From Heyndrickxia ginsengihumi (GTDB taxonomy: Bacteria; Bacillota; Bacilli; Bacillales; Bacillaceae_C): a stretch of DNA of 64,000 nucleotides. The DNA lies in the NCBI RefSeq assembly GCF_011008565.1, contig NZ_JAAIWK010000021.1:1-64000 (forward strand). Direction: 5' to 3'. The position numbers and the translations under genes are program-made. Of the stretch, positions 1-64,000 are shown piece by piece (position 1 is the stretch's first letter; each line of letters begins with the position of its first letter). The notes below the pieces were generated by a model. It saw only the letters and a program-made list of their open reading frames with translations. It was not told the DNA's origin and made no database searches.

Positions 1-46
1 CGCCGCCAGCGTTCGTCCTGAGCCAGGATCAAACTCTCCAAAAAGA
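1..46 (-). rRNA. 16S rRNA, 5' end only
   Basis: Read on the minus strand, the first bases give the universal bacterial 16S start GAGTTTGATCCTGGCTCAG followed by GACGAACGCTGGCGGC. Only about 45 nt of the gene lie in the window; the rest of the rrn operon continues off the left edge. The mature 5' end is placed by similarity to Bacillus 16S and may be off by a few bases. Confidence 0.97.
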
Positions 47-129
47 TGTTTGATATAAGCTCATAAAAAAATTGACGTTTCGTTTTGTTCAGTTTTCAAG
101 GACCAATTCCTTTTACAGTCACTTTTTTC

Positions 130-158
130 ATTTTACCAAAGTAACTTATCATTGTCAA
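130..158 (-). promoter_or_regulatory. rrn promoter P2 (sigma-A)
   Basis: On the minus strand TTGACA (153-158) and TAAAAT (130-135) are separated by exactly 17 nt, about 80 nt ahead of the 16S 5' end. This matches the P2 position of Bacillus rrn operons. The AT-rich leader between it and the 16S gene has no other gene. Confidence 0.8.
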
Positions 159-212
159 CAAGTTTTTAAAATTATTTTTTAAAGTTGTTTGTCTCTCTAT
201 CGGACGAATATT

Positions 213-241
213 AATATACCATGCATTTTTTTCTGATGCAA
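213..241 (-). promoter_or_regulatory. rrn promoter P1 (sigma-A)
   Basis: On the minus strand TTGCAT (236-241) and TATATT (213-218) are 17 nt apart, about 83 nt upstream of P2. Tandem P1/P2 promoters are the usual arrangement for Bacillus rRNA operons. The P1 assignment rests on spacing and position only. Confidence 0.65.
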
Positions 242-388
242 TAGTTTTTTACATTTTTTTTAAAGAATGTAATCAGATTGCAAACTTTGCATTTACGTTA
301 AGAAACTTACTTTCTAAAAATACATGTTTCACGTAATGATTTCATATTGTTTATCAAAATGATTTTCATGAAAAGGAGGCTTGTTTGC

Positions 389-544
389 ATGACTATTCTT
401 GCCTTTATTTTAACAATTTTAATGGCTCTTTATCTATTTCTATACTCGTTTCTTATTATTAAGCAAAAGCAACAAACGAACATTATTCCTTTTATCATCA
501 TTGCCTACTTATTCAGCGGTCTATCCTATCTCTTCATTGGATAA
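389..544 (+). CDS. small two-helix membrane protein
   Basis: A 51-residue protein made almost entirely of two hydrophobic segments (about residues 3-22 and 30-48) joined by a short Lys/Gln-rich loop. The start at 389 is chosen because AGGAGG lies 9 nt upstream; longer in-frame starts lack a ribosome site. It stands alone between the rrn promoter region and a decayed permease gene, whose 3' end it overlaps convergently by about 19 nt. I do not recognise a family. The strong ribosome site argues that it is real. Confidence 0.5.
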   Translation: MTILAFILTILMALYLFLYSFLIIKQKQQTNIIPFIIIAYLFSGLSYLFIG

Positions 545-1304
545 ACAGTTTTTTTATGATGTCGCTTTAACATACGACCATTCAACATATAATAAGAAAC
601 AGTTAATAGGATTGTAGTTCCTCCTATCGCCTGAAACATAGTGATTTTTTCCCGGAAGAAAACATAAGCTAATAGCGAGTAACAGAAAATAGGTCCAATT
701 TCGAAAGGAATAAGGATAAAACGATTCTTTCGTACAAACAACATAAAAAAACAAAAAGATCGTAGAGGAAAAATATACGATGAATGTGTATGAAATAAGA
801 TCTTCTCTTTTTCTTATATATTGTCCAATCATTCAATATCCTGTAATGAGAGCACAAGAAATAAGAGATAATATATCGCCCAGCAGCGCTTTCCCACTAA
901 TATAGAAATCTCCCCAACTAAGCACTGCCCAAAATCGCCAGTCCCCCACACAATTGAATTGAAGGAAATTGCTTCTTTAAAGACTATATATGTACCTGTG
1001 AACGCAAAAATCGGCTGCAATGTGACAAGAACTGTTGAACTTGCAACCGAAGTATAGTTCAGCGATTCAAACCAAAGGATAAAATGAAAGGCTGATAGCC
1101 CTCCCGCTATACAAGATAGTAGCAGATCCTTCTTTTGCATATTCCTAACTTGTTTCACATATTTTATAAGAAAATCAGCGGTAGATAATCGAGAAAAAAG
1201 CGATAAAATGCAATCACTCCAACATCAGCAGTACTTAACTTCACAAATATGGCAGAAGTGGTCACGGCTAAAACGCCTGCAACTAGGGCTATGTATGGAT
1301 TCAA
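526..1304 (-). pseudogene. EamA/DMT-family permease, frameshifted
   Basis: Minus-strand fragments in different frames line up as one drug/metabolite-transporter gene. The N-terminus begins at a TTG at 1302-1304 behind AAAGGAG and reads LNPYIALVAGVLAV. The middle (down to about 829) has the EamA-like stretch around 'ALNYTSVASSTVLVTLQPIFAF' in part, and the C-terminus (526-744) ends in the usual last helices and a basic tail. The pieces are separated by frameshifts and a stop near 1160-1180 and around 830-950. The family has about 300 residues and ten helices, so this copy is no longer functional. Sequencing error could explain one shift but not several. Confidence 0.75.
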
Positions 1305-1407
1305 AATGATTTTCTCCTTTAAGTAAATCAAGCCTTTGATAAAATATAATTACTATTTTTTAATATCGAAGCATTTATTTGACTAGTAAATGAGGTGAAT
1401 AATTGAC

Positions 1408-2100
1408 TTGTTGCATTTTGAACATGTTGAAATTTTTCTAAAGCTTGGAATATCAGCGATATTAGGGTTAATTATTGGACTAGAACGAGAGCTAAAAAGA
1501 AAACCTCTCGGATTAAAAACAAGCCTTGTCATTTCTATCATAAGTTGCTTATTAACAATTGTATCGATACAATCCGCTTATCTTTTTAAAGGCTCAAATT
1601 ATATTCAAATCACGATGGACCCATTAAGATTAGCAGCACAAATCGTATCAGGAATTGGTTTTTTAGGGGCAGGTGTCATTTTAAAGAAGGATAACGATAC
1701 GATTACTGGCCTTACAACTGCAGCGATGATTTGGGGAGCTAGCGGAATCGGGATTGCTGTAGGCTCAGGTTATTATATAGAAGCAGTTGTAGGTGTCATC
1801 TTAATTATAATCAGCGTTGAAATCATTCCATATATGCTAAAAAAAATAGCGAGAAATCATTTCCATAATACTGATTTACAAATAAAATTAATCATATATG
1901 ATAGAAGCTCGATAGATAAAGTCATTTCATCGATTGAGCAAAATAAAATAACCATTGAACAAACAAGAATTAAAGATTTGGATGACACCTCCCATCTATT
2001 AGATTTAAAAGTTCGCACAAATTCCTATCAATCTACTACCGAAATCTATCAAAAAATTACAGCTATACCCGAAGTAAGGCGAACAGAAATTATCAATTAA
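1408..2100 (+). CDS. MgtC/SapB-family membrane protein
   Basis: A 230-residue protein of the MgtC/SapB family. The N-terminal half has four to five membrane helices with the family signature IGLERELKRKPLGLKTS (about residues 24-40) and RLAAQIVSGIGFLGAG (about 74-89). The C-terminal cytoplasmic part (from about 150) resembles a small ACT-like domain. MgtC proteins are linked to magnesium-limited growth and, in some bacteria, to modulation of F-type ATP synthase; the role here is not shown. The start is a TTG with GAGGTG about 10 nt upstream; the next codon is also TTG. It is monocistronic, followed by a spacer and an ncRNA candidate. Confidence 0.85.
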   Translation: MLHFEHVEIFLKLGISAILGLIIGLERELKRKPLGLKTSLVISIISCLLTIVSIQSAYLFKGSNYIQITMDPLRLAAQIVSGIGFLGAGVILKKDNDTITGLTTAAMIWGASGIGIAVGSGYYIEAVVGVILIIISVEIIPYMLKKIARNHFHNTDLQIKLIIYDRSSIDKVISSIEQNKITIEQTRIKDLDDTSHLLDLKVRTNSYQSTTEIYQKITAIPEVRRTEIIN

Positions 2101-2199
2101 GATAATATGTAATCTTGTTCTTCTGCCGTCATAAAGTAATTCGTTTATCGCTTTTTTATATGAGGATAATAGTTCCGATAAATAAGGATAACTTTACTA

Positions 2200-2228
2200 T
2201 TGATTTCAAATTTGATTATATGTAATAT
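2200..2228 (+). promoter_or_regulatory. sigma-A promoter of the ncRNA candidate
   Basis: TTGATT (2200-2205) and TAATAT (2223-2228) are 17 nt apart, giving a predicted start near 2235. There is no ribosome site or coding frame immediately downstream, so it appears to drive the structured RNA at 2235-2470. Confidence 0.6.
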
Positions 2229-2234
2229 ATAAAT

Positions 2235-2470
2235 ACAAGCTGCGTTGTACGTAACGATAATAAAGTTTTAACCTTTAAGCTGTTATAGGGAGTTTTACAT
2301 CGAAACTGGATTGTCATACCTCTGTCTAAATGACAAGGAGGCAGACGAGAACGTTTTTGCGAGCACCCACTTTGAGGAGTGTGGTTAAAAACTTTCTTAC
2401 TCAAGTTACGGCAAAGGCGGCCATACATAGCTTACAAAAACCAGTTCTCACAAAGAACTGGTTTTTTATT
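2235..2470 (+). ncRNA. structured RNA, 6S RNA-like candidate
   Basis: A roughly 230-nt transcript unit with its own promoter and a strong rho-independent terminator (arms AACCAGTTCT/AGAACTGGTT, then TTTTTT). The two ends can pair along a long irregular rod: GCTGC 2239-2243 with GCGGC 2417-2421, CGTAAC 2250-2255 with GTTACG 2405-2410, and AAAGTTTTAACC 2262-2273 with GGTTAAAAACTTT 2383-2395. Smaller hairpins fill the middle (CCTC...GAGG near 2320-2342; CAC-ACT/AGT-GTG near 2365-2383). A closed rod of about 200 nt is the architecture of Firmicutes 6S RNA, which binds sigma-A RNA polymerase; identity is inferred from shape and size and my recollection of family sequences. The alternative is an attenuating leader for the nuclease gene that follows. 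Confidence 0.5.
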
Positions 2471-2495
2471 TGAGTATGGAAAAGGAGTTTAGACT

Positions 2496-3320
2496 ATGCA
2501 AAAAGGAATACTAGGATTGCTTGGCGCTGTTGTCGTAATTGTTCTTTCAGTATTTTTTAATCATACACAACATCAAACGACTACTAATTCAAGTGCGAAT
2601 CAACAATCTGCACAGCAAAATACAAATGAGGATACGGTCTCTAATACTGCAGATGGAAAACAAATACCTGTTACACTTGTCTCGGCCGTAGATGGAGACA
2701 CGATTAAAATTATGTACAATGGAAAAAAAGAAACAGTTCGATATTTATTAGTTGATACACCTGAATCAAAAAAAGTTGGCACATGTGTACAACCATACGC
2801 AAAAGAGGCATATTACCGCAACGAGCAACTCGTTAAAAGTGGGAAATTAACGATTGAATTTGATAATGGAAGTAAAAGAGATAAGTATGGAAGATTGTTG
2901 GCCTATGTATTTGTAAATGGGAAATCTGTTCAAGAATCGTTATTAGAAGAGGGATATGCTCGTGTTGCTTACATATATGATCCTCCTTACAAATATCTCT
3001 CACAATTCAATGCCGATGAAAAAAAGGCTGAGGATAAACATTTAAAAATCTGGTCCCGCCCAGGCTACGTAACGAGTAAAGGATTTAACGGATGTGCCTC
3101 TGATAGCGGATCATCCGCATCTGACAATCAAAGCAATTCTAATACAACGCAATCTTCTTCAGCAAAACAACAGAATCAAACAGGAAGTAATGAATATTTT
3201 CGGAATTGCACAGAGTTGAGAAAGAAATATCCAAATGGTGTTCCAAGCTCCAGCCCTGCTTATCAAGCAAGTATGGACGGCGATCATGATCATTACGCAT
3301 GCGAAAGGTCTTCCAGGTAA
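2496..3320 (+). CDS. secreted thermonuclease with Excalibur domain
   Basis: A 274-residue secreted or membrane-anchored nuclease. Residues 1-22 form a signal/anchor helix, followed by a Gln/Asn/Thr-rich linker. The staphylococcal-nuclease domain (about 55-195) carries VDGDT, RYLLVDTPE and DKYGR, which hold the metal ligands and the catalytic Arg residues. After a Ser/Asn/Gln-rich linker, the C-terminus (about 228-272) is an Excalibur calcium-binding module with NCTELRKKYPNGV and DGDHDHYACE. This architecture matches Bacillus YncB-type nucleases that degrade extracellular DNA or RNA. AAAAGGAG precedes the ATG. It follows directly on the ncRNA terminator, and its stop codon lies inside its own terminator hairpin. 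Confidence 0.92.
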   Translation: MQKGILGLLGAVVVIVLSVFFNHTQHQTTTNSSANQQSAQQNTNEDTVSNTADGKQIPVTLVSAVDGDTIKIMYNGKKETVRYLLVDTPESKKVGTCVQPYAKEAYYRNEQLVKSGKLTIEFDNGSKRDKYGRLLAYVFVNGKSVQESLLEEGYARVAYIYDPPYKYLSQFNADEKKAEDKHLKIWSRPGYVTSKGFNGCASDSGSSASDNQSNSNTTQSSSAKQQNQTGSNEYFRNCTELRKKYPNGVPSSSPAYQASMDGDHDHYACERSSR

Positions 3321-3335
3321 TTGGAAGACTTTTTT
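3308..3335 (+). terminator. nuclease terminator
   Basis: GTCTTCCA pairs with TGGAAGAC (3308-3315/3322-3329), followed by a T run. The nuclease stop codon is in the loop. Confidence 0.85.
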
Positions 3336-3387
3336 GTTATCTATATAAAGTGCCAGATCATTCCGATTTCTAACAACTTATTCGATA

Positions 3388-3421
3388 ATTTCCGCGGGCT
3401 TACTAAACAGCCCGCGGAAAT
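3388..3421. repeat. perfect 12-bp hairpin between convergent genes
   Basis: ATTTCCGCGGGC and GCCCGCGGAAAT form a perfect inverted repeat with one further T-A pair and an 8-nt loop. It sits between the convergent nuclease and abfA genes and has no T run. It could act as a bidirectional barrier or be a fragment of the CCGCGG-rich dispersed repeats seen elsewhere in the window. Confidence 0.6.
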
Positions 3422-3488
3422 AACTATTTCTTAAACAAATCTTTCATAAAAGAGCGTTTTCAAAAAAGCGGTCTTGTTAAAATGCTGT

Positions 3489-5045
<1,557 letters not shown>

Positions 5046-5053
5046 TTACCATT

Positions 5054-5296
5054 TCAAATTCCTGAAAGAGCACAATGCTTATCTGGAAATTTAGCCTTAA
5101 ACTGAACAAAACACCCGCAATATTGACGAGTTGTTCCATTGATAAGAGAAGAACATTCGTGACATAACTTTAATCTACTTTCGTAAATTTCACCCGATAC
5201 AATTACTGACTGGTCTTCTGCATAATTACTAATAAGCTGTTGAATTTTTTTCTTAGAAACGACTAATGATTCTAGACAGCCTTTACATCTTTTCAT
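5054..5296 (-). CDS. small Cys-rich protein, DUF6171-like
   Basis: An 80-residue protein with CKGC near its N-terminus, CHEC in the middle and CGC further on, the spacing expected of a small zinc-binding fold. I associate it with the DUF6171 family of short Cys-rich Bacillus proteins, with moderate certainty. No function is known to me. GGAGAG sits 6 nt before the ATG at 5296, which is preferred to the upstream start at 5314. It lies in the arabinose operon between the two intact arabinofuranosidase genes and is probably cotranscribed. Confidence 0.65.
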   Translation of the reverse strand: MKRCKGCLESLVVSKKKIQQLISNYAEDQSVIVSGEIYESRLKLCHECSSLINGTTRQYCGCFVQFKAKFPDKHCALSGI

Positions 5297-5350
5297 TTTT
5301 CTCTCTCCACACATTACCGATTACAGGATGGATCATATAGAAGCCCCGTC

Positions 5351-6838
5351 TCATGAGTTTATCTTCAATATAGTTATGGACATCGGCGGCAGTTGAACAT
5401 CAATCGTATCGTTTTCTAATTGAAATTGCCGAAATTCGGCGGGGCTTACATTTTCCGGCTGATCAAATGTATTATGCGCATTTTGAACAGTTGCTGTTAG
5501 CACCGTTCCTGAAAGCTCTAGATTCCCCTCTATTCCTTGCAAAAATAATTCAACATTCGCACTATTTTCTACATCAATATTTACTAAACTTACATGGCAT
5601 ATCCCGCTTGCATCTTTTGAAGCTGAAACTGTTACTTTCGGTATTTCTATTTCACCCCGCTTTATGATCTCAATATCTGATTCTATTGCTAATAATGTTG
5701 CATCTTGATGTACTTTAAAAAGATCAAACACATGATAAGTAGGGGTTTTAAGCATTTTATCTCCCTCTGTTAAAATCATCGCTTGCAAAACATTTACAGT
5801 TTGAGCAATATTCGCCATTTGCACGCGATCACAATGTTCATGGAATATATGAAAATGAAGCGCAGCAATCACTGCATCTCTAATCGTATTTTGCTGATAC
5901 AAAAACCCTGGATTTGTTCCAGGCTCAACATCGAACCAAGTCCCCCATTCATCAATGATCAATCCTACTCTTTTTTCAGGATCGTATTGATCCATAATTG
6001 TGCTGTGCTTTGTAATAAGTTCATCCATATAAAGCGCTTTATTCATAGATATAAACCATTCATCTTCAGTGAAGTTAAGTGCTGATCCTTTTCCTTTCCA
6101 GAAATCTCCTGGAATCGTATAATAATGCAAGCTTAATCCATCCATGAATGCTCCCGCTTGTTTCATTAATATCTCTGTCCAATTATAGTCATCGACATTA
6201 GGCCCGCCCGCAATTTTATAAAGACGATTTTCACCATAATTTCTTGCATAAGTTTGATAGCGTCGATAAAGATCTGCATAATATTCAGGGCGCATATGTC
6301 CTCCGCATCCCCAATTTTCATTTCCTACTCCAAAGTACTTTAAATGCCACGGTTCAGTTCTCCCATTTTCTTTACGCCAATTTGCCATGGGTGATTCTCC
6401 ATCGAATGTCATATATTCAATCCACTCCGACATCTCTTGAACCGTCCCGCTACCAACATTTCCACATATATAAGGTTCACAGCCAAGGAATTCACATAAA
6501 AGCATAAATTCATGTGTGCCAAAATGATTATTTTCAACTACACCTCCCCAATGTGTATTGACTATTCTTTTTCGTTCTTCTCTTGTTCCTATGCCATCTT
6601 TCCAATGATACTCATCAGCAAAGCACCCTCCCGGCCAACGGAGAACAGGAATATTTAATTGTTGCAGAGCGTTTAAAACGTCATTCCGAATCCCTTTTGT
6701 ATGAGAAATATTTACGTCCTCTCCAACCCAAATTCCCTCATAAATGCATCTGCCTAAATGCTCCGCAAAATGCCCATAAATATTTCTATTAATCTTTCCT
6801 TTTTCAATATCCGTGTTAATAACTATTGTATTTTTCAA
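5351..6838 (-). CDS. abf2: alpha-L-arabinofuranosidase, GH51 (Abf2/Xsa type)
   Basis: A 495-residue GH51 enzyme of the second B. subtilis type (Abf2/Xsa). The catalytic residues are E174 in GVGNENWG and E297 in IIDEWGT; conserved RWPGGCF and HYYTIPG motifs surround the active site. No export signal is present. It differs clearly from abfA in the same operon, so the pair may split substrates by linkage or backbone (arabinan versus arabinoxylan fragments); that split is inference. The start is a TTG; an in-frame stop lies directly upstream, and GGTGGGG is close by. The gene overlaps the end of the DUF624 gene by 23 nt, suggesting translational coupling. Confidence 0.93.
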
Positions 6839-7448
6839 TCACCCCACCACTTTCTTTTAATCCCATATTGTTTAATGATCTTTCACTTATACTAATAAGA
6901 ACGAATGCTACGAAGCTTCCTATTATAAATAATAAAAAAGGAAGCACATATACAGTGATTGCACATAATAATAAGAATGCTATACCTGCTATCGTCCACT
7001 TGAATTGAGCAGCACTAATTAATAAAGCATTTTTAAATAATATAACGATACTTATTTTTTCAAACTGGATATAAATATTGAAGATATGAACAAGTACACT
7101 AAACATTAACAAAGTTGAGAGCAGAATAAATGATATTCCTAAAAACAAGAGAGATGATTGTATACTTGTCATTAATGTTAAGTCTTCATAAACTACGATA
7201 AAAAACAAAATAAAAATGAAATTAATTAAGATTTTTTGGAAAATGGATTTTTTCATAGCCCCGAAAAATTCGGATAAAATTCTTTCATCACCACCGTTCC
7301 TCCAATTTTTAACAACAGAGAACATTGAGGTCGTTGCCGCAAAAATTGTCATAACGGGTAGACAGCAAATAATCCAGAGTAAACTAAGTAAAATATAATT
7401 GGTGAAAATCAGTAAATTCCCATAAAATTTACTATTAATCCAGTTCAA
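6816..7448 (-). CDS. DUF624/YesL-family membrane protein
   Basis: A 210-residue protein with about five hydrophobic segments and the DUF624 hallmarks near the N-terminus ([20 protein letters not shown], then a basic loop). DUF624 proteins accompany MalFG-type carbohydrate importers in Bacilli; their biochemical role is unknown, and an accessory role in import is inferred. The start is TTG with GGGGTG 7 nt upstream. It lies between the importer permease genes and abf2, overlapping the latter. Confidence 0.85.
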
Positions 7449-7477
7449 TTATCTTCACCCCTTTTTCAGATCAACAA

Positions 7478-8302
7478 TTATTCTTTCATTCCAGACATTA
7501 CAACTCCCTGTACAAAATATTTTTGTGCAAATATATATACTAATAATAATGGAATCATTGAAATAACAGTCCCCGCCATTACAGGACCATAAAAAGATAT
7601 ATGTTGTCCTGTAAACAATGCTAAACCAGCTGGCAACGTTCTCATTTCTGTTTTACTCGTTAATAAAAGGGGATAAAGTAGATCATTCCAGTTGTTCATT
7701 AATGTAAATATGCCAAGGGTTAAAAGAGCAGGCTTACATAATGGCAGCATGATTTTATAAAAAATCTTAAATTCATTTAGTCCATCAACTCTGGCTGCCT
7801 CTTCCAAATCTTTTGGTAATGAAACAAAAAACGATCTCATCATAAAAATTCCGAAGGCACTGGTCATTCTAGGCAAAATCAGTCCGATATAGGAATCTAA
7901 TAAACTCATTTTGTTAATCTCTATAAAAAGAGGAATCATAAAAACTTGAAAAGGGATCATCATCGTAAGTAAAACTAAATAAAACAATATATTTTTCCCT
8001 TTAAAATTCATTCGCGCAAAAGCATACGCTGCTAATGAATCGAAAAAAACAGATGTAATAACAACTCCACCAGCAAAAATGATTGTATTTTTGATGTAAC
8101 TTAGTAATGGAATCGTTGTCCAAACCTTTAAGTAATTCTCAAATGTATATTTATCTGCAAATATTTTAGGTGGATAAGAAATAATATCTTTTTCCATTTT
8201 GAATGAAGAAACCAATAACCAAAAAAACGGGAAGATAATAATAATTAAAACAATTACCATAAAAATTTTATAACTGATATTTCCAATCGTTAGCTTTTTC
8301 AT
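7478..8302 (-). CDS. sugar ABC permease, AraQ/MalG type
   Basis: A 274-residue inner permease of a carbohydrate ABC importer. Six helices are visible, and the EAA motif that docks the ATPase reads EEAARVDGLNEFKIFYKIMLP (about residues 187-207; shown here as its core). It pairs with the AraP-like permease 12 nt upstream. In B. subtilis AraNPQ imports alpha-1,5-arabino-oligosaccharides; three arabinofuranosidase genes in this operon support the same substrate. No ATPase gene is in the operon, which fits use of the shared MsmX ATPase encoded elsewhere. Confidence 0.88.
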   Translation of the reverse strand: MKKLTIGNISYKIFMVIVLIIIIFPFFWLLVSSFKMEKDIISYPPKIFADKYTFENYLKVWTTIPLLSYIKNTIIFAGGVVITSVFFDSLAAYAFARMNFKGKNILFYLVLLTMMIPFQVFMIPLFIEINKMSLLDSYIGLILPRMTSAFGIFMMRSFFVSLPKDLEEAARVDGLNEFKIFYKIMLPLCKPALLTLGIFTLMNNWNDLLYPLLLTSKTEMRTLPAGLALFTGQHISFYGPVMAGTVISMIPLLLVYIFAQKYFVQGVVMSGMKE

Positions 8303-8313
8303 GATACCCCCCC

Positions 8314-9222
8314 TTATCCTAATTGTTTCTCTTTTCTATTAAGATAATAATTTGTACTTATCGCAAGAATGGCTATAAGTATAAATAAAATTGCGGAAAT
8401 GGCAGAAGCATAGCCTAATTGATATGGCGCTGAAAAACCTCTACTGTATATATATTGTACTGCAGTCTCTGTTTTAAATTCCGGCCCTCCATTTGTCGTA
8501 ATATACACTTGATCGAATACCTGTAAAGAACCTATTAAATTTGTAAGTATACAGAAACCTAACGATGGTAGTATTTGAGGAATTGTAATTTTATAGAACT
8601 GTTGAAATTTCGTTGCACCGTCAATTTCAGCTGACTCATAATAGGATTGTGAAATACCCTGAATACCAGCCATTAATATCATCATAGTTACCCCAAAATT
8701 TTTCCAAACGGTTAAAGCAACAATTGTCGGCATAGCTTGGTGAGGATCGCGGAAAAACTGCGGTGTCGGCATTCCAAATTTAGATAGCAAATATGGTATT
8801 GCTCCGATGTTTGGATCGAGCAACATAGACCAAATAATACCAATAGATGTTAAAGAACAGACAACAGGTATAAAATAAATTGATCTTGAAAATTTATTAA
8901 AAACTGTATTTTTCGCCAATAATGCTGCCATAATCAATCCGACAACAACTTGTACTGGCGTTTCCAGAATTGTAAAATATAACGTGTTTTTAAAAGCGTT
9001 CAATGCACGAGAATCATGAAAAAACGTTATAAAATTCTCTAACCCTACATACTTTGTATTTGTGAAAAAAATATTGATATCGAAAAATCCGAGAATAAAC
9101 GTTCCGATCAATGGAACAAAAACGAATAAGATGAGGATTAGAAATGATGGTAATATAAACAAATATGCAGCATGGTTAGGTCTATTCCAATAAGCTCCTA
9201 GACTTTTTAATCTGGCATTCAT
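8314..9222 (-). CDS. sugar ABC permease, AraP/MalF type
   Basis: A 302-residue permease of the MalF/UgpA type. The first helix follows a short basic N-terminus, and the EAA loop reads YYESAEIDGATKFQQF (about 217-232). It forms the second half of the channel with the AraQ-like protein. Start 9222 is preferred because GAGGAGG lies just upstream; the earlier ATG at 9237 overlaps that ribosome site. Neighbours are the binding-protein gene upstream and the second permease downstream, giving the standard N-P-Q order. Confidence 0.88.
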   Translation of the reverse strand: MNARLKSLGAYWNRPNHAAYLFILPSFLILILFVFVPLIGTFILGFFDINIFFTNTKYVGLENFITFFHDSRALNAFKNTLYFTILETPVQVVVGLIMAALLAKNTVFNKFSRSIYFIPVVCSLTSIGIIWSMLLDPNIGAIPYLLSKFGMPTPQFFRDPHQAMPTIVALTVWKNFGVTMMILMAGIQGISQSYYESAEIDGATKFQQFYKITIPQILPSLGFCILTNLIGSLQVFDQVYITTNGGPEFKTETAVQYIYSRGFSAPYQLGYASAISAILFILIAILAISTNYYLNRKEKQLG

Positions 9223-9318
9223 TCGAATCCTCCTCATTTTTGTGCATGGATAATCGTATGAATACGGTTATCCATGCACAACTGAAAATGTTGTTTACTC
9301 TTTTAATGTCATTAAATA

Positions 9319-10593
9319 TTAATTCTCGGATAATTTTTCATTGATATTTTTGTCAGCATCTTTTAATAATTTCTTCGGATCTGCTCCACTAAATAGCTTC
9401 TCAAGCAATGGATTAATAATATCATTATTAATTGTTGCCGTTTTTGTTGATCCACTCATAAACGGTTTAGCATATTTCACTTGTTTACCTAACTCAGAAA
9501 CAATATGATTTTTCTTAATTTCTGGATCATTAGAAACACTCTTTAGATACGGAGGAAAGCCATTTTTAGTACTCCATTCTTTTCCGATTTTAGTTGTATT
9601 CCAGTACTTAATGAATTCATAAATTGCTTCTTTTTTACTTTCGTCAGTGCTTGACGGAATTGCAAATCCTACTCCATCAAGAATTGCGGTTTTCCCAGCC
9701 TTTCCTTCTGGAATAGTTGTAACACCATAATTGATTTCATTTTTCTTGAGTCCATTATTTAACCATGGACCGTTCATATACATGGCTAACTGACCAGAGT
9801 TCATTAAGTTATCAGCTTCAGCCCCAGAGATTGATTGCGGTGAAGATTTGTCCTTATATACAAGTTTTTGGATTGTATTTAAAACTTCCAAATTTGCTTT
9901 AGAATTAAAGGTCGATTTAGAGTAGTTACTATTTGTTAGACTTCCTTTATTAGCTAGCATCCAATTGTATAAAATAGCATTTCCATCAGTCGGGAAAGCA
10001 AATCCATATACTTTCTTAGATGGATCAGTCAACTTTTTAGCCATTGTAACTAATTCATCCCATGTTCTAGGCGGCTTATTTGGATCTAGCCCAGCTTTCT
10101 TAAATAAATCCTTATTCCAATACAAATACATTCCTTGTACCTGCATAGGAATAAAATATTGCTTTCCATCGATTTTTCCTAGTTTCAAAGCTGTTTGGCT
10201 AAAGTCACTCTTATTAACGCCTTTGTATTTCCAAAAATCATCCAAAGGTTGTACAGCCCCATTAGCAACATAAGATGCGAAATCCCCATAATTCATAAGT
10301 ACAAAATCTGGTGCGGTTTTGGAGGAAATTGCTGGTGGTAATTTCTCATTAAAGTTCGCCCAAGTCATAACATCCATTTTTATTTTGATATGTTGATCAT
10401 TTGTTTTGTTGAATCGGTTCACGATTCCTTGTAAAATTTCACCGTCCGAAGCTGTAAACCCATTCCAAAACGTAAGTGTAATCGTTCCATCTTTGCTAGT
10501 TCCTGAAGTTTGTTTGCTGCTGCCACAAGCCGTTAAAGACAGAACAAATGCTAGAACAAACATCAATACAAAGGCTTTTTTTATGTGTTTCAT
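9319..10593 (-). CDS. sugar-binding lipoprotein, AraN-like
   Basis: A 424-residue solute-binding protein (family 1). A lipoprotein signal ends in the lipobox LSLTACGSS, so the mature protein is anchored outside the membrane by its Cys. The rest has the two-lobed fold typical of oligosaccharide binders (TLTFWNGFTASDGE, APDFVLMNYGD, GPWLNNGL). It should deliver arabino-oligomers to the two permeases. The ATG at 10593 is chosen with AAAGGGTG upstream; a GTG at 10602 would overlap that site. It follows the frameshifted GH51 gene and belongs to the same operon. Confidence 0.9.
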   Translation of the reverse strand: MKHIKKAFVLMFVLAFVLSLTACGSSKQTSGTSKDGTITLTFWNGFTASDGEILQGIVNRFNKTNDQHIKIKMDVMTWANFNEKLPPAISSKTAPDFVLMNYGDFASYVANGAVQPLDDFWKYKGVNKSDFSQTALKLGKIDGKQYFIPMQVQGMYLYWNKDLFKKAGLDPNKPPRTWDELVTMAKKLTDPSKKVYGFAFPTDGNAILYNWMLANKGSLTNSNYSKSTFNSKANLEVLNTIQKLVYKDKSSPQSISGAEADNLMNSGQLAMYMNGPWLNNGLKKNEINYGVTTIPEGKAGKTAILDGVGFAIPSSTDESKKEAIYEFIKYWNTTKIGKEWSTKNGFPPYLKSVSNDPEIKKNHIVSELGKQVKYAKPFMSGSTKTATINNDIINPLLEKLFSGADPKKLLKDADKNINEKLSEN

Positions 10594-10621
10594 TTTAGAC
10601 ACCCTTTCTTTATGTTGGTTT

Positions 10622-12186
<1,565 letters not shown>

Positions 12187-12247
12187 TCAAACTTAAATGA
12201 GCTGAATTCAGTTTTGAAAATTTTCAACAACTAAGGGGGCGTCTTTT

Positions 12248-12262
12248 TTGAAAGCGTATTCT
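12248..12262 (-). promoter_or_regulatory. cre site (CcpA)
   Basis: TTGAAAGCGTATTCT matches the Bacillus cre consensus WTGNAANCGNWNNCW at every specified position. It lies between the predicted promoter and the first gene of the arabinose operon, where CcpA binding would block transcription when preferred sugars are present. Confidence 0.75.
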
Positions 12263-12275
12263 TTGTTTATTCAAT

Positions 12276-12304
12276 AGTTTATTATAGTCATTCGTACATG
12301 TCAA
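12276..12304 (-). promoter_or_regulatory. arabinose operon promoter
   Basis: On the minus strand TTGACA (12299-12304) and TAAACT (12276-12281) are 17 nt apart. The -35 lies inside the first AraR-like box, so repressor binding would occlude it. A TATAAT at 12281-12286 is an alternative -10 but lacks a good -35 at the right distance. Confidence 0.55.
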
Positions 12305-12499
12305 TTAATTTTTCTAAATTGTACGAACATATAAAAAATTAATTATTTTAGGTGATCTTACAATTTATTTAATCGTACGTTCGTGAGCTATCCCCTAAAT
12401 TAACATGTGTTATTAATACATTTTTCGATACAATTCCACAATATCTTCCTAAAAAATTATACAAGTGAAATTAAATTCCTTTAATTTGTACGTACATGT
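12290..12499. promoter_or_regulatory. four AraR-like operator boxes
   Basis: Four sites related to the AraR palindrome ATTTGTACGTACAAAT occur upstream of the arabinose operon: ATTCGTACATGTCAAT (12290-12305), AATTGTACGAACATAT (12317-12332), AATCGTACGTTCGTGA (12371-12386) and ATTTGTACGTACATGT (12484-12499). Multiple spaced boxes fit cooperative, looping repression by AraR as known in B. subtilis. No araR gene is in the window. The rest of the 12124-12700 spacer is AT-rich and holds nothing else except the terminator near 12620. Confidence 0.75.
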
Positions 12500-12599
12500 T
12501 TTATCATATTTACGTCTATTTGCAGCCTTAAAGAGAATCTCATAAATCAATGAACTCTTCTTACTTTCATTAAAGCAATTAGTAAAAATTAGTTTCGTA

Positions 12600-12640
12600 G
12601 AAAAAAGAAAGACCCTTCGAGCAAACTCGAAAGGTCTCTT
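12600..12640 (-). terminator. terminator of the chemoreceptor gene
   Basis: On the minus strand AGACCTTTCGAG pairs with CTCGAAGGGTCT and is followed by TTCTTTTTTC. It lies about 60 nt past the chemoreceptor stop codon. Confidence 0.8.
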
Positions 12641-12700
12641 ATCTCAACTAGTCATATACAACAACGCAGCTAGATTTTACATTCTTTCATTATATATGCA

Positions 12701-14785
12701 TTATTCCGCACGGTTATTTTTAGTAATACCTGTTACTTTAAACTCTCCAATTTCGTTCTGTAAATTTTCTGTTAGCTGCGACAAATGTACGGTGTGTCTT
12801 GCCAATTCACTTGATAATGCCGCTTGTTCTTCCATACTAGATGAAATTTCTTCAGTTGAAGCAGCTGTTTCCTGAGACACCTCTGCTATATCTTCAATCA
12901 TTTTGATCACGAGCTGCTTCTGCTCTTCAATAGATTGAATAGAAACTGTTTCCTCTTTAATTGAATGTAACATCGTATCCAATGATGTTTTTAACTCTTT
13001 CATTGCCTGACTAACACTTGTCACTGCCTCTTTTTGATTATGGCTAATATCATTTGTCTTTTTCATTACATTAACTAATTCAGCAGTATCTTCAAGAACA
13101 TTGTTAATGATCTGTTGAATATGGTTTGTTGATTCTTTTGATCTTTCCGCTAAGTTTCGTACTTCATTTGCTACTACTGCAAATCCTTTGCCAGACTCTC
13201 CGGCACGCGCTGCTTCAATTGATGCATTTAAGGAGAGTAAGTTGGTTTGTTCAGCGATTTGATTAATTACACCTGTAACATCTGAAATAGATTTCGATTT
13301 TTCATTTAGTTGCTCAATCATATTTGTTACATGCTGGAACGCCTCTTCTAATTGGTGGTAGGAAGTTTGCAGATCCTTTACTCTTTCAGTTCCCAATTGC
13401 GTGCGCCCTGTAGCTTCGTCAACTTCAGCTGCAATCGCATTAGATTGATTAAATAATTTTTCAATTTCGGTGCTCAATTCTTGGATAATAGAAGAACCCC
13501 GATCAATTCGATCAGATTGATTTTCCGCTCCTACGGCAATTTCTTCAATAGCTTTAGAGACTTCTGAAATAGCCGTTTCATTTTCGGAAGTACTCATTTT
13601 TAAATTAGATGTTGTTTCATTAACGGAATAAATATTTTTCCCTACATTTATAATTAAATTTCTCATATGATGCAGCATTTCATTGTAGCTTTTTGAAAGA
13701 TCCCCAAATTCATCATTGGAGTGAATAACAAATTCTGTAACCAAATCCCCTTTTGCCGTTTTTGCCAGCGTTTTTCGCAAATTTGTAATGATCTTTGTTA
13801 ATCTACTTGCTAAGAAAAATGCACATATCAACCCGATCATTAATCCGATTATAATTGAGTACAATCCAGTCATTTGAACTTTATTTAATTGTACTTGGAT
13901 TTCTTTCTGTGGATTGAATGAAACAACTTTCCAATTGACAGTAGGAATCGTCGTTGAATATAAATTATACTTTGTTCCAGCCCATGTTAACGTATATTCG
14001 CCTGACTGTTTCTTATAAGCATCCTCAACCCATTTAAACTGCGAACGGAGTTTAGAGGAAGATTCGATATCTTTAACACCCTCTACCTTTCCGCTATTGG
14101 ACGGTTTAATATTTTTTCCGTCCGCTCCGTTTATAAATGAGGTTACAACTACACCTTGCGCATCTAAAATTGCTAGATGTGATGCTGTATCCTTTTCAAA
14201 TTTTTTCCGTGCTTGGCCAATAGTAGATAAGTCAATATCATATCCTACAGCACCAACCATCTTTCCTTTGTACATGACAGGAGTTACGATAGATGTCATA
14301 ATCTTCCCTGTAACCTTATCTTTATATACATCCATCCATTGGGTTTCTGGATTTGCTTTTAGTTGCTTATACGTTCTAGTATCCCGCACATCCATATCAA
14401 ATTTTGCATATGGTGATATATGGAGCTTCCCGGTGTTCCAATCCATATAATATGCAGCAACTAGTGCTTTATTGTTTTTCTGAATGGTATGTATTGTTGC
14501 TTCAACATTTGCCATCGATTGCTTACGGCTTAAATCTGTTGAAACTAAATCTGCTAGTTGTTCAACCGAATCTTTATAACCTTTCAATTCAAGATTAATT
14601 TGCTCTGCTGCTTGACTAGCATTCGTTTCATTTTGCGTACGGTCATCTTTTTTTAATATTCCACTAATTGTAAAGTATGTAAATGCGACTGTACTTAATA
14701 AAGAAATGAGAATAGCGGTACAAATAAAAACACTCCATTTATACCGAATAGAAAATCGCCTTTTTGTCATATTATTTTCTTCCAT
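12701..14785 (-). CDS. methyl-accepting chemotaxis protein (dCache sensor)
   Basis: A 694-residue chemoreceptor. A short basic N-terminus leads to a first membrane helix (about 17-38), a large extracellular dCache-type sensor (about 40-300, with the [13 protein letters not shown] and [14 protein letters not shown] stretches typical of the fold), a second helix (about 305-328), a HAMP domain, and a long cytoplasmic signalling coil. The hairpin tip carries the conserved [16 protein letters not shown] followed by [18 protein letters not shown]. It signals to CheA/CheW; the ligand cannot be told from sequence, although the arabinose operon is next door. No C-terminal CheR pentapeptide is visible. 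The gene is monocistronic. Confidence 0.93.
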
Positions 14786-14865
14786 TTATGTCCCTCTCCC
14801 CAGATGAGTAATTTTAATAGACGAAAGGTACCATCAATCGTCCTTTTTTGTCCAACTTTTTTATT

Positions 14866-14873
14866 ATATCGTC
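14866..14873 (-). promoter_or_regulatory. possible sigma-D -10 element
   Basis: On the minus strand GACGATAT matches the sigma-D -10 consensus GCCGATAT at seven of eight positions, about 80 nt ahead of the chemoreceptor start. No convincing TAAA element is present at the expected distance, so the call is tentative. Chemoreceptor genes in Bacillus are often sigma-D dependent. Confidence 0.3.
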
Positions 14874-15071
14874 ATCTATTCAATTTCATAAAGGAATTTT
14901 TCTCGGTAATTAAGTTTCCAAACTATTTTTAAAATTTATTTTGCAGTCATTCCATTTAATATCATTGTGTTTCATGGTGTAAAATAGACTCCGGGACTAT
15001 TTTTTGACAAAAAATCAGCTTATTCGGCACTTGCAAAAAAATGCTGAATCCGATAGAATTAAATGTATTCA

Positions 15072-15119
15072 ATACAAGATATTGAAACATAATCAACAAA
15101 ACAACACTATATATTGATT
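15072..15119 (+). promoter_or_regulatory. paired NrdR boxes
   Basis: Two copies related to the NrdR palindrome ACACWATATWTWGTGT lie upstream of nrdE: ATACAAGATATTGAAA (15072-15087) and ACACTATATATTGATT (15104-15119). They are 32 bp apart, about three helical turns, which is the usual arrangement for NrdR operators. This predicts ATP/dATP-responsive repression of the reductase operon. The rest of the spacer from 14880 to 15250 shows no gene. Confidence 0.7.
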
Positions 15120-15259
15120 CATAAAGCAAAATAATACATTTTATGGTTAAGAGATTATTAGATTTAAAGTAAAACTCTTAAACAGATTGCTTTTATCTTC
15201 TTAGACAAAACATATGTGATGAAACATTATAACTTCTCTGGATTTGGGAAGGTGAGACA

Positions 15260-15319
15260 ATGACTTTAAAACATTATTTAAATGTTAAAATCATCGTTCA
15301 TCCGCTCAAGGTAACCTGA
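15260..15319 (+). CDS. 19-residue leader peptide candidate
   Basis: A short frame ATG...TGA encoding MTLKHYLNVKIIVHPLKVT. AAGGTGA precedes the ATG by about 5 nt. Its last codons fall inside the terminator-like hairpin at 15304-15330, between the NrdR boxes and nrdE. This geometry would suit translation-coupled attenuation, but no regulatory codon run is obvious. It may equally be a chance frame. Confidence 0.35.
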   Translation: MTLKHYLNVKIIVHPLKVT

Positions 15320-15330
15320 GCAGTTTTTTT
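15304..15330 (+). terminator. terminator or attenuator ahead of nrdE
   Basis: GCTCA-A-GG and CC-TGAGC form a small hairpin followed by seven T residues, about 120 nt upstream of the nrdE start and downstream of the NrdR boxes. It could limit readthrough into nrdE. Confidence 0.55.
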
Positions 15331-15445
15331 ATGCCACTTCAGATCAACTCTCTATTAACTAGATACAGATGGTAGGGAATTTTGGTGAATAGCTGTTCAT
15401 TACATGTGGAAGATGGGAATTTTTTTAATCGAGAGGGGAAAAAAC

Positions 15446-17731
15446 ATGCCAGAACTGAAAAATGAATTACAAGATGTGTTAGAAATTATTCAAACTGCTG
15501 CGGAAAAATATAACCTTAATGCTACAGATATTATAGAACAAGTAAAAGATCTTAATGCAACTGCAAAAGATGCTAATCAACATGCATTATTCTACTCATT
15601 AAATCAAATTGCAATGGATCAACCTCAATGGACTTTTGTTGCGGCTCGTTTATTTTTAAATGAACTATATGAAAAGGCTGCGGCAAATCGTGGATATAGC
15701 CGCTCATTAAAATACGGGAGTTTTTTCAACTTAATCCAAACCCTCACAAATAAAGGCATCTATTCACCTGATTTACTGAATCTGTACTCCAAGGAAGAAA
15801 TCGATGAACTTGCAAAAGGAATTGTTCCAGAAAGAGATCATTTATTCAATTATATTGGATTATTTTTACTTGCAGATCGTTACTTGGCGAAAGACCATGA
15901 CGGCAATACATATGAATTGCCACAAGAACGCTTTTTAATCATTGCAATGACTCTTATGAAAAACGAACCAAAACAGCGTCGCCTTGAACTAATAAAAGAA
16001 GCATATTGGGCATTGAGTCATTTATATATGACGGTTGCGACTCCTACACTTTCTAATGCTGGCAAGAACTATGGCCAATTGTCATCTTGCTTCATTGATA
16101 CGGTTGAAGATTCACTTGACGGTATTTATTTAAATAACTGGGATGTTGCAAGATTAAGTAAAGACGGCGGCGGTATCGGCATTTATTACGGTAAAGTTCG
16201 TGCATTAGGTTCTGATATTAAGAAGTTTAAGGGAAATTCTTCTGGAGTTGTTCCTTGGATTCGTCTAATCAATGATACAGCTGTTAGTGTTGATCAATTA
16301 GGACAAAGACAAGGCGCGATCGCGATTTATCTTGATATTTTCCATAAAGATATTATGAATGGCTTCTTAGATTTAAAAACAAATAATGGAGACGAACGTC
16401 GTAAAGCACACGATATTTTTACTGGTGTTGCAATCCCAGATCTATTTATGGAAAAACTTCAAGAAGTAGATGAAAATGGTAGAAGCATCGGTGAATGGCA
16501 TACGTTCTGCCCGCATCAAGTCAAACAAATAATGGGCTGGAAAGATGAAAACGGCAATGCTTTAGGGCTTGAAGACTTCTATGACGAAACAGATAGAAAA
16601 TATTTCACCGAGAAATATGAAGAAGCAGTCAATCACCCTCTTCTACCAAGAAAAACATATCGCGCAATGGATATTATGGCACGTATCATGGTGGCTCAGT
16701 TAGAAACAGGTACTCCATATATGTTCTATCGTGATGAAGTAAATCGACAAAATCCGAACAAACATTTACGTGGCGAAGGTTACACCTCCATCTATTGCAG
16801 TAACTTATGTACCGAAATTGCGCAAAACATGTCTGCTACAACAATTCAACGAGAATATCAAGATGAAGATGGAAATCTTGTCATTGTTCGTAAACCAGGA
16901 GATTTTGTTGTCTGCAATCTTTCTTCTATTAACTTAGCAAGAACGATTACTGCTAATGTATTAGAACGACTTATTAAGATACAAGTAAGAATGTTAGATA
17001 ATGTTATTGATATTAATACAATTCCTGTTGGTCAAGCACAAGCAACAAATAAAAAATTCAGAGCAATTGGATTAGGAACATTCGGATGGCATCATTTACT
17101 TGCTTTGAAAAAACTCCATTGGGAGTCTGATGATGCTGTACAATTTGCAGATGAATTGTATGAAGATATTGCTTACTACACTATTCGCGCATCAATGGAA
17201 CTGGCGCAGGAAAAAGGTGCATATAGTCAATTTAAAGGATCTGAATGGGAGACAGGTAAATACTTTGAACGTAAACAGTATACATCTGAACGCTGGAACG
17301 AGCTAAAAAATGAAATAGCAAAGAATGGGCTTCGCAACGGTTGGCTCATGGCTATTGCGCCAAACTCATCAACAGCTAAAATCGGTGGTTCAACAGATGG
17401 AATTGATCCAATATACTCTGTCGAATACGCTGAAGAAAAGAAAAACTTTAAATTCAAAGTAACTGCCCCTGATCTTGATCATGTTACGTATAATTACTAC
17501 CGTAAAGCTAGACATGAATTAGACCAAGTATGGAGCATTAAACAAAACGCTGCGCGTCAACGCCATATTGACCAGGCAATCAGCTTTAACTTATATGTAC
17601 GTCATGATATTAAAGCAAAAGAACTTCTAAACTTGCACATGGAAGCATGGAAACAAAAACTGAAAACAACTTACTATGTAAGAAGTACTTCTCAAACTGA
17701 AATCGAAGAATGTGAAGCTTGCCATAGCTAA
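15446..17731 (+). CDS. nrdE: class I ribonucleotide reductase, alpha subunit
   Basis: A 761-residue large subunit that reduces ribonucleoside diphosphates to deoxy forms. Active-site features are visible: the redox Cys in GQLSSCF, the SNLCTEI motif with the thiyl-radical Cys flanked by Asn and Glu, the partner Cys in VVCNLSSINLA, and the C-terminal redox pair CEAC four residues from the end. The N-terminal region (about 1-70) may be a divergent regulatory domain; a canonical ATP-cone is not evident. The ATG at 15446 is chosen with GAGAGGGG upstream. nrdF follows after 28 nt, then a flavodoxin, forming one operon behind the NrdR boxes. Confidence 0.94.
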   Translation: MPELKNELQDVLEIIQTAAEKYNLNATDIIEQVKDLNATAKDANQHALFYSLNQIAMDQPQWTFVAARLFLNELYEKAAANRGYSRSLKYGSFFNLIQTLTNKGIYSPDLLNLYSKEEIDELAKGIVPERDHLFNYIGLFLLADRYLAKDHDGNTYELPQERFLIIAMTLMKNEPKQRRLELIKEAYWALSHLYMTVATPTLSNAGKNYGQLSSCFIDTVEDSLDGIYLNNWDVARLSKDGGGIGIYYGKVRALGSDIKKFKGNSSGVVPWIRLINDTAVSVDQLGQRQGAIAIYLDIFHKDIMNGFLDLKTNNGDERRKAHDIFTGVAIPDLFMEKLQEVDENGRSIGEWHTFCPHQVKQIMGWKDENGNALGLEDFYDETDRKYFTEKYEEAVNHPLLPRKTYRAMDIMARIMVAQLETGTPYMFYRDEVNRQNPNKHLRGEGYTSIYCSNLCTEIAQNMSATTIQREYQDEDGNLVIVRKPGDFVVCNLSSINLARTITANVLERLIKIQVRMLDNVIDINTIPVGQAQATNKKFRAIGLGTFGWHHLLALKKLHWESDDAVQFADELYEDIAYYTIRASMELAQEKGAYSQFKGSEWETGKYFERKQYTSERWNELKNEIAKNGLRNGWLMAIAPNSSTAKIGGSTDGIDPIYSVEYAEEKKNFKFKVTAPDLDHVTYNYYRKARHELDQVWSIKQNAARQRHIDQAISFNLYVRHDIKAKELLNLHMEAWKQKLKTTYYVRSTSQTEIEECEACHS

Positions 17732-17759
17732 GCGATATTGTCGACAGGAGGCATTCGTC

Positions 17760-18797
17760 ATGGAACGATTAACAAAAATAAAATTATTAAACCCTGAATT
17801 TCCTAATAAATCAACGGGAATTATCAATGGTCAAGCATCAGGCTTGCTTAACTGGAATGATATTGCTTACCCGCAAATGTATGATTTTTATCATACTTTG
17901 CTCGGTAACTTTTGGAAGGCTCAAGAAATCAATATGCAAGATGACATCAAACAATGGGATTCACTAAGTCCTAAAGAAAAAGATGTATTTCTAAGGATTA
18001 ATACACAGCTTGCCTCACTTGATAGCCTGCAAACGCCAACGATGAGTCAAGTGATGGACTATGTAACCGATCCAAGTTTTAAAGCGATTTTTGCTGTTAT
18101 CTCGCAGCAAGAAGCGGTTCATAATGAATCTTACTCATATATTTTGAGTTCACTCGTTCCATTAAGTGAACAAAATGCTCGTTTTAATGAAGCAAAAGAA
18201 GATCAAATTGCTTTAAAACGGATTAAGCCAATTTTAGATGCTTACGAAGAATTTAGAAATGATCCAACTGCAGACCGTTTATTTAAGCTAGCTGTTCACT
18301 CTATTACGCTGGAAGGAATATATTTCTATGCAGGGTTTGCTTTCTTCTATAATTTAGCACGTAGACAAAAAATGTTAAAAACGAGCACGATGATCAGCTA
18401 TATTCAACGTGATGAAATGCAGCATGCTTATTTTATTTCACAGTTTATTCGCATTCTATTAACAGAAAACCAAGCCTTAAATTCTGAAGAAAATATTCGA
18501 TATGCTTATGATACGATTGATCAAGCAGTCAAACGTGAACAAGAATGGGCACATTTTATTTTAGATGGAATTGAAGGTATTGATTTACATGAATTCGATG
18601 GCTACCTTGAATATTTGGCAAATAAACGATTACGTCAGCTAGGTTTAGATAATTTATATGAAGATAAAGAAAATCCAATGCCTTGGATTCACGTCTTTAG
18701 TGATGAAATGATTAATAATACAAAATCTGATTTCTTTGAACAAAAATCAAGAACTTATACAAAGGTAACGCAATCTAACGGTTTTGACGAATTGTAG
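17760..18797 (+). CDS. nrdF: class I ribonucleotide reductase, beta subunit
   Basis: A 345-residue radical-generating subunit. All six expected metal ligands are present: D88 in SLDSLQ, E118 and H121 in EAVHNESY, E185 in ITLEGIYF, and E219 and H222 in RDEMQH. Y125 is in the position of the radical tyrosine, so this is a Tyr-radical enzyme and not a metal-free class Ie protein. A neighbouring flavodoxin suggests a dimanganese cofactor, as in class Ib, but this is inferred. AGGAGG lies 7 nt before the ATG. Confidence 0.94.
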   Translation: MERLTKIKLLNPEFPNKSTGIINGQASGLLNWNDIAYPQMYDFYHTLLGNFWKAQEINMQDDIKQWDSLSPKEKDVFLRINTQLASLDSLQTPTMSQVMDYVTDPSFKAIFAVISQQEAVHNESYSYILSSLVPLSEQNARFNEAKEDQIALKRIKPILDAYEEFRNDPTADRLFKLAVHSITLEGIYFYAGFAFFYNLARRQKMLKTSTMISYIQRDEMQHAYFISQFIRILLTENQALNSEENIRYAYDTIDQAVKREQEWAHFILDGIEGIDLHEFDGYLEYLANKRLRQLGLDNLYEDKENPMPWIHVFSDEMINNTKSDFFEQKSRTYTKVTQSNGFDEL

Positions 18798-18808
18798 GAG
18801 TGCTGAAT

Positions 18809-19252
18809 ATGAATATTGCCTTAGTGTATACTTCTAAAACAGGCAACACAAAAGAACTCATGGATATACTCTGCAATCTTTTTCGAGAGCATCATCAACA
18901 ACAAGTGCAGCTCTATCATATTAATTCCTTCCCGCTCACGCGCTTGGATGATTATGATGCAATGATTGTCGGCACTTATACTTGGGGAAGCGGGGACATT
19001 CCTAAGGAAATGACTCCGCTCTACCATGCATTTGAACAGCAAAACGTAAAGCATCTTATAACAGGTGTAGTCGGAACAGGAGACCGCTTTTATCCAAATT
19101 TTTGCGGTGCAGTCGATGAATTTAGAGATATGTTATTCGTACATACAAATTTAGCTGTCACATTAAAAGTTGAGCTGACTCCCCAGACACAAGATTTAGA
19201 ACGTTGCGAGAAATTTGTGAAACTCATGTTAAAAAGATTACAGGAAAAATAA
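18809..19252 (+). CDS. flavodoxin, probable NrdI-role partner
   Basis: A 147-residue flavodoxin. The phosphate-binding loop near the N-terminus reads YTSKTGNTKE, and the second FMN loop is at GTYTWGSGDIP, with GVVGTGDRFYPNFCGA after it. It is longer and more flavodoxin-like than typical NrdI, but its place 11 nt after nrdF suggests it supplies oxidant or electrons for assembling or rescuing the NrdF cofactor. Start 18809 (AGGAG 8 nt upstream) is preferred over GTG 18800, which overlaps the ribosome site. A strong terminator follows. Confidence 0.88.
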   Translation: MNIALVYTSKTGNTKELMDILCNLFREHHQQQVQLYHINSFPLTRLDDYDAMIVGTYTWGSGDIPKEMTPLYHAFEQQNVKHLITGVVGTGDRFYPNFCGAVDEFRDMLFVHTNLAVTLKVELTPQTQDLERCEKFVKLMLKRLQEK

Positions 19253-19300
19253 GGTTCCAGCCTCCATGCATGGATATGCATTGTAGGCTGGAACCTTTTT
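19253..19300 (+). terminator. nrd operon terminator
   Basis: GGTTCCAGCCT and AGGCTGGAACC form a long stem, with an inner ATGCAT pairing, followed by TTTTT directly after the flavodoxin stop. Confidence 0.9.
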
Positions 19301-19463
19301 CTGCTATTCATACCGTCTCCCCTACTAACATCTTTAAAAAAATTAATAAAAAAAGATATTTTTTTTAAACTTTTTATAAAAAACGACAGTCTATTTATTG
19401 TAGATCGTTTGCCGTAGGAAGCATTGCCATAAAAGAAATATGTTGTTGGAAAGGATTATGCTT

Positions 19464-19610
19464 ATGGAACAAAGTAAAAAAGGCTTTCAGCATCCGTTTT
19501 TCAAATATAGCATACGCACGTTATACTATTTGCTCATTCTCATATTACTGGTTCTTGTATATGGATTTCATGATATGCGTGTAGGACCATTTATATATTC
19601 TGAGTTTTAA
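19464..19610 (+). CDS. dltX: DltX, small teichoic-acid D-alanylation protein
   Basis: A 48-residue protein with a basic N-terminus, a single membrane helix (about 19-36) and the conserved DltX ending GPFIYSEF. DltX is a small membrane protein at the head of dlt operons that takes part in D-alanine transfer to teichoic acids, where its C-terminal motif matters. GAAAGGA lies 8 nt before the chosen ATG. dltA begins 17 nt downstream. Confidence 0.9.
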   Translation: MEQSKKGFQHPFFKYSIRTLYYLLILILLVLVYGFHDMRVGPFIYSEF

Positions 19611-19627
19611 AGATTGGGAGGAGATAT

Positions 19628-21148
19628 ATGAGGCTACTAACAAATATTCGCCAAATTGCATTAGATCATCCAGAGAGAATTGCCTATCGTGACCGCAGCC
19701 GTACATTGACATACGCGGCTCTATGGCAAAGCGCAAATCAATTGGCTTCTTATCTTATTAAGAATTGCAAACAATCAAAGTCTCCTATTATTGTTTACGG
19801 TCATATGGAGAGTGACATGATTATTTCGTTTCTCGGAAGCGTCCTTGCTGGACATCCTTATATTCCGGTAGATTCTTCGATTCCGCTTGACCGAATTAAG
19901 AGTATTATAGACAGTTCAAACGCCGAATATGTGCTTGCCATTGAACAGTTGGATGAGCAAGGATTTAGCCAATATCCAATAACCTTTATACGCAATGAAG
20001 AGTTACAGCAAATTATAAATGAATCTATTGGGCAAGTTCCAGAAACCCTTTGGGTAAGTAATGAAGATTGTTTTTATATTTTATACACGTCTGGAAGTAC
20101 AGGAAAACCAAAGGGTGTCCAAATTACGGCAAATAATTTACAAAGCTTTATCGACTGGATTTTAGCAGATCTCCCTCTGCGGCAGCAGATGATTTTTATG
20201 AATCAAGCACCTTTTTCCTTTGATTTATCTGTAATGGATCTTTATCCTGCTCTTTATACAGGTGGAAGAATTTTTCCAATTTCAAAAGATCTCATTGCAA
20301 AGCCAACAAATTTATTTAAAGAATTACAGCATTCTGGCATTCAAGTATGGACTTCAACACCATCATTTGCACAGATGTGCTTAATGGAACCGACATTCAC
20401 AAATAAACTGTTGCCAGCATTAGAGGTATTTCTTTTTTGCGGAGAAGTACTTACGCCGGAAACCGCAAGGCATCTTCATGAACGGTTTCCAAAGGCGAAA
20501 ATCGTTAATTTATATGGTCCTACTGAAGCAACGGTAGCAGTCACGATGGTAGAAATTACAAAGGATATGTATAACAACGAAGGCATGTTACCAATTGGTG
20601 CTTGCAAACAAAATGCAAACATTTTCATTGCTGATAAAAATGGACATCCCCTTCCTGATGGAGAAAAGGGCGAAATCACCATTGTTGGTCCAAGTGTTAG
20701 CAAAGGATATTTAGGAGAACAAACGTTAACAAAAAAGGCCTTTTTTATAAAAGATGGAGTGAGAGCCTATCGGACTGGAGATGTTGGCTTTCGAAAAGAT
20801 GGCTACCTTTATTATCAAGGACGCTTAGATTTCCAAGTAAAAGTTCATGGCTATCGCATGGAACTAGAAGAAATCGAACATCATTTAAGCAAGTCACCGT
20901 ATATTAAAGCTTGCGTTGTCGTTCCAGTAAAACATAATGGGGAAATTCATTATTTAAATGCTGTGATCGTTCCAGCAAAACATTCCTTCGAAAAGGAATA
21001 TCAACTTACAAGTGCAATAAAAAAAGACTTAATGCAAGTGCTGCCATCTTATATGATTCCTAGGAAATTCTCGTATTATCAACAATTGCCGATAACAGCC
21101 AACGGAAAAATAGATCGTAAAGCCTTATCAATAGAGGGATTGCGATGA
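19628..21148 (+). CDS. dltA: D-alanine--[DltC carrier] ligase
   Basis: A 506-residue adenylating enzyme that activates D-alanine with ATP and loads it onto the phosphopantetheine arm of DltC. The nucleotide loop YTSGSTGKPKGV spans about 153-164; the hinge and core motifs YRTGDVG and VHGYRMELEEIE are present; and the catalytic Lys is in NGKIDRKAL near the C-terminus. GGGAGGAG precedes the ATG. Its stop overlaps the dltB start (ATGA), so the two are translationally coupled. Confidence 0.96.
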   Translation: MRLLTNIRQIALDHPERIAYRDRSRTLTYAALWQSANQLASYLIKNCKQSKSPIIVYGHMESDMIISFLGSVLAGHPYIPVDSSIPLDRIKSIIDSSNAEYVLAIEQLDEQGFSQYPITFIRNEELQQIINESIGQVPETLWVSNEDCFYILYTSGSTGKPKGVQITANNLQSFIDWILADLPLRQQMIFMNQAPFSFDLSVMDLYPALYTGGRIFPISKDLIAKPTNLFKELQHSGIQVWTSTPSFAQMCLMEPTFTNKLLPALEVFLFCGEVLTPETARHLHERFPKAKIVNLYGPTEATVAVTMVEITKDMYNNEGMLPIGACKQNANIFIADKNGHPLPDGEKGEITIVGPSVSKGYLGEQTLTKKAFFIKDGVRAYRTGDVGFRKDGYLYYQGRLDFQVKVHGYRMELEEIEHHLSKSPYIKACVVVPVKHNGEIHYLNAVIVPAKHSFEKEYQLTSAIKKDLMQVLPSYMIPRKFSYYQQLPITANGKIDRKALSIEGLR

Positions 21149-22311
21149 TTCCATATGATACTTTTCTATTTTTCTTCATCATTGCTGTACTACTGCTTCC
21201 AACGATCATTATCGGTTTGAATGGAAAACGAGCAAGATCTTATAATATGGTGATTACGCTCGTCATGCTAATCATTATGTTTGCAAACAATCTCGTTGGC
21301 ATCGTTTCTCTTATCTTATTTACAATATGGCAGCTTTTGCTTATCAAAGGTTATGTTTTCTACCGGCAACAGCAAAATAGTACTTTTCTATTTTGTCTTT
21401 GTGTCATTGCATCAATTTTACCTTTAGTTTGTGTAAAGATTTTTCCAATTTTAGGTTTACATGATTTATTTGGATTTTTAGGGATTTCCTACCTCACTTT
21501 TAAAGCAGTACAAATGGTGATGGAAATCAGAGACGGACTAATAAAACATGATATATCGACAATAGATTTTCTCTACTTTTTATTATTCTTTCCAACGATT
21601 TCATCAGGCCCAATCGATCGTTGGCGCCGATTTAAAAAAGATGACGCTGTAACGCCATCAAAAGAAGAATATCGGACATTCCTATATGAAGGAATTAATA
21701 AAATTTTTCAAGGCTTTTTATATAAGTTTATTATTGCATATTTGATCCATCACGATCTTTTAGTCTATTTGCCTACTAATCCTTTTGTCTATATAAAACC
21801 TTTTATCGCCGATCTTTTATATATGTACGCCTATAGCATGTACCTTTTCTTTGATTTTGCAGGATACAGTGCATTCGCGATTGGGGTCAGTTATATAATG
21901 GGCATTAAAACACCTGAAAATTTTAACTTGCCATTTTTAAGCAGAAATATTAAAGATTTCTGGAATCGTTGGCATTTATCGCTCTCCTATTGGTTTAGAG
22001 ACTATGTATACATGCGCTTTGTTTTCTGGATGACAAAGAAAAAGTGGATTAAAAATCGTTATACCGTATCTAACCTAGGGTATCTATTGTTATTCCTAAT
22101 TATGGGATTATGGCACGGTATTGCCCTCCAATATATTGTATATGGGCTGTATCATGCATGTCTGATGATCGGCTTTGACTATTTTGATAGATGGAATCGA
22201 AAACATAAATTTTGGCCAAAAAATAAATTAACTCACGTCCTTTCAGTTTTCATTACGTTCAACATTATTTGTTTCGGTTTTTATATTTTTTCAGGACAAT
22301 TATTTAAATAA
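21145..22311 (+). CDS. dltB: DltB, MBOAT-family D-alanyl transfer protein
   Basis: A 388-residue polytopic membrane protein of the MBOAT acyltransferase family. The conserved region RNIKDFWNRWHLSLSYWFRDY and the later GLWHGIALQYIVYG include the MBOAT catalytic His (in LWHG). It moves D-alanine from DltC across the membrane for esterification of teichoic acids. It overlaps dltA by 4 nt and is followed by dltC after 15 nt. Confidence 0.96.
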   Translation: MIPYDTFLFFFIIAVLLLPTIIIGLNGKRARSYNMVITLVMLIIMFANNLVGIVSLILFTIWQLLLIKGYVFYRQQQNSTFLFCLCVIASILPLVCVKIFPILGLHDLFGFLGISYLTFKAVQMVMEIRDGLIKHDISTIDFLYFLLFFPTISSGPIDRWRRFKKDDAVTPSKEEYRTFLYEGINKIFQGFLYKFIIAYLIHHDLLVYLPTNPFVYIKPFIADLLYMYAYSMYLFFDFAGYSAFAIGVSYIMGIKTPENFNLPFLSRNIKDFWNRWHLSLSYWFRDYVYMRFVFWMTKKKWIKNRYTVSNLGYLLLFLIMGLWHGIALQYIVYGLYHACLMIGFDYFDRWNRKHKFWPKNKLTHVLSVFITFNIICFGFYIFSGQLFK

Positions 22312-22326
22312 AGGAGATTAAATAAA

Positions 22327-22560
22327 ATGGAAAAACAAGAGGTATTCAATATGCTCGCTGAAGTATGTCAAGATGACGTCGTTGTAAATGAACCAGATAT
22401 TGATTTATTCGAACATAACCTATTAGATTCATTCGGCATCATTACCCTATTAGTAGAAATCGAAGGTCGCTTCGGTATTAGTATTCCTATTACAGAATTT
22501 ACACGGGAAGAATGGAATACACCAAATCAAATTGCAAGGAAGTTAGCTGAACAGGAATGA
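22327..22560 (+). CDS. dltC: D-alanine carrier protein
   Basis: A 77-residue acyl-carrier-type protein. S35 in NLLDSFGI is the phosphopantetheine attachment site. It accepts D-alanine from DltA and presents it to DltB. AAAGGAG lies ahead of the ATG. The stop overlaps the dltD start by 4 nt. Confidence 0.95.
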   Translation: MEKQEVFNMLAEVCQDDVVVNEPDIDLFEHNLLDSFGIITLLVEIEGRFGISIPITEFTREEWNTPNQIARKLAEQE

Positions 22561-23732
22561 AAAAATATGCATTTGCACCAATCATCATTGCCTTTGCACT
22601 ATTTCTCGTATTTTTATTCTTTCCAAATCGTTGGATTGAACATTTTATTACGGATCAAAACGTGGAAAGTGCTGCAACAGAATTAAACCCGCTCATGTTT
22701 CAAGGGGAATATATTCAAAGTAAGATGCTTGAAAGCAAAAAATACTTTCCTATTTATGGGTCTTCAGAGTTGGCTCATTTTGATCCCTTCCATCCTTCTA
22801 ATTACTTTGCAGCAAATTCAGATGGATTTACTCCCTTCCTATATGGGCGTGGCGGTTGTCAATCCATTATTCAATTTATGAATTTTGCAGCACATGCAAA
22901 TCAATTAAAAGGAAAAAAGTTAGTATTTATTATATCGCCACAATGGTTTCATAAAAACGGTATAGATGATTTTCATTTTGATCCGAACTACTCAATGCTG
23001 CAAGCCTATGATTTGGCGTTTAATCGGGGGCTTGATCCAGCACTAAAAAAACAAGCGATCAAAAGACTGCTACATTTTGATGTTGTTACAAGGGATCCGA
23101 TTTTGACAACTTTATTCAAAGGTGAGATCAGTGATTCATCATCCGCTCACTTTAAAGCTGCTGTTGTGAAACCAATCGCGTATATGACTAAGCAGCTATT
23201 GGTTAAGAAAGATTTGTACTTTACACTTGCAGGTCATTTTAAAAGAAATCGGCAGGAAAATACGCAACTTATTAAAAACAAATCATGGACTAGCTTAAAA
23301 ACACTTGCCGATCAATACGGCAAAAAACGATCAACAAATAATCCATTTAATGTAGAAAATGGTTATTATAAAAAGAAAATTGCTTTTCGCGTCAAACAGT
23401 TAAAGGGCTCTAATACTAATACATCCTATACAAATTCTATTGAATACGAAGACTTCCAAATGGTCTTAGATTTGTTAAAAGAAAAAAATGCAAAACCACT
23501 GTTTGTCATTCTTCCTGTTAACGGAAAATGGTATGATTATACAGGATTATCAGAAGCAAATCGGCAAACCTATTATAGAAAAATTAAAGCACAAGTTGAA
23601 CAAGCGGGATTCCCGGTTGCTGATTTCTCTAATCATGAATACGATCCATATTTCTTAAAAGACACAATGCATATCGGCTGGAAAGGCTGGGTGTATTTAG
23701 ACGAAGCAATGGACAAACATTGGAAGCAATAA
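22557..23732 (+). CDS. dltD: DltD, teichoic-acid D-alanylation protein
   Basis: A 391-residue protein with one N-terminal membrane anchor (about 4-22) and an extracellular SGNH-like domain. The GSSEL motif (IYGSSELAHFDPFHPSNYF) holds the nucleophile Ser, and DTMHIGWKGW near the end holds the acidic and His partners. It completes D-alanine transfer to lipoteichoic acid outside the cell. The operon ends here at a terminator; D-alanylation lowers surface negative charge and sensitivity to cationic peptides. Confidence 0.95.
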   Translation: MKKYAFAPIIIAFALFLVFLFFPNRWIEHFITDQNVESAATELNPLMFQGEYIQSKMLESKKYFPIYGSSELAHFDPFHPSNYFAANSDGFTPFLYGRGGCQSIIQFMNFAAHANQLKGKKLVFIISPQWFHKNGIDDFHFDPNYSMLQAYDLAFNRGLDPALKKQAIKRLLHFDVVTRDPILTTLFKGEISDSSSAHFKAAVVKPIAYMTKQLLVKKDLYFTLAGHFKRNRQENTQLIKNKSWTSLKTLADQYGKKRSTNNPFNVENGYYKKKIAFRVKQLKGSNTNTSYTNSIEYEDFQMVLDLLKEKNAKPLFVILPVNGKWYDYTGLSEANRQTYYRKIKAQVEQAGFPVADFSNHEYDPYFLKDTMHIGWKGWVYLDEAMDKHWKQ

Positions 23733-23736
23733 TCGA

Positions 23737-23771
23737 AATAAGGACTGTGAAGCTACTCACAGTCCTTATTT
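23737..23771 (+). terminator. dlt operon terminator
   Basis: AATAAGGACTGTGA pairs with the downstream TCACAGTCCTTATT around a short loop, a few nt after the dltD stop. Confidence 0.85.
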
Positions 23772-23891
23772 ATATCTTCTCACTATTATTTCTAATTTTT
23801 TCTTTTAAAAATTTCTTTTATTTATCCCCTTCTCTTCGATATAATCTTGATATGTGTGAAAAGAAATTTACTGAAAAAGGTGTATATATAT

Positions 23892-25448
23892 ATGAGTATT
23901 TTATCTGTTAAAAACTTAAGTCATGGATTTGGCGACCGTGCGATCTTTAATGATGTCTCCTTTCGCCTGTTAAAGGGTGAACATATCGGCCTCATCGGTG
24001 CCAATGGCGAAGGAAAGTCAACATTTATGAATATTATTACAGGAAAGCTGCAGCCAGATGAAGGAAAAGTCGAGTGGGCAAAAAAAGTAAGAGTCGGTTA
24101 TTTAGATCAGCATGCCCAATTACAAAAGGGAATGAGCATGCGTGATGTCTTAAAAGGTGCCTTTCAATATTTATTCGATCTAGAAACAGAAATGAACGGA
24201 TTATATGAGCAAATGGGCTCAGCAACTCCTGAAGAATTAGAAAGTATGCTCGAAGAAGTTGGAACGATACAAGATATTTTAACAAATAATGACTTCTATA
24301 TTATTGATGCAAAGGTAGAAGAAATTGCCCGCGGTCTTGGACTTGATGATATTGGACTTGAGCGGGATGTCCATGACTTAAGCGGTGGTCAAAGAACAAA
24401 AGTACTATTAGCAAAACTGCTGCTTGAAAAACCAGACATTCTCCTTTTAGATGAACCGACAAACTATTTAGATGAGCAACATATCGAATGGCTTAAACGC
24501 TATTTACAGGAATATGAGAATGCCTTTATTTTAATCTCTCATGATATCCCATTTCTAAATAGCGTAATCAATCTAATTTATCATATGGAAAATCAACAAT
24601 TAACCCGCTATGTCGGTGACTACGATGATTTCATGAAAGTATATGAAATGAAAAAACAGCAACTGGAAGCTGCCTATAAAAAACAGCAACAAGAGATTTC
24701 CGAGCTGAAAGATTTCGTAGCGCGCAATAAAGCAAGAGTTTCTACTAGAAATATGGCAATGTCCCGCCAAAAGAAACTCGATAAAATGGAAATGATTGAA
24801 CTTGCCCAAGAAAGACCAAAGCCGGAGTTCAATTTTAAAGAAGGCAGAACGTCCGGAAAAGTGATCTTTGAAACAAAGGATTTAGTTATTGGTTATGATG
24901 AACCGCTGTCTAAACCATTAAGCTTACGAATGGAACGCGGTCAAAAAATTGCCTTAGTCGGAGCAAACGGTATTGGTAAAACGACTTTATTAAAAAGTAT
25001 TTTAGGAGAAATCCAACCAATATCAGGTTCAGTAGAACGCGGAGACTATTTATTAACTGGCTATTTTGAGCAAGAGATCAAACAAGCAAACTACCGGACT
25101 TGCATTGAAGATGTATGGAATGAGTTCCCATCCTATACCCAATACGAAGTTCGCGCAGCACTTGCCAAATGTGGCTTAACGACGAAACATATTGAAAGTA
25201 AAGTAGAAGTACTCAGCGGTGGCGAAAAGGCAAAAGTACGTCTTTGCAAACTAATTAACAAAGAAACAAATGTGCTTGTGCTTGATGAACCGACAAACCA
25301 TCTCGATGTCGATGCCAAAGATGAACTCAAACGGGCTTTAAAACAATACAAAGGAAGCGTCCTTATCATTTGCCACGAACCAGAATTTTATCAAGATGTC
25401 GTAACAGATGTTTGGAACTGTGAAAACTGGACTACAAAGGTGTTTTAA
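23892..25448 (+). CDS. ykpA: ABC-F family ATPase, YkpA-like
   Basis: A 518-residue cytoplasmic protein with two ABC domains and no membrane part. Walker A motifs are GANGEGKST and GANGIGKTT; signatures are LSGGQRTKV and LSGGEKAKV; Walker B motifs are LLLDEPTNYLDE and LVLDEPTNHLD. The linker between domains is Lys/Gln-rich and coiled. ABC-F proteins act on ribosomes, some resolving stalled translation; my recollection of B. subtilis YkpA is closely similar along the whole length. The ATG at 23892 has AAGGTG upstream; an earlier in-frame start at 23847 lacks one. Confidence 0.88.
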   Translation: MSILSVKNLSHGFGDRAIFNDVSFRLLKGEHIGLIGANGEGKSTFMNIITGKLQPDEGKVEWAKKVRVGYLDQHAQLQKGMSMRDVLKGAFQYLFDLETEMNGLYEQMGSATPEELESMLEEVGTIQDILTNNDFYIIDAKVEEIARGLGLDDIGLERDVHDLSGGQRTKVLLAKLLLEKPDILLLDEPTNYLDEQHIEWLKRYLQEYENAFILISHDIPFLNSVINLIYHMENQQLTRYVGDYDDFMKVYEMKKQQLEAAYKKQQQEISELKDFVARNKARVSTRNMAMSRQKKLDKMEMIELAQERPKPEFNFKEGRTSGKVIFETKDLVIGYDEPLSKPLSLRMERGQKIALVGANGIGKTTLLKSILGEIQPISGSVERGDYLLTGYFEQEIKQANYRTCIEDVWNEFPSYTQYEVRAALAKCGLTTKHIESKVEVLSGGEKAKVRLCKLINKETNVLVLDEPTNHLDVDAKDELKRALKQYKGSVLIICHEPEFYQDVVTDVWNCENWTTKVF

Positions 25449-25497
25449 TCCCCACCCCTACCTCCCCTGTTTATAGAATAAAAAATGGCAAAAAGGC

Positions 25498-25525
25498 TTG
25501 CACTCTCTATTATTTTTTATATACT
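25498..25525 (+). promoter_or_regulatory. tRNA-Ala promoter
   Basis: TTGCAC (25498-25503) and TATACT (25520-25525) are 16 nt apart, about 25 nt upstream of the tRNA 5' end. Confidence 0.7.
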
Positions 25526-25549
25526 AATAATAGAAATGATTCTATAAAC

Positions 25550-25622
25550 GGGGCATTAGCTCAGCTGGGAGAGCGCTACGCTGGCAGCGTCGAGGTCAGG
25601 GGTTCGAGCCCCCTATGCTCCA
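25550..25622 (+). tRNA. tRNA-Ala (anticodon GGC)
   Basis: A complete cloverleaf of 73 nt. The acceptor stem is GGGGCAT/ATGCTCC, the D arm GCTC/GAGC, the anticodon loop CTGGCAG (GGC, alanine), the T arm AGGGG/CCCCT with TTCGAGC. The discriminator is A and CCA is not encoded. The anticodon stem CTACG/CGTCG has one T-C mismatch at positions 28-42 where close relatives carry an A-T or similar pair. A terminator follows immediately. It is the left boundary of a 4-kb insertion. Confidence 0.95.
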
Positions 25623-25630
25623 TCCCATTT

Positions 25631-25675
25631 AAAAAAGGTCAAACCCCTTATTTATTAAGGGTTTTGACCTTTTTT
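25631..25675 (+). terminator. tRNA-Ala terminator
   Basis: AAAGGTCAAA-CCCCTTA and TAAGGGTTTTGACCTTT form a stem followed by a T run just after the tRNA. A variant of the same hairpin ends the second repeat copy at 29659-29702. Confidence 0.88.
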
Positions 25676-25676
25676 A

Positions 25677-26130
25677 TTTTAAAATCAATTGATCCTCAAA
25701 ACGTGCACATTGTCAAAACAACTTGCACAAAATCTGCACAATATAATTTATTGAGTAGAGGATGCAGTTCATACTGTCCCCTCCTTTTTTCGACTTTTTG
25801 TGCTAACCTGAACGTTTATTAGCAGGGAACTAGAGTTATTACAATTTCTTATTTATTGATGAAGATGGGATATTGATGGAATATCTGTACGAGAGTGATC
25901 TTCTACAAATAACTTAGTAAGGGTTCCTTAATCAAATTTATAAAGGTCCATTCGAATTGGGCCTTTTTTATGTTATGAAGATTACCTAACCATTTACTCT
26001 GTCCTATATGAAACATTATAGACGCAGTTAAAGTGATCAATTTTCAATAAATCAGATTAAAATCTGAACTGCCAAATTGAATCAAAACACCTTTGAAGCA
26101 TAAAAACGGGCTTTTTTGAAGAAAATTTGA
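25677..26130. other. intergenic stretch with possible gene remnant
   Basis: No intact gene is visible. A short open frame near 25848-25917 reads LFIDEDGILMEYLYESDLLQIT and stops, followed by a terminator-like hairpin AAAGGTCC/GGGCCTTT-TTTT at about 25943-25972. This resembles the tail end of a lost gene, perhaps part of the original mobile element, but I cannot name it. Repeated TGCACA motifs occur at 25702-25742. Confidence 0.35.
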
Positions 26131-26212
26131 TTGACAAATGGGGCTATTCTGTAATACTATATACTAGTAGTTAGTAACACTGAATATCGGTAACACAAAA
26201 TACCTCTGTTAC
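26131..26212 (+). promoter_or_regulatory. padR promoter and probable operator
   Basis: TTGACA at 26131-26136 is followed after 15-18 nt by the AT-rich TAATACTATATACT, a plausible -10. Downstream, GTAACA (26190-26195) and TGTTAC (26207-26212) form an inverted repeat with an 11-nt spacer, and GTAACAC is also repeated directly at 26174-26180. An inverted repeat over the 5' leader is a likely autoregulatory PadR site. Confidence 0.45.
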
Positions 26213-26257
26213 AGAGTATAAAACAAATAAAAACAAAATATAAATGGAGGTAATAAA

Positions 26258-26599
26258 TTGGAAAATATCACAGAAATGCTAAAAGGGGTGCTTGAGGGGT
26301 GTGTCCTTGAAATCATCAGCCGTGGTGAAACTTACGGCTATGAAATCACGCAACAGCTGCGAAAACTTGGCTTCACTGAAGTAGTTGAAGGCACAGTTTA
26401 TACGATCACCATGCGGCTTGAGAAAAACAATCTGGTGGACACTGAGAAAAAGCCATCCAATATGGGACCGCCGAGAAAATTTTACACCCTTAACGCAGCG
26501 GGTCAAAAACAGCTTGAAATGTTTTGGAAAAAATGGGATTTCGTCTCAAGTAAAATTAACGAGCTCAAAAAAATAAAATCAAAAGGAGATGTATTATGA
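26258..26599 (+). CDS. PadR-family transcriptional regulator
   Basis: A 113-residue winged-helix protein. The family pattern is clear: an N-terminal helix (LKGVLEGCVLEIISRG), ETYGYEITQQL, the recognition helix and wing VVEGTVYTITMRLEKNNLV and GPPRKFYTLNAAGQKQL. It is a short PadR subfamily 2-type protein. PadR proteins commonly repress an adjacent exporter and release on binding its substrate, which fits the operon here. The start is TTG with TGGAGG upstream. The stop is at the start of the first DUF1048 gene. Confidence 0.92.
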   Translation: MENITEMLKGVLEGCVLEIISRGETYGYEITQQLRKLGFTEVVEGTVYTITMRLEKNNLVDTEKKPSNMGPPRKFYTLNAAGQKQLEMFWKKWDFVSSKINELKKIKSKGDVL

Positions 26600-26931
26600 T
26601 GAGTTTTTTAGAAAAAATCTTTGGAGATTTTAGCGAAAAGAAAGTATGGCGCGAAATGGAAAACCGTGCAAAAGCCTTACCTGAAGACTACTATAACGCC
26701 TACAAAGCGATGCAAAAATATCTCTGGAACACTGGCGGCATGATGGATTGGCAAGAGACGAAATTCGTCTTTAATCACATCATCGATCTTCTTGAAGAAG
26801 CCGCAGCCGATGGCAAGCGTGTTAAAGAAGTTACTGGCAACGACGTAGCAGCCTTCTGTGATGATCTTGCCATTGATGGAAAATCGTGGGTTGATAAGCA
26901 GCGTCAAAAACTTAACGATTCGATTCAATAA
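26599..26931 (+). CDS. DUF1048 protein, copy 1
   Basis: A 110-residue soluble helical protein of the DUF1048 family. It has the N-terminal MSFLEKIFG, an alpha-helical core with ALPEDYYNAYKAMQKYLW, and the terminal VTGNDVAAFCDDL-(x)-WVDKQRQKLN. The molecular role of DUF1048 is unknown; the family recurs between padR and ABC-exporter genes. The preceding ATG (26596) overlaps the padR stop, and AAGGAG lies upstream. It is one of three paralogues in a row. Confidence 0.85.
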   Translation: MSFLEKIFGDFSEKKVWREMENRAKALPEDYYNAYKAMQKYLWNTGGMMDWQETKFVFNHIIDLLEEAAADGKRVKEVTGNDVAAFCDDLAIDGKSWVDKQRQKLNDSIQ

Positions 26932-26968
26932 TAGAACTTTGCTGAACAGCATCTGAAAGGAGACTACA

Positions 26969-27322
26969 ATGAGCTTTTTAGAAAAAATAACCGGCAGCGA
27001 TATGACTAAAGAAATAAAAGGTTTTGAAGCACGAGCAAAAGTCTTGCCAGCTGAATATCAAACCGCTTGGAAAGAAATTAAAAGTAATCTTTGGATTCAC
27101 GGAGATTTCACTGGTCGTAATCTGATGCCGATTCTTGACAGTGCTCTTGAACTGCTTGAAGTTACATCAGCAGACGGCCAGAGCATCGAAGAAGTACTAG
27201 GGGATGATATCAAAGGCTTCTGCGCAGCGCTTGCTGGTGACGAAGGCGCAAAAACTTATCGAGATAAATGGCGTGAACAACTCAACAAGAACGTAGCAAG
27301 AAAATTAGGAGGACTGAAATGA
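26969..27322 (+). CDS. DUF1048 protein, copy 2
   Basis: A 117-residue paralogue of the previous gene, starting with the same MSFLEKI and ending in VLGDDIKGFCAALAGDEGAKTYRDKWREQLN. It shares the LPAEYQTAWKEIKSNLW helix with its siblings but has diverged strongly. AAAGGAG precedes the ATG. It overlaps copy 3 by 4 nt. Confidence 0.85.
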   Translation: MSFLEKITGSDMTKEIKGFEARAKVLPAEYQTAWKEIKSNLWIHGDFTGRNLMPILDSALELLEVTSADGQSIEEVLGDDIKGFCAALAGDEGAKTYRDKWREQLNKNVARKLGGLK

Positions 27323-27651
27323 GTATCAAAGAAATCATCGAAGGCAAAAAAGTATGGAGAGCCCATGTTGCGCGTGTCAAAACGCTTCCACAAGATTACC
27401 AAATTGTCTATAAAGAGATCCAAAAATATCTCTTCAAAGTCGGTCCTGTTGAGTTAAACAAAGGTATCGGACTGCTCTCGGAAATTCTCAGTTTCTTTGA
27501 AGAAGGCGTAACTGCCGGGAAAGGTGTGCTTGAAGTTACAGGAACAGATGTTGCTGCTTTCTGCGATGCGCTGATTGAAGATTCTAAGACTTACGCTGAT
27601 CTCTATCAAGAATCAGTCAATCAAAAAGTCGATAAGGCGATGAAAAAATAG
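27319..27651 (+). CDS. DUF1048 protein, copy 3
   Basis: A 110-residue paralogue whose N-terminus has lost the MSFLEK start (MSIKEIIEGKKVWRAHVARV) but keeps LPQDYQIVYKEIQKYLF and VTGTDVAAFCDALIED. Its start overlaps the stop of copy 2. Three linked, diverged copies suggest hetero-oligomers or division of labour; this is inference. A 236-nt spacer with an inverted repeat CTGAATAG/CTATTCAG follows before the ABC genes. Confidence 0.85.
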   Translation: MSIKEIIEGKKVWRAHVARVKTLPQDYQIVYKEIQKYLFKVGPVELNKGIGLLSEILSFFEEGVTAGKGVLEVTGTDVAAFCDALIEDSKTYADLYQESVNQKVDKAMKK

Positions 27652-27887
27652 AAGCAGCCTAGTACTTGACGGCAAAATACTATCGAACTTTTCCCTAAAT
27701 ATTGCACTTTAAAAGTAATTTCAATAGATAAAACCGACTGAATAGCTGGTTACAAATGTAAATTGCCACCTTCACTATTCAGTTATATTTTCAATCCAGT
27801 AGTAAGTATTACAGATTATCAGTATGACTAAGTAGAGGAGTAAAGGTAATCTAGTGCCTTGCTGGACTTTTATAAGGAGGAAAAAAT

Positions 27888-28649
27888 ATGAGCAATGTGG
27901 CGATTTCTGTAAAAGGGGTAAAAAAATCCTTTAAAGGCAAGGAAGTCCTAAAGGGGGTGGGGTTTGAGGTACAGCGTGGCGAAATTTTCGCACTGCTGGG
28001 CTCAAATGGAGCGGGAAAGACGACGACGGTCAATATCCTTTCGACGCTGATGAAGCCCGATGGCGGCGAAGCTGCTATTTGCGGCTTTGACGTCCAGCGT
28101 CAACCGGATCATGTTCGCCAGAGCATCAGCCTGACAGGGCAGTTCGCAGCTTTAGACAGCATGCTCACAGGTAGGGAAAATCTAATGATGATCGCTAAGC
28201 TGCGCGGAGTTTCCAATCCCGCTCAAGTCGCTGACCATCTGCTGGTAAGGTTCAGCCTGACTGATGCGGCCAACCGCCGGGTAGATACCTATTCCGGTGG
28301 GATGAAGCGCCGGATTGATATCGCCATGAGCCTGATCGGGACGCCAGAAGTCATTTTTCTCGACGAACCGACGACAGGGCTTGACCCGAAAGCACGGATT
28401 GAAGTCTGGGATACCGTCAAGAAGCTTGCCGGAGGCGGCACAACCATCTTGCTGACAACTCAGTACCTGGAGGAAGCTGAACAACTGGCGGATCGTATCG
28501 CCATTCTAAATGACGGGAAAATCATCACGACCGGCACTCTTGCTGAACTCAAAAAAATGTTCCCGCCAGCGAAAGTAGAATACATTGAGAAGCAGCCGAC
28601 ATTGGAGGAAATTTTTCTCGCGATCATCGGCAAAAAGGAGGAGATGTAA
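27888..28649 (+). CDS. ABC exporter ATPase, DrrA-like
   Basis: A 253-residue ATP-binding subunit. Walker A is GSNGAGKTT (38-46), the signature is YSGGMKRR, Walker B is VIFLDEPTTGLDP, and the H-loop region reads LLTTQYLEEAEQLADRI. It belongs to the daunorubicin-resistance type of exporters but has a shorter C-terminus than the second ATPase in this window (37422-38444). AAGGAGG precedes the ATG. Codon use and GC content are visibly higher than in neighbouring genes, which supports horizontal origin. It pairs with the permease 1 nt downstream. Confidence 0.92.
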   Translation: MSNVAISVKGVKKSFKGKEVLKGVGFEVQRGEIFALLGSNGAGKTTTVNILSTLMKPDGGEAAICGFDVQRQPDHVRQSISLTGQFAALDSMLTGRENLMMIAKLRGVSNPAQVADHLLVRFSLTDAANRRVDTYSGGMKRRIDIAMSLIGTPEVIFLDEPTTGLDPKARIEVWDTVKKLAGGGTTILLTTQYLEEAEQLADRIAILNDGKIITTGTLAELKKMFPPAKVEYIEKQPTLEEIFLAIIGKKEEM

Positions 28650-28650
28650 A

Positions 28651-29400
28651 ATGAAAAGCAGAACAGGAGTATTACTAGGACGTTTAATGCGCAACATCAT
28701 GCGCAGTCCGGATACAATTATCACGGTAGCGATTACACCGATTGCGATGATGCTGCTGTTTGTCTACGTATTGGGCGGCGCCATAAAGGCAGGAACGGAT
28801 AACTACGTCAATTATTTATTGCCCGGAATCTTGCTGATGGCTATCGCATCCGGTGTCTCTTACACTTCCATGCGGCTGTTTAATGATGTAAAAAGCGGAC
28901 TGATGGCGCGTTTCATTACCATGCCCATCAGGCGCTCGTCGATATTGTGGGCTCATGTGTTGACCTCCCTTGTTTCTAATGCGCTTACTGTCATCGTAGT
29001 AATTCTCATTGCGCTCTTGATGGGCTTCCGTTCCAACGCCGATATCCTGCATTGGCTCGCAGTAGCTGGGATACTCGGGCTGTTTACACTAGCGCTGACA
29101 TGGCTGGCGGTCATTCCCGGATTAACTGCAAGGTCTATGGAAGGGGCGACAGCCTACTCATATCCGCTAATTTTCCTGCCGTTTATTAGTTCGGCCTTTG
29201 TCCCCACCAAAACCATGCCTAAAATTATCCGTGCGTTCGCCGAGAATCAGCCCGTGACTTCCATCGTAAATACGATTCGTGCCCTCTTGTATGGAGGAGC
29301 TGTTGGCAACGGTATCTGGATCGCACTTACCTGGTGTGTCGGCATCATGATCATTGCTTACTTCTTCGCCAGTAAAGCATTTAAACGCCAGTTAGGGTAA
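28651..29400 (+). CDS. ABC-2 type exporter permease, DrrB-like
   Basis: A 249-residue membrane subunit with six predicted helices and the ABC-2 pattern (LLPGILLMAIASGVSYTSMRLFNDVKSGLMARFITMPI in part; ALTWLAVIPGLTARS; AFVPTKTMP). The ATG at 28651 is 1 nt after the ATPase stop, with AAAGGAGGAG upstream; the reading frame stays open further upstream but inside the ATPase gene. Substrate unknown; the PadR regulator suggests a toxic small molecule or peptide. Confidence 0.9.
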   Translation: MKSRTGVLLGRLMRNIMRSPDTIITVAITPIAMMLLFVYVLGGAIKAGTDNYVNYLLPGILLMAIASGVSYTSMRLFNDVKSGLMARFITMPIRRSSILWAHVLTSLVSNALTVIVVILIALLMGFRSNADILHWLAVAGILGLFTLALTWLAVIPGLTARSMEGATAYSYPLIFLPFISSAFVPTKTMPKIIRAFAENQPVTSIVNTIRALLYGGAVGNGIWIALTWCVGIMIIAYFFASKAFKRQLG

Positions 29401-29462
29401 AGTACATCATTATGGGGATTGCTATATCAATAGTCAACCGTTGCGATGACTGCATTTAGTAT

Positions 29463-29506
29463 GAGGGACAATCTCCCACTATATGGCTTTGAGATTGTCC
29501 TCTTTT
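29463..29506 (+). terminator. terminator of the island operon
   Basis: GAGGGACAATCTC and GAGATTGTCCTC form a stem followed by TTTT, about 60 nt after the permease stop. Confidence 0.8.
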
Positions 29507-29608
29507 ACATGTATGAAATTAATCATTAGTTTCAACATATTGATTCACTATTGTTGGTGTTACTTAACATCCGTACTCGATCTACAAAAAAGCGGTGAGC
29601 CACAAATT

Positions 29609-29702
29609 CTGGCAGCGTCGAGGTCAGAGGTTCGAGTCCCCTATGCTCCATCCCATTAAAAAAAGGGCAAAACCTTTATTTATTAAGGGTTTTGCCCTTT
29701 TT
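29609..29702 (+). repeat. degenerate duplicate of tRNA-Ala 3' half (att-like)
   Basis: From CTGGCAGCGTCGAGGTCAG onward this copies the tRNA-Ala 3' half and its terminator with several substitutions. The T stem now carries one mismatch (AGAGG against CCCCT), and no 5' half of a tRNA precedes it, so it cannot make a functional tRNA. It marks the right end of the island. Confidence 0.8.
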
Positions 29703-29919
29703 ACTTTAATATACATTTTCAAGATCCACTCAATACATGTTTGCTATTCCCCACAAATAAAATTAGCTAACATTTCAGATGTTTTCCTATGTACTTCTTC
29801 ATCAATATGGTAGTTGATTTTTATAATGGGGGACACAAGGCCGAATAATTTTCTAATCTTTAAATAGACTACTCATTACATAACTTGTATTTGAAATTCA
29901 TTACAATCGATAGTAAATG

Positions 29920-30340
29920 TTATAGTCCAATACATATAAGTACTGCAAATAAGCAAATACATAAAATAGAAGTAATCATTTGTTTTACAACAATTGAAAG
30001 AGCTGTTTTCCAGCAGCCCATTTGCCTAATTATAGCTGTTATCGTAACCATGCAACTTGAAAACGTTGATGCTAAAAATACTAAAGTGAATAGCTGGAAG
30101 CTACTTAATTGATGCAGAAACTGCCCACTTCCTTGATTAAAAAGCAGCATCCCATCTTTACGTATCATGGCAAAGACGATACCTAAAGACGCTTCTGTGG
30201 GAATATTTAACAAATGCAAAATTGGATAAAAAACAAAAGAAATCGTTTTTAATAAAGGCGTCAATGCTAATAAACTTGCAAGTACACATATTGAAGCGAA
30301 AATAGGTAAAGCCTGACAGAAAAATAGAAGGGATAGAAGG
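29920..30340 (-). pseudogene. relic of a FeoB/nucleoside-gate membrane protein
   Basis: The minus strand encodes a C-terminal piece of a polytopic protein: CQALPIFASICVLASLL, then IPTEASLGIVFAMIRKDGMLLF and a last pair of helices. The CQ-P-IF segment and the later gate-like helices resemble the FeoB or nucleoside-recognition gate domain. No N-terminal part exists upstream; the reading frame merges into an unrelated relic near 30310-30340. I am moderately sure of the family and sure that the gene is broken. Confidence 0.5.
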
Positions 30341-30521
30341 ATTTGGAGAGGATCATGTCATTCATAAGCAATCTCTGTTTTCATTTAGCGAGCATACTCC
30401 TGTAATGATAGAGTCTATCGGTACAGGCGAAGTGCTTGAAAATCTTATCCCCATTTTGAAAAGCATTGTCGTCGATGGAATTGTATTTGTCACTCCTGTA
30501 AGTGTAGCTATGAACAATTAA
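30306..30521 (+). pseudogene. relic of a DUF190 protein
   Basis: An open frame without a start reads IEGFGEDHVIHKQSLFSFSE, then HTPVMIESIGTGEVLENLIP and a short tail to a TAA at 30519. The pattern GFG-x3-H-x4-(S)-LS-(E)-x2-PV-x-IE is that of the C-terminal half of DUF190 proteins, which often neighbour CrcB fluoride channels. The N-terminal half is missing. Confidence 0.55.
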
Positions 30522-31223
30522 TGTAGCTGGTAACAATTAGCAAAGTCATTATTCTATTAGGGAATGATGGCTTTGTATCTATTTTTTTATACTCGTTCAA
30601 TGCAAATGAATGTTCTTCTTTTAAAATCTGGAAGTTATCGTATTTCTTCTGATTCGTAAACCTCTAACAGAAAATAAATTAACACTTCAAAAATGATATT
30701 CTCTATTGTTTCATGTTTATTACATTAGATGGGATATCGATGTTCATGTTCGGAAGATGATATTTTCTCTCTAAGTTCTACTGCTATCAATAGTCATATC
30801 CTGCCATGCAAGCTATGCTTCATTTAGATATAGGATATTCAAGTATATCTATCTCTTCTCTTTAGGATTACTTACCAAGTTCCACCTCAACATGTAAAAT
30901 ATAGAAATAAAAATATGTTTGTTTTTTAAAGCCTCTTTAATAGAAATTTAACAATACTACGTTATCCTATTAATCAGTGAGGATAGCACGTGTGGCTATC
31001 ATGGTATTTAGCGAAGGTGGGGCTAATACTGTTATACTCCTGTCGAATTGGCCAATTACTCAGGAAAAATTTTTTAATACAATAACGTACAATAATTTGT
31101 ATTCTTGTGTTCTCAATCATTTCATAAGCTACTTTCTTGATCCTTATATTCATAACATATCTATTGATGCTTTTCAGAATACAACGGCTCTTATCATTAA
31201 GAAGCTTTATCGTTAGTAGATTG
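30522..31223. other. decayed intergenic region
   Basis: AT-rich sequence with no credible gene. Short open frames lack ribosome sites and family features. Together with the two relics to the left it looks like a region that has lost genes. Confidence 0.5.
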
Positions 31224-31937
31224 TTAATTACTACTTCTTTCGAAATTCCATATCTGATAATCGAGTAAACGAGGGGTAATGTTTGGATAATATTTTTTTA
31301 GTAGTTTAGTAGTTTCATCTAACAAACTTTGAGCTTCTTCTAACTTGACTTTTCTTTGAAGTACTTTTTCTAAAAATCGTGTAATCATTCTGTCAGGTTT
31401 TATCCATTGGTCGTCCCCAGCTAGCATATAAAAGTAAACAAGTGAAATGCCACTTTTTTGACCAGGTATAGTTCTAATTTCATTTTCAAATTCTTCATTA
31501 CCGTATATTTTTTTTACATCCTGTAAATAATTCACTCCATACTTATTTAATATTTTGCAAAACAAATAAACTGCCTCAGCTTTTAATATCCCATTTGTTG
31601 GAGAGGTTCTTTGTTTATTTTTTAAAACATCATTCACAAATATTTCTAAACCTAAACTTTCAAAAGAACTTAGATATTCTTCAATTGAAAATTGCTCACT
31701 TATGTCTAGAATTTCAGTTCCACGGCGTCCTTGATTAAGATTAAAATAGCTACAAAACCTACTTACTGTATTTTTAACACTTTCATACCGAACTCCTATG
31801 GAAAATACCGAATCAATAACACAAAGGGGAAGACTAGAATAATAATATTCACTAGGGAGTTTTGTATTTTCTAGCTCTAAAACCTCTGCACAAAATTCAG
31901 TAATTTTATCATTATCTTTATGCGTTGTAGGGAGCAT
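31224..31937 (-). CDS. unknown protein, HhH-GPD-like
   Basis: A 237-residue soluble protein. The C-terminal half contains IPGQKSGISLVYFYMLAGDDQ followed by WIKPDRMITRF, reminiscent of the helix-hairpin-helix and the V/IKPD-x-x-x-R segment of HhH-GPD DNA glycosylases; the N-terminal half has LPLCVIDSVFSIGVRYESV, also common in such proteins. The usual catalytic Lys/Asp cannot be assigned confidently, so activity is uncertain. AAGGAG sits 7 nt before the ATG at 31937, chosen over an upstream in-frame start. It is monocistronic and lies in a gene-poor region. Confidence 0.6.
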   Translation of the reverse strand: MLPTTHKDNDKITEFCAEVLELENTKLPSEYYYSSLPLCVIDSVFSIGVRYESVKNTVSRFCSYFNLNQGRRGTEILDISEQFSIEEYLSSFESLGLEIFVNDVLKNKQRTSPTNGILKAEAVYLFCKILNKYGVNYLQDVKKIYGNEEFENEIRTIPGQKSGISLVYFYMLAGDDQWIKPDRMITRFLEKVLQRKVKLEEAQSLLDETTKLLKKYYPNITPRLLDYQIWNFERSSN

Positions 31938-32169
31938 AACTTTTCTCCTTGTAATCTTTGATTTTATCAACTGTTCTTACCTCTAATTTAATACAAATGG
32001 ATATTTTTGTAAATACTCAAAAAATTTCTAGCATTATAGCTAAAAATTTCTATACTTGATTGCTATATTTATAAAAACGATTCATCATGGTTAATCTTAA
32101 ATAGTCATATGTATAGAACTGAGCCTCTTCCTCGTGATTTAACACGTTCTAAAAAAACACATAAAAATA

Positions 32170-32315
32170 TTTACATAATTTTTATTCTATTATAAAATGA
32201 TTATATATTCATAATCATAAGTGATTTGCTTAAAAATATTTATACATCGCTGACCAGACAGACTGGAGGCTAGTAAAACTATCACCTGAATGATAGTTCT
32301 ACTAGCCTCTTTTTG
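32170..32315 (+). promoter_or_regulatory. promoter and leader with terminator-like hairpin before the ASST-family gene
   Basis: TTTACA (32170-32175) and TAAAAT (32193-32198) are 17 nt apart. The transcript would pass through a small CCAG/CTGG hairpin and then a long stem GAGGCTAGTA...TACTAGCCTC (32266-32309) with TTTTTG, about 75 nt before the start codon. No gene ends upstream on this strand, so the hairpin may be an attenuator. The rest of 31938-32170 is empty AT-rich sequence. Confidence 0.45.
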
Positions 32316-32389
32316 TATAAAGATTTATTTAATGATTTGGAATAAAAATGTTTGACTATAAAATCAAAGATCTTTAAGGAGGAATACAG

Positions 32390-33625
32390 TTGACCACAAG
32401 AGTACGTCGTTCTGGATTATTATATGCAAATCATGAACAAGCATACCATTGTCTCATATGCTTTAGTGCAGAGGATGGTAAAACTCATTTAATAGATATG
32501 AATGGGCAGGAAGTTCATCAATGGAAATACCACGGACTTCCTGGTGAGGTTATCAATCCAACATTAATTAATGGCAAGCGTGGGCATATCCTAGTACAAT
32601 ACGAAATGCTAGAAGAACGTACTTTCGGAATATTCGGAAATAAAACAGTAGCCGAGGTGGATTGGGATGGACAATTAATCTGGAAATGGGGAGAACAAGC
32701 TCCTGGTGGGGCTGCAAGGCAGAATCATGACTGGCAGCGTCTCTCCAATGGCAACACTATGCTGATGATTACTCAGCCCCGTGTTATCCCTATGTTAGGT
32801 GATGTGGAGGTCGGTGATCAAGGTATATTTGAAGTCAATCCAGCCGGTGATATCGTATGGAGTTGGCTTGCAGGGGATCATATTGAAGAATTTGGGTTTT
32901 CACAGCAAGGGCTGAATTATCTACGGAACATACTGAACAATAAAGAGCAAGATCCATGGGGATACCTCGAACTTAACACTCTGCAGCTATTAGGACCAAA
33001 CAAGTGGTATGACAACGGAAACGAAGTATTCCATCCGGACAATATCATAATTAGTTCAAGAAAAGGTAACTTTGTTGCGATTATCGAGAAAAAAACTGGA
33101 AATGTAGTATGGAAGATTGGTCCATACAGTAATGTTAATGCCAACCCTTATTATCGCCTTTTAAACAGAGCAGTTCCACGCCCTCTCGATCAAACTTGTG
33201 GTCAACATAAACCACACTTGATCCCTAAGGGGCTTCCTGGAGCAGGAAATTTGTTGCTATTAGACAATCAAGGTAGTTCAGGGTACCCGCCAGTTTCCCT
33301 TGGTACCTATGCTGGCTCAAGAATTCTCGAAATAAATCCAACAACAAAAGAAATTGTTTGGCAATATACTGCGGAGAATTCTGGAAATCCCGTTTGGTCA
33401 TTCCATACATCTTTCGTTGGAAATACACAAAGATTACCCAATGGCAACACTTTAATCAACGAAGGAATGAATGGTCGCATCTTTCAGATTACGAATTCGG
33501 GTGAGATCGTGTGGGAATATATAAATTCATATCCGGGTTTCTTCTCTGCGGGTAAAGACACTATTGAAAATCCAATGGTTTATCGAGCTCAAGCAGTTCC
33601 TGTTGATTGGCTCCCTGAGCTATAA
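32390..33625 (+). CDS. arylsulfotransferase (ASST)-family beta-propeller
   Basis: A 411-residue protein built from about six blades with a recurring 'G-I/V-V/I-W' strand: HLIDMNGQEVHQW, AEVDWDGQLIWKW, FEVNPAGDIVWSW, AIIEKKTGNVVWKI, LEINPTTKEIVWQY and FQITNSGEIVWEY. HDWQRLSNGNTM and FHTSFVGNTQRLPNGNTL are typical of arylsulfotransferase family members. Classical ASSTs are periplasmic and use a catalytic His; this one has no signal peptide and would be cytoplasmic, so the reaction is uncertain. The start is TTG with AAGGAGG 7 nt upstream. It is flanked by an attenuator-like hairpin and a terminator. Confidence 0.75.
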   Translation: MTTRVRRSGLLYANHEQAYHCLICFSAEDGKTHLIDMNGQEVHQWKYHGLPGEVINPTLINGKRGHILVQYEMLEERTFGIFGNKTVAEVDWDGQLIWKWGEQAPGGAARQNHDWQRLSNGNTMLMITQPRVIPMLGDVEVGDQGIFEVNPAGDIVWSWLAGDHIEEFGFSQQGLNYLRNILNNKEQDPWGYLELNTLQLLGPNKWYDNGNEVFHPDNIIISSRKGNFVAIIEKKTGNVVWKIGPYSNVNANPYYRLLNRAVPRPLDQTCGQHKPHLIPKGLPGAGNLLLLDNQGSSGYPPVSLGTYAGSRILEINPTTKEIVWQYTAENSGNPVWSFHTSFVGNTQRLPNGNTLINEGMNGRIFQITNSGEIVWEYINSYPGFFSAGKDTIENPMVYRAQAVPVDWLPEL

Positions 33626-33672
33626 ACAAGCGGGAAGCGAAGAAAAGTAAATGAATATTAATAGGAATACTT

Positions 33673-33703
33673 AAAGAACTCTGGCAGCTTGAGTTCTTTT
33701 TTT
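33673..33703 (+). terminator. terminator of the ASST-family gene
   Basis: AAGAACTC and GAGTTCTT around a short loop, then TTTTTTT. Confidence 0.85.
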
Positions 33704-34242
33704 GCAAGTAGTAAGTTGTTACCCCCCCTTGTTCAGATAATGAACGATAAAGGAAAACCAATTAATGGTTCAATTGGGCATAAGAAGCAATGATAACTCT
33801 CGTATACTTCTATTTTTCAAAACAACTTACCAGCTGTAAACCTAAGAAATTGAACAATGACCTAACCTAAAAAAATTAGTATGGATAAAGAATCAAAATG
33901 CTCATTTAATATCAAAAAATTATATGCTTGTTAGCAACGCTTAATCAATATCTATATAAAAAGTGACTATGCTGCTTACTCTAACAATCTCTGATATCGA
34001 GTAAAGCGCATAACACTTCCTGAATTATATGATTTTTTAAATTTTTTATTTTTTATTCGGTAATAACTGTGATAAAATCATTTTAAAAAAATCTTCTTAA
34101 TGGACAAATATTTAATTAGATGGCATGTTTGCATGATTTGAAATCATACCTCTCCTTTTTTCTTACTAAGTAAAAAAATATATTAAATTCTTTTTTAACT
34201 TTAATTATTATGCATATATTTAGCATAAATAGGAGGTTGCCT
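33704..34242. other. AT-rich spacer
   Basis: No gene, clear repeat or RNA structure is visible in this stretch apart from general AT richness and the ribosome site of the small membrane protein at its end. Confidence 0.5.
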
Positions 34243-34467
34243 ATGTACTTCAAATTTTCGTTCCTTAGCTTCATTACTGGCTTAATAATGATTTTTGTTA
34301 TTCAATTAGCTACATTCTATAGAAACTTACAAATAAAAACAGGAAAAATGGATGGTGATACATCCTATACTCTATTAAGTTCAAGTTTAATAGTTATTCC
34401 CATCATTTTATTCAGCCTATCGTTGATCTTATTTCAATTACATATAAAAGAAAAACAAAAAATTTAG
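34243..34467 (+). CDS. small two-helix membrane protein
   Basis: A 74-residue protein with hydrophobic segments at about 5-24 and 42-62, a short polar loop between them and a Lys-rich C-terminus. AGGAGG lies 6 nt before the ATG at 34243, which is preferred over an upstream in-frame ATG at 34210. I do not recognise the family. It stands alone in a gene-poor stretch. Confidence 0.55.
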   Translation: MYFKFSFLSFITGLIMIFVIQLATFYRNLQIKTGKMDGDTSYTLLSSSLIVIPIILFSLSLILFQLHIKEKQKI

Positions 34468-34810
34468 ACGACGATATATGGCAAATTATTATTAAGTTTA
34501 TTGTACTTGTTATTTCTACACATTTACTTATTCTATGAAAGGACTATCGTTGTCAGTAATATAAATTATTGTTAACGTTTTACTAAGTGCCATGTTGTGA
34601 AGCTTTGTTAAAAAGAGATAATCAACCCTGATATAAAAAAATTTTTTCAAAAATATTTTTTATTTTTTTATCCAAATATCAGAAAAAATGAAATATTGAC
34701 ATATTAATATACATTTGTTTAAAATTATTTATAAGAAACGTACTTTACACCCGTTAATTGAAGATAAATGTTCAAAAACAAGACTAAAAAATTTATCTTC
34801 TTTTCAAGAA

Positions 34811-34966
34811 TGTTTACTGAACCTTTACCAAAAACTTAGCCAATTGGCTAAGTTTTTTAGCTACTAGCATGAGAGCTTCTATGTAGGGACTCCCAAAATC
34901 TTCAAACCAATTTAATTAAAGCTTTCGGAATACATATACGCTGCTACATGAAATGTTCAGTAAACA
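34811..34966. repeat. 156-bp segment with perfect 12-bp terminal inverted repeats
   Basis: TGTTTACTGAAC (34811-34822) and GTTCAGTAAACA (34955-34966) are exact inverse complements. Between them lies a terminator-like hairpin AACTTAGCC/GGCTAAGTT with TTTTT (about 34832-34858). There is no coding frame. It may be the remnant of a small non-autonomous insertion or a transcription-barrier structure. The remainder of 34468-35144 is AT-rich and without genes. Confidence 0.5.
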
Positions 34967-35144
34967 ACTACAAAAGAATGTATTGTAGCTTTTAACCTTC
35001 ATTGTATACGTTTGCATATTTGTGCCGTTATAGGGGAAACGATGCACATTTTAAAGCTGGGAGTTAGTTTGAACAGTCAACGCACATGAGCGTTATGCAA
35101 TTAGCGTGATCAACACTTATGTGCTAAAAGGGGGATGTGGGAAA

Positions 35145-36485
35145 ATGAAACAAACGGATAACCATGCAATATCAAGACGGATAACGAGTAATATCTTTAA
35201 AGGATCACTTGGGAATCTTATCGAATGGTATGATTGGTATGTTTATTCTGCTTTTGCTGTCTATTTTTCGGCTGAGTTTTTTCCAGCGGGAAACCAAACG
35301 ATTCAATTGCTCAATACAGCAGGAATTTTCGCCATTGGGTTTCTGATGCGTCCAATAGGAAGTCTATTAATGGGACGTTATGCTGACAGGTACGGGCGGC
35401 GGGCAGCATTGACGCTTTCAGTGTCTATTATGGCAGGAGGTTCCCTAGTGATCGCTTGTACTCCGGGTTACAGCAGCATAGGTATGCTGTCTCCAATTAT
35501 TCTCGTTGTCGCTCGTTTAGTCCAAGGAATATCCTTAGGAGGTGAGTATGGAACTTCCGCAACCTACTTATCGGAAATGGCCAATAGCGGTCGCCGCGGC
35601 TTTTACTCAAGCTTCCAATACGTTACGCTTGTTGCTGGACAACTCGTAGCACTTGGCGTTCAAATTATTCTTCAGCAAGTATTAAGTGATACTGACATGA
35701 TTTCCTGGGGGTGGCGTATTCCTTTCCTCATTGGCGCAATAGGTGCACTGGCAGTATTATGGTTGCGAAGAACAATGGACGAATCAGAGCAGTTCTCGGA
35801 AATGAGTACAGAAACTCGTAAAAATGCTGGAACATTAAAAGTTTTAATGAAATATCCTAAAGCCGTTTTCACTGTAGTCGGATTAACACTTGGCGGAACA
35901 GTTGCATTCTATACTTATACGACCTACTTGCAAAAATTTATGATCAATACTGTAGGGATTAATAAAGAAGCTGTAAGCTGGATTAATTTTATTGCATTAT
36001 TAATATTTGTAGTGTTTCAGCCACTGGCAGGAATGCTTTCTGACCGAATTGGTCGTCGTCCATTATTACTCGGTTTTGGTATATTAGGTACTTTACTGAC
36101 AGTACCACTATTCCTACTCATGGAGCAGACAAAAAATCCTGTGATTGCCTTTTTACTAATGATGATCGGCCTTTTGATTGTAACCGGTTATACTTCTATT
36201 AATGCAATCGTAAAAGCGGAATTATTTCCAACTGAAATTCGAGCGCTCGGTGTCGGCTTTCCTTATTCATTAACTGTTGCTATATTTGGCGGGACTGCGG
36301 AATTCATTGCTTTATGGCTAAAGAGCGCCGGGGTTGAATCGATCTTTTTCTTCTATGTAGCAGCATGTATTGCCATAAGTCTTATCGCCTATTGGCGTAT
36401 GGGGGAATCTTCAAAGACCTCTCAAATTGAAGCTGAACTCCAATCAGAATCTTCAAGTAGTGGAAGCAACACTAGAATTTTATAA
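35145..36485 (+). CDS. MFS transporter, metabolite:H+ symporter (KgtP-like)
   Basis: A 446-residue twelve-helix transporter of the MHS subfamily. Diagnostic segments are GNLIEWYDWYVYS at the first helix, GRYADRYGRRAAL in loop 2-3 and GEYGTSATYLSEM in helix 5. Relatives (KgtP, ProP, ShiA) import dicarboxylates, betaine or shikimate with protons; the substrate here is unknown. The ATG at 35145 follows GGGGGATGTGG; an earlier GTG at 35106 lacks a ribosome site. A strong terminator separates it from the convergent exporter genes, beyond which lies oxalate decarboxylase. Confidence 0.88.
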   Translation: MKQTDNHAISRRITSNIFKGSLGNLIEWYDWYVYSAFAVYFSAEFFPAGNQTIQLLNTAGIFAIGFLMRPIGSLLMGRYADRYGRRAALTLSVSIMAGGSLVIACTPGYSSIGMLSPIILVVARLVQGISLGGEYGTSATYLSEMANSGRRGFYSSFQYVTLVAGQLVALGVQIILQQVLSDTDMISWGWRIPFLIGAIGALAVLWLRRTMDESEQFSEMSTETRKNAGTLKVLMKYPKAVFTVVGLTLGGTVAFYTYTTYLQKFMINTVGINKEAVSWINFIALLIFVVFQPLAGMLSDRIGRRPLLLGFGILGTLLTVPLFLLMEQTKNPVIAFLLMMIGLLIVTGYTSINAIVKAELFPTEIRALGVGFPYSLTVAIFGGTAEFIALWLKSAGVESIFFFYVAACIAISLIAYWRMGESSKTSQIEAELQSESSSSGSNTRIL

Positions 36486-36500
36486 AAATATCTTTACAGA

Positions 36501-36543
36501 AAAGAACTGGGAAACCTTATGATTTAGTTTCCCAGTTCTTTTT
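36501..36543 (+). terminator. MHS transporter terminator
   Basis: AAGAACTGGGAAAC and GTTTCCCAGTTCTT form a 14-bp stem followed by TTTTC. Confidence 0.9.
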
Positions 36544-36609
36544 CATCAATAAATAAATTTTAATGCAGCCTTTAAACTCTTCAAAACATTCAATAAATAT
36601 TTTCTGCGT

Positions 36610-37425
36610 TTATGTTCGACGCATATAAGCACGCACTGTAATTGGGGCAAAAATGATCACGATAACTGCTGCGCCTATTAAAGAAATACTAAGATCCCAG
36701 CCGACGGTTCCAGAATTTGTAAGATCCCGAACAGCAGTGACGAGATGTGAAATTGGATTAATTTTCACAAACCATTGGAGCCAGTTAGGCATAGTATCTG
36801 CTGGTACAAAAGCATTAGAGAGAAATGTTAGCGGAAATAGCATTATCATCGAAATCCCCTGTACACTTGAAGCAGTACGTGCAATGACACCAAAAAAGGC
36901 AAATATCCAACTCATCGCCCATGAACAAACAATAACAAGAAGGCCGGCAATCACTACATGGTCTAAACCACCGTCAGGGCGATAGCCCATAATGTAACCC
37001 ATAGCAAAAGTGAGTACCGTCGCAATCGTATACCTAACAGTATCTGCCAAGAGAGCCCCTGCTAATGGTGCAATACGTGCAATCGGCAGTGACTTGAATC
37101 GGTCAAACACCCCTTTATCCATATCCTCGCGCAATTGAACACCTGTCACAACTGATGTCGTAATAACTGTCTGAACAAGGATACCAGGAATGATGACAGG
37201 TAAATAGTTATGCACATTGCCGGAAATGGCTCCGCCAAAGATATAAGTAAACATTAACGTAAAAATGATTGGCTGGAGCGTGACGTCAAATAATTGTTCT
37301 GGTGTACGCCGAATTTTCAATAGACCTCGATGAGCCATTGTTAATGAATTCAGTATCGATTGACTTAAACTCGTTTTATTTCGCAGCTGACGTTCATTAG
37401 CTGGTTTAATAGAAGTACTATTCAT
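36610..37425 (-). CDS. ABC-2 exporter permease, DrrB-type
   Basis: A 271-residue membrane subunit with six helices. Family patterns are LQPIIFTLMFTYIFGGAI, GVFDRFKSLPIARIAPL and the late SNAFVPADTMPNWLQWF. It overlaps the ATPase gene by 4 nt, so the pair is cotranslated. DrrAB-type pumps export antibiotics or other hydrophobic molecules; nothing here identifies the substrate. Confidence 0.92.
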   Translation of the reverse strand: MNSTSIKPANERQLRNKTSLSQSILNSLTMAHRGLLKIRRTPEQLFDVTLQPIIFTLMFTYIFGGAISGNVHNYLPVIIPGILVQTVITTSVVTGVQLREDMDKGVFDRFKSLPIARIAPLAGALLADTVRYTIATVLTFAMGYIMGYRPDGGLDHVVIAGLLVIVCSWAMSWIFAFFGVIARTASSVQGISMIMLFPLTFLSNAFVPADTMPNWLQWFVKINPISHLVTAVRDLTNSGTVGWDLSISLIGAAVIVIIFAPITVRAYMRRT

Positions 37426-38444
37426 ATGCTTACCTCCCCTACTTTCTTTGATTCTGTAAACTCTTTTGATGCATGCTCTTCCACACTATGACCAGTAATC
37501 GTCAAGAATACCTCATCAAGCGTTGGTTTCTGGACACTTAACTCAGCCAAGTTGATTCCTGCTTCACGCAAGGCAATTAATAAATCAGTCACCCGATCAG
37601 CCTCCGCCATCGGTGCGGTAATTTTCCCACCTTCAGATGATACATTTGATTGGACGTTAAGTACCTTTTCAACTATGTGACGGGCGTTCGTAATATCCTG
37701 TAAATTTTTAGTTCTTAATTGCAATGATGAACTGCCAATAGAAGCTTTCAATTCATCTACGGTACCTTCCGCGACCACTCGGCCACGATCAATCACTGCG
37801 ACCCGATCAGCTAGCTCATCTGCCTCCTGCAAGTACTGCGTCGTTAGCAGTACAGTAGAACCCGATTTGACCAATCGGCGGATCGTATCCCACATTTGAT
37901 TACGTGTTCGTGGATCGAGCCCTGTTGTTGGTTCATCCAAAAAAATCAATGGTGGCTGTGCGATCAAACTTGCTGCAAGATCAAGCCGGCGGCGCATACC
38001 ACCGGAGAAATTTTTCAAAGGACGTTTTGCAGCTTCTGTTAATCCAAATTCTTCTAATAATTCAACAGCCTTCTGTTTTGCTTCTTTTCTGCTTAATCCT
38101 AAAAGCCGCGAGAAAATAATTAAATTTTCGGTCGCACTAAGTGATTCGTCTACAGATGCATACTGACCAGTTACCCCGATCAGTTGACGAACGACCTGGG
38201 ACTCCTTCACAACATCATGTCCAAAGATGCGCGCCGAACCATTGTCAGGTCGTAGTAATGTTGCCAGCATCCTGATCGTAGTCGTCTTTCCTGCCCCATT
38301 CGGACCGAGTACTCCGTATATAGTACCTGCACGAACATTCAAATTTACTCCATCAACTGCACGATTGTTGCCAAACGTTTTAATAAGCCCTTCTGCTTCA
38401 ACAGCCCACTCGCCCTTGTTTGCACTTCTTTGTCCACCATTCAT
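37422..38444 (-). CDS. ABC exporter ATPase, DrrA-type
   Basis: A 340-residue ATPase of the daunorubicin-resistance family. Walker A is GPNGAGKTT, the signature FSGGMRRRL, Walker B LIFLDEPTTGLDP; the C-terminal extension (about 240-340) with KPTLDEVFLTITGH is typical of DrrA and is absent from the island ATPase. The ATG at 38444 has GGAGG 7 nt upstream and is preferred over an in-frame start at 38474. It is transcribed away from the oxalate decarboxylase gene; the 333-nt divergent spacer holds no gene. Confidence 0.93.
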   Translation of the reverse strand: MNGGQRSANKGEWAVEAEGLIKTFGNNRAVDGVNLNVRAGTIYGVLGPNGAGKTTTIRMLATLLRPDNGSARIFGHDVVKESQVVRQLIGVTGQYASVDESLSATENLIIFSRLLGLSRKEAKQKAVELLEEFGLTEAAKRPLKNFSGGMRRRLDLAASLIAQPPLIFLDEPTTGLDPRTRNQMWDTIRRLVKSGSTVLLTTQYLQEADELADRVAVIDRGRVVAEGTVDELKASIGSSSLQLRTKNLQDITNARHIVEKVLNVQSNVSSEGGKITAPMAEADRVTDLLIALREAGINLAELSVQKPTLDEVFLTITGHSVEEHASKEFTESKKVGEVSI

Positions 38445-38777
38445 TGCATTTCCTCCTTCTTCATATACAGTCATTTGTATATTTTCACATGAATCCTTTT
38501 TGCGAAATCCTTTTATTCAATCAGTTTTTTCATTTACTTCTTCTCACCTCAAGACGTTCGCCTGCATATTTTTATATAACTTTGATCATCTTGTTGGAAT
38601 TATAAATGATCTTTATGAACTGAATATGAACAATGGATGAATATCGTACTAAATAAATTCTCATAGATAGATATAAATACACTGACTATCTCATTTCATA
38701 ATAGGTTCTTTTCTAAAAGATTGTTATGTTAAATAAATTTTGTTCACTATTGTACTTATCATGAAAGGAGCATTTTT

Positions 38778-39971
38778 ATGGAAAAACGACTGAACGAGCA
38801 ATCCTTAAACAGGAATGTACCGCAGCCGATAAGAAATGATGGTGCTGGTGCAACTGATTTCGGTCCTCGGGATGTAATAAGAGACCTTGAGAATCCAGAC
38901 ATGTTAATATCACCTGCTACTGACGATGGAGCCGTTCCTAATTTAAAATTTTCCTATTCAGACACTCATATGCAGTTAAAGCACGGAGGCTGGTCACGTG
39001 AAATAACCGTTCGAGAGCTTCCTACTGCAACTGCTCTTGCAGGAGTGAATATGCGTCTGACGCCTGGGGGTGTACGTGAGTTACATTGGCATAAGCAATC
39101 TGAGTGGGCCTATATGATTTTAGGGCACGCACGTATTACATCAGTCGACCAGGACGGAAGGAATTTTATCGCTGATGTCAGCGCAGGGGATTTATGGTTC
39201 TTTCCCGCTGGAATTCCTCACTCAATTCAAGGATTAGAGGAAGGATGCGAATTTCTGCTCGTCTTTGATGACGGAAGCTTTTCTGAATTTGATACCTTCA
39301 CTATTACAGATTGGTTTGCACATACACCGAAGGATGTACTAGCCGCAAATTTTGGTGTGCCTGAAAGCGCCTTTGCTGACATTCCAACAAAACAGCGCTA
39401 TATTTTCCAAACAAAAGTACCCGGTTTGTTAGAAAATGATGAAGTATCAGATGCTTATGGCACTGTACCAAAAAGCTTCACATATCGCTTGCATGAACAA
39501 CAACCGGTAGTAACACCGGGCGGAACGGTACGCATTGTTGATTCTACTAATTTTCCTATTTCTACTACAATTGCAGCGGCGTTAGTAGAAATCAAACCTG
39601 GCGGAATGAGAGAACTGCATTGGCATCCTAATGCAGATGAATGGCAATATTACCTTACAGGAACGGGGCGTATGACGGTATTTGCAGCAAATGGTTCAGC
39701 CCGTACGTTTAATTATCGGGCCGGAGATGTAGGATATGTACCGTTTGCCATGGGGCATTATATCCAAAACACCGGTAATCAAAGCTTATGGTTTTTGGAA
39801 ATCTTTAAAAGTGATCATTATGCTGATGTGTCATTAAACCAATGGATGGCGTTAACTCCAAAAGAACTCGTACAAGAGCACTTAAATGTAGGACCAGAGC
39901 TAATGAACGCATTAAGGAAGGAAAAATGGCCAGTTGTGGATTACAGAGGTCAATCGGCATTCTTGGAATAA
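38778..39971 (+). CDS. oxdC: oxalate decarboxylase
   Basis: A 397-residue bicupin that splits oxalate to formate and CO2. Each cupin has a complete Mn site: H103, H105, E109 and H148 in the first, H281, H283, E288 and H327 in the second. The flexible lid that carries the catalytic Glu (SENST in B. subtilis OxdC) reads SEFDT at 169-173, keeping the Glu (E170) but changing the following residues. Lid sequence is known to tune decarboxylase versus oxidase chemistry. No signal peptide is present. AAAGGAG precedes the ATG. It may equally be called OxdD-like; no acid-response element was identified. Confidence 0.92.
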
Positions 39972-40065
39972 GAGTAGACACTGATAGAAAATGAATGATT
40001 CCGCTATTAAAAATCTTATTTATTTTTTAATCTAAAAAATAAGTCACCTTTCTATATATTGGTTA

Positions 40066-40276
40066 TGGCTAACAAAAGGAAACCTGAATATTCCGCTCCA
40101 ATCCTGCTCCGGAAATATACTTCGCTTTCCGCGGACAGCTGGTGAGCCCTCGTGCTCATGCAGCACTGTAGGGTCTCACCAATGTCTATCCTCCTGCAGG
40201 AGTCTACGTATATTTCGAAGCTGATTTTTGCAATATTCGTCTTTAGCTAACTACTTTTGAGTTTTGTTCCAGTCTC
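40066..40276 (+). repeat. dispersed palindromic repeat, family 1, copy A
   Basis: Shares CTCCGGAAATATACTTCGCTTTCCGCGG (in part), the GTGAGCC...CTCGTGCTCATGCA and GGTCTCACC segments, CAGGAGTCTACGTATATTTC and CGTCTTTAGCTAAC-ACTTTTGAGTTTTG with the copy at 60545. The left 30 nt are eroded. It occupies nearly all of the 316-nt gap between oxdC and the convergent oxidoreductase gene. Confidence 0.8.
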
Positions 40277-40287
40277 TACTTGAATAG

Positions 40288-41193
40288 TTATTTTATTGTT
40301 GATCGCTCTGAAATAGCAACCAATACATCGGAATAGTGAGTAGGAACATTGCCATGAAAGTAATTTTTCAAATTCATGTCAGCAATACTTTGTAATTTTG
40401 TTTTGACCGCCTTTGCCATCGTAGCATCCAGCTTCATCTCATTTAAGGTTGCAACAACTTCATTCATCTCAGTAACTCTTCTTTCAGCATGAATGGCTGT
40501 GCGTGTAATTAATAGGTTAGCCAATTCTTCAATTGTAGATCCAGAAAGCGTTTCTTGAACCGATGCTAAAATTTCTTTATCCACTCCTGCTTCATGACTA
40601 GCTGATAATGTTTCAAGCAATAAAGACGTAAACCCTTTCATAAAAATGCTTCTGAACATTTTCATGGCCGACGAGATACCTGCTGTTTCACTAATAAAAG
40701 TAATATCCATTCCAAATTGTTTCATTAATAATTCATATTTAGCAGCACCAGTTCCGCTTACGAGCATAGGAACTTTATGACCATAAGGGGGAACTGGCGC
40801 CATTACAGCAGCATCAACGAATAATCCTCCTACCGTTTCTATCACAGCAGCAACTTCTTTTTTTATACTTGGTGATGCTGAGTTTAAATCTATATACATT
40901 TTTCCCTTCATAAAGCTGTTTGCCACATCTTGTGCAATTTCAAGTGCATATTTAGCACTCGTTGCACAAAATATCACGTCGCAATTCTTTATGAGCACTT
41001 CCAACGAATTGTCTTTATTTACCTCAGCAGTTTCCATCCTTTCTTTTATTTTTATTCCTGCACTAGGATGATCTGCCATCACGTCAAAAGCATGAATCGC
41101 TTGAATACCATCTTGTCTTAGCCCCTTACTAATATGAAAGGCAGCTTCACCAAATCCAATGAAACCAATAATTGGTATGGTTGTTGTATCCAT
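40288..41193 (-). CDS. NAD(P)-dependent oxidoreductase, 6PGDH-like with DUF1932
   Basis: A 301-residue dehydrogenase of the beta-hydroxyacid/6-phosphogluconate type. The Rossmann motif IGFIGFGEAAFHISKGL is near the N-terminus; YIDLNSASPSIKKEVA follows; the C-terminal helical part matches DUF1932 (MKMFRSIFMKGFTSLLLETL, RRVTEMNEV). The substrate is unknown. Position at the end of the RidA-GalC-GalB operon suggests a semialdehyde or keto-acid intermediate of the aromatic route; this is inference. The ATG at 41193 with AGGATC upstream is preferred to an earlier GTG. Confidence 0.8.
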   Translation of the reverse strand: MDTTTIPIIGFIGFGEAAFHISKGLRQDGIQAIHAFDVMADHPSAGIKIKERMETAEVNKDNSLEVLIKNCDVIFCATSAKYALEIAQDVANSFMKGKMYIDLNSASPSIKKEVAAVIETVGGLFVDAAVMAPVPPYGHKVPMLVSGTGAAKYELLMKQFGMDITFISETAGISSAMKMFRSIFMKGFTSLLLETLSASHEAGVDKEILASVQETLSGSTIEELANLLITRTAIHAERRVTEMNEVVATLNEMKLDATMAKAVKTKLQSIADMNLKNYFHGNVPTHYSDVLVAISERSTIK

Positions 41194-41243
41194 AAAAACA
41201 AGATCCTTTCTTGGTAATCTAATTTCTTCAATCACGCATTACA

Positions 41244-41627
41244 TTATGATAAGACTGCAGTCATTTCAATCTGGACTCTAAGCCCTTCCCTTAAGTTTTG
41301 AACGGTACTATGTCTGGCCGGACGATTATTTTCATCTGGAAACATTTTAATCCACTCTACATTGACAACTTTTTTATATTCCCGATCTGTTACTAAAACA
41401 CTTAAATGTGCAATATCATCGGTCGTTCCTCCAGCAAGCTCCATAATTTCTCTCATGTAATGAAAAAGATTTGCAACTTCTTCTTGAACACTTTCTGGCA
41501 TTTCACCTGTCTCCGGATCCGAACCGATAATTGCTGAAGTATAAACCATATTTCCAATCTTCACAGCTGTCGGAATTGGATTTTGATGATTCGATCCTTT
41601 TACATGAAGAACCTCACGTTTTGCCAT
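41244..41627 (-). CDS. RidA-family deaminase
   Basis: A 127-residue RidA/YjgF-family protein. Conserved stretches include NPIPTAVKIGNMVYTSAIIG, ELAGGTTDDIAHLSV and the RPARHSTVQNL region near the active-site Arg, ending in VQIEMTAVL. Family members hydrolyse imines and enamines; one branch is 2-aminomuconate deaminase in aminophenol degradation. Its place in a ring-cleavage operon makes that role plausible. The second ATG (9 nt after AAGGAG) is chosen over the ATG at 41633, only 3 nt from the ribosome site. Confidence 0.87.
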   Translation of the reverse strand: MAKREVLHVKGSNHQNPIPTAVKIGNMVYTSAIIGSDPETGEMPESVQEEVANLFHYMREIMELAGGTTDDIAHLSVLVTDREYKKVVNVEWIKMFPDENNRPARHSTVQNLREGLRVQIEMTAVLS

Positions 41628-41744
41628 AGCCATTCACTCCTTTTTAAAAAGTCCTGCTGAGAACCAATTCATATAAGAATGGATGCAAAAAACTATTTTT
41701 TAATTGCTTGGATAAGTAAGCTAGCATGGGCCTTATTTAATGAT

Positions 41745-42449
41745 TTAACAGCTTTTTTCAAGTTCATCCTCATTTTCATAATAAACAACCTGTTCATTAG
41801 CCAATGTCGGTCTGAGGTTGTAGAAATCTAAGCTCAATTCTCCTCTTAATATTTTTTCTTTTGTAGTCGTTTCTTTTAGGATTCTCTTTTTAGATAATTC
41901 AAGTGAAGCATGAATATCTCCTTTTTGTACAACGACTACACCATCATCATCAGCCATAACCAAATCCCCTGGACAGACATTTACACCACCGCAAACTGTT
42001 GGTGCGTTCACCCAGCCGCCCTTCGTTTTTGTTGTGCCTTGTGAATGAATGGCTCGAGTCCATATTGGAAATCCCATCTCTCTTATTTCAGCTACATCCC
42101 GAATAGCAGAATCAATAATAACTCCTTGAACACCGCGCTTCTGTAAAGCGGTTACAATCAATTCACCTATCATCCCTGCAATACATTCTCCGACTGTAGT
42201 AATAACTAATATATCACCCGGTTTGCATACTTCAATTGCGGCATGAATCATTAAGTTATCCCCTGCATAACAAACTGCTGTTACAGCTGGTCCGCATATT
42301 TTAGTATTTGAAATAATCGGTTGCAATTGTGGATCCATAATACCGCTCTTGCCTTGTGCTTCGTAAATTGTCGAGACACTTAAATCCATATATTCATCTA
42401 GTATTTTTAGCTCCGGTCTTTTAATATTTTTTACGATATATTTTTCCAT
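41745..42449 (-). CDS. RraA-family aldolase (4-carboxy-4-hydroxy-2-oxoadipate aldolase-like)
   Basis: A 234-residue class II pyruvate aldolase of the RraA fold. The core GDNLMIHAAIEVCKPGDILV, GVQGVIIDSAIRDVAEI and MADDDGVVVV carry the Arg/Asp metal- and substrate-binding positions of GalC/LigK/HMG aldolases, which cleave 4-carboxy-4-hydroxy-2-oxoadipate to pyruvate and oxaloacetate. The start ATG overlaps the stop of the upstream PIG-L gene (TGATG). Together with the GalB-like neighbour it forms the lower part of a gallate/protocatechuate 4,5-type pathway. Confidence 0.82.
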   Translation of the reverse strand: MEKYIVKNIKRPELKILDEYMDLSVSTIYEAQGKSGIMDPQLQPIISNTKICGPAVTAVCYAGDNLMIHAAIEVCKPGDILVITTVGECIAGMIGELIVTALQKRGVQGVIIDSAIRDVAEIREMGFPIWTRAIHSQGTTKTKGGWVNAPTVCGGVNVCPGDLVMADDDGVVVVQKGDIHASLELSKKRILKETTTKEKILRGELSLDFYNLRPTLANEQVVYYENEDELEKSC

Positions 42450-43177
42450 CAAACAAATTCACCCCCAACATAAGGGAAGAAGCGACTAAATGCTTCAGCA
42501 TATTTATATTCATTGTTACCTGAGCAGCGTCTTGCATGGTTACCACGTAATTCAGCTTTTGCACTATAATATTTAATTAAATGTTGTTGTGCTTTAAAGC
42601 AATTCATGGCAGCAACTTTCTGTTCATAGGTTTCGGTAATATCAATAATCACTTCTGGTTTAAAATCGCTAATTTCTGATTGGTGTGGTTCAAAACCGAA
42701 CAATTTCGCCTGTTTTGCCGTCGGATACCCCTCTATTCTTACACCATTAGATGTTGATAAAACACTTGCATCAAATACGAATTTGGATACGGTTTCATGA
42801 TCAGGATTAAAAGCGTCCCTTGGGCCATGACTCAATATTGATTGCGGCTTTACTTCTCTGATTTTCCGAACTAATCGATCCATCCTTTCCGGAGTAATTG
42901 TCATATGATAATCTTCAAAATCCCAAAATTCAATATTATTTACTCCTAAACACGCTGCCGCTGCTTCAATTTCACTGTGGCGAATTGACTTTACATTTTC
43001 AAGTGTTTGCCCATCCTGCTTCCAAAGATCATTAGATTCTCCTCTTGCACCATAACTTAAAATAACGAGTGAAACATTTGCATACTTCGCATACTTAGCA
43101 ATTGTACCTCCGCCTCTCCAAACAAAATCAGCTGCATGGGCGCTGACAACCAATAAGTTTTCTTTGTTATCAATCAT
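42449..43177 (-). CDS. PIG-L-family protein, GalB-like 4-oxalomesaconate hydratase candidate
   Basis: A 242-residue PIG-L/LmbE-type zinc protein. The metal motif AHAADFVWRGGG replaces the usual AHPDD, retaining His and Asp, and GPRDAFNPDHETV supplies the later His. Most PIG-L proteins are deacetylases, but Pseudomonas GalB of this fold hydrates 4-oxalomesaconate. Linkage and overlap with a GalC-like aldolase strongly favour the hydratase role. The ATG at 43177 has GAGGAGGAG upstream. It is the first gene of the leftward four-gene operon. Confidence 0.78.
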   Translation of the reverse strand: MIDNKENLLVVSAHAADFVWRGGGTIAKYAKYANVSLVILSYGARGESNDLWKQDGQTLENVKSIRHSEIEAAAACLGVNNIEFWDFEDYHMTITPERMDRLVRKIREVKPQSILSHGPRDAFNPDHETVSKFVFDASVLSTSNGVRIEGYPTAKQAKLFGFEPHQSEISDFKPEVIIDITETYEQKVAAMNCFKAQQHLIKYYSAKAELRGNHARRCSGNNEYKYAEAFSRFFPYVGGEFV

Positions 43178-43551
43178 GCAATCTCCTCCTCGTATAGGTT
43201 TCATTTATAATTAAATTAAAACCTTTATATTTAATCTAAATTATCTGAATTTTAAACCGGAGCAAATACTTGATAAATACCTAGCCTCAATCAAAGTATA
43301 ATATTGTTTTCTACTACTCCATGTCATTGTCTTTACATAACTGATTTTCTAATAGATTTGTAATTTACTAGATGTTAATTGATTTTGGTCGGAATGTAGT
43401 AACTCATTAATGTTCACTATCAAACGGTGAATAATCTGTATCCATTCACTTCGTTAAAATCACTAGACTTTCATTCGAACATTGAAGTTTCTTAACAGTT
43501 ACTCACCCTTTTGTAAAACCTCTAAGTTACGTAGAAAAGTAAGGAACATAC

Positions 43552-43605
43552 ATATTAATATTCACCATTTGCCAATCAAAATTGTTCAACAATATTGTTT
43601 ACAAA
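43552..43605 (-). promoter_or_regulatory. promoter and GntR operator of the leftward aromatic operon
   Basis: On the minus strand TTGATT (43574-43579) and TAATAT (43552-43557) are 16 nt apart. Just upstream of the -35 is the perfect palindrome ATTGTTCAACAAT (43581-43593), followed by the imperfect ATTGTTTACAAAT (43593-43605). The same palindrome occurs at the dioxygenase promoter. The predicted leader to the PIG-L gene is about 370 nt and holds no other gene; the remaining spacer to 43797 is also empty. Confidence 0.6.
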
Positions 43606-43797
43606 TAGGATTTTATATCAAATCGATTATTCTGTCAACTGCGATTTTATTTAAAATTCAAATTACTCATTAAGATGTATCTTTATAGGTAAGCGTTTTC
43701 TAGAGGTCTTCTCTCATTAATGAGAGAAGATGAAAAGAAGTAAAATATTTATACTGATTATTGCAAAAGTGGAATCAAAACTAAATACATTATGATA

Positions 43798-44439
43798 TTA
43801 CATAAGAAAAGAATAATTCTCTGCAATTGTGCGTCTTACTTGTGAGATATGATATTTCACGGCATCTTCTACCCACTTCTCATCTCTCAGTTTTAACGCA
43901 TTCAATATTTTTTGATGTTCTTTAAATGATTCCTCATGCCTTCCCGGAACCAAAATAGTTTTCAATTGAAAGCGACGAAGCTGTGTTTTGATCATTTGAA
44001 CCATTGATACGGCTTGCGTATTAGAAGAAGCTTCGTAAATAATATTATGAAAAGATAAGTTGCAATTTGAATATTCATCGAAACGATGATTTTCCAAATG
44101 CCCTTTCATCTCTTCCAAAATATTTTCCATTAAACTTAACTTATCCTCACTTATATAAGGCGCGGCAGTTTTGGCAATAAGCCCCTCCAACACTTCACGA
44201 ATTTCAAGAAACTGAACAATTTCATCTAAAGTGAATGACTTCACCGTTGCACCTTTATTCGTCTCAATACAAACTAAATTTTCTTGTTGAAGCTTTAATA
44301 ATGCTTTTTTAATTGTGTTTCTACTGGCATTAATTAGATTAGACAGATCGCTTTCAATGAGCTTTTGCGAAGGTTGATAAGTACCGTCTAAAATCCTCTG
44401 CTTTATGAATTGATAAGCTACCTCCATTTGTGTACTCAT
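43798..44439 (-). CDS. GntR-family regulator (FCD type)
   Basis: A 213-residue regulator. The N-terminal winged helix reads YQFIKQRILDGTYQPSQKL, then SRNTIKKALLKLQQENLV; the C-terminal all-helical FCD ligand domain (about 75-205) has FLEIREVLEG, the Asp/His metal positions in NLSFHNIIYEAS and the final EHQKILNALKLRD. FCD regulators usually repress catabolic genes until they bind a pathway acid. It lies between two oppositely directed catabolic units that share the ATTGTT-N-AACAAT palindrome, its probable site. Confidence 0.9.
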   Translation of the reverse strand: MSTQMEVAYQFIKQRILDGTYQPSQKLIESDLSNLINASRNTIKKALLKLQQENLVCIETNKGATVKSFTLDEIVQFLEIREVLEGLIAKTAAPYISEDKLSLMENILEEMKGHLENHRFDEYSNCNLSFHNIIYEASSNTQAVSMVQMIKTQLRRFQLKTILVPGRHEESFKEHQKILNALKLRDEKWVEDAVKYHISQVRRTIAENYSFLM

Positions 44440-44600
44440 TTTCTTAACCCCATTTTCTTTAGAATTCTAAATAAATAGCACCATAATTGTTGAAATATTT
44501 ATAAAAAAAATATAACGTAAGAACTTTAAAACTGTCAATTTAAAATCCTCCCCCCATTTATTAGCAGTTCGTATTTTTGTTTAGAATTTTTAAACTATTA

Positions 44601-44646
44601 TTGACATTGAATTTTATTATATTTATAATCAATATTGTTTAACAAT
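44601..44646 (+). promoter_or_regulatory. dioxygenase promoter with operator
   Basis: A consensus sigma-A promoter, TTGACA (44601-44606), 17 nt, TATAAT (44624-44629). The perfect palindrome ATTGTTTAACAAT (44634-44646) covers the predicted start site. A half-site-like ATTGTTGAA lies near 44487 in front of the GntR gene. A repressor bound here would block initiation. Confidence 0.75.
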
Positions 44647-44674
44647 TTTGTATTTATAAAGGGGAGTGAATTTC

Positions 44675-45631
44675 ATGAGTTCTTATGAGGAACCAATACT
44701 AGATGTAGCCCATTTAGGACATATTGAGCTTTTAACGCCAAAAATTGAAGAAAGTGTAGATTTTTTTAAAAATGTAATGGGAATGGAAGTTGTCCATCAA
44801 AAAAAACAATCCATGTATTTAAGAGCGTGTCGAGATTATGAATCTTATAGTCTAAAATTAACTGAATCAAAAGAACCCGGGTTAGGTCATATGGCAATGC
44901 GAACTTATAGTAGTAAAACGCTTGAGCGTCGTGCTCTTGCAATTGAAGAAAGCGGTTTTGGAATTGGATGGAGTGATGGAGACTTCGGCCATGGTAAAAG
45001 TTATCAATTTACTGATCCAGATGGTCATACTATGGAACTCTATTATGAGACAGAAAAATATAACCCACCTCCGCACTTGGTCCCTGCTTTAAAAAATCAA
45101 CCACAAAAGTGTACTTCAAGAGGAGTTTGTGTAAAGCAGCTCGATCATATTAACTTATTTGCTTCAGATGTAGATCAAAACTCTCAATTTATGCGCAAAA
45201 CATTAGGATGCAAGCTTAGTGAACAGATTATTCTAGACATCGGTAAACAAGGAGGGGCTTGGTTACATTTAACGAATAAAGCTTATGAAATTGCCTATAC
45301 ATTGGACAGTACAGGTGCAAAAGGGAGATTACACCATATTACTTATAATGTCGACAGCCGTGAAGCAGTATTACAAGCAGCCGATGTCTTTTTAGAAAAT
45401 GGAGTTTTTATTGAATTTCCTCCTAGTAAACATGCCATTCAGCAAACTTATGCGATGTACGTATACGAACCTGGTGGTACACGAATTGAAATATGCCACG
45501 GAGGATATTCGATTACTGCGCCTGATTGGGAACCAATTACATGGACTGAAGCCGAACGTGCCAAGGGGCAAGCATGGGGAAATAAAACTGTTCCTACCTT
45601 TCATACTTACGGAACACCAAATATTATATAA
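44675..45631 (+). CDS. type I extradiol ring-cleavage dioxygenase
   Basis: A 318-residue two-domain vicinal-oxygen-chelate protein of the catechol 2,3-dioxygenase class. The C-terminal domain has the Fe(II) triad: H158 in QLDHINL, a His in RLHHITY (220/221) and E272 in GGTRIEIC. The N-terminal domain (about 11-125) is the structural repeat, ending DPDGHTMELYYE. It should open a catechol- or aminophenol-type ring. The substrate is not readable from sequence; neighbours point to a carboxylated ring. GGGGAG lies 8 nt before the ATG at 44675, chosen over GTG 44666. Confidence 0.88.
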   Translation: MSSYEEPILDVAHLGHIELLTPKIEESVDFFKNVMGMEVVHQKKQSMYLRACRDYESYSLKLTESKEPGLGHMAMRTYSSKTLERRALAIEESGFGIGWSDGDFGHGKSYQFTDPDGHTMELYYETEKYNPPPHLVPALKNQPQKCTSRGVCVKQLDHINLFASDVDQNSQFMRKTLGCKLSEQIILDIGKQGGAWLHLTNKAYEIAYTLDSTGAKGRLHHITYNVDSREAVLQAADVFLENGVFIEFPPSKHAIQQTYAMYVYEPGGTRIEICHGGYSITAPDWEPITWTEAERAKGQAWGNKTVPTFHTYGTPNII

Positions 45632-45703
45632 AATATTTTTGTAAACGCTGTCATTTTTTTGAATGGAAATTTCATGGTCAAAATCAATAAGGGGAGTGGA
45701 AAC

Positions 45704-47044
45704 ATGCCAAACCATTCAGTAAAAAATTTTTTAGACACAAGCAAATTTAATCGCTTTCATACTGTTTTATTGCTTTGGGGACTTTTCACGATTTCTTTTG
45801 AAGGATATGACTTAGTTGTTTATGGATCTGTGGTTCCAATCTTATCTAAAGATTGGGGCCTATCTCCGATCCAGGCAGGCATTATAAGCAGTTATGGTCT
45901 TTTTGGAATGATGTTTGGTTCAATCATTCTCAGCTTTTTAGCTGATAAGTTCGGACGTAAATTACTTATTATCATCTCTATTATCTTTTTCAGCCTTGCC
46001 ACAGTAATATCGGGCTTCGCTAATAATGAAACAATGTTTTCTTGGTGCAGGTTCCTAGCCGGAATCGGATTTGGAGGAGCTTTGCCTTCTGTAATATCAC
46101 TTCTTACAGAATATATTCCTAAATCGAGCAAAAATAAAGCGATTACATTAGCCTTGTGCGGAAATCAGGTCGGGGGCATCCTTGCACCGCTTGTCGGTAT
46201 GATATTTCTTACATCATCCGGTTGGAGGCCTGTCCTCTGGTTCTCTATTATTCCTTTGCTTTTAATCCCTTTCATCATAAAATCATTACCAGAATCCCCA
46301 CAATTTTTAATTCGTAAAGGGAAAATAGATGAATTACATCGTACTTTAAAAAGAATTGATCCAAATTATAAAAACCGTATGATTGAATCCATTCAGGAGC
46401 CTGAAACAAAAACTGAAAAAATTCCATTTATTGGACTGTTTCAAAACAAGTTGGCACTTACAACAATTATTTTCTGCATCGTATACTTTATGGGGTTGTT
46501 AATGATCTATGGCTTGAATACGTGGCTCCCTAAATTAATGGAAACAGCAGGATATCCATTAATCTCTAGTCTTGGTTTTGCGCTTTTTTTAAATGGAGGT
46601 GCACTACTGGGAACAATCGTAATTGGTGTTTTAGCTGATCGAAAGGGATCAAAAGTATTAATTACTTGTCTATATGTTCTTGGTGCAATATGCCTTGCCC
46701 TTCTCAGCATCAAAAGCAACGTATTCTTTCTCTATTTATTAATAGCATTAGCAGGTGTATGCACAATGGGAACGCAAAGTTTATTAAACGCATTTGTTTC
46801 TCAATATTACCCTGAAAATGTACGTTCAACTGGAATTGGCTTAGCAAACGGAGTTGGTAGGCTAGGCGGAATGGTTGGGCCAACTTTAGGTGGAATACTT
46901 TTATCGATGAAGGCACCGATTGGGATGTGCTTTATTGCCTTTTCTATTCCTGGCTTTATCGCAGCATTAGCACTACTTCTCATACGAAGAAAGAATAGTG
47001 AAACATCCACCATTCAATCAAAAACCAATTTAACACTAGAATAA
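45704..47044 (+). CDS. MFS transporter, aromatic acid:H+ symporter (AAHS)
   Basis: A 446-residue twelve-helix transporter. The first helix carries FEGYDLVVYG, the AAHS signature; loop 2-3 has LADKFGRK and loop 8-9 LADRKGSK. PcaK and BenK relatives import protocatechuate, 4-hydroxybenzoate or benzoate with protons. It follows the dioxygenase by 72 nt and is under the same regulated promoter. Start 45704 has GGGGAGTGG upstream; an earlier in-frame start at 45659 lacks a ribosome site. Confidence 0.9.
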   Translation: MPNHSVKNFLDTSKFNRFHTVLLLWGLFTISFEGYDLVVYGSVVPILSKDWGLSPIQAGIISSYGLFGMMFGSIILSFLADKFGRKLLIIISIIFFSLATVISGFANNETMFSWCRFLAGIGFGGALPSVISLLTEYIPKSSKNKAITLALCGNQVGGILAPLVGMIFLTSSGWRPVLWFSIIPLLLIPFIIKSLPESPQFLIRKGKIDELHRTLKRIDPNYKNRMIESIQEPETKTEKIPFIGLFQNKLALTTIIFCIVYFMGLLMIYGLNTWLPKLMETAGYPLISSLGFALFLNGGALLGTIVIGVLADRKGSKVLITCLYVLGAICLALLSIKSNVFFLYLLIALAGVCTMGTQSLLNAFVSQYYPENVRSTGIGLANGVGRLGGMVGPTLGGILLSMKAPIGMCFIAFSIPGFIAALALLLIRRKNSETSTIQSKTNLTLE

Positions 47045-47061
47045 AGTATCCTTTCTTATTT

Positions 47062-47088
47062 ACTCCTTTTTATTAAAGGAGTTTTTTT
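47062..47088 (+). terminator. aromatic acid transporter terminator
   Basis: ACTCCTTT and AAAGGAGT around a 5-nt loop, followed by TTTTTT. Confidence 0.88.
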
Positions 47089-47090
47089 AC

Positions 47091-47394
47091 TAGTATCTAA
47101 AGCCAATTCATGTATTACAAATGAAAGGAATTCAGTACCGGGAACATATTGAAAAAACATCATCATTATTTCATACGATTCCAAAAAGTCATTCTATAAA
47201 GGATCTCTATATAAATTGTCTTAGTTATGCAAAAAACATTTTCTTCTATAACTCTTAAATTCTTAGATTCTACAAATTTAATTCTACGCCGCAGTCTTCT
47301 CCCTAACTTTCCCATAATAATGTTAATTTTATTTTAAGAAAACCGCATTATAATCTCTTTAAATCAAACTAATAAACTTTGGAGTGAGAAATAG
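47091..47394. other. spacer with an uncertain 45-codon frame
   Basis: An ATG at 47121 opens about 45 codons (MKGIQYREHIEKTSSLFHTI and on) with no ribosome site and no recognised family. It may be a gene remnant. Nothing else is visible before the ribosome site of the next gene. Confidence 0.3.
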
Positions 47395-47700
47395 ATGGCA
47401 AAAAATAAGGGGTTAAAATGGATTGTCGGGCTTTCTAGTATGGCAATTTTTACAGGCTTTATCGGACTTGCGGAAAAATATGATCAATCAAGTGCAACGG
47501 CATCAACTAGTACTTCTAATGGGAATACAAACAATGCTTCAAGCTCAAACCAAACTTCCGACAGCAGCGAAAAGTTCTTCTCGAATCGTAGCAATGATGA
47601 CAATAGTTCCGCCTATCAAGATCGATCCAACGAAAGCCCTGACAGTGAGGACTTTGGACAAAGTGGCGAGGATAGTCAAGTAGGCGGTCATTCTTCGTAG
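47395..47700 (+). CDS. small membrane-anchored Ser/Asn/Asp-rich protein
   Basis: A 101-residue protein with a basic N-terminus, one hydrophobic helix (about 9-26) and a low-complexity extracellular tail rich in Ser, Asn, Asp and Gln. Directly after the helix it reads YDQSSATAS; SSAT resembles the SGAT sequence that ApbE flavinylates, although the Asp is one residue closer than usual. GGAGTG precedes the ATG. It lies 29 nt upstream of apbE, so it could be that enzyme's substrate. No family recognised. Confidence 0.65.
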   Translation: MAKNKGLKWIVGLSSMAIFTGFIGLAEKYDQSSATASTSTSNGNTNNASSSNQTSDSSEKFFSNRSNDDNSSAYQDRSNESPDSEDFGQSGEDSQVGGHSS

Positions 47701-47729
47701 GACAGCTTAACAAAGAAAGGAGAATGATG

Positions 47730-48653
47730 ATGTATCGTTTTCGCGCAATGAATACAAACATTGAAACTTTTTATTTAGGCAGCAAACATTGCCAACAGAC
47801 TGAAGCATGGTTCCACCACGTGGAAAAAACGCTTAGTCGTTTCTTGCCGGAAAGTGAATTGTCCCAATTGAATAGAACTGAAAATACACCCTTTTTGGCT
47901 AGCGATGTCCTATATGAAGCAGTCACAACAGCAGATAGATTCTATCATGAAACAGAAGGCATTTTTAATCCATATCTCGGCCGTGAAATTTGTCAGCTTG
48001 GCTACGATCAAAGCTTTGAAAAAATTGCAGCTGGCAAAGCAACATCATATAACCGCGATCAGTTGTCCTGTACTAAAGAAAAGCCGATTGAAATTGATGA
48101 CAAGATGAGGTTCATTACAATACACGGTGCACTTATTGATCTCGGTGGAATTGGAAAAGGATGGACCGCTCAGCAAGCAGCAAATCAATTGCAAAAGAAA
48201 AAAGTGGCATATGGCGGTATTGCCGCAGGCGGAGATATTATTGTCTGGGGAAAGCCAAAAGAAAAGTGGAATATTACTATTTCAACCCCGGAATCATGGG
48301 AAAAAAAATTATTTTCTTTCAAGCTCGATCGTCCAGCAGGGATTGCAACTAGCAGTACCATTAGAAGAAGCTGGAAAGATCATAACGGGAAAACGTTTCA
48401 CCATATTCTCGATCCGCGCACATGCCAAAGCGCCAACACTGACCTAGTTCAAGCAAGCGTGATCGCTCCTGATCTGATCACTGCAGAAGTTTATGCGAAA
48501 TGCATGATTATTTTAGGTTGGGAAAAAGGGATGGAATGGATCGCAGGAAAACGCACAGATCTAGGAATTATCGGTGTTAAAACAGACCACTCTATCGTAA
48601 CTGGCGGGACAATCCGCTGCTATTCTTCGGAAGGACTGATTTACTTTGAATGA
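47730..48653 (+). CDS. apbE: FAD:protein FMN transferase, ApbE
   Basis: A 307-residue ApbE-family flavin transferase. The motifs IDLGGIGKGW, GGIAAGGDI, GIATSSTIRR and HHILDPRT are all present; the late Mg-binding stretch reads LITAEVYAKCMIIL. It attaches FMN covalently to a Thr or Ser of a target protein. It has no clear signal peptide, so transfer may be cytoplasmic or export may be unrecognised. Three consecutive ATG codons (47724, 47727, 47730) follow AGGAG; the last has the best spacing. The ferric-reductase-like gene overlaps its end. Confidence 0.9.
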   Translation: MYRFRAMNTNIETFYLGSKHCQQTEAWFHHVEKTLSRFLPESELSQLNRTENTPFLASDVLYEAVTTADRFYHETEGIFNPYLGREICQLGYDQSFEKIAAGKATSYNRDQLSCTKEKPIEIDDKMRFITIHGALIDLGGIGKGWTAQQAANQLQKKKVAYGGIAAGGDIIVWGKPKEKWNITISTPESWEKKLFSFKLDRPAGIATSSTIRRSWKDHNGKTFHHILDPRTCQSANTDLVQASVIAPDLITAEVYAKCMIILGWEKGMEWIAGKRTDLGIIGVKTDHSIVTGGTIRCYSSEGLIYFE

Positions 48654-49221
48654 ATTATTAAATAATGTTCACCACTTCATGCCCGTTTGGACGGTTTCAC
48701 GTGCTGCCGGTATTACTTCATATTTGTTATTATTTGTATCTGTTATGACAGGAATGAGCGCACATTATCATTTTATGAAGGCAAAAACTAAAGCCAGAAT
48801 GAACCTGATACATCAGTCAACAGGATGGTTCGGCATGTTATTCGGGATGACACATGGGTTGATTCTAATCTTTAGTACATATCAATCATTTTCGATTTTG
48901 GAAGTCATCATCCCATTTGCTTCTAAAACACATCCGCTGCTGATTGGAATTGGAACTTTGGCGCTTTATGTGATGATTATATTAATTGTGACATCGGATT
49001 ACATGAAAGTACTTGGCCGAAAAACATGGAAGACGATACACTTTTTAGCCTTTCCAGCATTTATCAGTGCGTTTTTCCACAGTGTTTTGCTAGGCCCTGA
49101 TTCACATTATCCCTTTATGATGTTTTTATACTGCCTAACAGCAATCATTACCGTTGTGGCGCTTATCTGTAGAATTGCTGTCCGTCCGCCAAAAAAAGAA
49201 CTAACATCAACGCAAAAGTAA
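48646..49221 (+). CDS. ferric-reductase-like transmembrane cytochrome
   Basis: A 191-residue polytopic protein with about six helices of the ferric reductase-like transmembrane type. Paired His residues H56/H70 (LIHQSTGWFGMLFGMTH) and H132/H145 (TIHFLAFPAFISAFFH) have the 13-14-residue spacing that holds two stacked b hemes. No flavin or NADH domain is fused, so electrons must come from or go to a partner, perhaps a flavinylated protein made by ApbE. The start is TTG, overlapping apbE by 8 nt. Confidence 0.82.
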   Translation: MNELLNNVHHFMPVWTVSRAAGITSYLLLFVSVMTGMSAHYHFMKAKTKARMNLIHQSTGWFGMLFGMTHGLILIFSTYQSFSILEVIIPFASKTHPLLIGIGTLALYVMIILIVTSDYMKVLGRKTWKTIHFLAFPAFISAFFHSVLLGPDSHYPFMMFLYCLTAIITVVALICRIAVRPPKKELTSTQK

Positions 49222-49246
49222 GAAAAAAATTGTCATTTTAGAATGA

Positions 49247-49277
49247 GCCTGAAAGAACTGCTTTCAGGCATTTTTTT
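49247..49277 (+). terminator. terminator of the apbE operon
   Basis: GCCTGAAAG and CTTTCAGGC around a 5-nt loop, followed by seven T residues. Confidence 0.9.
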
Positions 49278-49699
49278 GCATGGAAATTTCAAGAAGCAGA
49301 CATTTATGGGGACAGTATCAAGTCCCCCAGCAATTCTCTCACTTTTCTTCAGGAGACTTACGATCTTCCTCAGACTTGCTTATACTCCTTACTTTCAATA
49401 GGACCATCTTGCTCAATCTCGTCTTGATGAATTTCAAATGATTGACTAAATTCATTAATAATCATTTCAACTGCTTTTCATTCTCCTACTAAAATAGGAT
49501 TGATAGTTTGTAGTTCCGGTGATTCTAATTGTTATTTTAATGTTAACCGCTTCACATAATGTCTGTTTAAAAATTCAATCGCTCTTCCTCGACGAAATAT
49601 TTTTGCACTACGAACATGTTCTTGCGCTTAGGACCGTCGCCGCCTGGATGGCGATTTTCTTCCAAACTATATTTCCCATCGAAATGCCTCTTTCTTTAA
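49278..49699. other. intergenic region with a possible gene remnant
   Basis: A minus-strand frame near 49370-49475 reads AVEMIINEFSQSFEIHQDEI then EQDGPIESKEYKQV and stops; it has no start or recognised family and looks like a remnant. No intact gene is seen. Confidence 0.3.
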
Positions 49700-49835
49700 G
49701 AAGCTAGGAAAACACGCAAAAGTGGTTAACTAAAGACGACGAACGTAGACTCCTACAGAAAGCGGAGGATATTTCCGGAGCGGAGTGGGGCGCAATATTC
49801 GGATTTTCTTTAGTTAATATGCTTTTCCCAGCCTC
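49700..49835 (-). repeat. dispersed palindromic repeat, family 1, copy C (deleted)
   Basis: Inverted relative to copies A and B. Both ends are preserved (GAGGCTGGGAAAAG and TTAACTAAAGA on one side; AAAGTGGTTAACTAAAGAC on the other), with CTCCGGAAATATCC and GGAGTCTACGTTC, but the central 90 nt are missing. Confidence 0.75.
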
Positions 49836-49911
49836 CAGATTTTTCTAGAAATGACTCTATATAGTTAATCTATAGTATACCAACACGCGATGACTGCTTT
49901 TTTAATTCATT

Positions 49912-51141
49912 TTAGCCTTCTGATAGAGAACGGATTTTCCTAAGTGAAGGAAATAAATACATCCACAAGCAAGCGACTACGATAGTTCCAAGACCGCCGA
50001 TAAAGGCAGCTGGGACAGTTCCAATCAATCCAGCGACCATGCCGGATTCAAACTCGCCAAGTTGATTGGAAGTTCCAATGAAAAGAGAATTTACAGCGTT
50101 CACTCGGCCACGCATCTCATCGGGAGTTTGCAGTTGCACAAGTGAAGACCTAATCACAACACTAATTACGTCCGAAGCACCAATCATTAGCAAAGCAATT
50201 AATGATATCATCAAATTTGTCGAAAGAGCAAAAACCATTGTAGCGATTCCAAACACAGCAAGTGCACCAAAAAGTGTAGGTCCAAAAGCTTTTTTAAGCG
50301 GAAAATAAGCGAAAATAATGGACATCAATAAGGCGCCAATTGCCGGTGCTGTTCTCATAAGTCCCAATCCCCACGGGCCCGTATGAAGAATATCTTGAGC
50401 AAATATCGGTAAAAGTGCTGTCGCTCCCCCAAGCAAGACGGCAAAAAGATCAAGCGATATTGTTCCTAAAATGACTGGATGGCGATAGACAAATACTAAT
50501 CCTGATAAGAGCGAACGCATTGATACAGGTTCCAGCTTGCGGACACTTTTCTCCATACGAATTAAGATCGTCAGAAACCCAGCAATTAGGAGCGCTATCG
50601 TTGCTATGGCGTAAACGAAATTAGGTCCTATGGAAAAGAGCACTCCCCCAAGGGATGGACCTAAAATTTGCGCCGCTTGTCCAGCTGAAGTACTCCATGC
50701 GATTGCCTGCTGGATAACAGCTTGCGGAACGAGCTGTGGTAATAGTGCAGAAGATGAGGGACCTTCAAATGCACGACAGGCACCAATAACTGCAGCAGCC
50801 AGTAAAATTTGTTCCCGTCCAAGCCAGCCGCTAATATTTCCAAATAATAAAAGTGCAGCGATCGCCCCCTCCGTAATCTGGCATAAAAAAACTATTTTGC
50901 GGCGATCAAAACGGTCTGCGGCATGACCGACAACTAATGTTAGAAGCACCATTGGAATAAACTGGGCAAGACCCACGAACCCAAGACTAAAAGCATCATG
51001 TGTTAACGAATACATTTGCCATCCGATGGCAACAGAGAGCATCTGAAAGGATGTCGAGGACAAAATTCGTGAAACCCAGTAATTTGTAAAAGATGGCTCC
51101 ATCAAAGCTGCATTCTTTACTTGAAACAAAACTTTACTCAC
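49912..51141 (-). CDS. MFS exporter, EntS-like
   Basis: A 409-residue twelve-helix transporter of the MFS_3/EntS group. Helix 2-3 loop GHAADRFDRRKIVFL is typical, and CRAFEGPSSSALLPQLVP matches the conserved loop of this family. EntS relatives export siderophores; others export macrolides. No siderophore genes are nearby, so the substrate is unknown. The chosen GTG at 51141 is very close to AAAGGAA; a TTG four codons later is an alternative start. Confidence 0.85.
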   Translation of the reverse strand: MSKVLFQVKNAALMEPSFTNYWVSRILSSTSFQMLSVAIGWQMYSLTHDAFSLGFVGLAQFIPMVLLTLVVGHAADRFDRRKIVFLCQITEGAIAALLLFGNISGWLGREQILLAAAVIGACRAFEGPSSSALLPQLVPQAVIQQAIAWSTSAGQAAQILGPSLGGVLFSIGPNFVYAIATIALLIAGFLTILIRMEKSVRKLEPVSMRSLLSGLVFVYRHPVILGTISLDLFAVLLGGATALLPIFAQDILHTGPWGLGLMRTAPAIGALLMSIIFAYFPLKKAFGPTLFGALAVFGIATMVFALSTNLMISLIALLMIGASDVISVVIRSSLVQLQTPDEMRGRVNAVNSLFIGTSNQLGEFESGMVAGLIGTVPAAFIGGLGTIVVACLWMYLFPSLRKIRSLSEG

Positions 51142-51330
51142 TTCCTTTCCAAAAGAATAAAAAAATCTTCTTTAAGTTATTCAGCCACTGATTTATAAAA
51201 CACGATATATTATACTATAAACTTCATAATCAATGGATTTAAATGAACTCATTGTTAAATTCCAAGCCTAATTCCTAATCTCAGTATTAGTTTTTAAACA
51301 TTTATAGGTGAAAATATAGTGTTTGCGCAT

Positions 51331-51382
51331 AAATAAAAACGGGATGACTTTCTTCATAAAAGAGAGTCATCCCGTTTTTATT
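51331..51382. terminator. bidirectional terminator-like hairpin
   Basis: AAAAACGGGATGACT and AGTCATCCCGTTTTT form a long stem with A and T runs on both sides, between the exporter and mntH. The rest of 51142-51569 contains no gene. Confidence 0.75.
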
Positions 51383-51569
51383 TCGTATAGTTGCCTATTA
51401 CTTTACTTATTAACTAATTATTCATCGCTCTTTTCTAACAAAATCTCATAAATAGCGTTAATTCAAATCGAAAGTGGGATACTCAAGCGGAAGTCCGCTC
51501 TACCTTCTTTCATTACAAGCATCGAAACGAAGAACCTATTCGAATTAATCCGCTTGCACTCAAATTGCT

Positions 51570-52919
51570 TTAGAAAAGAGTACTCCATAATAAGTAGGCA
51601 TTCAACACAACAATAAGTGCCGTTACAAACCATGCTAACCATTTTATCCATGGTTTATTTACAAATTCACCCATTTTCTTTTTATCGCTTGTAAACATGA
51701 CGAGTGGGACAACTGCAAAAGATAATTGAAGTGATAGGATTACTTGACTTAGTATTAATAAGTCACCAGTCCCTTTTTCCCCATACATTAATGTAACGAT
51801 TACTGCCGGAATAATTGCGATCATTCTTGTTATCAGGCGACGCAGCCATGGCTTTATCCTTATGTTTAAGAACCCTTCCATTACGATTTGACCAGCAAGT
51901 GTTCCTGTCAATGTAGAGTTTTGACCAGAGGCAAGCAATGCAATACCAAATAAAATAGCAGCAGCACCTGAACCAACTAAAGGATCTAATAAATGATACG
52001 CATCTTGAATTTCAGCAACATTTTTATGACCTGATGAATGAAAAACGGCAGCTGACAGAATAAGGATTGCCGCATTTACAAACAAAGCAAGCATTAATGC
52101 AACTGTTGAATCGATCGTTGCATATTTAATTGCAGAACGTTTCCCCTCTGAAGTATCATCATAATTCCTTGTTTGCACAATAGAAGAATGAAGATAAAGA
52201 TTATGTGGCATCACTGTTGCCCCTAAAATACCTAAAGCAATATAAAGCATGTCAGGATTATAAACAATCTCACTGCTTGGTAAAAATCCAGTTAATACAC
52301 CGCCAATTTCGGGCTTAGATAAGATAATTTCTACACCGAAACAGACTGTGATCGTGGCAATTAAAGCAATAACGAATGATTCAATATAACGAAAACCTTT
52401 ATTTTGAAGAAGTAAAATCAGTAAAACATCAAATGCTGTAATACATACGCCGTAAATAAGCGGAATGTTGAATAATAAATTTAAGGCAATTGCAGAACCA
52501 ATGACCTCTGCTAAATCACATGCAACAATCGCAAGCTCACATAACACCCATAGTGCGACTGATACCGGTTTGCTAAAATGATCTCGACAAGCTTGAGCAA
52601 GATCTCTCCCTGAAACAATTCCTAATTTGGCTGCTAAAGATTGCAATAAAATCGCCATTAAGTTTGAGATTAAAATAACAGATAACAACGTGTATCCATA
52701 AGATGCTCCGCCGGCAATAGAAGTTGCCCAGTTACCTGGATCCATATAACCTACTGCTACTAAATATCCAGGTCCAATAAACGCCAGTAATCTGCGAAAA
52801 AAACTTCCTGTTTGTTTAACCGGAACAGACTTATGAACTTCTTGTAAACTTGGATTGTCATTGTTTTTTCTCCACGATTGCTGTTTCGAATCTTGTGCTT
52901 CTAATTCTCTTGCATTCAT
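51570..52919 (-). CDS. mntH: Nramp-family manganese/divalent metal transporter
   Basis: A 449-residue eleven-helix Nramp protein. The metal-binding helix 1 motif DPGNW is at 60-64, and the helix 6 motif appears as [12 protein letters not shown]. It imports Mn(II) with protons. AAAGGAGG precedes the ATG. A short gene of 43 codons ends 17 nt upstream, and a probable MntR box overlaps the shared promoter, so expression should fall when manganese is plentiful. Confidence 0.95.
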
Positions 52920-52935
52920 TTCCCCATCCTCCTTT

Positions 52936-53067
52936 TCAATCTGATTGCTGATCTGCTTTTATGTTGGTTAATACGTTATGATAATCCTCTTCATTAATAA
53001 TTCCGAACTTTTTACACATATAAGAATACAACATCATTTTTTTCTTCATTCGCTTAGAAAGATACAC
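52936..53067 (-). CDS. 43-residue protein upstream of mntH
   Basis: A short minus-strand frame starting at GTG (53065-53067) with GGTGGAG 5 nt upstream and ending at TGA 52936. The product is highly basic at its start ([20 protein letters not shown]) and then [13 protein letters not shown] and an acidic/polar tail. The stop precedes the mntH ribosome site by a few nt. A good ribosome site, a protein-like amphipathic sequence and the regulated promoter argue that it is real. No family recognised. Confidence 0.55.
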
Positions 53068-53103
53068 GATTTCTCCACCTCTCCTGCCTTTTAATGTAAT
53101 TAT

Positions 53104-53137
53104 ATTCTACATCACAAAAAAGTTTCCTTCAACCAAA
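53104..53137 (-). promoter_or_regulatory. mntH promoter with MntR box
   Basis: On the minus strand TTGAAG (53127-53132) and TAGAAT (53104-53109) are 17 nt apart. TTTGGTTGAAGGAAACT (53121-53137) differs from the MntR operator TTTGCCTTAAGGAAACT at three positions and covers the -35. Manganese-bound MntR should repress from here. Confidence 0.7.
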
Positions 53138-53247
53138 AAATATTTATTAGGACAATATTATTGATCATACGAAAACAAAATCGATTATTAGCACGTTTCA
53201 TACGGATAAATAATGCATTTAAACAATGTACGAACAGCACTTGAACA

Positions 53248-53331
53248 AAAAACTCTTCTCTGATGAGAAGAGTTCAACAAGACCACGCAGGAGTATCCCG
53301 CGGAAAGCGAACCCTTGCAGTGGAAATCAAT
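53248..53331. repeat. hairpin plus dispersed-repeat relic (family 2)
   Basis: AACTCTTCTC and GAGAAGAGTT (53250-53273) form a hairpin. It is followed by CGCAGGAGTATCCCGCGGAA, AGCGAAC and TGCAGTGGAAATCAAT, a fragment of a common Bacillaceae repeat. The inverse, TGATTTCCGCTGCAGG with TTCCGCTCCAATCA, lies at 63411-63475. No gene is encoded here. Confidence 0.55.
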
Positions 53332-53449
53332 ATTATAAGCTCTTTACACTTGAACTTTTTTGTTAAATTGCTTTATTCTTTTTATCCCGTGTTATCTTCA
53401 ACTCATTTCGGAAATACTAAACAAAGGATTTTTTTAAGGAGATGGGTCC

Positions 53450-54454
53450 ATGCTACATACCGTATATTATCGATTTCTCCATTGGCCAATCATCGTTCGA
53501 ATTTTACTACTTTCACTAGCCTTGATTTGCTGCTTTGGATTTGCCATACATTTGATCGAGCCAAAAACCTTTCCAACAGTATTTGATGGGATCTGGTGGG
53601 CTGTCATCACAACAGCAACAGTAGGTTATGGTGATTTATACCCAGTAACCTTTCTTGGTCGTATGCTTGGTATTCTTCTTGTGCTATCTGGTGCAGGGAT
53701 ATTATCTGCATATTTCGTCTCGCTGGCAACCGCGACTGCAACGAGGCAAAATGCTTTTATGGAAGGAAGAGGTTCCTATGGGGGAGAAAATCATATTGTC
53801 ATCATCGGTTGGAATGAACGTGCAAAAAAAGTCATTCAGCAATTATTTGTCATTTCTCCTAATCGCCATATCGTACTTATCGATGAAACCCTTAATATGA
53901 ATCCTTGTCCAGATAACAATGTCAACTTTATTCATGGCAAACCTTATCACGATGAAACATTAAAAAAAGCAAATATTAAAGTTGCTGACATGGTACTGAT
54001 AACAGCTGATCAGCATAAAACGGAAACCGAAGCAGATATGAGCACTATATTAATATTAATTGCTGTAAAGGGGATGAATCCTAACACATATTGTATTGTA
54101 GAAATTTTAACAGAGGATAATGTGTTAAACGCCAAACGAGCTGGAGCAAATGAAATCATTCAGGCGAATACACAGACAGGTTATGTAATGATGAATAGCC
54201 TGTTAGCAAATGGAATGTCAGAAACATTGCTACTATTGTTGGACCGATTCAATAAAAATCATTTTCTTTATATTGGAGTTAAACCTGAATGGGAGGGTTT
54301 AACAATTACAGAGTTAAATCCCCATTTATTGTCAGAAAGAAAAATATTAATCGGTATTCAATTTAATCATGAAACGATCATTAACCCGCCTCCAGAATTT
54401 CAAGTAATAGCAGGACAGCGCTTATTTGTCATTTCAGCAGATCAATCAACATAA
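53450..54454 (+). CDS. yugO: potassium channel with RCK domain, YugO-like
   Basis: A 334-residue two-helix potassium channel. The selectivity filter TVGYGD is at 57-62, between two membrane helices, and the RCK/TrkA-N domain follows (ENHIVIIGWNERAKKVIQQL, about 111-130). YugO in B. subtilis is the channel involved in biofilm electrical signalling and has nearly the same length. GGAGATGGG precedes the ATG. It is convergent with pgi, and the two share a bidirectional terminator. The neighbourhood (pgi, yuzA, yugI) agrees with B. subtilis gene order. Confidence 0.92.
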   Translation: MLHTVYYRFLHWPIIVRILLLSLALICCFGFAIHLIEPKTFPTVFDGIWWAVITTATVGYGDLYPVTFLGRMLGILLVLSGAGILSAYFVSLATATATRQNAFMEGRGSYGGENHIVIIGWNERAKKVIQQLFVISPNRHIVLIDETLNMNPCPDNNVNFIHGKPYHDETLKKANIKVADMVLITADQHKTETEADMSTILILIAVKGMNPNTYCIVEILTEDNVLNAKRAGANEIIQANTQTGYVMMNSLLANGMSETLLLLLDRFNKNHFLYIGVKPEWEGLTITELNPHLLSERKILIGIQFNHETIINPPPEFQVIAGQRLFVISADQST

Positions 54455-54497
54455 GAAAAAAGAGTAGAAACTGAAGTGTTCAAGCTTATAGACACAT

Positions 54498-54539
54498 AAA
54501 AAAACGAAGAGGCAATTGCGGTTGCCTCTTCGTTTTTTT
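54498..54539. terminator. bidirectional terminator between yugO and pgi
   Basis: AACGAAGAGGCAA and TTGCCTCTTCGTT form a 13-bp stem with A and T runs on the two sides, so it can serve both convergent genes. Confidence 0.92.
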
Positions 54540-54540
54540 A

Positions 54541-55887
54541 TTATAAACGTTTTTCAAGTTCAGCTTTTTTATCTTCATATCCAGGTTTGCCAAGGAGTGC
54601 AAACATATTTGTTTTATAAGCTTCTACACCTGGTTGGTCAAATGGATTCACACCATTTAAATATCCGCTGACAGCACAAGCTTTTTCAAAGAAGTATACG
54701 AGGTAGCCAAAAGTATAAGCATCAACTTTTGGAATGCTAACAACAAGATTAGGTACGCCACCATCAGTATGTGCTAACAATGTTCCTTCAAAAGCTTTAT
54801 TATTTACGAAATCAACTGTTTTACCAGCAAGATAATTTAAACCATCTAAATCATTTTCTTCTTTTTCAATTGTTAAGTTTTCACGTGGTTGTTCGACTTT
54901 TACAACTGTTTCAAATAAATCACGACGCCCTTCTTGTACATATTGTCCAAGAGAGTGTAAATCAGTTGAGAAGTTTGCTGAAGATGGATAAATACCTTTT
55001 TGGTCTTTTCCTTCACTTTCACCAAATAATTGTTTCCACCATTCAGAGAAATATTGAAGACCTGGTTCGTAATTAATGAGCATTTCGATTGTTTTTCCTT
55101 TACGATAAAGGACATTACGAGCTGCTGCATATTGGTAAGCAATGTTTTCTGATACGTCCGGATTTGCGAAATCATCAACAGCTTTTGCTGCACCGTCCAT
55201 TATATCCTGAATATTTACGCCGCTTACAGCAATTGGTAATAAACCAACAGGAGTTAAGACAGAATAACGTCCACCAACATCATCAGGAATGACAAATGTT
55301 TCATATCCTTCTTCATTAGAAAGTGTTTTTAATGCACCTTTTTGACGGTCCGTTGTTGCATAAATACGTTTTTTCGCTTCTTCTTCACCGTATTTTTCTT
55401 TAAGAAGCTTGCTGAAAATACGGAATGCAATTGCAGGTTCTGTTGTAGTACCAGATTTTGAAATAACATTAATAGAGAAATCTTTTCCTTCTAAGACATC
55501 CATTAAATCTTTCATATAAGTTGAGCTGATGCTGTTTCCAAGGAAAAAGATTTGTGGTGCTTGACGTTTTTCTTTTGGCAACACATTTGCAAAACTATGG
55601 TTTAACATATCGATTGCTGCGCGTGCACCTAAGTATGATCCACCGATACCAATTACTAATAAGATATCAGAATCATTTTTAATTTTTTCTGCAGCTTTTT
55701 GAATGCGTGCAAATTCTTCTTTATCATAGTCTTTTGGAAGAGTAAGCCAGCCAATAAAATCATTTCCAATTCCAGTTTTATCATGTAATTGCTGATGAGC
55801 CAATTTGATTGGTTCAGCTAAATATGTAATTTCATGTTCACCGAAAAATGAAAGAGCCTTTGAATAGTCAAATTGAATATGCGTCAT
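54541..55887 (-). CDS. pgi: glucose-6-phosphate isomerase
   Basis: A 448-residue glycolytic enzyme that interconverts glucose-6-phosphate and fructose-6-phosphate. Conserved motifs are [41 protein letters not shown] and the late [12 protein letters not shown]. The start [12 protein letters not shown] matches the Bacillus protein as I know it; the ATG at 55887 has GGAGG 8 nt upstream, while the ATG at 55902 overlaps the ribosome site. Confidence 0.97.
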
Positions 55888-56047
55888 GTTCATTTCCTCC
55901 AAAAATTATTTTAACAACCACTTTCACTTTAACGAAATTTTTTCATTTTATCAAGAAAAGTAACGTTTTTCTCACAATATATACATGAATAATTTACACC
56001 GATTAGAAACATCCTATTCTTGTACGAAAATAAAGGAGGTTAAAACC

Positions 56048-56278
56048 ATGAGCATTATTCAAAGAATTGCTTTAGTGTTAACGATTATCGGGGCAATTAA
56101 TTGGGGTCTTATCGGGTTTTTTAACTTTAATTTAGTAGCAGCCATTTTCGGTGATGGTTCAGCTCTATCTCGAATCATCTACGGTATCGTAGGGATCTGC
56201 GGTTTAATTAACCTTGGTTTATTATTTAAACCTGATGCAGAAGTTGAACGTTCTACTGAAGCAAGAACAACTAGATAA
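56048..56278 (+). CDS. yuzA: DUF378 membrane protein, YuzA-like
   Basis: A 76-residue protein with two membrane helices and the DUF378 core IIGAINWGLIGFFNFNLVA, then GICGLINL. Its function is unknown. AAAGGAGG precedes the ATG at 56048. B. subtilis has the homologue YuzA close to pgi and yugI, as here. Confidence 0.88.
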   Translation: MSIIQRIALVLTIIGAINWGLIGFFNFNLVAAIFGDGSALSRIIYGIVGICGLINLGLLFKPDAEVERSTEARTTR

Positions 56279-56403
56279 CGACTTCAATAGCTATGGCGGA
56301 TAGATATGAATATCTTCCGCCGATGTTTACATAATACACGTCAATTAAATCTTGAGTAGAAAAGAAAGCTTTTAGCTTTATTTTTCTCTCAAGATTTCTG
56401 CGC

Positions 56404-57597
56404 TCATTTACTTAAAATTTTCGTAATTCTTTCAAGTGCCCAATCTAGCTCTTCATCTGTTATTACTAATGGTGGAGCAAAACGAATGACATTTTCATGT
56501 GTTTCCTTACATAAAAGCCCTTCATCTTTTAAAGCTTCACAATATGGTCTTGCTGATTCATTTAAAACAACGCCGATAAATAGGCCCTTTCCGCGAACTT
56601 CCTGTATATGTTCACCTTTTATTTGTTGTAATTGCCGCATAAAAATAGCACCTAACTGTAATGAACGTTCTGCTAATTGTTCTTCTTTTAACACATCAAG
56701 GGCAGCAATCGAAACGGCACATGCAAGCGGATTCCCTCCAAAAGTCGAGCCATGTGATCCTGGATTGAACACACTTAAAATATCCGTGTTAGCGGCGACA
56801 CATGAAATAGGGACAACCCCTCCCCCTAATGCCTTTCCTAAAATATAGACATCAGGAATGACTTGCTCCCAATCACAAGCAAACATTTTTCCAGTTCTTC
56901 CTAAGCCAGTTTGAATTTCGTCGGCCATAAATAATATATGATGTTTTTTACATAGTTCGTATGCTGCTTTTAAAAATCCTTCAGGAGGTAAAATAATTCC
57001 CGCTTCGCCTTGAATTGGTTCCAATAAGAATGCTGCTGTATTAGGGGTAATCGCTGCTTCCAATGCAGCAATATTCCCATATGGTACAAGCTTAATACCT
57101 GGTAGCATCGGTCCAAAACCTTGTTGATATTCTTTTTCTGAAGAAAGTGAGACAGCGGTCATTGTACGCCCATGAAAGTTTCCTTCGCATCCAATTATTT
57201 CTGCTTGATTTTCTGCAATCCCCTTTGTTTGATATGCCCAGCGCCGTGCTGCTTTAAAAGCTGTTTCAACTGCCTCTGCCCCTGTGTTCATCGGTAAAAC
57301 CATTTCTTTTTTCGTTAAATCACTCACTCTTTTAAGCCATGGTCCAAATTGATCATTATGGAAGGCACGTGATGTGAGTGTTACACGATCTGCTTGTTTT
57401 TTTAATGCTTTAATGATTTTAGGATGGCGATGTCCTTGATTTAAAGCTGAGTACCCGCTTAACATATCCATATAGCGATTTCCCTCAGGATCTTGAACCC
57501 ATACTCCTTCCGCTTGTGAAATCACAACAGGCAGAGGATGATAATTATGGGCGCCATATTGTTCAGTTTGTTTTATTAGTTGGTCAGATGTTGTCAT
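56404..57597 (-). CDS. rocD: ornithine aminotransferase
   Basis: A 397-residue class III PLP transaminase that converts ornithine and 2-oxoglutarate to glutamate semialdehyde and glutamate. [41 protein letters not shown] and the PLP Lys in ILGKALGGG are all present. AAGGAGG lies upstream of the ATG at 57597, and an earlier in-frame ATG is not supported. It follows rocA by about 50 nt, so the two steps from ornithine to glutamate are in one operon. Confidence 0.94.
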
Positions 57598-57644
57598 GTT
57601 TTTGCCTCCTTTTCTAAAATGTTTAATATTCCTGTTCATTACCT

Positions 57645-59189
57645 TTATAAAGCTTCTGAAACGGTTTTTGCCTGCATATGTAGCAGCAAGTAGTCTGGCC
57701 CTCCAGCCTTCGAATCCGTTCCTGACATGTTAAAGCCGCCAAATGGTTGATAGCCGACAACCGCTCCTGTACAACCTCGATTAATATAAAGATTGCCAAC
57801 ATGAAAATCTTCGCGCGCCTTTTCAATATGCTCGCGATTCGTTGATATGACAGATCCAGTCAAACCATAATCAGTATTATTTGCGATCATGAGCGCTTCA
57901 TTAAAGTCTTTCGCTTTACAAAATGCAACGACAGGTCCGAAAATTTCCTCTTGCATGATTCTAGCTTCTGGTTCCAAGTCAGAAAAAATAGTCGGTTGGA
58001 CAAAAAATCCCTTCTCTGAATCACCTATTCCCCCAACATTTAAACGTCCTTCCTGTTTACCAATCTCAATATAGTTTAAAATTTTAGCAAATGCTGCTTG
58101 ATCAATAACAGGCCCCACTGTATGTTGGAAATGAGTCGGATCCCCAACATGTAAGTTTTTCGTCAGTTCAATTGTTTTTTGCAATACTTGGTCATAGACA
58201 TCTTCGACAACAACAGCACGTGAGCATGCTGAGCATTTTTGTCCTGCAAATCCAAATGCCGAGGCAACAATCGATTGTGCTGCTAAATCTAAATCTGCTT
58301 CCTTATCAACAACAATCGTATCTTTACCGCCCATTTCTGCTATAACTCGTTTCAGCCATATTTGACCTTCATTTACTTTTGCTGCTCTTTCATAAATTCG
58401 TGTTCCAACATCACGAGAGCCCGTAAAACTGATAAAACGTGTTTGGGGATGATCGACAAGATAATCACCAACCTCTGAACCACTCCCTGGAATGAAATGT
58501 AATACACCTTTTGGTAAGCCTGCTTCTTCTAACACTTCTACGAATTTTGCTGCAACAACAGGAGTTGTTGATGCTGGCTTTAAAAGGACAGTGTTTCCCG
58601 AAACAAGGGCGGCCACTGTTGTCCCTGCCATAATTGCAAAAGCAAAATTCCACGGGGAAATGACAACACCGACACCGAGTGGAATATAGCTGTAGCGGTT
58701 ATATTCCCCTTGCCTGCTTTGAACAGGAGCTCCATCTTTTAACTTTAATATTTGCCGACCATAGTACTCCATAAAATCTATTCCTTCTGCCGTATCTGCA
58801 TCTGCTTCAATCCATGGTTTCCCTGCTTCTTTCACTAAATACGCGGAAAATTCATGTTTTCTGCGGCGGACAATTGCTGCGGCTTTAAACAAAATATCTG
58901 CACGCACTTCAGCTTTTACCTTCCGCCACGATTCAAATGTCTGTGCAGCAGATACGATCGCTTTTTCGGCAAGTGCTCGATCTGTTTTACTAACAAAGCC
59001 GATCACTTCATTTTTATTAGCTGGATTAAAAGAAATAATTTTTTCATTAGTAAACACATGCTCTCCAGCAATTCGCAAAGGGTATTCTTTCCCTAATTCT
59101 CCTTCCACCTTTTTTAATGCTTCCTTAAACGCCATTTGATTTTCTTCTTTTGTGAAATCTGTCAAAGCTTCATGTTTGTACGGAACCAT
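57645..59189 (-). CDS. rocA: 1-pyrroline-5-carboxylate dehydrogenase
   Basis: A 514-residue aldehyde dehydrogenase that oxidises glutamate semialdehyde to glutamate with NAD. Motifs are [19 protein letters not shown], the catalytic Glu in [13 protein letters not shown] and the Cys in [12 protein letters not shown]. Length and start match B. subtilis RocA closely. GGGAGAG precedes the ATG at 59189. The sigma-54 -12/-24 elements that drive roc genes in B. subtilis were not seen upstream; a weak TTGAAT with TATAAA-rich region suggests a sigma-A promoter instead. Confidence 0.95.
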
Positions 59190-59441
59190 ATGCCGCTCTC
59201 CCTTCATGAAAAATGAGTAAAAGACGTTCTATAAAAGGTCTCATATTATTTATAATGTAGAGGGTTTCGTATTATTCAATTACTTTATACAATCAATAAA
59301 TTCCCGTATATTCAGAAAATATAATATATACTTATAAACATTCACTATAAAGAGCGGAAATAGAGAGAACCTAAAATGAATAAATATATGAGGCTGAAGT
59401 TAGAAAGGTTGGGGAATATACGTAGATCACCACTTACGCAT

Positions 59442-59475
59442 AAAAAAATCCGAGCTCTACAAGCTCGGAAAAAAA
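59442..59475. terminator. bidirectional terminator near yugI
   Basis: CCGAGCT and AGCTCGG with A and T runs on both flanks, just beyond the yugI stop codon. The interval 59190-59441 otherwise shows only AT-rich sequence. Confidence 0.8.
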
Positions 59476-59487
59476 TCAAATTCGCTA

Positions 59488-59877
59488 TTATTTTTTAATT
59501 AAATCTTTGCGTTCGGATTTTTCAATCCACTCTTGCAATTTTTCACGAAGTGTATTGAATCCTTCAGTACTTTCTTCAGTAGTTGCTTTTACAGCACCTT
59601 GGCGACGAGGCTTTTTCGGTTGACTTTTTGGTGCTTCTTCAGTCGCTTTAATAGATAAGCTAATTTTTCCGCTTTCTTCATCGATTGATAAGATTTTAAC
59701 GTTAACTTCTTCACCTACTGTTAACACATCATTAATATCTTTAACGAATCCGTGTTTAATTTCAGAAATATGGACAAGACCTTGTTTTTCATCATCTAAA
59801 GCAACGAACGCTCCAAATGGTTTAATTGCTACTACTTTACCAGTTACTATACTACCTGCTTCATAATTTGTTGACAT
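59488..59877 (-). CDS. yugI: S1-domain RNA-binding protein, general stress protein 13
   Basis: A 129-residue protein. Residues about 5-75 form an S1 RNA-binding domain (GSIVTGKVVAIKPFGAFVAL, GLVHISEI, VKILSIDEESGKISLSIK), followed by a basic, proline-rich linker and a charged C-terminal helix. It is the YugI/GSP13 homologue, a ribosome-associated stress protein. AGGAG lies 7 nt before the ATG at 59877; upstream in-frame starts are not supported. Confidence 0.92.
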   Translation of the reverse strand: MSTNYEAGSIVTGKVVAIKPFGAFVALDDEKQGLVHISEIKHGFVKDINDVLTVGEEVNVKILSIDEESGKISLSIKATEEAPKSQPKKPRRQGAVKATTEESTEGFNTLREKLQEWIEKSERKDLIKK

Positions 59878-60122
59878 GCAAACACTCCTAATTATTATTA
59901 TTACCATTATATGCAATGATTCATTATAGCATAGATTTAACGTAATTAAAACCGCCTAATCCATTTTTACTTTTCCCTACATATTATTAAATCTTTAAAT
60001 TGAATAATTTATGAAAAATTCTTAAAATATATTTAATATGTGTTAAAATAATGGTAAATAATAAAAAATGGCGAATGATGTTGAATGATAATTTACATTT
60101 ATATAGGATGGGAGCGATTTCT

Positions 60123-60332
60123 TTGTCGACCTTGGGAGAAAAACTCAAATTTTATCGTGAACAAAGAGGTTTAAGCATTGAAGAATTATCATTAAAGGCA
60201 AGAATTGGAAAAACAACTCTTGAAAATTATGAACAAAATAAACAAATACCAACTCAACAAACGATATTGAAACTTTCGACTGTTTTAGACGTTGCTGCTT
60301 CTGTCTTTTTAGAATCAGTTGAAAAAAAATAA
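60123..60332 (+). CDS. XRE-type helix-turn-helix protein
   Basis: A 69-residue DNA-binding protein consisting of one Cro/CI helix-turn-helix: LGEKLKFYREQRGLSIEEL, then SLKARIGKTTLENYEQNKQI and PTQQTILKLSTVLDVA. It has no effector domain. The start is taken as TTG 60123 with GGGAG 8 nt upstream; longer in-frame starts at 60051 and 60108 are less well supported. Target unknown. Confidence 0.8.
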   Translation: MSTLGEKLKFYREQRGLSIEELSLKARIGKTTLENYEQNKQIPTQQTILKLSTVLDVAASVFLESVEKK

Positions 60333-60449
60333 ATTTATATGTTTAAAATATTTTCCAAATGGTAATGATGTTATTACAATGCTTTCTTTTTAGTGGAGGC
60401 GCCTAACGGAGGCTTACACTATTCAAGTATTCCCCCTTTTAATATTTTT

Positions 60450-60479
60450 GACGAGCTTTTTATAGCTCGTCCTTTTTTT
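60450..60479 (+). terminator. terminator after the HTH gene
   Basis: GACGAGCT and AGCTCGTC around a short loop, followed by TTTTTTT. It is 118 nt from the HTH stop, with no gene between. Confidence 0.85.
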
Positions 60480-60544
60480 GTGAAAAAATGATTCCGTTTG
60501 AACAATGTAAAGAAAAAGTAGCTGAGATGAAGATGATTATTAAA

Positions 60545-60772
60545 GAGGCTTGGACAAAAGTATATTAACTAAAGAAAACCCGAATATTGCGCTCCAACCC
60601 CGCTCCGGAAATATACTTCGCTTTCCGCGGGCGGCTGGTGAGCCTCCTCGTGCTCATGCACTTCGGGGTCTCACCGATGCCTATCCTCCCGCAGGAGTCT
60701 ACGTATATTTCCGGAGCTGATTTGTGCAATGTTCGTCTTTAGCTAACCACTTTTGAGTTTTGTCCCAGCCTC
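60545..60772 (+). repeat. dispersed palindromic repeat, family 1, copy B (complete)
   Basis: The most complete copy, 228 bp. It starts GAGGCTTGGACAAAAG and ends CAAAACTC-inverse, TTTTGTCCCAGCCTC, giving long imperfect terminal inverted repeats that continue inward (ACTAAAGA/TCTTTAGC; GAATATTGCGC/GTGCAATGTTC; CTCCGGAAATATAC/GTATATTTCCGGAG). The middle holds GGTGAGCC...GGTCTCACC. No coding frame. The structure fits a small non-autonomous element or a large hairpin. Confidence 0.85.
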
Positions 60773-60779
60773 TCCATTT

Positions 60780-61379
60780 TTATAATACGACAATTTTTTC
60801 AATAATGACATCATGAAGCGGTTTGTCTTGCATTCCCGTTCTAACGTTTGCAATCTCATCGACTACGTTCATGCCTTCAATTACTTGGCCAAATACAGAA
60901 TGACGGAAATCTAGCCATGGAGTTCCCCCTTTTTCCATATATGCCTCAACAATTTCAGCAGGATAGCCAGCTTGCTCCATTTGTCCTTTCATACTAGGAT
61001 CAACTGTTTCACTTTGAACAATGAAAAATTGGCTTCCGTTCGTATTTGGGCCTGCATTTGCCATTGACAATGCTCCACGAAGATTAAATAACTGCGGCGT
61101 AAATTCATCTTCGAACGGTGCTCCGTAAATGCTTTCGCCGCCAGTTCCATTTCCGCTTGGATCTCCGCCTTGAATCATAAAGCCATTAATAACACGGTGG
61201 AAAATTAAGCCATCATAGTAACCATTCTCACTATGTTTAACAAAGTTTTCAACTGTTTTTGGCGCTAATTCAGGAAATAATTTGATTTTAATTTTCCCCA
61301 TATTTGTATGCATTTCAACTACTTTTTCATTTTCAGACACTTCATTTGTCAACTGTGGATATGTAACTTGTTCTGTCAT
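60780..61379 (-). CDS. ppiB: peptidyl-prolyl cis-trans isomerase, cyclophilin type
   Basis: A 199-residue cyclophilin that speeds proline isomerisation during folding. The active-site stretch [18 protein letters not shown] holds the catalytic Arg; [16 protein letters not shown] and [16 protein letters not shown] are also conserved. It is longer than the 143-residue B. subtilis PpiB because of an N-terminal extension (about 25 residues) and an insert with [19 protein letters not shown]. No signal peptide is seen. The ATG at 61379 has GGAGG upstream. Confidence 0.93.
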
Positions 61380-61560
61380 ATGTATATAACCTCCAATAAA
61401 TATTTTCAATATCCTGTCCTAACTTTACTAAAATTAACAATAAAAGTCCAAAAGCTTTCTTAGAAATAAGAAAAATTTTCTTTAAGCTTCCATACTTTTA
61501 GTTTTGGACAAGTTCCTTCATAATATAAATAACAATATTTTTCGTACAGGAGGAGTTATA

Positions 61561-61950
61561 TTGAACGTTGGGGACAAGATTGTAACAAATAAAAAGACAG
61601 GAAAATATATCGGTGAAATTACCGAAGTTTTTCCAGATCATTATGTATTTAAAGTTCTTGCTGTATTGCGCCATCCTGCACAAGGTGACTTGCATCACCC
61701 AAACGAAGGGGATGTTCCCTTTTTTCATGAAAGAAAGGCTCTAGCTTACCTGGAGCAGACAAATATACCAATTAAAACAGTAAAACCATTTGATGGCGAA
61801 ATTCCGGATTATAAAGCATCTCTGCAGGCAGCTGTAAAAGAATTAATAGAGAAGCTGCAACCCGCAGATACAGTATATGCGAAGAAAAGCATTGAAGCAT
61901 TAAACAGCATTATAAAAGAGTATGAGTTAATGTACAATATTACATTTTAA
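61561..61950 (+). CDS. kapB: kinase-associated protein B
   Basis: A 129-residue protein homologous to B. subtilis KapB, which is needed for KinB-dependent signalling into sporulation. The N-terminus GDKIVTNKKTGKYIGEITEV and HPAQGDLHHPNEGDVPFFHERKAL in part are distinctive. The start is TTG with AGGAGGAG 6-7 nt upstream; the ATG at 61504 is not supported. KapB is often called a lipoprotein, but no lipobox is visible here. The next gene is a yuxJ homologue, as in the kapB-kapD-yuxJ neighbourhood of B. subtilis, with patB and kapD missing. Confidence 0.88.
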   Translation: MNVGDKIVTNKKTGKYIGEITEVFPDHYVFKVLAVLRHPAQGDLHHPNEGDVPFFHERKALAYLEQTNIPIKTVKPFDGEIPDYKASLQAAVKELIEKLQPADTVYAKKSIEALNSIIKEYELMYNITF

Positions 61951-62121
61951 GTTGATGGGAATCTGACAATTCGTTGTTAGATTCTTCTTTTTGCAGCCTA
62001 TTTATTTCGATTTTCGAAACTTTTTCATTGAACTCTTGAATAGTTCATATATAATAATATTTAGGTTAACGAAATACTTTTGTGAGCTACTTACAAGACT
62101 ATTTACGGGAGGAGAATACTT

Positions 62122-63345
62122 ATTTCTATAAATATTGAAAAGCGAAATTTATGGATTATGTTCGTCTGCAACTTTCTAGTTGGAGCAAGTACAACAATGA
62201 TTATCCCATTTTTATCGCTATATATTAAAACATTTGGGCATTTTCATGATGAATATGTTCAGAGATGGGCTGGATATATTTTCGGTGTTACTTTTTTGGT
62301 AGCCTTTTTTATGTCTCCTATTTGGGGACGCATCGGCGATCGCTACGGCTTTAAGCCAACTTTAATCATTACTGGATTTGGCATTGCCGCAAGTATCTTT
62401 TGCATGGGGTTCACCCATAGTGTGATTGGATTATTTATAACCCGCTTATGCATGGGAATCGTTACTGGATTTATTCCTACTTCTATGGCATTAATTTCTG
62501 CACAAACCCCTAAAGAAAAAGCAGGGAAAATTCTCGGAACTTTACAAATGGGGAATGTTTCGGGCAGCTTATTCGGTCCTATGATCGGCGGAACAATCGC
62601 AGATCAATTTGGTTTTCACTATACATTTATCATTACAGCTATTACAATTTCTTGCGCAGCTTTTGGTGTCGTATTCGGTATTAAAGAAAAGCGGCAAGCA
62701 GCCAAACAAAAAACCAATGTTCACGTTTCACCGATCGCTGTATTAAAACGGATTATTAACCGGAGAATTTTATTTACTGTTATGATAATCGCCTTAATCA
62801 TTCAAATGGCCAATTTTAGTGTTCAACCATTGCTTGCTCTTTATGTTAGTCATCTGACAAGCGCTGGAAATGTTGCGCTTTTGTCTGGAATGGCTTTCTC
62901 CGCAACAGGTTTTGGCAATCTATTATTAACAAGAAAATGGGGTTCATTAGGTGATAAATACGGGCATGAAAAAGTACTACTCATTCTGCTATTACTAGCA
63001 TGTCTTTTTATGGCGCCTCAAGCGCTTGTCAGCCATTTATGGCAATTAATCATCTTGAGATTTCTTTTTGGCATGGTCGTCGGCGGTATGAATCCTAGCA
63101 TTGTTGCTTTTATTCGCATTGAAGCTCCGCTGAACATGCAAGGTGAAGTACTCGGGTATAACCAAAGCTTTCGTTTTTTAGGCAATGTTGCAGGACCATT
63201 GTTAGGGGGAGTAGTCTCTGGAATAAGTGGAATATCTTCTGTTTTCTATGTAACTGGAACACTATTTATTTTAGGATTCCTGTTATTATTCTATTCTGTT
63301 CGTCATGAACAACATCATGAATTACACCGTAGCTATCATCATTAA
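62122..63345 (+). CDS. yuxJ: MFS transporter, YuxJ-like, probable ATT start
   Basis: A twelve-helix MFS protein (drug:H+ antiporter type) with loop motif GRIGDRYGFKP and RLCMGIVTGFIP. The only conventional start (ATG 62158) lacks a ribosome site and would cut into helix 1. An in-frame ATT at 62122, 7 nt after GGGAGGAG, gives the natural N-terminus MSINIEKRNLWIM, which fits relatives; the upstream in-frame stop is at 62083. The product would have 407 residues. Substrate unknown. A long terminator follows. Confidence 0.8.
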   Translation: MSINIEKRNLWIMFVCNFLVGASTTMIIPFLSLYIKTFGHFHDEYVQRWAGYIFGVTFLVAFFMSPIWGRIGDRYGFKPTLIITGFGIAASIFCMGFTHSVIGLFITRLCMGIVTGFIPTSMALISAQTPKEKAGKILGTLQMGNVSGSLFGPMIGGTIADQFGFHYTFIITAITISCAAFGVVFGIKEKRQAAKQKTNVHVSPIAVLKRIINRRILFTVMIIALIIQMANFSVQPLLALYVSHLTSAGNVALLSGMAFSATGFGNLLLTRKWGSLGDKYGHEKVLLILLLLACLFMAPQALVSHLWQLIILRFLFGMVVGGMNPSIVAFIRIEAPLNMQGEVLGYNQSFRFLGNVAGPLLGGVVSGISGISSVFYVTGTLFILGFLLLFYSVRHEQHHELHRSYHH

Positions 63346-63346
63346 A

Positions 63347-63400
63347 AGTCCGGCATCATAATGAAGGATCGCACTTTGTTATGATACCAGACTCTTTTTA
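63347..63400 (+). terminator. yuxJ terminator
   Basis: AGTC-x-GG-x-ATCATAA pairs with TTATGAT-x-CC-x-GACT and is followed by CTTTTT, right after the yuxJ stop. Confidence 0.7.
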
Positions 63401-63410
63401 TTTAGGAAGG

Positions 63411-63475
63411 GATTGATTTCCGCTGCAGGATGCTCGCTTTTTCCCGGAGGAGCCTCGCAGCTTCCGCTCCAATCA
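63411..63475 (-). repeat. dispersed-repeat relic, family 2
   Basis: GATTGATTTCCGCTGCAGGA, TGCTCGCTTT, CCCGGAGGAGCCTCGC and CTTCCGCTCCAATCA follow the order of a common Bacillaceae repeat whose ends read GATTGGAGCGGAAG and TGCAGCGGAAATCAATC. The piece at 53285-53331 belongs to the same family in the opposite orientation. The centre is shortened. Confidence 0.6.
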
Positions 63476-63535
63476 CTTTATGAATAGCTTGATAAGGAGC
63501 ACTAAAGTTTACGAAACCAGACTTTTATTATACAG

Positions 63536-63919
63536 TTAGCGCTTCGCAACGACTGCAATTGTACATCTTGATAAACAAATAAGGTTTTCTTCCTCATCTT
63601 GAATATGTATTTCCCACACTTGTGTACTTTTACCGTGATGAACGACTTTTGCAATTGCTGTAACGGTACCGTCCTTCTTTGAACGAATATGATTAGCGTT
63701 AATTTCCAAACCAAAACAAATTTCTTTGTCAAGATCAATCAAATGAGCAGCTCCTAAGCTGGCGACCGTTTCAGCTAAAGCAACCGATGCACCCCCATGT
63801 AAATAACCAAACGGCTGTCTCGTTTTTTCATTTACAGCCATTGTTGCAACAACTTTACCATTTGAATTTTCAATAATATTGATCCCTAGCACATCAATTA
63901 AAGTATTTTTTGTCTCCAT
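63536..63919 (-). CDS. yuxO: hotdog-fold thioesterase, YuxO-like
   Basis: A 127-residue hotdog thioesterase of the PaaI/MenI group. The motif QPFGYLHGGASVALAETVAS contains the catalytic Glu on the central helix, followed by GLEINANHIRSKKDG and STQVWEIHIQDEEENLICLSR. Homologues include YuxO (ComA2) and 1,4-dihydroxy-2-naphthoyl-CoA hydrolase, so menaquinone synthesis is a possible role. The ATG at 63919 follows AGGGATGG. Its promoter region runs off toward the window end. Confidence 0.88.
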   Translation of the reverse strand: METKNTLIDVLGINIIENSNGKVVATMAVNEKTRQPFGYLHGGASVALAETVASLGAAHLIDLDKEICFGLEINANHIRSKKDGTVTAIAKVVHHGKSTQVWEIHIQDEEENLICLSRCTIAVVAKR

Positions 63920-64000
63920 GATTCCATCCCTTTTTTTAAATAGACTTGTCGATAACATATCAATGATTTTTACAGCATACATTAAAGTATTGAATGTTCT

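Follow-up and report, generated by a model that had tools for sequence, protein, structure and literature searches.

The cluster at positions 40,288–47,044 of the window (the whole stretch of 64,000 nucleotides analysed here) is read, with a probability of about 0.5, as one GntR-controlled regulon which imports a 3,4-dihydroxylated benzoate and opens it by 4,5-meta-cleavage using non-orthologous parts. The substrate is most likely protocatechuate in this strain, and gallate or 3-O-methylgallate in some relatives. In the proposed sequence of steps, the AAHS importer would take up a plant-derived aromatic acid and a type I extradiol dioxygenase would open the ring, replacing LigAB/GalA. A DUF1932 dehydrogenase would then replace LigC and produce 2-pyrone-4,6-dicarboxylate (PDC). 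RidA would stand in for LigI, the GalD tautomerase or both, at a step for which most of the 25 relatives probably use a DUF6282 protein, and a GalB hydratase followed by a CHA aldolase would deliver pyruvate and oxaloacetate. As far as sequence can tell, the route would be a modified form of the known 4,5-cleavage pathway.

The seven genes are intact open reading frames at the places first proposed for them, and each product has a Pfam family above cut-off, so the gene set is real and its unusual combination stands. The search for the same set in other bacteria, suggested by the original prediction, found similar gene company around GalB homologues of 61–85% identity in Bacillota and Spirochaetota, and a homologue of 45% identity on a Thermus plasmid. 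The comparison covers 25 genomes with a GalB homologue, one (often draft) per species. A chance grouping is ruled out by this similar company and by the shared operator in many genomes. The AAHS-type (aromatic-acid:H+ symporter-like) MFS importer (45,659–47,044, plus strand) did not reach the cut-off of TIGR00895 (342 bits versus 418.55), and its homologues, with 64–72% identity, lie in the clusters of loci L008, L017, L026 and L035.

A 21-bp palindrome precedes both transcription directions: CAAAATTGTTCAACAATATTG (43,577–43,597) lies upstream of the GalB-RraA-RidA-DUF1932 operon and CAATATTGTTTAACAATTTTG (44,630–44,650) directly 5′ of the ribosome-binding site of the dioxygenase gene. These are the only two sites in the genome at up to 2 mismatches. 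At the same threshold the palindrome occurs in 22 of the 25 genomes, inside the cluster in 21 and only elsewhere in G815, while the reversed pattern used as a control had no match in this genome and matched in 1 of the 25. Moreover, the 10-mer CAATATTGTT was found in 17 of 25 loci, compared with at most 4 in each of five shuffles. Nine unlinked operator-like sites with 2 mismatches, three of them within open reading frames and none beside a recognised aromatic gene, are taken as chance, although they outnumber the single one of the reversed control. The GntR/FCD-family regulator (43,798–44,439, minus strand; PF00392, PF07729), presumably binds the palindrome; by clustering, 23 of 26 loci have a homologue of it, and no GntR gene lies in the stretch of L020. 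That the genes form one regulon under a shared predicted operator is thus well supported at the sequence level.

The dioxygenase (44,666–45,631, plus strand, with the start probably at ATG 44,675 behind a ribosome-binding site) passed the TIGR03211 (catechol_2_3) cut-off with 342 versus 320 and matched PDB 9wgj, an entry unmentioned in the literature searched, with 443 bits. Its His-His-Glu motifs fall at H161, H223 or H224, and E275, which we take to be the Fe ligands, in line with the type I extradiol enzyme originally proposed. The ring-cleavage enzyme of the cluster is therefore type I and not type II (LigB-family). The absence of a LigAB or GalA dioxygenase, also claimed at first, can be stated for the cluster only, since a LigB-family (PF02900) protein is encoded elsewhere in the genome (G000:C4:24486-25172). 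An ordinary catechol enzyme was rejected as the role of the cluster dioxygenase: contig C25 carries a separate catechol operon with a 43% identical paralogue, whose neighbours, by eye, are HMS-dehydrogenase-, hydratase-, aldolase- and decarboxylase-like genes, and the two enzymes occupy different parts of the dioxygenase tree. Both trees made are weak, one containing two wrongly translated rows and the other one (L016); they support the catechol group and leave the order among the cluster enzymes unsupported. The basic residues by which the cluster enzyme differs from the catechol group are also present in the L075 and L076 paralogues, and are thus no proof of a carboxylate pocket. Since these close relatives stand in other gene company, the substrate cannot be read from homology.

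The last two enzymes are, judging by their sequences, a well supported pair of GalB-type hydratase and CHA aldolase. The PIG-L protein (42,449–43,204, minus strand), a putative 4-oxalomesaconate/KCH hydratase, probably starts at 43,177, codon 10 of the reading frame, as indicated by homologue starts. It stayed below every NCBIfam cut-off listed; its best PDB match was 4-oxalmesaconate hydratase (5cgz, 8e-45), the next one reaching 2e-6. It has HAAD where deacetylases have HPDD, a motif that presumably holds their catalytic Asp. The same HAAD occurs in 24 of the 24 GalB homologues inspected (of 26), the Azospirillum and Agrobacterium counterparts have HSAD/HAAD, and the two other PIG-L proteins of this genome have HPDD and HADD. 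Motif and best structure match together rule out a deacetylase. The RraA protein (41,745–42,452, minus strand), with the motif IDSAIRD, passed the CHA aldolase family NF006731 (262 bits versus 179), did not reach the stricter TIGR02798 (226 versus 304.5) and matched the CHA aldolase 3noj at 3e-60. The GalB/GalC ending foreseen by the original prediction, with pyruvate and oxaloacetate as products by known function, is thereby supported.

The likely substrate is indicated by the neighbourhoods of the relatives. Plasmid pTHEOS01 of Thermus oshimai (L041) combines the dioxygenase, DUF6282, PIG-L, LigK and DUF1932 genes with a 4-hydroxybenzoate 3-monooxygenase. An Agrobacterium plasmid combines dioxygenase, PIG-L, LigK and OMA tautomerase with a tannase, so named by annotation and assigned to no family by NCBIfam. 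In L023, a formaldehyde dehydrogenase (TIGR02819, 776 versus a cut-off of 637) and the dioxygenase stand behind an operator site; fdhA2 is located with galBCD in Pseudomonas NGC7 (PMC12314914). With a 4-hydroxybenzoate hydroxylase, a tannase or a formaldehyde dehydrogenase nearby, the suggested substrates are protocatechuate, gallate or methylated derivatives. From the proposed carboxylated aminophenol or catechol, the carboxylated catechol is accordingly likely, and the aminophenol is disfavoured because the neighbours belong to oxygen-only aromatics.

The RidA-family protein (41,244–41,633, minus strand; PF01042) belongs to a distinct, strongly conserved subfamily, 75–91% identical to the eight homologues aligned. 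The key Arg and Glu are kept, Arg107 and Glu123 aligning with E. coli RidA; the role of these conserved active-site residues is described in PMC4433059. Along the cleft, where AmnE has the Ser-Gly pair Ser35-Gly36 (PMC6742747), nine of nine members aligned have Ser-Ala. Among 60 of the 62 PDB matches to a profile of these proteins, ordinary RidA proteins were present and the 2-aminomuconate deaminase 6IZH, which the searched set may not contain, was absent. A structure model of modest quality (pLDDT 77) was used for the fold only.

RidA alone occurs in 9 of the 25 genomes, DUF6282 alone in 15, both in 1 (in two clusters) and neither in 0, with G811 left out of the RidA class and G815 classed by a DUF6282 gene on a contig other than L028, which starts at GalB. 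Eleven genomes match RidA at E ≤ 1e-25; the two copies in G811 reach only 45–46% identity and belong to a different aromatic cluster, and counting them would raise "both" to 2 of 25. Further DUF6282 copies, a second one of 36% in G815 and one of 59% in G809, received no separate count. The exclusion gives a Fisher value of 4.9e-6, which overstates independence since genomes with the same label group together on the GalB tree (values as low came from 7 and 13 of 500 shuffles); the label changes five times there, two changes being forced by well supported branches. In L024, the gene order is that of L021 and L025 but DUF6282 is missing from the cluster, and the same genome carries an unlinked RidA (89%) with an operator site about 22 bp upstream. 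This mutual replacement is well supported by sequence and is a new observation: no description of RidA or DUF6282 in this pathway was recognised in the literature searched, where DUF6282 is unnamed. The structure model of DUF6282 is a phosphotriesterase/TatD-like barrel (Z about 20), with Foldseek/VIA matches of phosphotriesterase, TatD and NagA types; a profile search of the PDB with its sequences gave no match better than E 0.09. The Foldseek/VIA matches listed do not include LigI, and this is no argument against a LigI identity.

From this exchange, RidA would perform a step feeding GalB rather than an aminophenol-specific deamination, most likely the opening of the pyrone dicarboxylate or the isomerisation of oxalomesaconate. 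RidA proteins act on an alpha-carbon bearing nitrogen and carboxylate. The pyrone has oxygen for nitrogen at the same place, and the fold would lend itself naturally to water attacking at that position or to an enol-keto shift in the ring-opened acid. We give slightly better than even odds to the wider proposition that a RidA-family member left nitrogen chemistry for one of these two reactions, repeatedly swapping with DUF6282, a metal-type hydrolase unrelated to it, under the control of a single conserved operator, in a core that also degrades some non-aromatic acid. In the original prediction, ring opening of 3-amino-4-hydroxybenzoate or a similar compound would be followed by oxidation through DUF1932, and deamination by RidA to 4-oxalomesaconate would supply GalB/GalC, with DUF6282 now becoming an alternative deaminase. 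Its product logic fits, amidohydrolases can deaminate, and it is conceivable that both proteins do so in their respective species. Moreover, a RidA-family 2-aminomuconate deaminase exists (PMC6742747), and the catalytic Arg and Glu are conserved here. However, RidA also occurs without the dioxygenase (no type I enzyme in 3 of 10 RidA genomes), an amidohydrolase takes its place in 15 genomes, no ALDH-family semialdehyde dehydrogenase is among the cluster genes, 6IZH was not among the matches listed and the relatives' neighbours concern oxygen-only aromatics. By eye, the only nitrogen-type shared families are ornithine-aminotransferase-, dehydrogenase- and arginase-like genes in a pair of sister Paenibacillus loci, both with DUF6282 and no RidA. 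This deamination route is quite improbable, and RidA as a marker of aminophenol use is not supported.

The expected lack of a LigI-type lactonase was confirmed, no protein of this genome matching at E ≤ 1e-10 a query that is an Azospirillum PF04909 protein taken as LigI by its context in a LigAB cluster; in 27 records this query had one weak match (28%). There is no GalD/LigU (PrpF-family) tautomerase in the cluster, and the PrpF/GalD family is absent from 14 of 25 genomes, in favour of the main reading; one PrpF-family protein encoded elsewhere in this genome (G000:C2:80620-81735) is a point against it. A tentative second possibility is the gallate pathway proper, in which the dioxygenase would convert gallate directly into enol 4-oxalomesaconate, RidA would be the tautomerase in the role of GalD ahead of GalB and GalC, and DUF1932 would serve a protocatechuate side branch. 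It matches the Pseudomonas gal genes (presumably including the transporter GalT) gene for gene: dioxygenase, tautomerase, hydratase, aldolase, regulator and transporter. The PrpF/GalD family is absent from 7 of 10 genomes with RidA, and the Agrobacterium counterpart has an OMA tautomerase. The clusters of L008, L017 and L035 consist of exactly AAHS importer, dioxygenase, GalB, RraA, RidA and GntR genes and have no dehydrogenase. G816 (L029, with a DctPQM importer in place of the AAHS importer) and G822 (L035) have RidA and dioxygenase and no DUF1932 genome-wide at E ≤ 1e-20, which also counts against the main reading, and G384 and G806 have DUF1932 elsewhere in the genome. Against it, the DUF6282 model suggests a hydrolase more than a tautomerase, RidA adjoins DUF1932 in one operon in the window, and clusters that have no dioxygenase at all still retain RidA or DUF6282.

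For the protocatechuate route, the DUF1932/6-phosphogluconate-dehydrogenase-like NAD(P) oxidoreductase (40,288–41,235, minus strand, probably starting at an internal Met) is the candidate dehydrogenase of the ring-cleavage aldehyde; no LigC-type (Gfo/Idh/MocA) CHMS dehydrogenase is among the cluster genes. It matched PF09130 with 58.7 bits (cut-off 25), PF03446 with 25 (cut-off 21), and PDB 4ezb (2e-44) and 3qsg (7e-42), neither title assigning a function; the family is named only in unrelated papers in the literature searched. It occurs in 18 of 25 genomes. The dioxygenase search covered the type I and LigB families: at E ≤ 1e-30 a type I enzyme was missing from 13 of the 25 genomes, six of which (G807, G810, G821, G824, G825 and G827) had no LigB-family match either. 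Four of these six keep DUF1932, so it may not be a CHMS dehydrogenase, and all six clusters have TTT or TRAP-TAXI importers. The core thus seems to serve something besides aromatic ring cleavage. The primary role of the GalB-aldolase-DUF1932-(DUF6282 or RidA) core might be to break down a non-aromatic poly-carboxylate that is taken up by the cell and is related to 4-oxalomesaconate or PDC; some lineages, this one included, would then have acquired the dioxygenase and AAHS importer as a way to supply it from aromatic acids. Besides the dioxygenase-free genomes, the importers seen by eye across the loci (TTT, TRAP-TAXI, TRAP-DctPQM or sugar-type ABC) and three spirochaete contigs with GalB, DUF6282 and GntR homologues speak for this. 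However, no natural substrate is known to fit and the genomes, often drafts, are one per species, and as the primary function this appears unlikely.

Overall, the cluster predicts that Bacillota (and Thermus) have a route for lignin and tannin products of the protocatechuate/gallate type, one that routine annotation would overlook since several of its enzymes are non-orthologous. It offers cheap-to-test candidate functions for the RidA subfamily, DUF6282 and the DUF1932 clade, and the operator allows unlinked regulon members to be found. With the 2-aminophenol pathway (AmnE) the cluster shares a RidA-family protein beside a ring-cleavage dioxygenase, but it has no semialdehyde dehydrogenase, oxalocrotonate decarboxylase or oxopentenoate hydratase, and its RidA is exchangeable with an amidohydrolase. 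The lig/pmd/pca 4,5-cleavage pathways of Sphingobium, Comamonas and Pseudarthrobacter have the same hydratase and CHA aldolase roles and, should DUF1932 act as the CHMS dehydrogenase, equally many steps. In contrast to them, the cluster is without LigAB- and LigI-type genes, a LigC-type gene was not seen and RidA/DUF6282 stands for LigI. The gal genes of Pseudomonas NGC7 and P. putida KT2440 comprise GalA, GalD, GalB, GalC and GalR (PMC12314914). That pathway resembles the cluster in its GalB- and GalC-type enzymes, aromatic-acid symporter and dedicated regulator, and in the formaldehyde dehydrogenase co-regulated in one relative. It has a type II dioxygenase, a PrpF-type GalD and a LysR regulator, whereas here there are a type I enzyme, RidA, GntR and the extra DUF1932. 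The Thermus oshimai plasmid differs in having DUF6282 for RidA, 4-hydroxybenzoate hydroxylase, an ALDH and ABC importers, and shares the catechol-2,3-dioxygenase-type enzyme, GntR, PIG-L, LigK and DUF1932.

To judge from its genes, the cluster at positions 40288-47044 of the window would encode a 4,5-cleavage pathway in a variant form that is new by its gene content. All seven genes (DUF1932, RidA, RraA, GalB-like PIG-L, GntR/FCD regulator, type I extradiol dioxygenase and AAHS importer) are intact open reading frames at the positions first given for them, and the family search upheld the memberships given to them in the original prediction. At E≤1e-30, the GalB-like gene was found in 1 of 34 genomes of its own family, that of the window alone, and in none of four other species of the genus; at the order level, 4 of 397 genomes including its own had it (E≤1e-25), one of the four being just 42% identical. 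Because of this rarity among relatives, the cluster is regarded as accessory in this lineage. Its G+C content of 35.4% is close to that of the flanks (37.5 and 37.1%). A bicupin protein of the oxalate decarboxylase kind (38778-39971) directly adjoins the cluster and did not recur among the genes common to related loci. An arylsulfotransferase (ASST) homologue at 32390-33625, unusual so close to such a locus, has a possible link to aromatic sulphate esters, and the stretch 47724-49221 encodes an ApbE-like flavin transferase and, after it, a ferric-reductase-like membrane protein. The same genome has a separate catechol meta-cleavage operon (G000:C25:32699-33634, locus L079), the C23O of which shares 43% identity with the dioxygenase of the window; its partners there resemble HMS dehydrogenase, oxopentenoate hydratase, acetaldehyde dehydrogenase, aldolase and decarboxylase.

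On sequence and structure matches, the GalB and RraA steps are the firmest part of the proposed pathway. The closest solved structure to the PIG-L protein was 4-oxalomesaconate hydratase 5cgz (E 8e-45), with deacetylases coming next at 2e-6 or worse. The deacetylase motif HPDD is replaced by HAAD in this protein and in all 24 inspected of 26 homologues, in the form GHAAD in three spirochaete rows. The proteins of Agrobacterium and Azospirillum have HAAD/HSAD, and the remaining two PIG-L proteins of the window's genome have HPDD and HADD. The RraA protein scored above the NCBIfam NF006731 (CHA aldolase) cut-off (262 vs. 179) and below that of the stricter TIGR02798 (226 vs. 304.5), its top structure match being 3noj.

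The GalB alignment gave 24 loci in named genomes which, together with the window and one further genome, made 26 loci, the gene content of related loci being scored by tblastn. The GntR regulator accompanied GalB-RraA in 23 of the 26, and the other recurrent partners were DUF1932, either a DUF6282 amidohydrolase (PF19799 in the two members scanned) or RidA and, in part of the loci, a dioxygenase. Importers were of the AAHS and, as named by eye, tripartite tricarboxylate, TRAP-TAXI, TRAP-DctPQM and sugar-type ABC kinds. Three spirochaete contigs (L037, L038, L039) carried DUF6282, a TRAP-TAXI importer, a GalB-like protein (61–64%), GntR and a different RraA protein (32–36% identical), with xanthine-dehydrogenase-like subunits adjoining the module in two of them; these loci possibly reflect anaerobic use of the module. 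Parallel modules, named by eye, were seen at L077:6526-9297 and L078:7619-11750 (RraA-like, DUF1932 at 40–41%, dihydroorotase-like amidohydrolase, RpiR-type regulator) and at L010:9078-16271 (42% GalB-like and RraA-like proteins, an amidohydrolase similar to that of L077/L078, an RpiR-type regulator and TRAP/TTT importers).

The word CAATATTGTT was common to the non-coding stretches of 17 of 25 loci, with shuffles (n = 5) giving at most 4, and the full operator palindrome is CAAWATTGTTNAACAATWTTG. Allowing up to 2 mismatches, the 3.7-Mb genome holds only two sites, both in the window: 43577-43597, 373 bp ahead of the annotated GalB start, and 44630-44650, immediately ahead of the dioxygenase ribosome site. 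At the same tolerance, 22 of 25 genomes had at least one site, in-cluster in 21 of them, as against 1 of 25 with the reversed pattern. Sites were also located ~22 bp before the longest ORF (2495-2887) of the unlinked RidA in genome G812, at the stand-alone second dioxygenase of Paenibacillus thalictri (L074, C18:134526) and ahead of the formaldehyde dehydrogenase–dioxygenase pair of P. naphthalenovorans (L023); nine more unlinked sites lay inside or beside unrelated genes. The cluster is a real regulon, and the GntR protein, from its constant company, is the putative binder of the palindrome.

The company of related dioxygenases points to the substrate. On a Thermus plasmid, it includes a 4-hydroxybenzoate 3-monooxygenase (subfamily NF006091, 470 vs. 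351; below the equivalog TIGR02360 cut-off, 403 vs. 539). On an Agrobacterium plasmid, it includes an OMA (4-oxalomesaconate) tautomerase (NF033377, 494 vs. 440) and a tannase, named from annotation and matching no NCBIfam family, with a DUF1932-type gene ~5 kb off. In P. naphthalenovorans, it is a glutathione-independent formaldehyde dehydrogenase (776 vs. 637); according to PMC12314914, the galBCD operon of Pseudomonas NGC7 includes a formaldehyde dehydrogenase, which removes formaldehyde from syringate. Given this company and the NGC7 parallel, the pathway is likely to be fed by protocatechuate, gallate or their methyl ethers. Of the carboxylated aminophenol or catechol named in the original prediction, the aminophenol, with RidA as deaminase, is not favoured, since related dioxygenases accompany 4-hydroxybenzoate, tannase and formaldehyde genes. 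Weighing against the substrate assignment, the dioxygenase family is not specific to one substrate in its phylogeny.

A dehydrogenase is required in the protocatechuate route, not in the gallate route, so DUF1932 in the window cluster favours protocatechuate. The type I dioxygenase was not found in 13 of the 25 genomes (E≤1e-30), and six of these had no LigB-family match either; a seventh, G820, had one below the cut-off. The core was still present in the six, DUF1932 being retained in four, and its persistence with DUF1932 in the absence of a dioxygenase match weakens the DUF1932 assignment. Either another dioxygenase was missed in these genomes, or the core has a further use, on a non-aromatic acid taken up from outside. 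Halalkalibacter akibai and Lentibacillus populi are among the dioxygenase-free species.

The surprising, testable part of the finding is the exchange of RidA and DUF6282. RidA of the window's subfamily (74–100% identity) occurred in 10 of 25 whole genomes and DUF6282 (47–100%) in 16: nine had only RidA, 15 only DUF6282, one both and none neither (Fisher 4.9e-6, a value inflated by kinship of the genomes, as the label clusters on the GalB tree). In the sole genome with both, P. thalictri, RidA and DUF6282 each have a cluster of their own (L020, L021). Genome G811, a second such case at the raw cut-off, was left out of the RidA class because its two copies are 45–46% identical and part of another cluster. 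On the GalB tree, the label requires 5 changes (4–6 in bootstrap trees), with 2 changes forced by well supported branches, and its clustering exceeds that of most shuffles (7 and 13 of 500 equally low). The cleanest instance is locus L024, where gene order is identical to that of its close kin L021 and L025, DUF6282 is absent, and an 89% RidA is found on another contig.

In the known route, with names as in PMC12314914, ring cleavage leads to PDC (2-pyrone-4,6-dicarboxylate) or CHMA/OMA; LigI opens PDC, GalD/LigU turns OMA into KCH, and GalB hydrates KCH. Among 27 records (25 genomes and two plasmids), no LigI relatives were found at E≤1e-10 save one 28% match, and the PrpF/GalD family was missing in 14 of 25 genomes, the window's genome having one unlinked member; therefore, the only candidate for the missing step that is present throughout is RidA or DUF6282. 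The structure model of DUF6282, of good confidence (pLDDT 89), predicts a phosphotriesterase/TatD-like barrel (Z ~20), a fold that speaks for hydrolysis and thus for PDC opening as the probable step. The window's RidA retains the imine-deaminase Arg and Glu, with the cleft Gly changed to Ala. RidA proteins in aromatic clusters are a recurring pattern: on plasmid pNL1, a more distant RidA (36%) is flanked by an amidohydrolase on one side and an RraA protein on the other, in the company of ring-hydroxylating dioxygenase genes, and 45% relatives are found, by eye, among aromatic genes of P. naphthalenovorans. In the latter species, the stretch L119:1991-16241, with two RidA, ring-hydroxylating dioxygenase subunits, an IlvD-like dehydratase, an amidohydrolase and a LigB-type dioxygenase, resembles the amidohydrolase-RidA-RraA group of pNL1.
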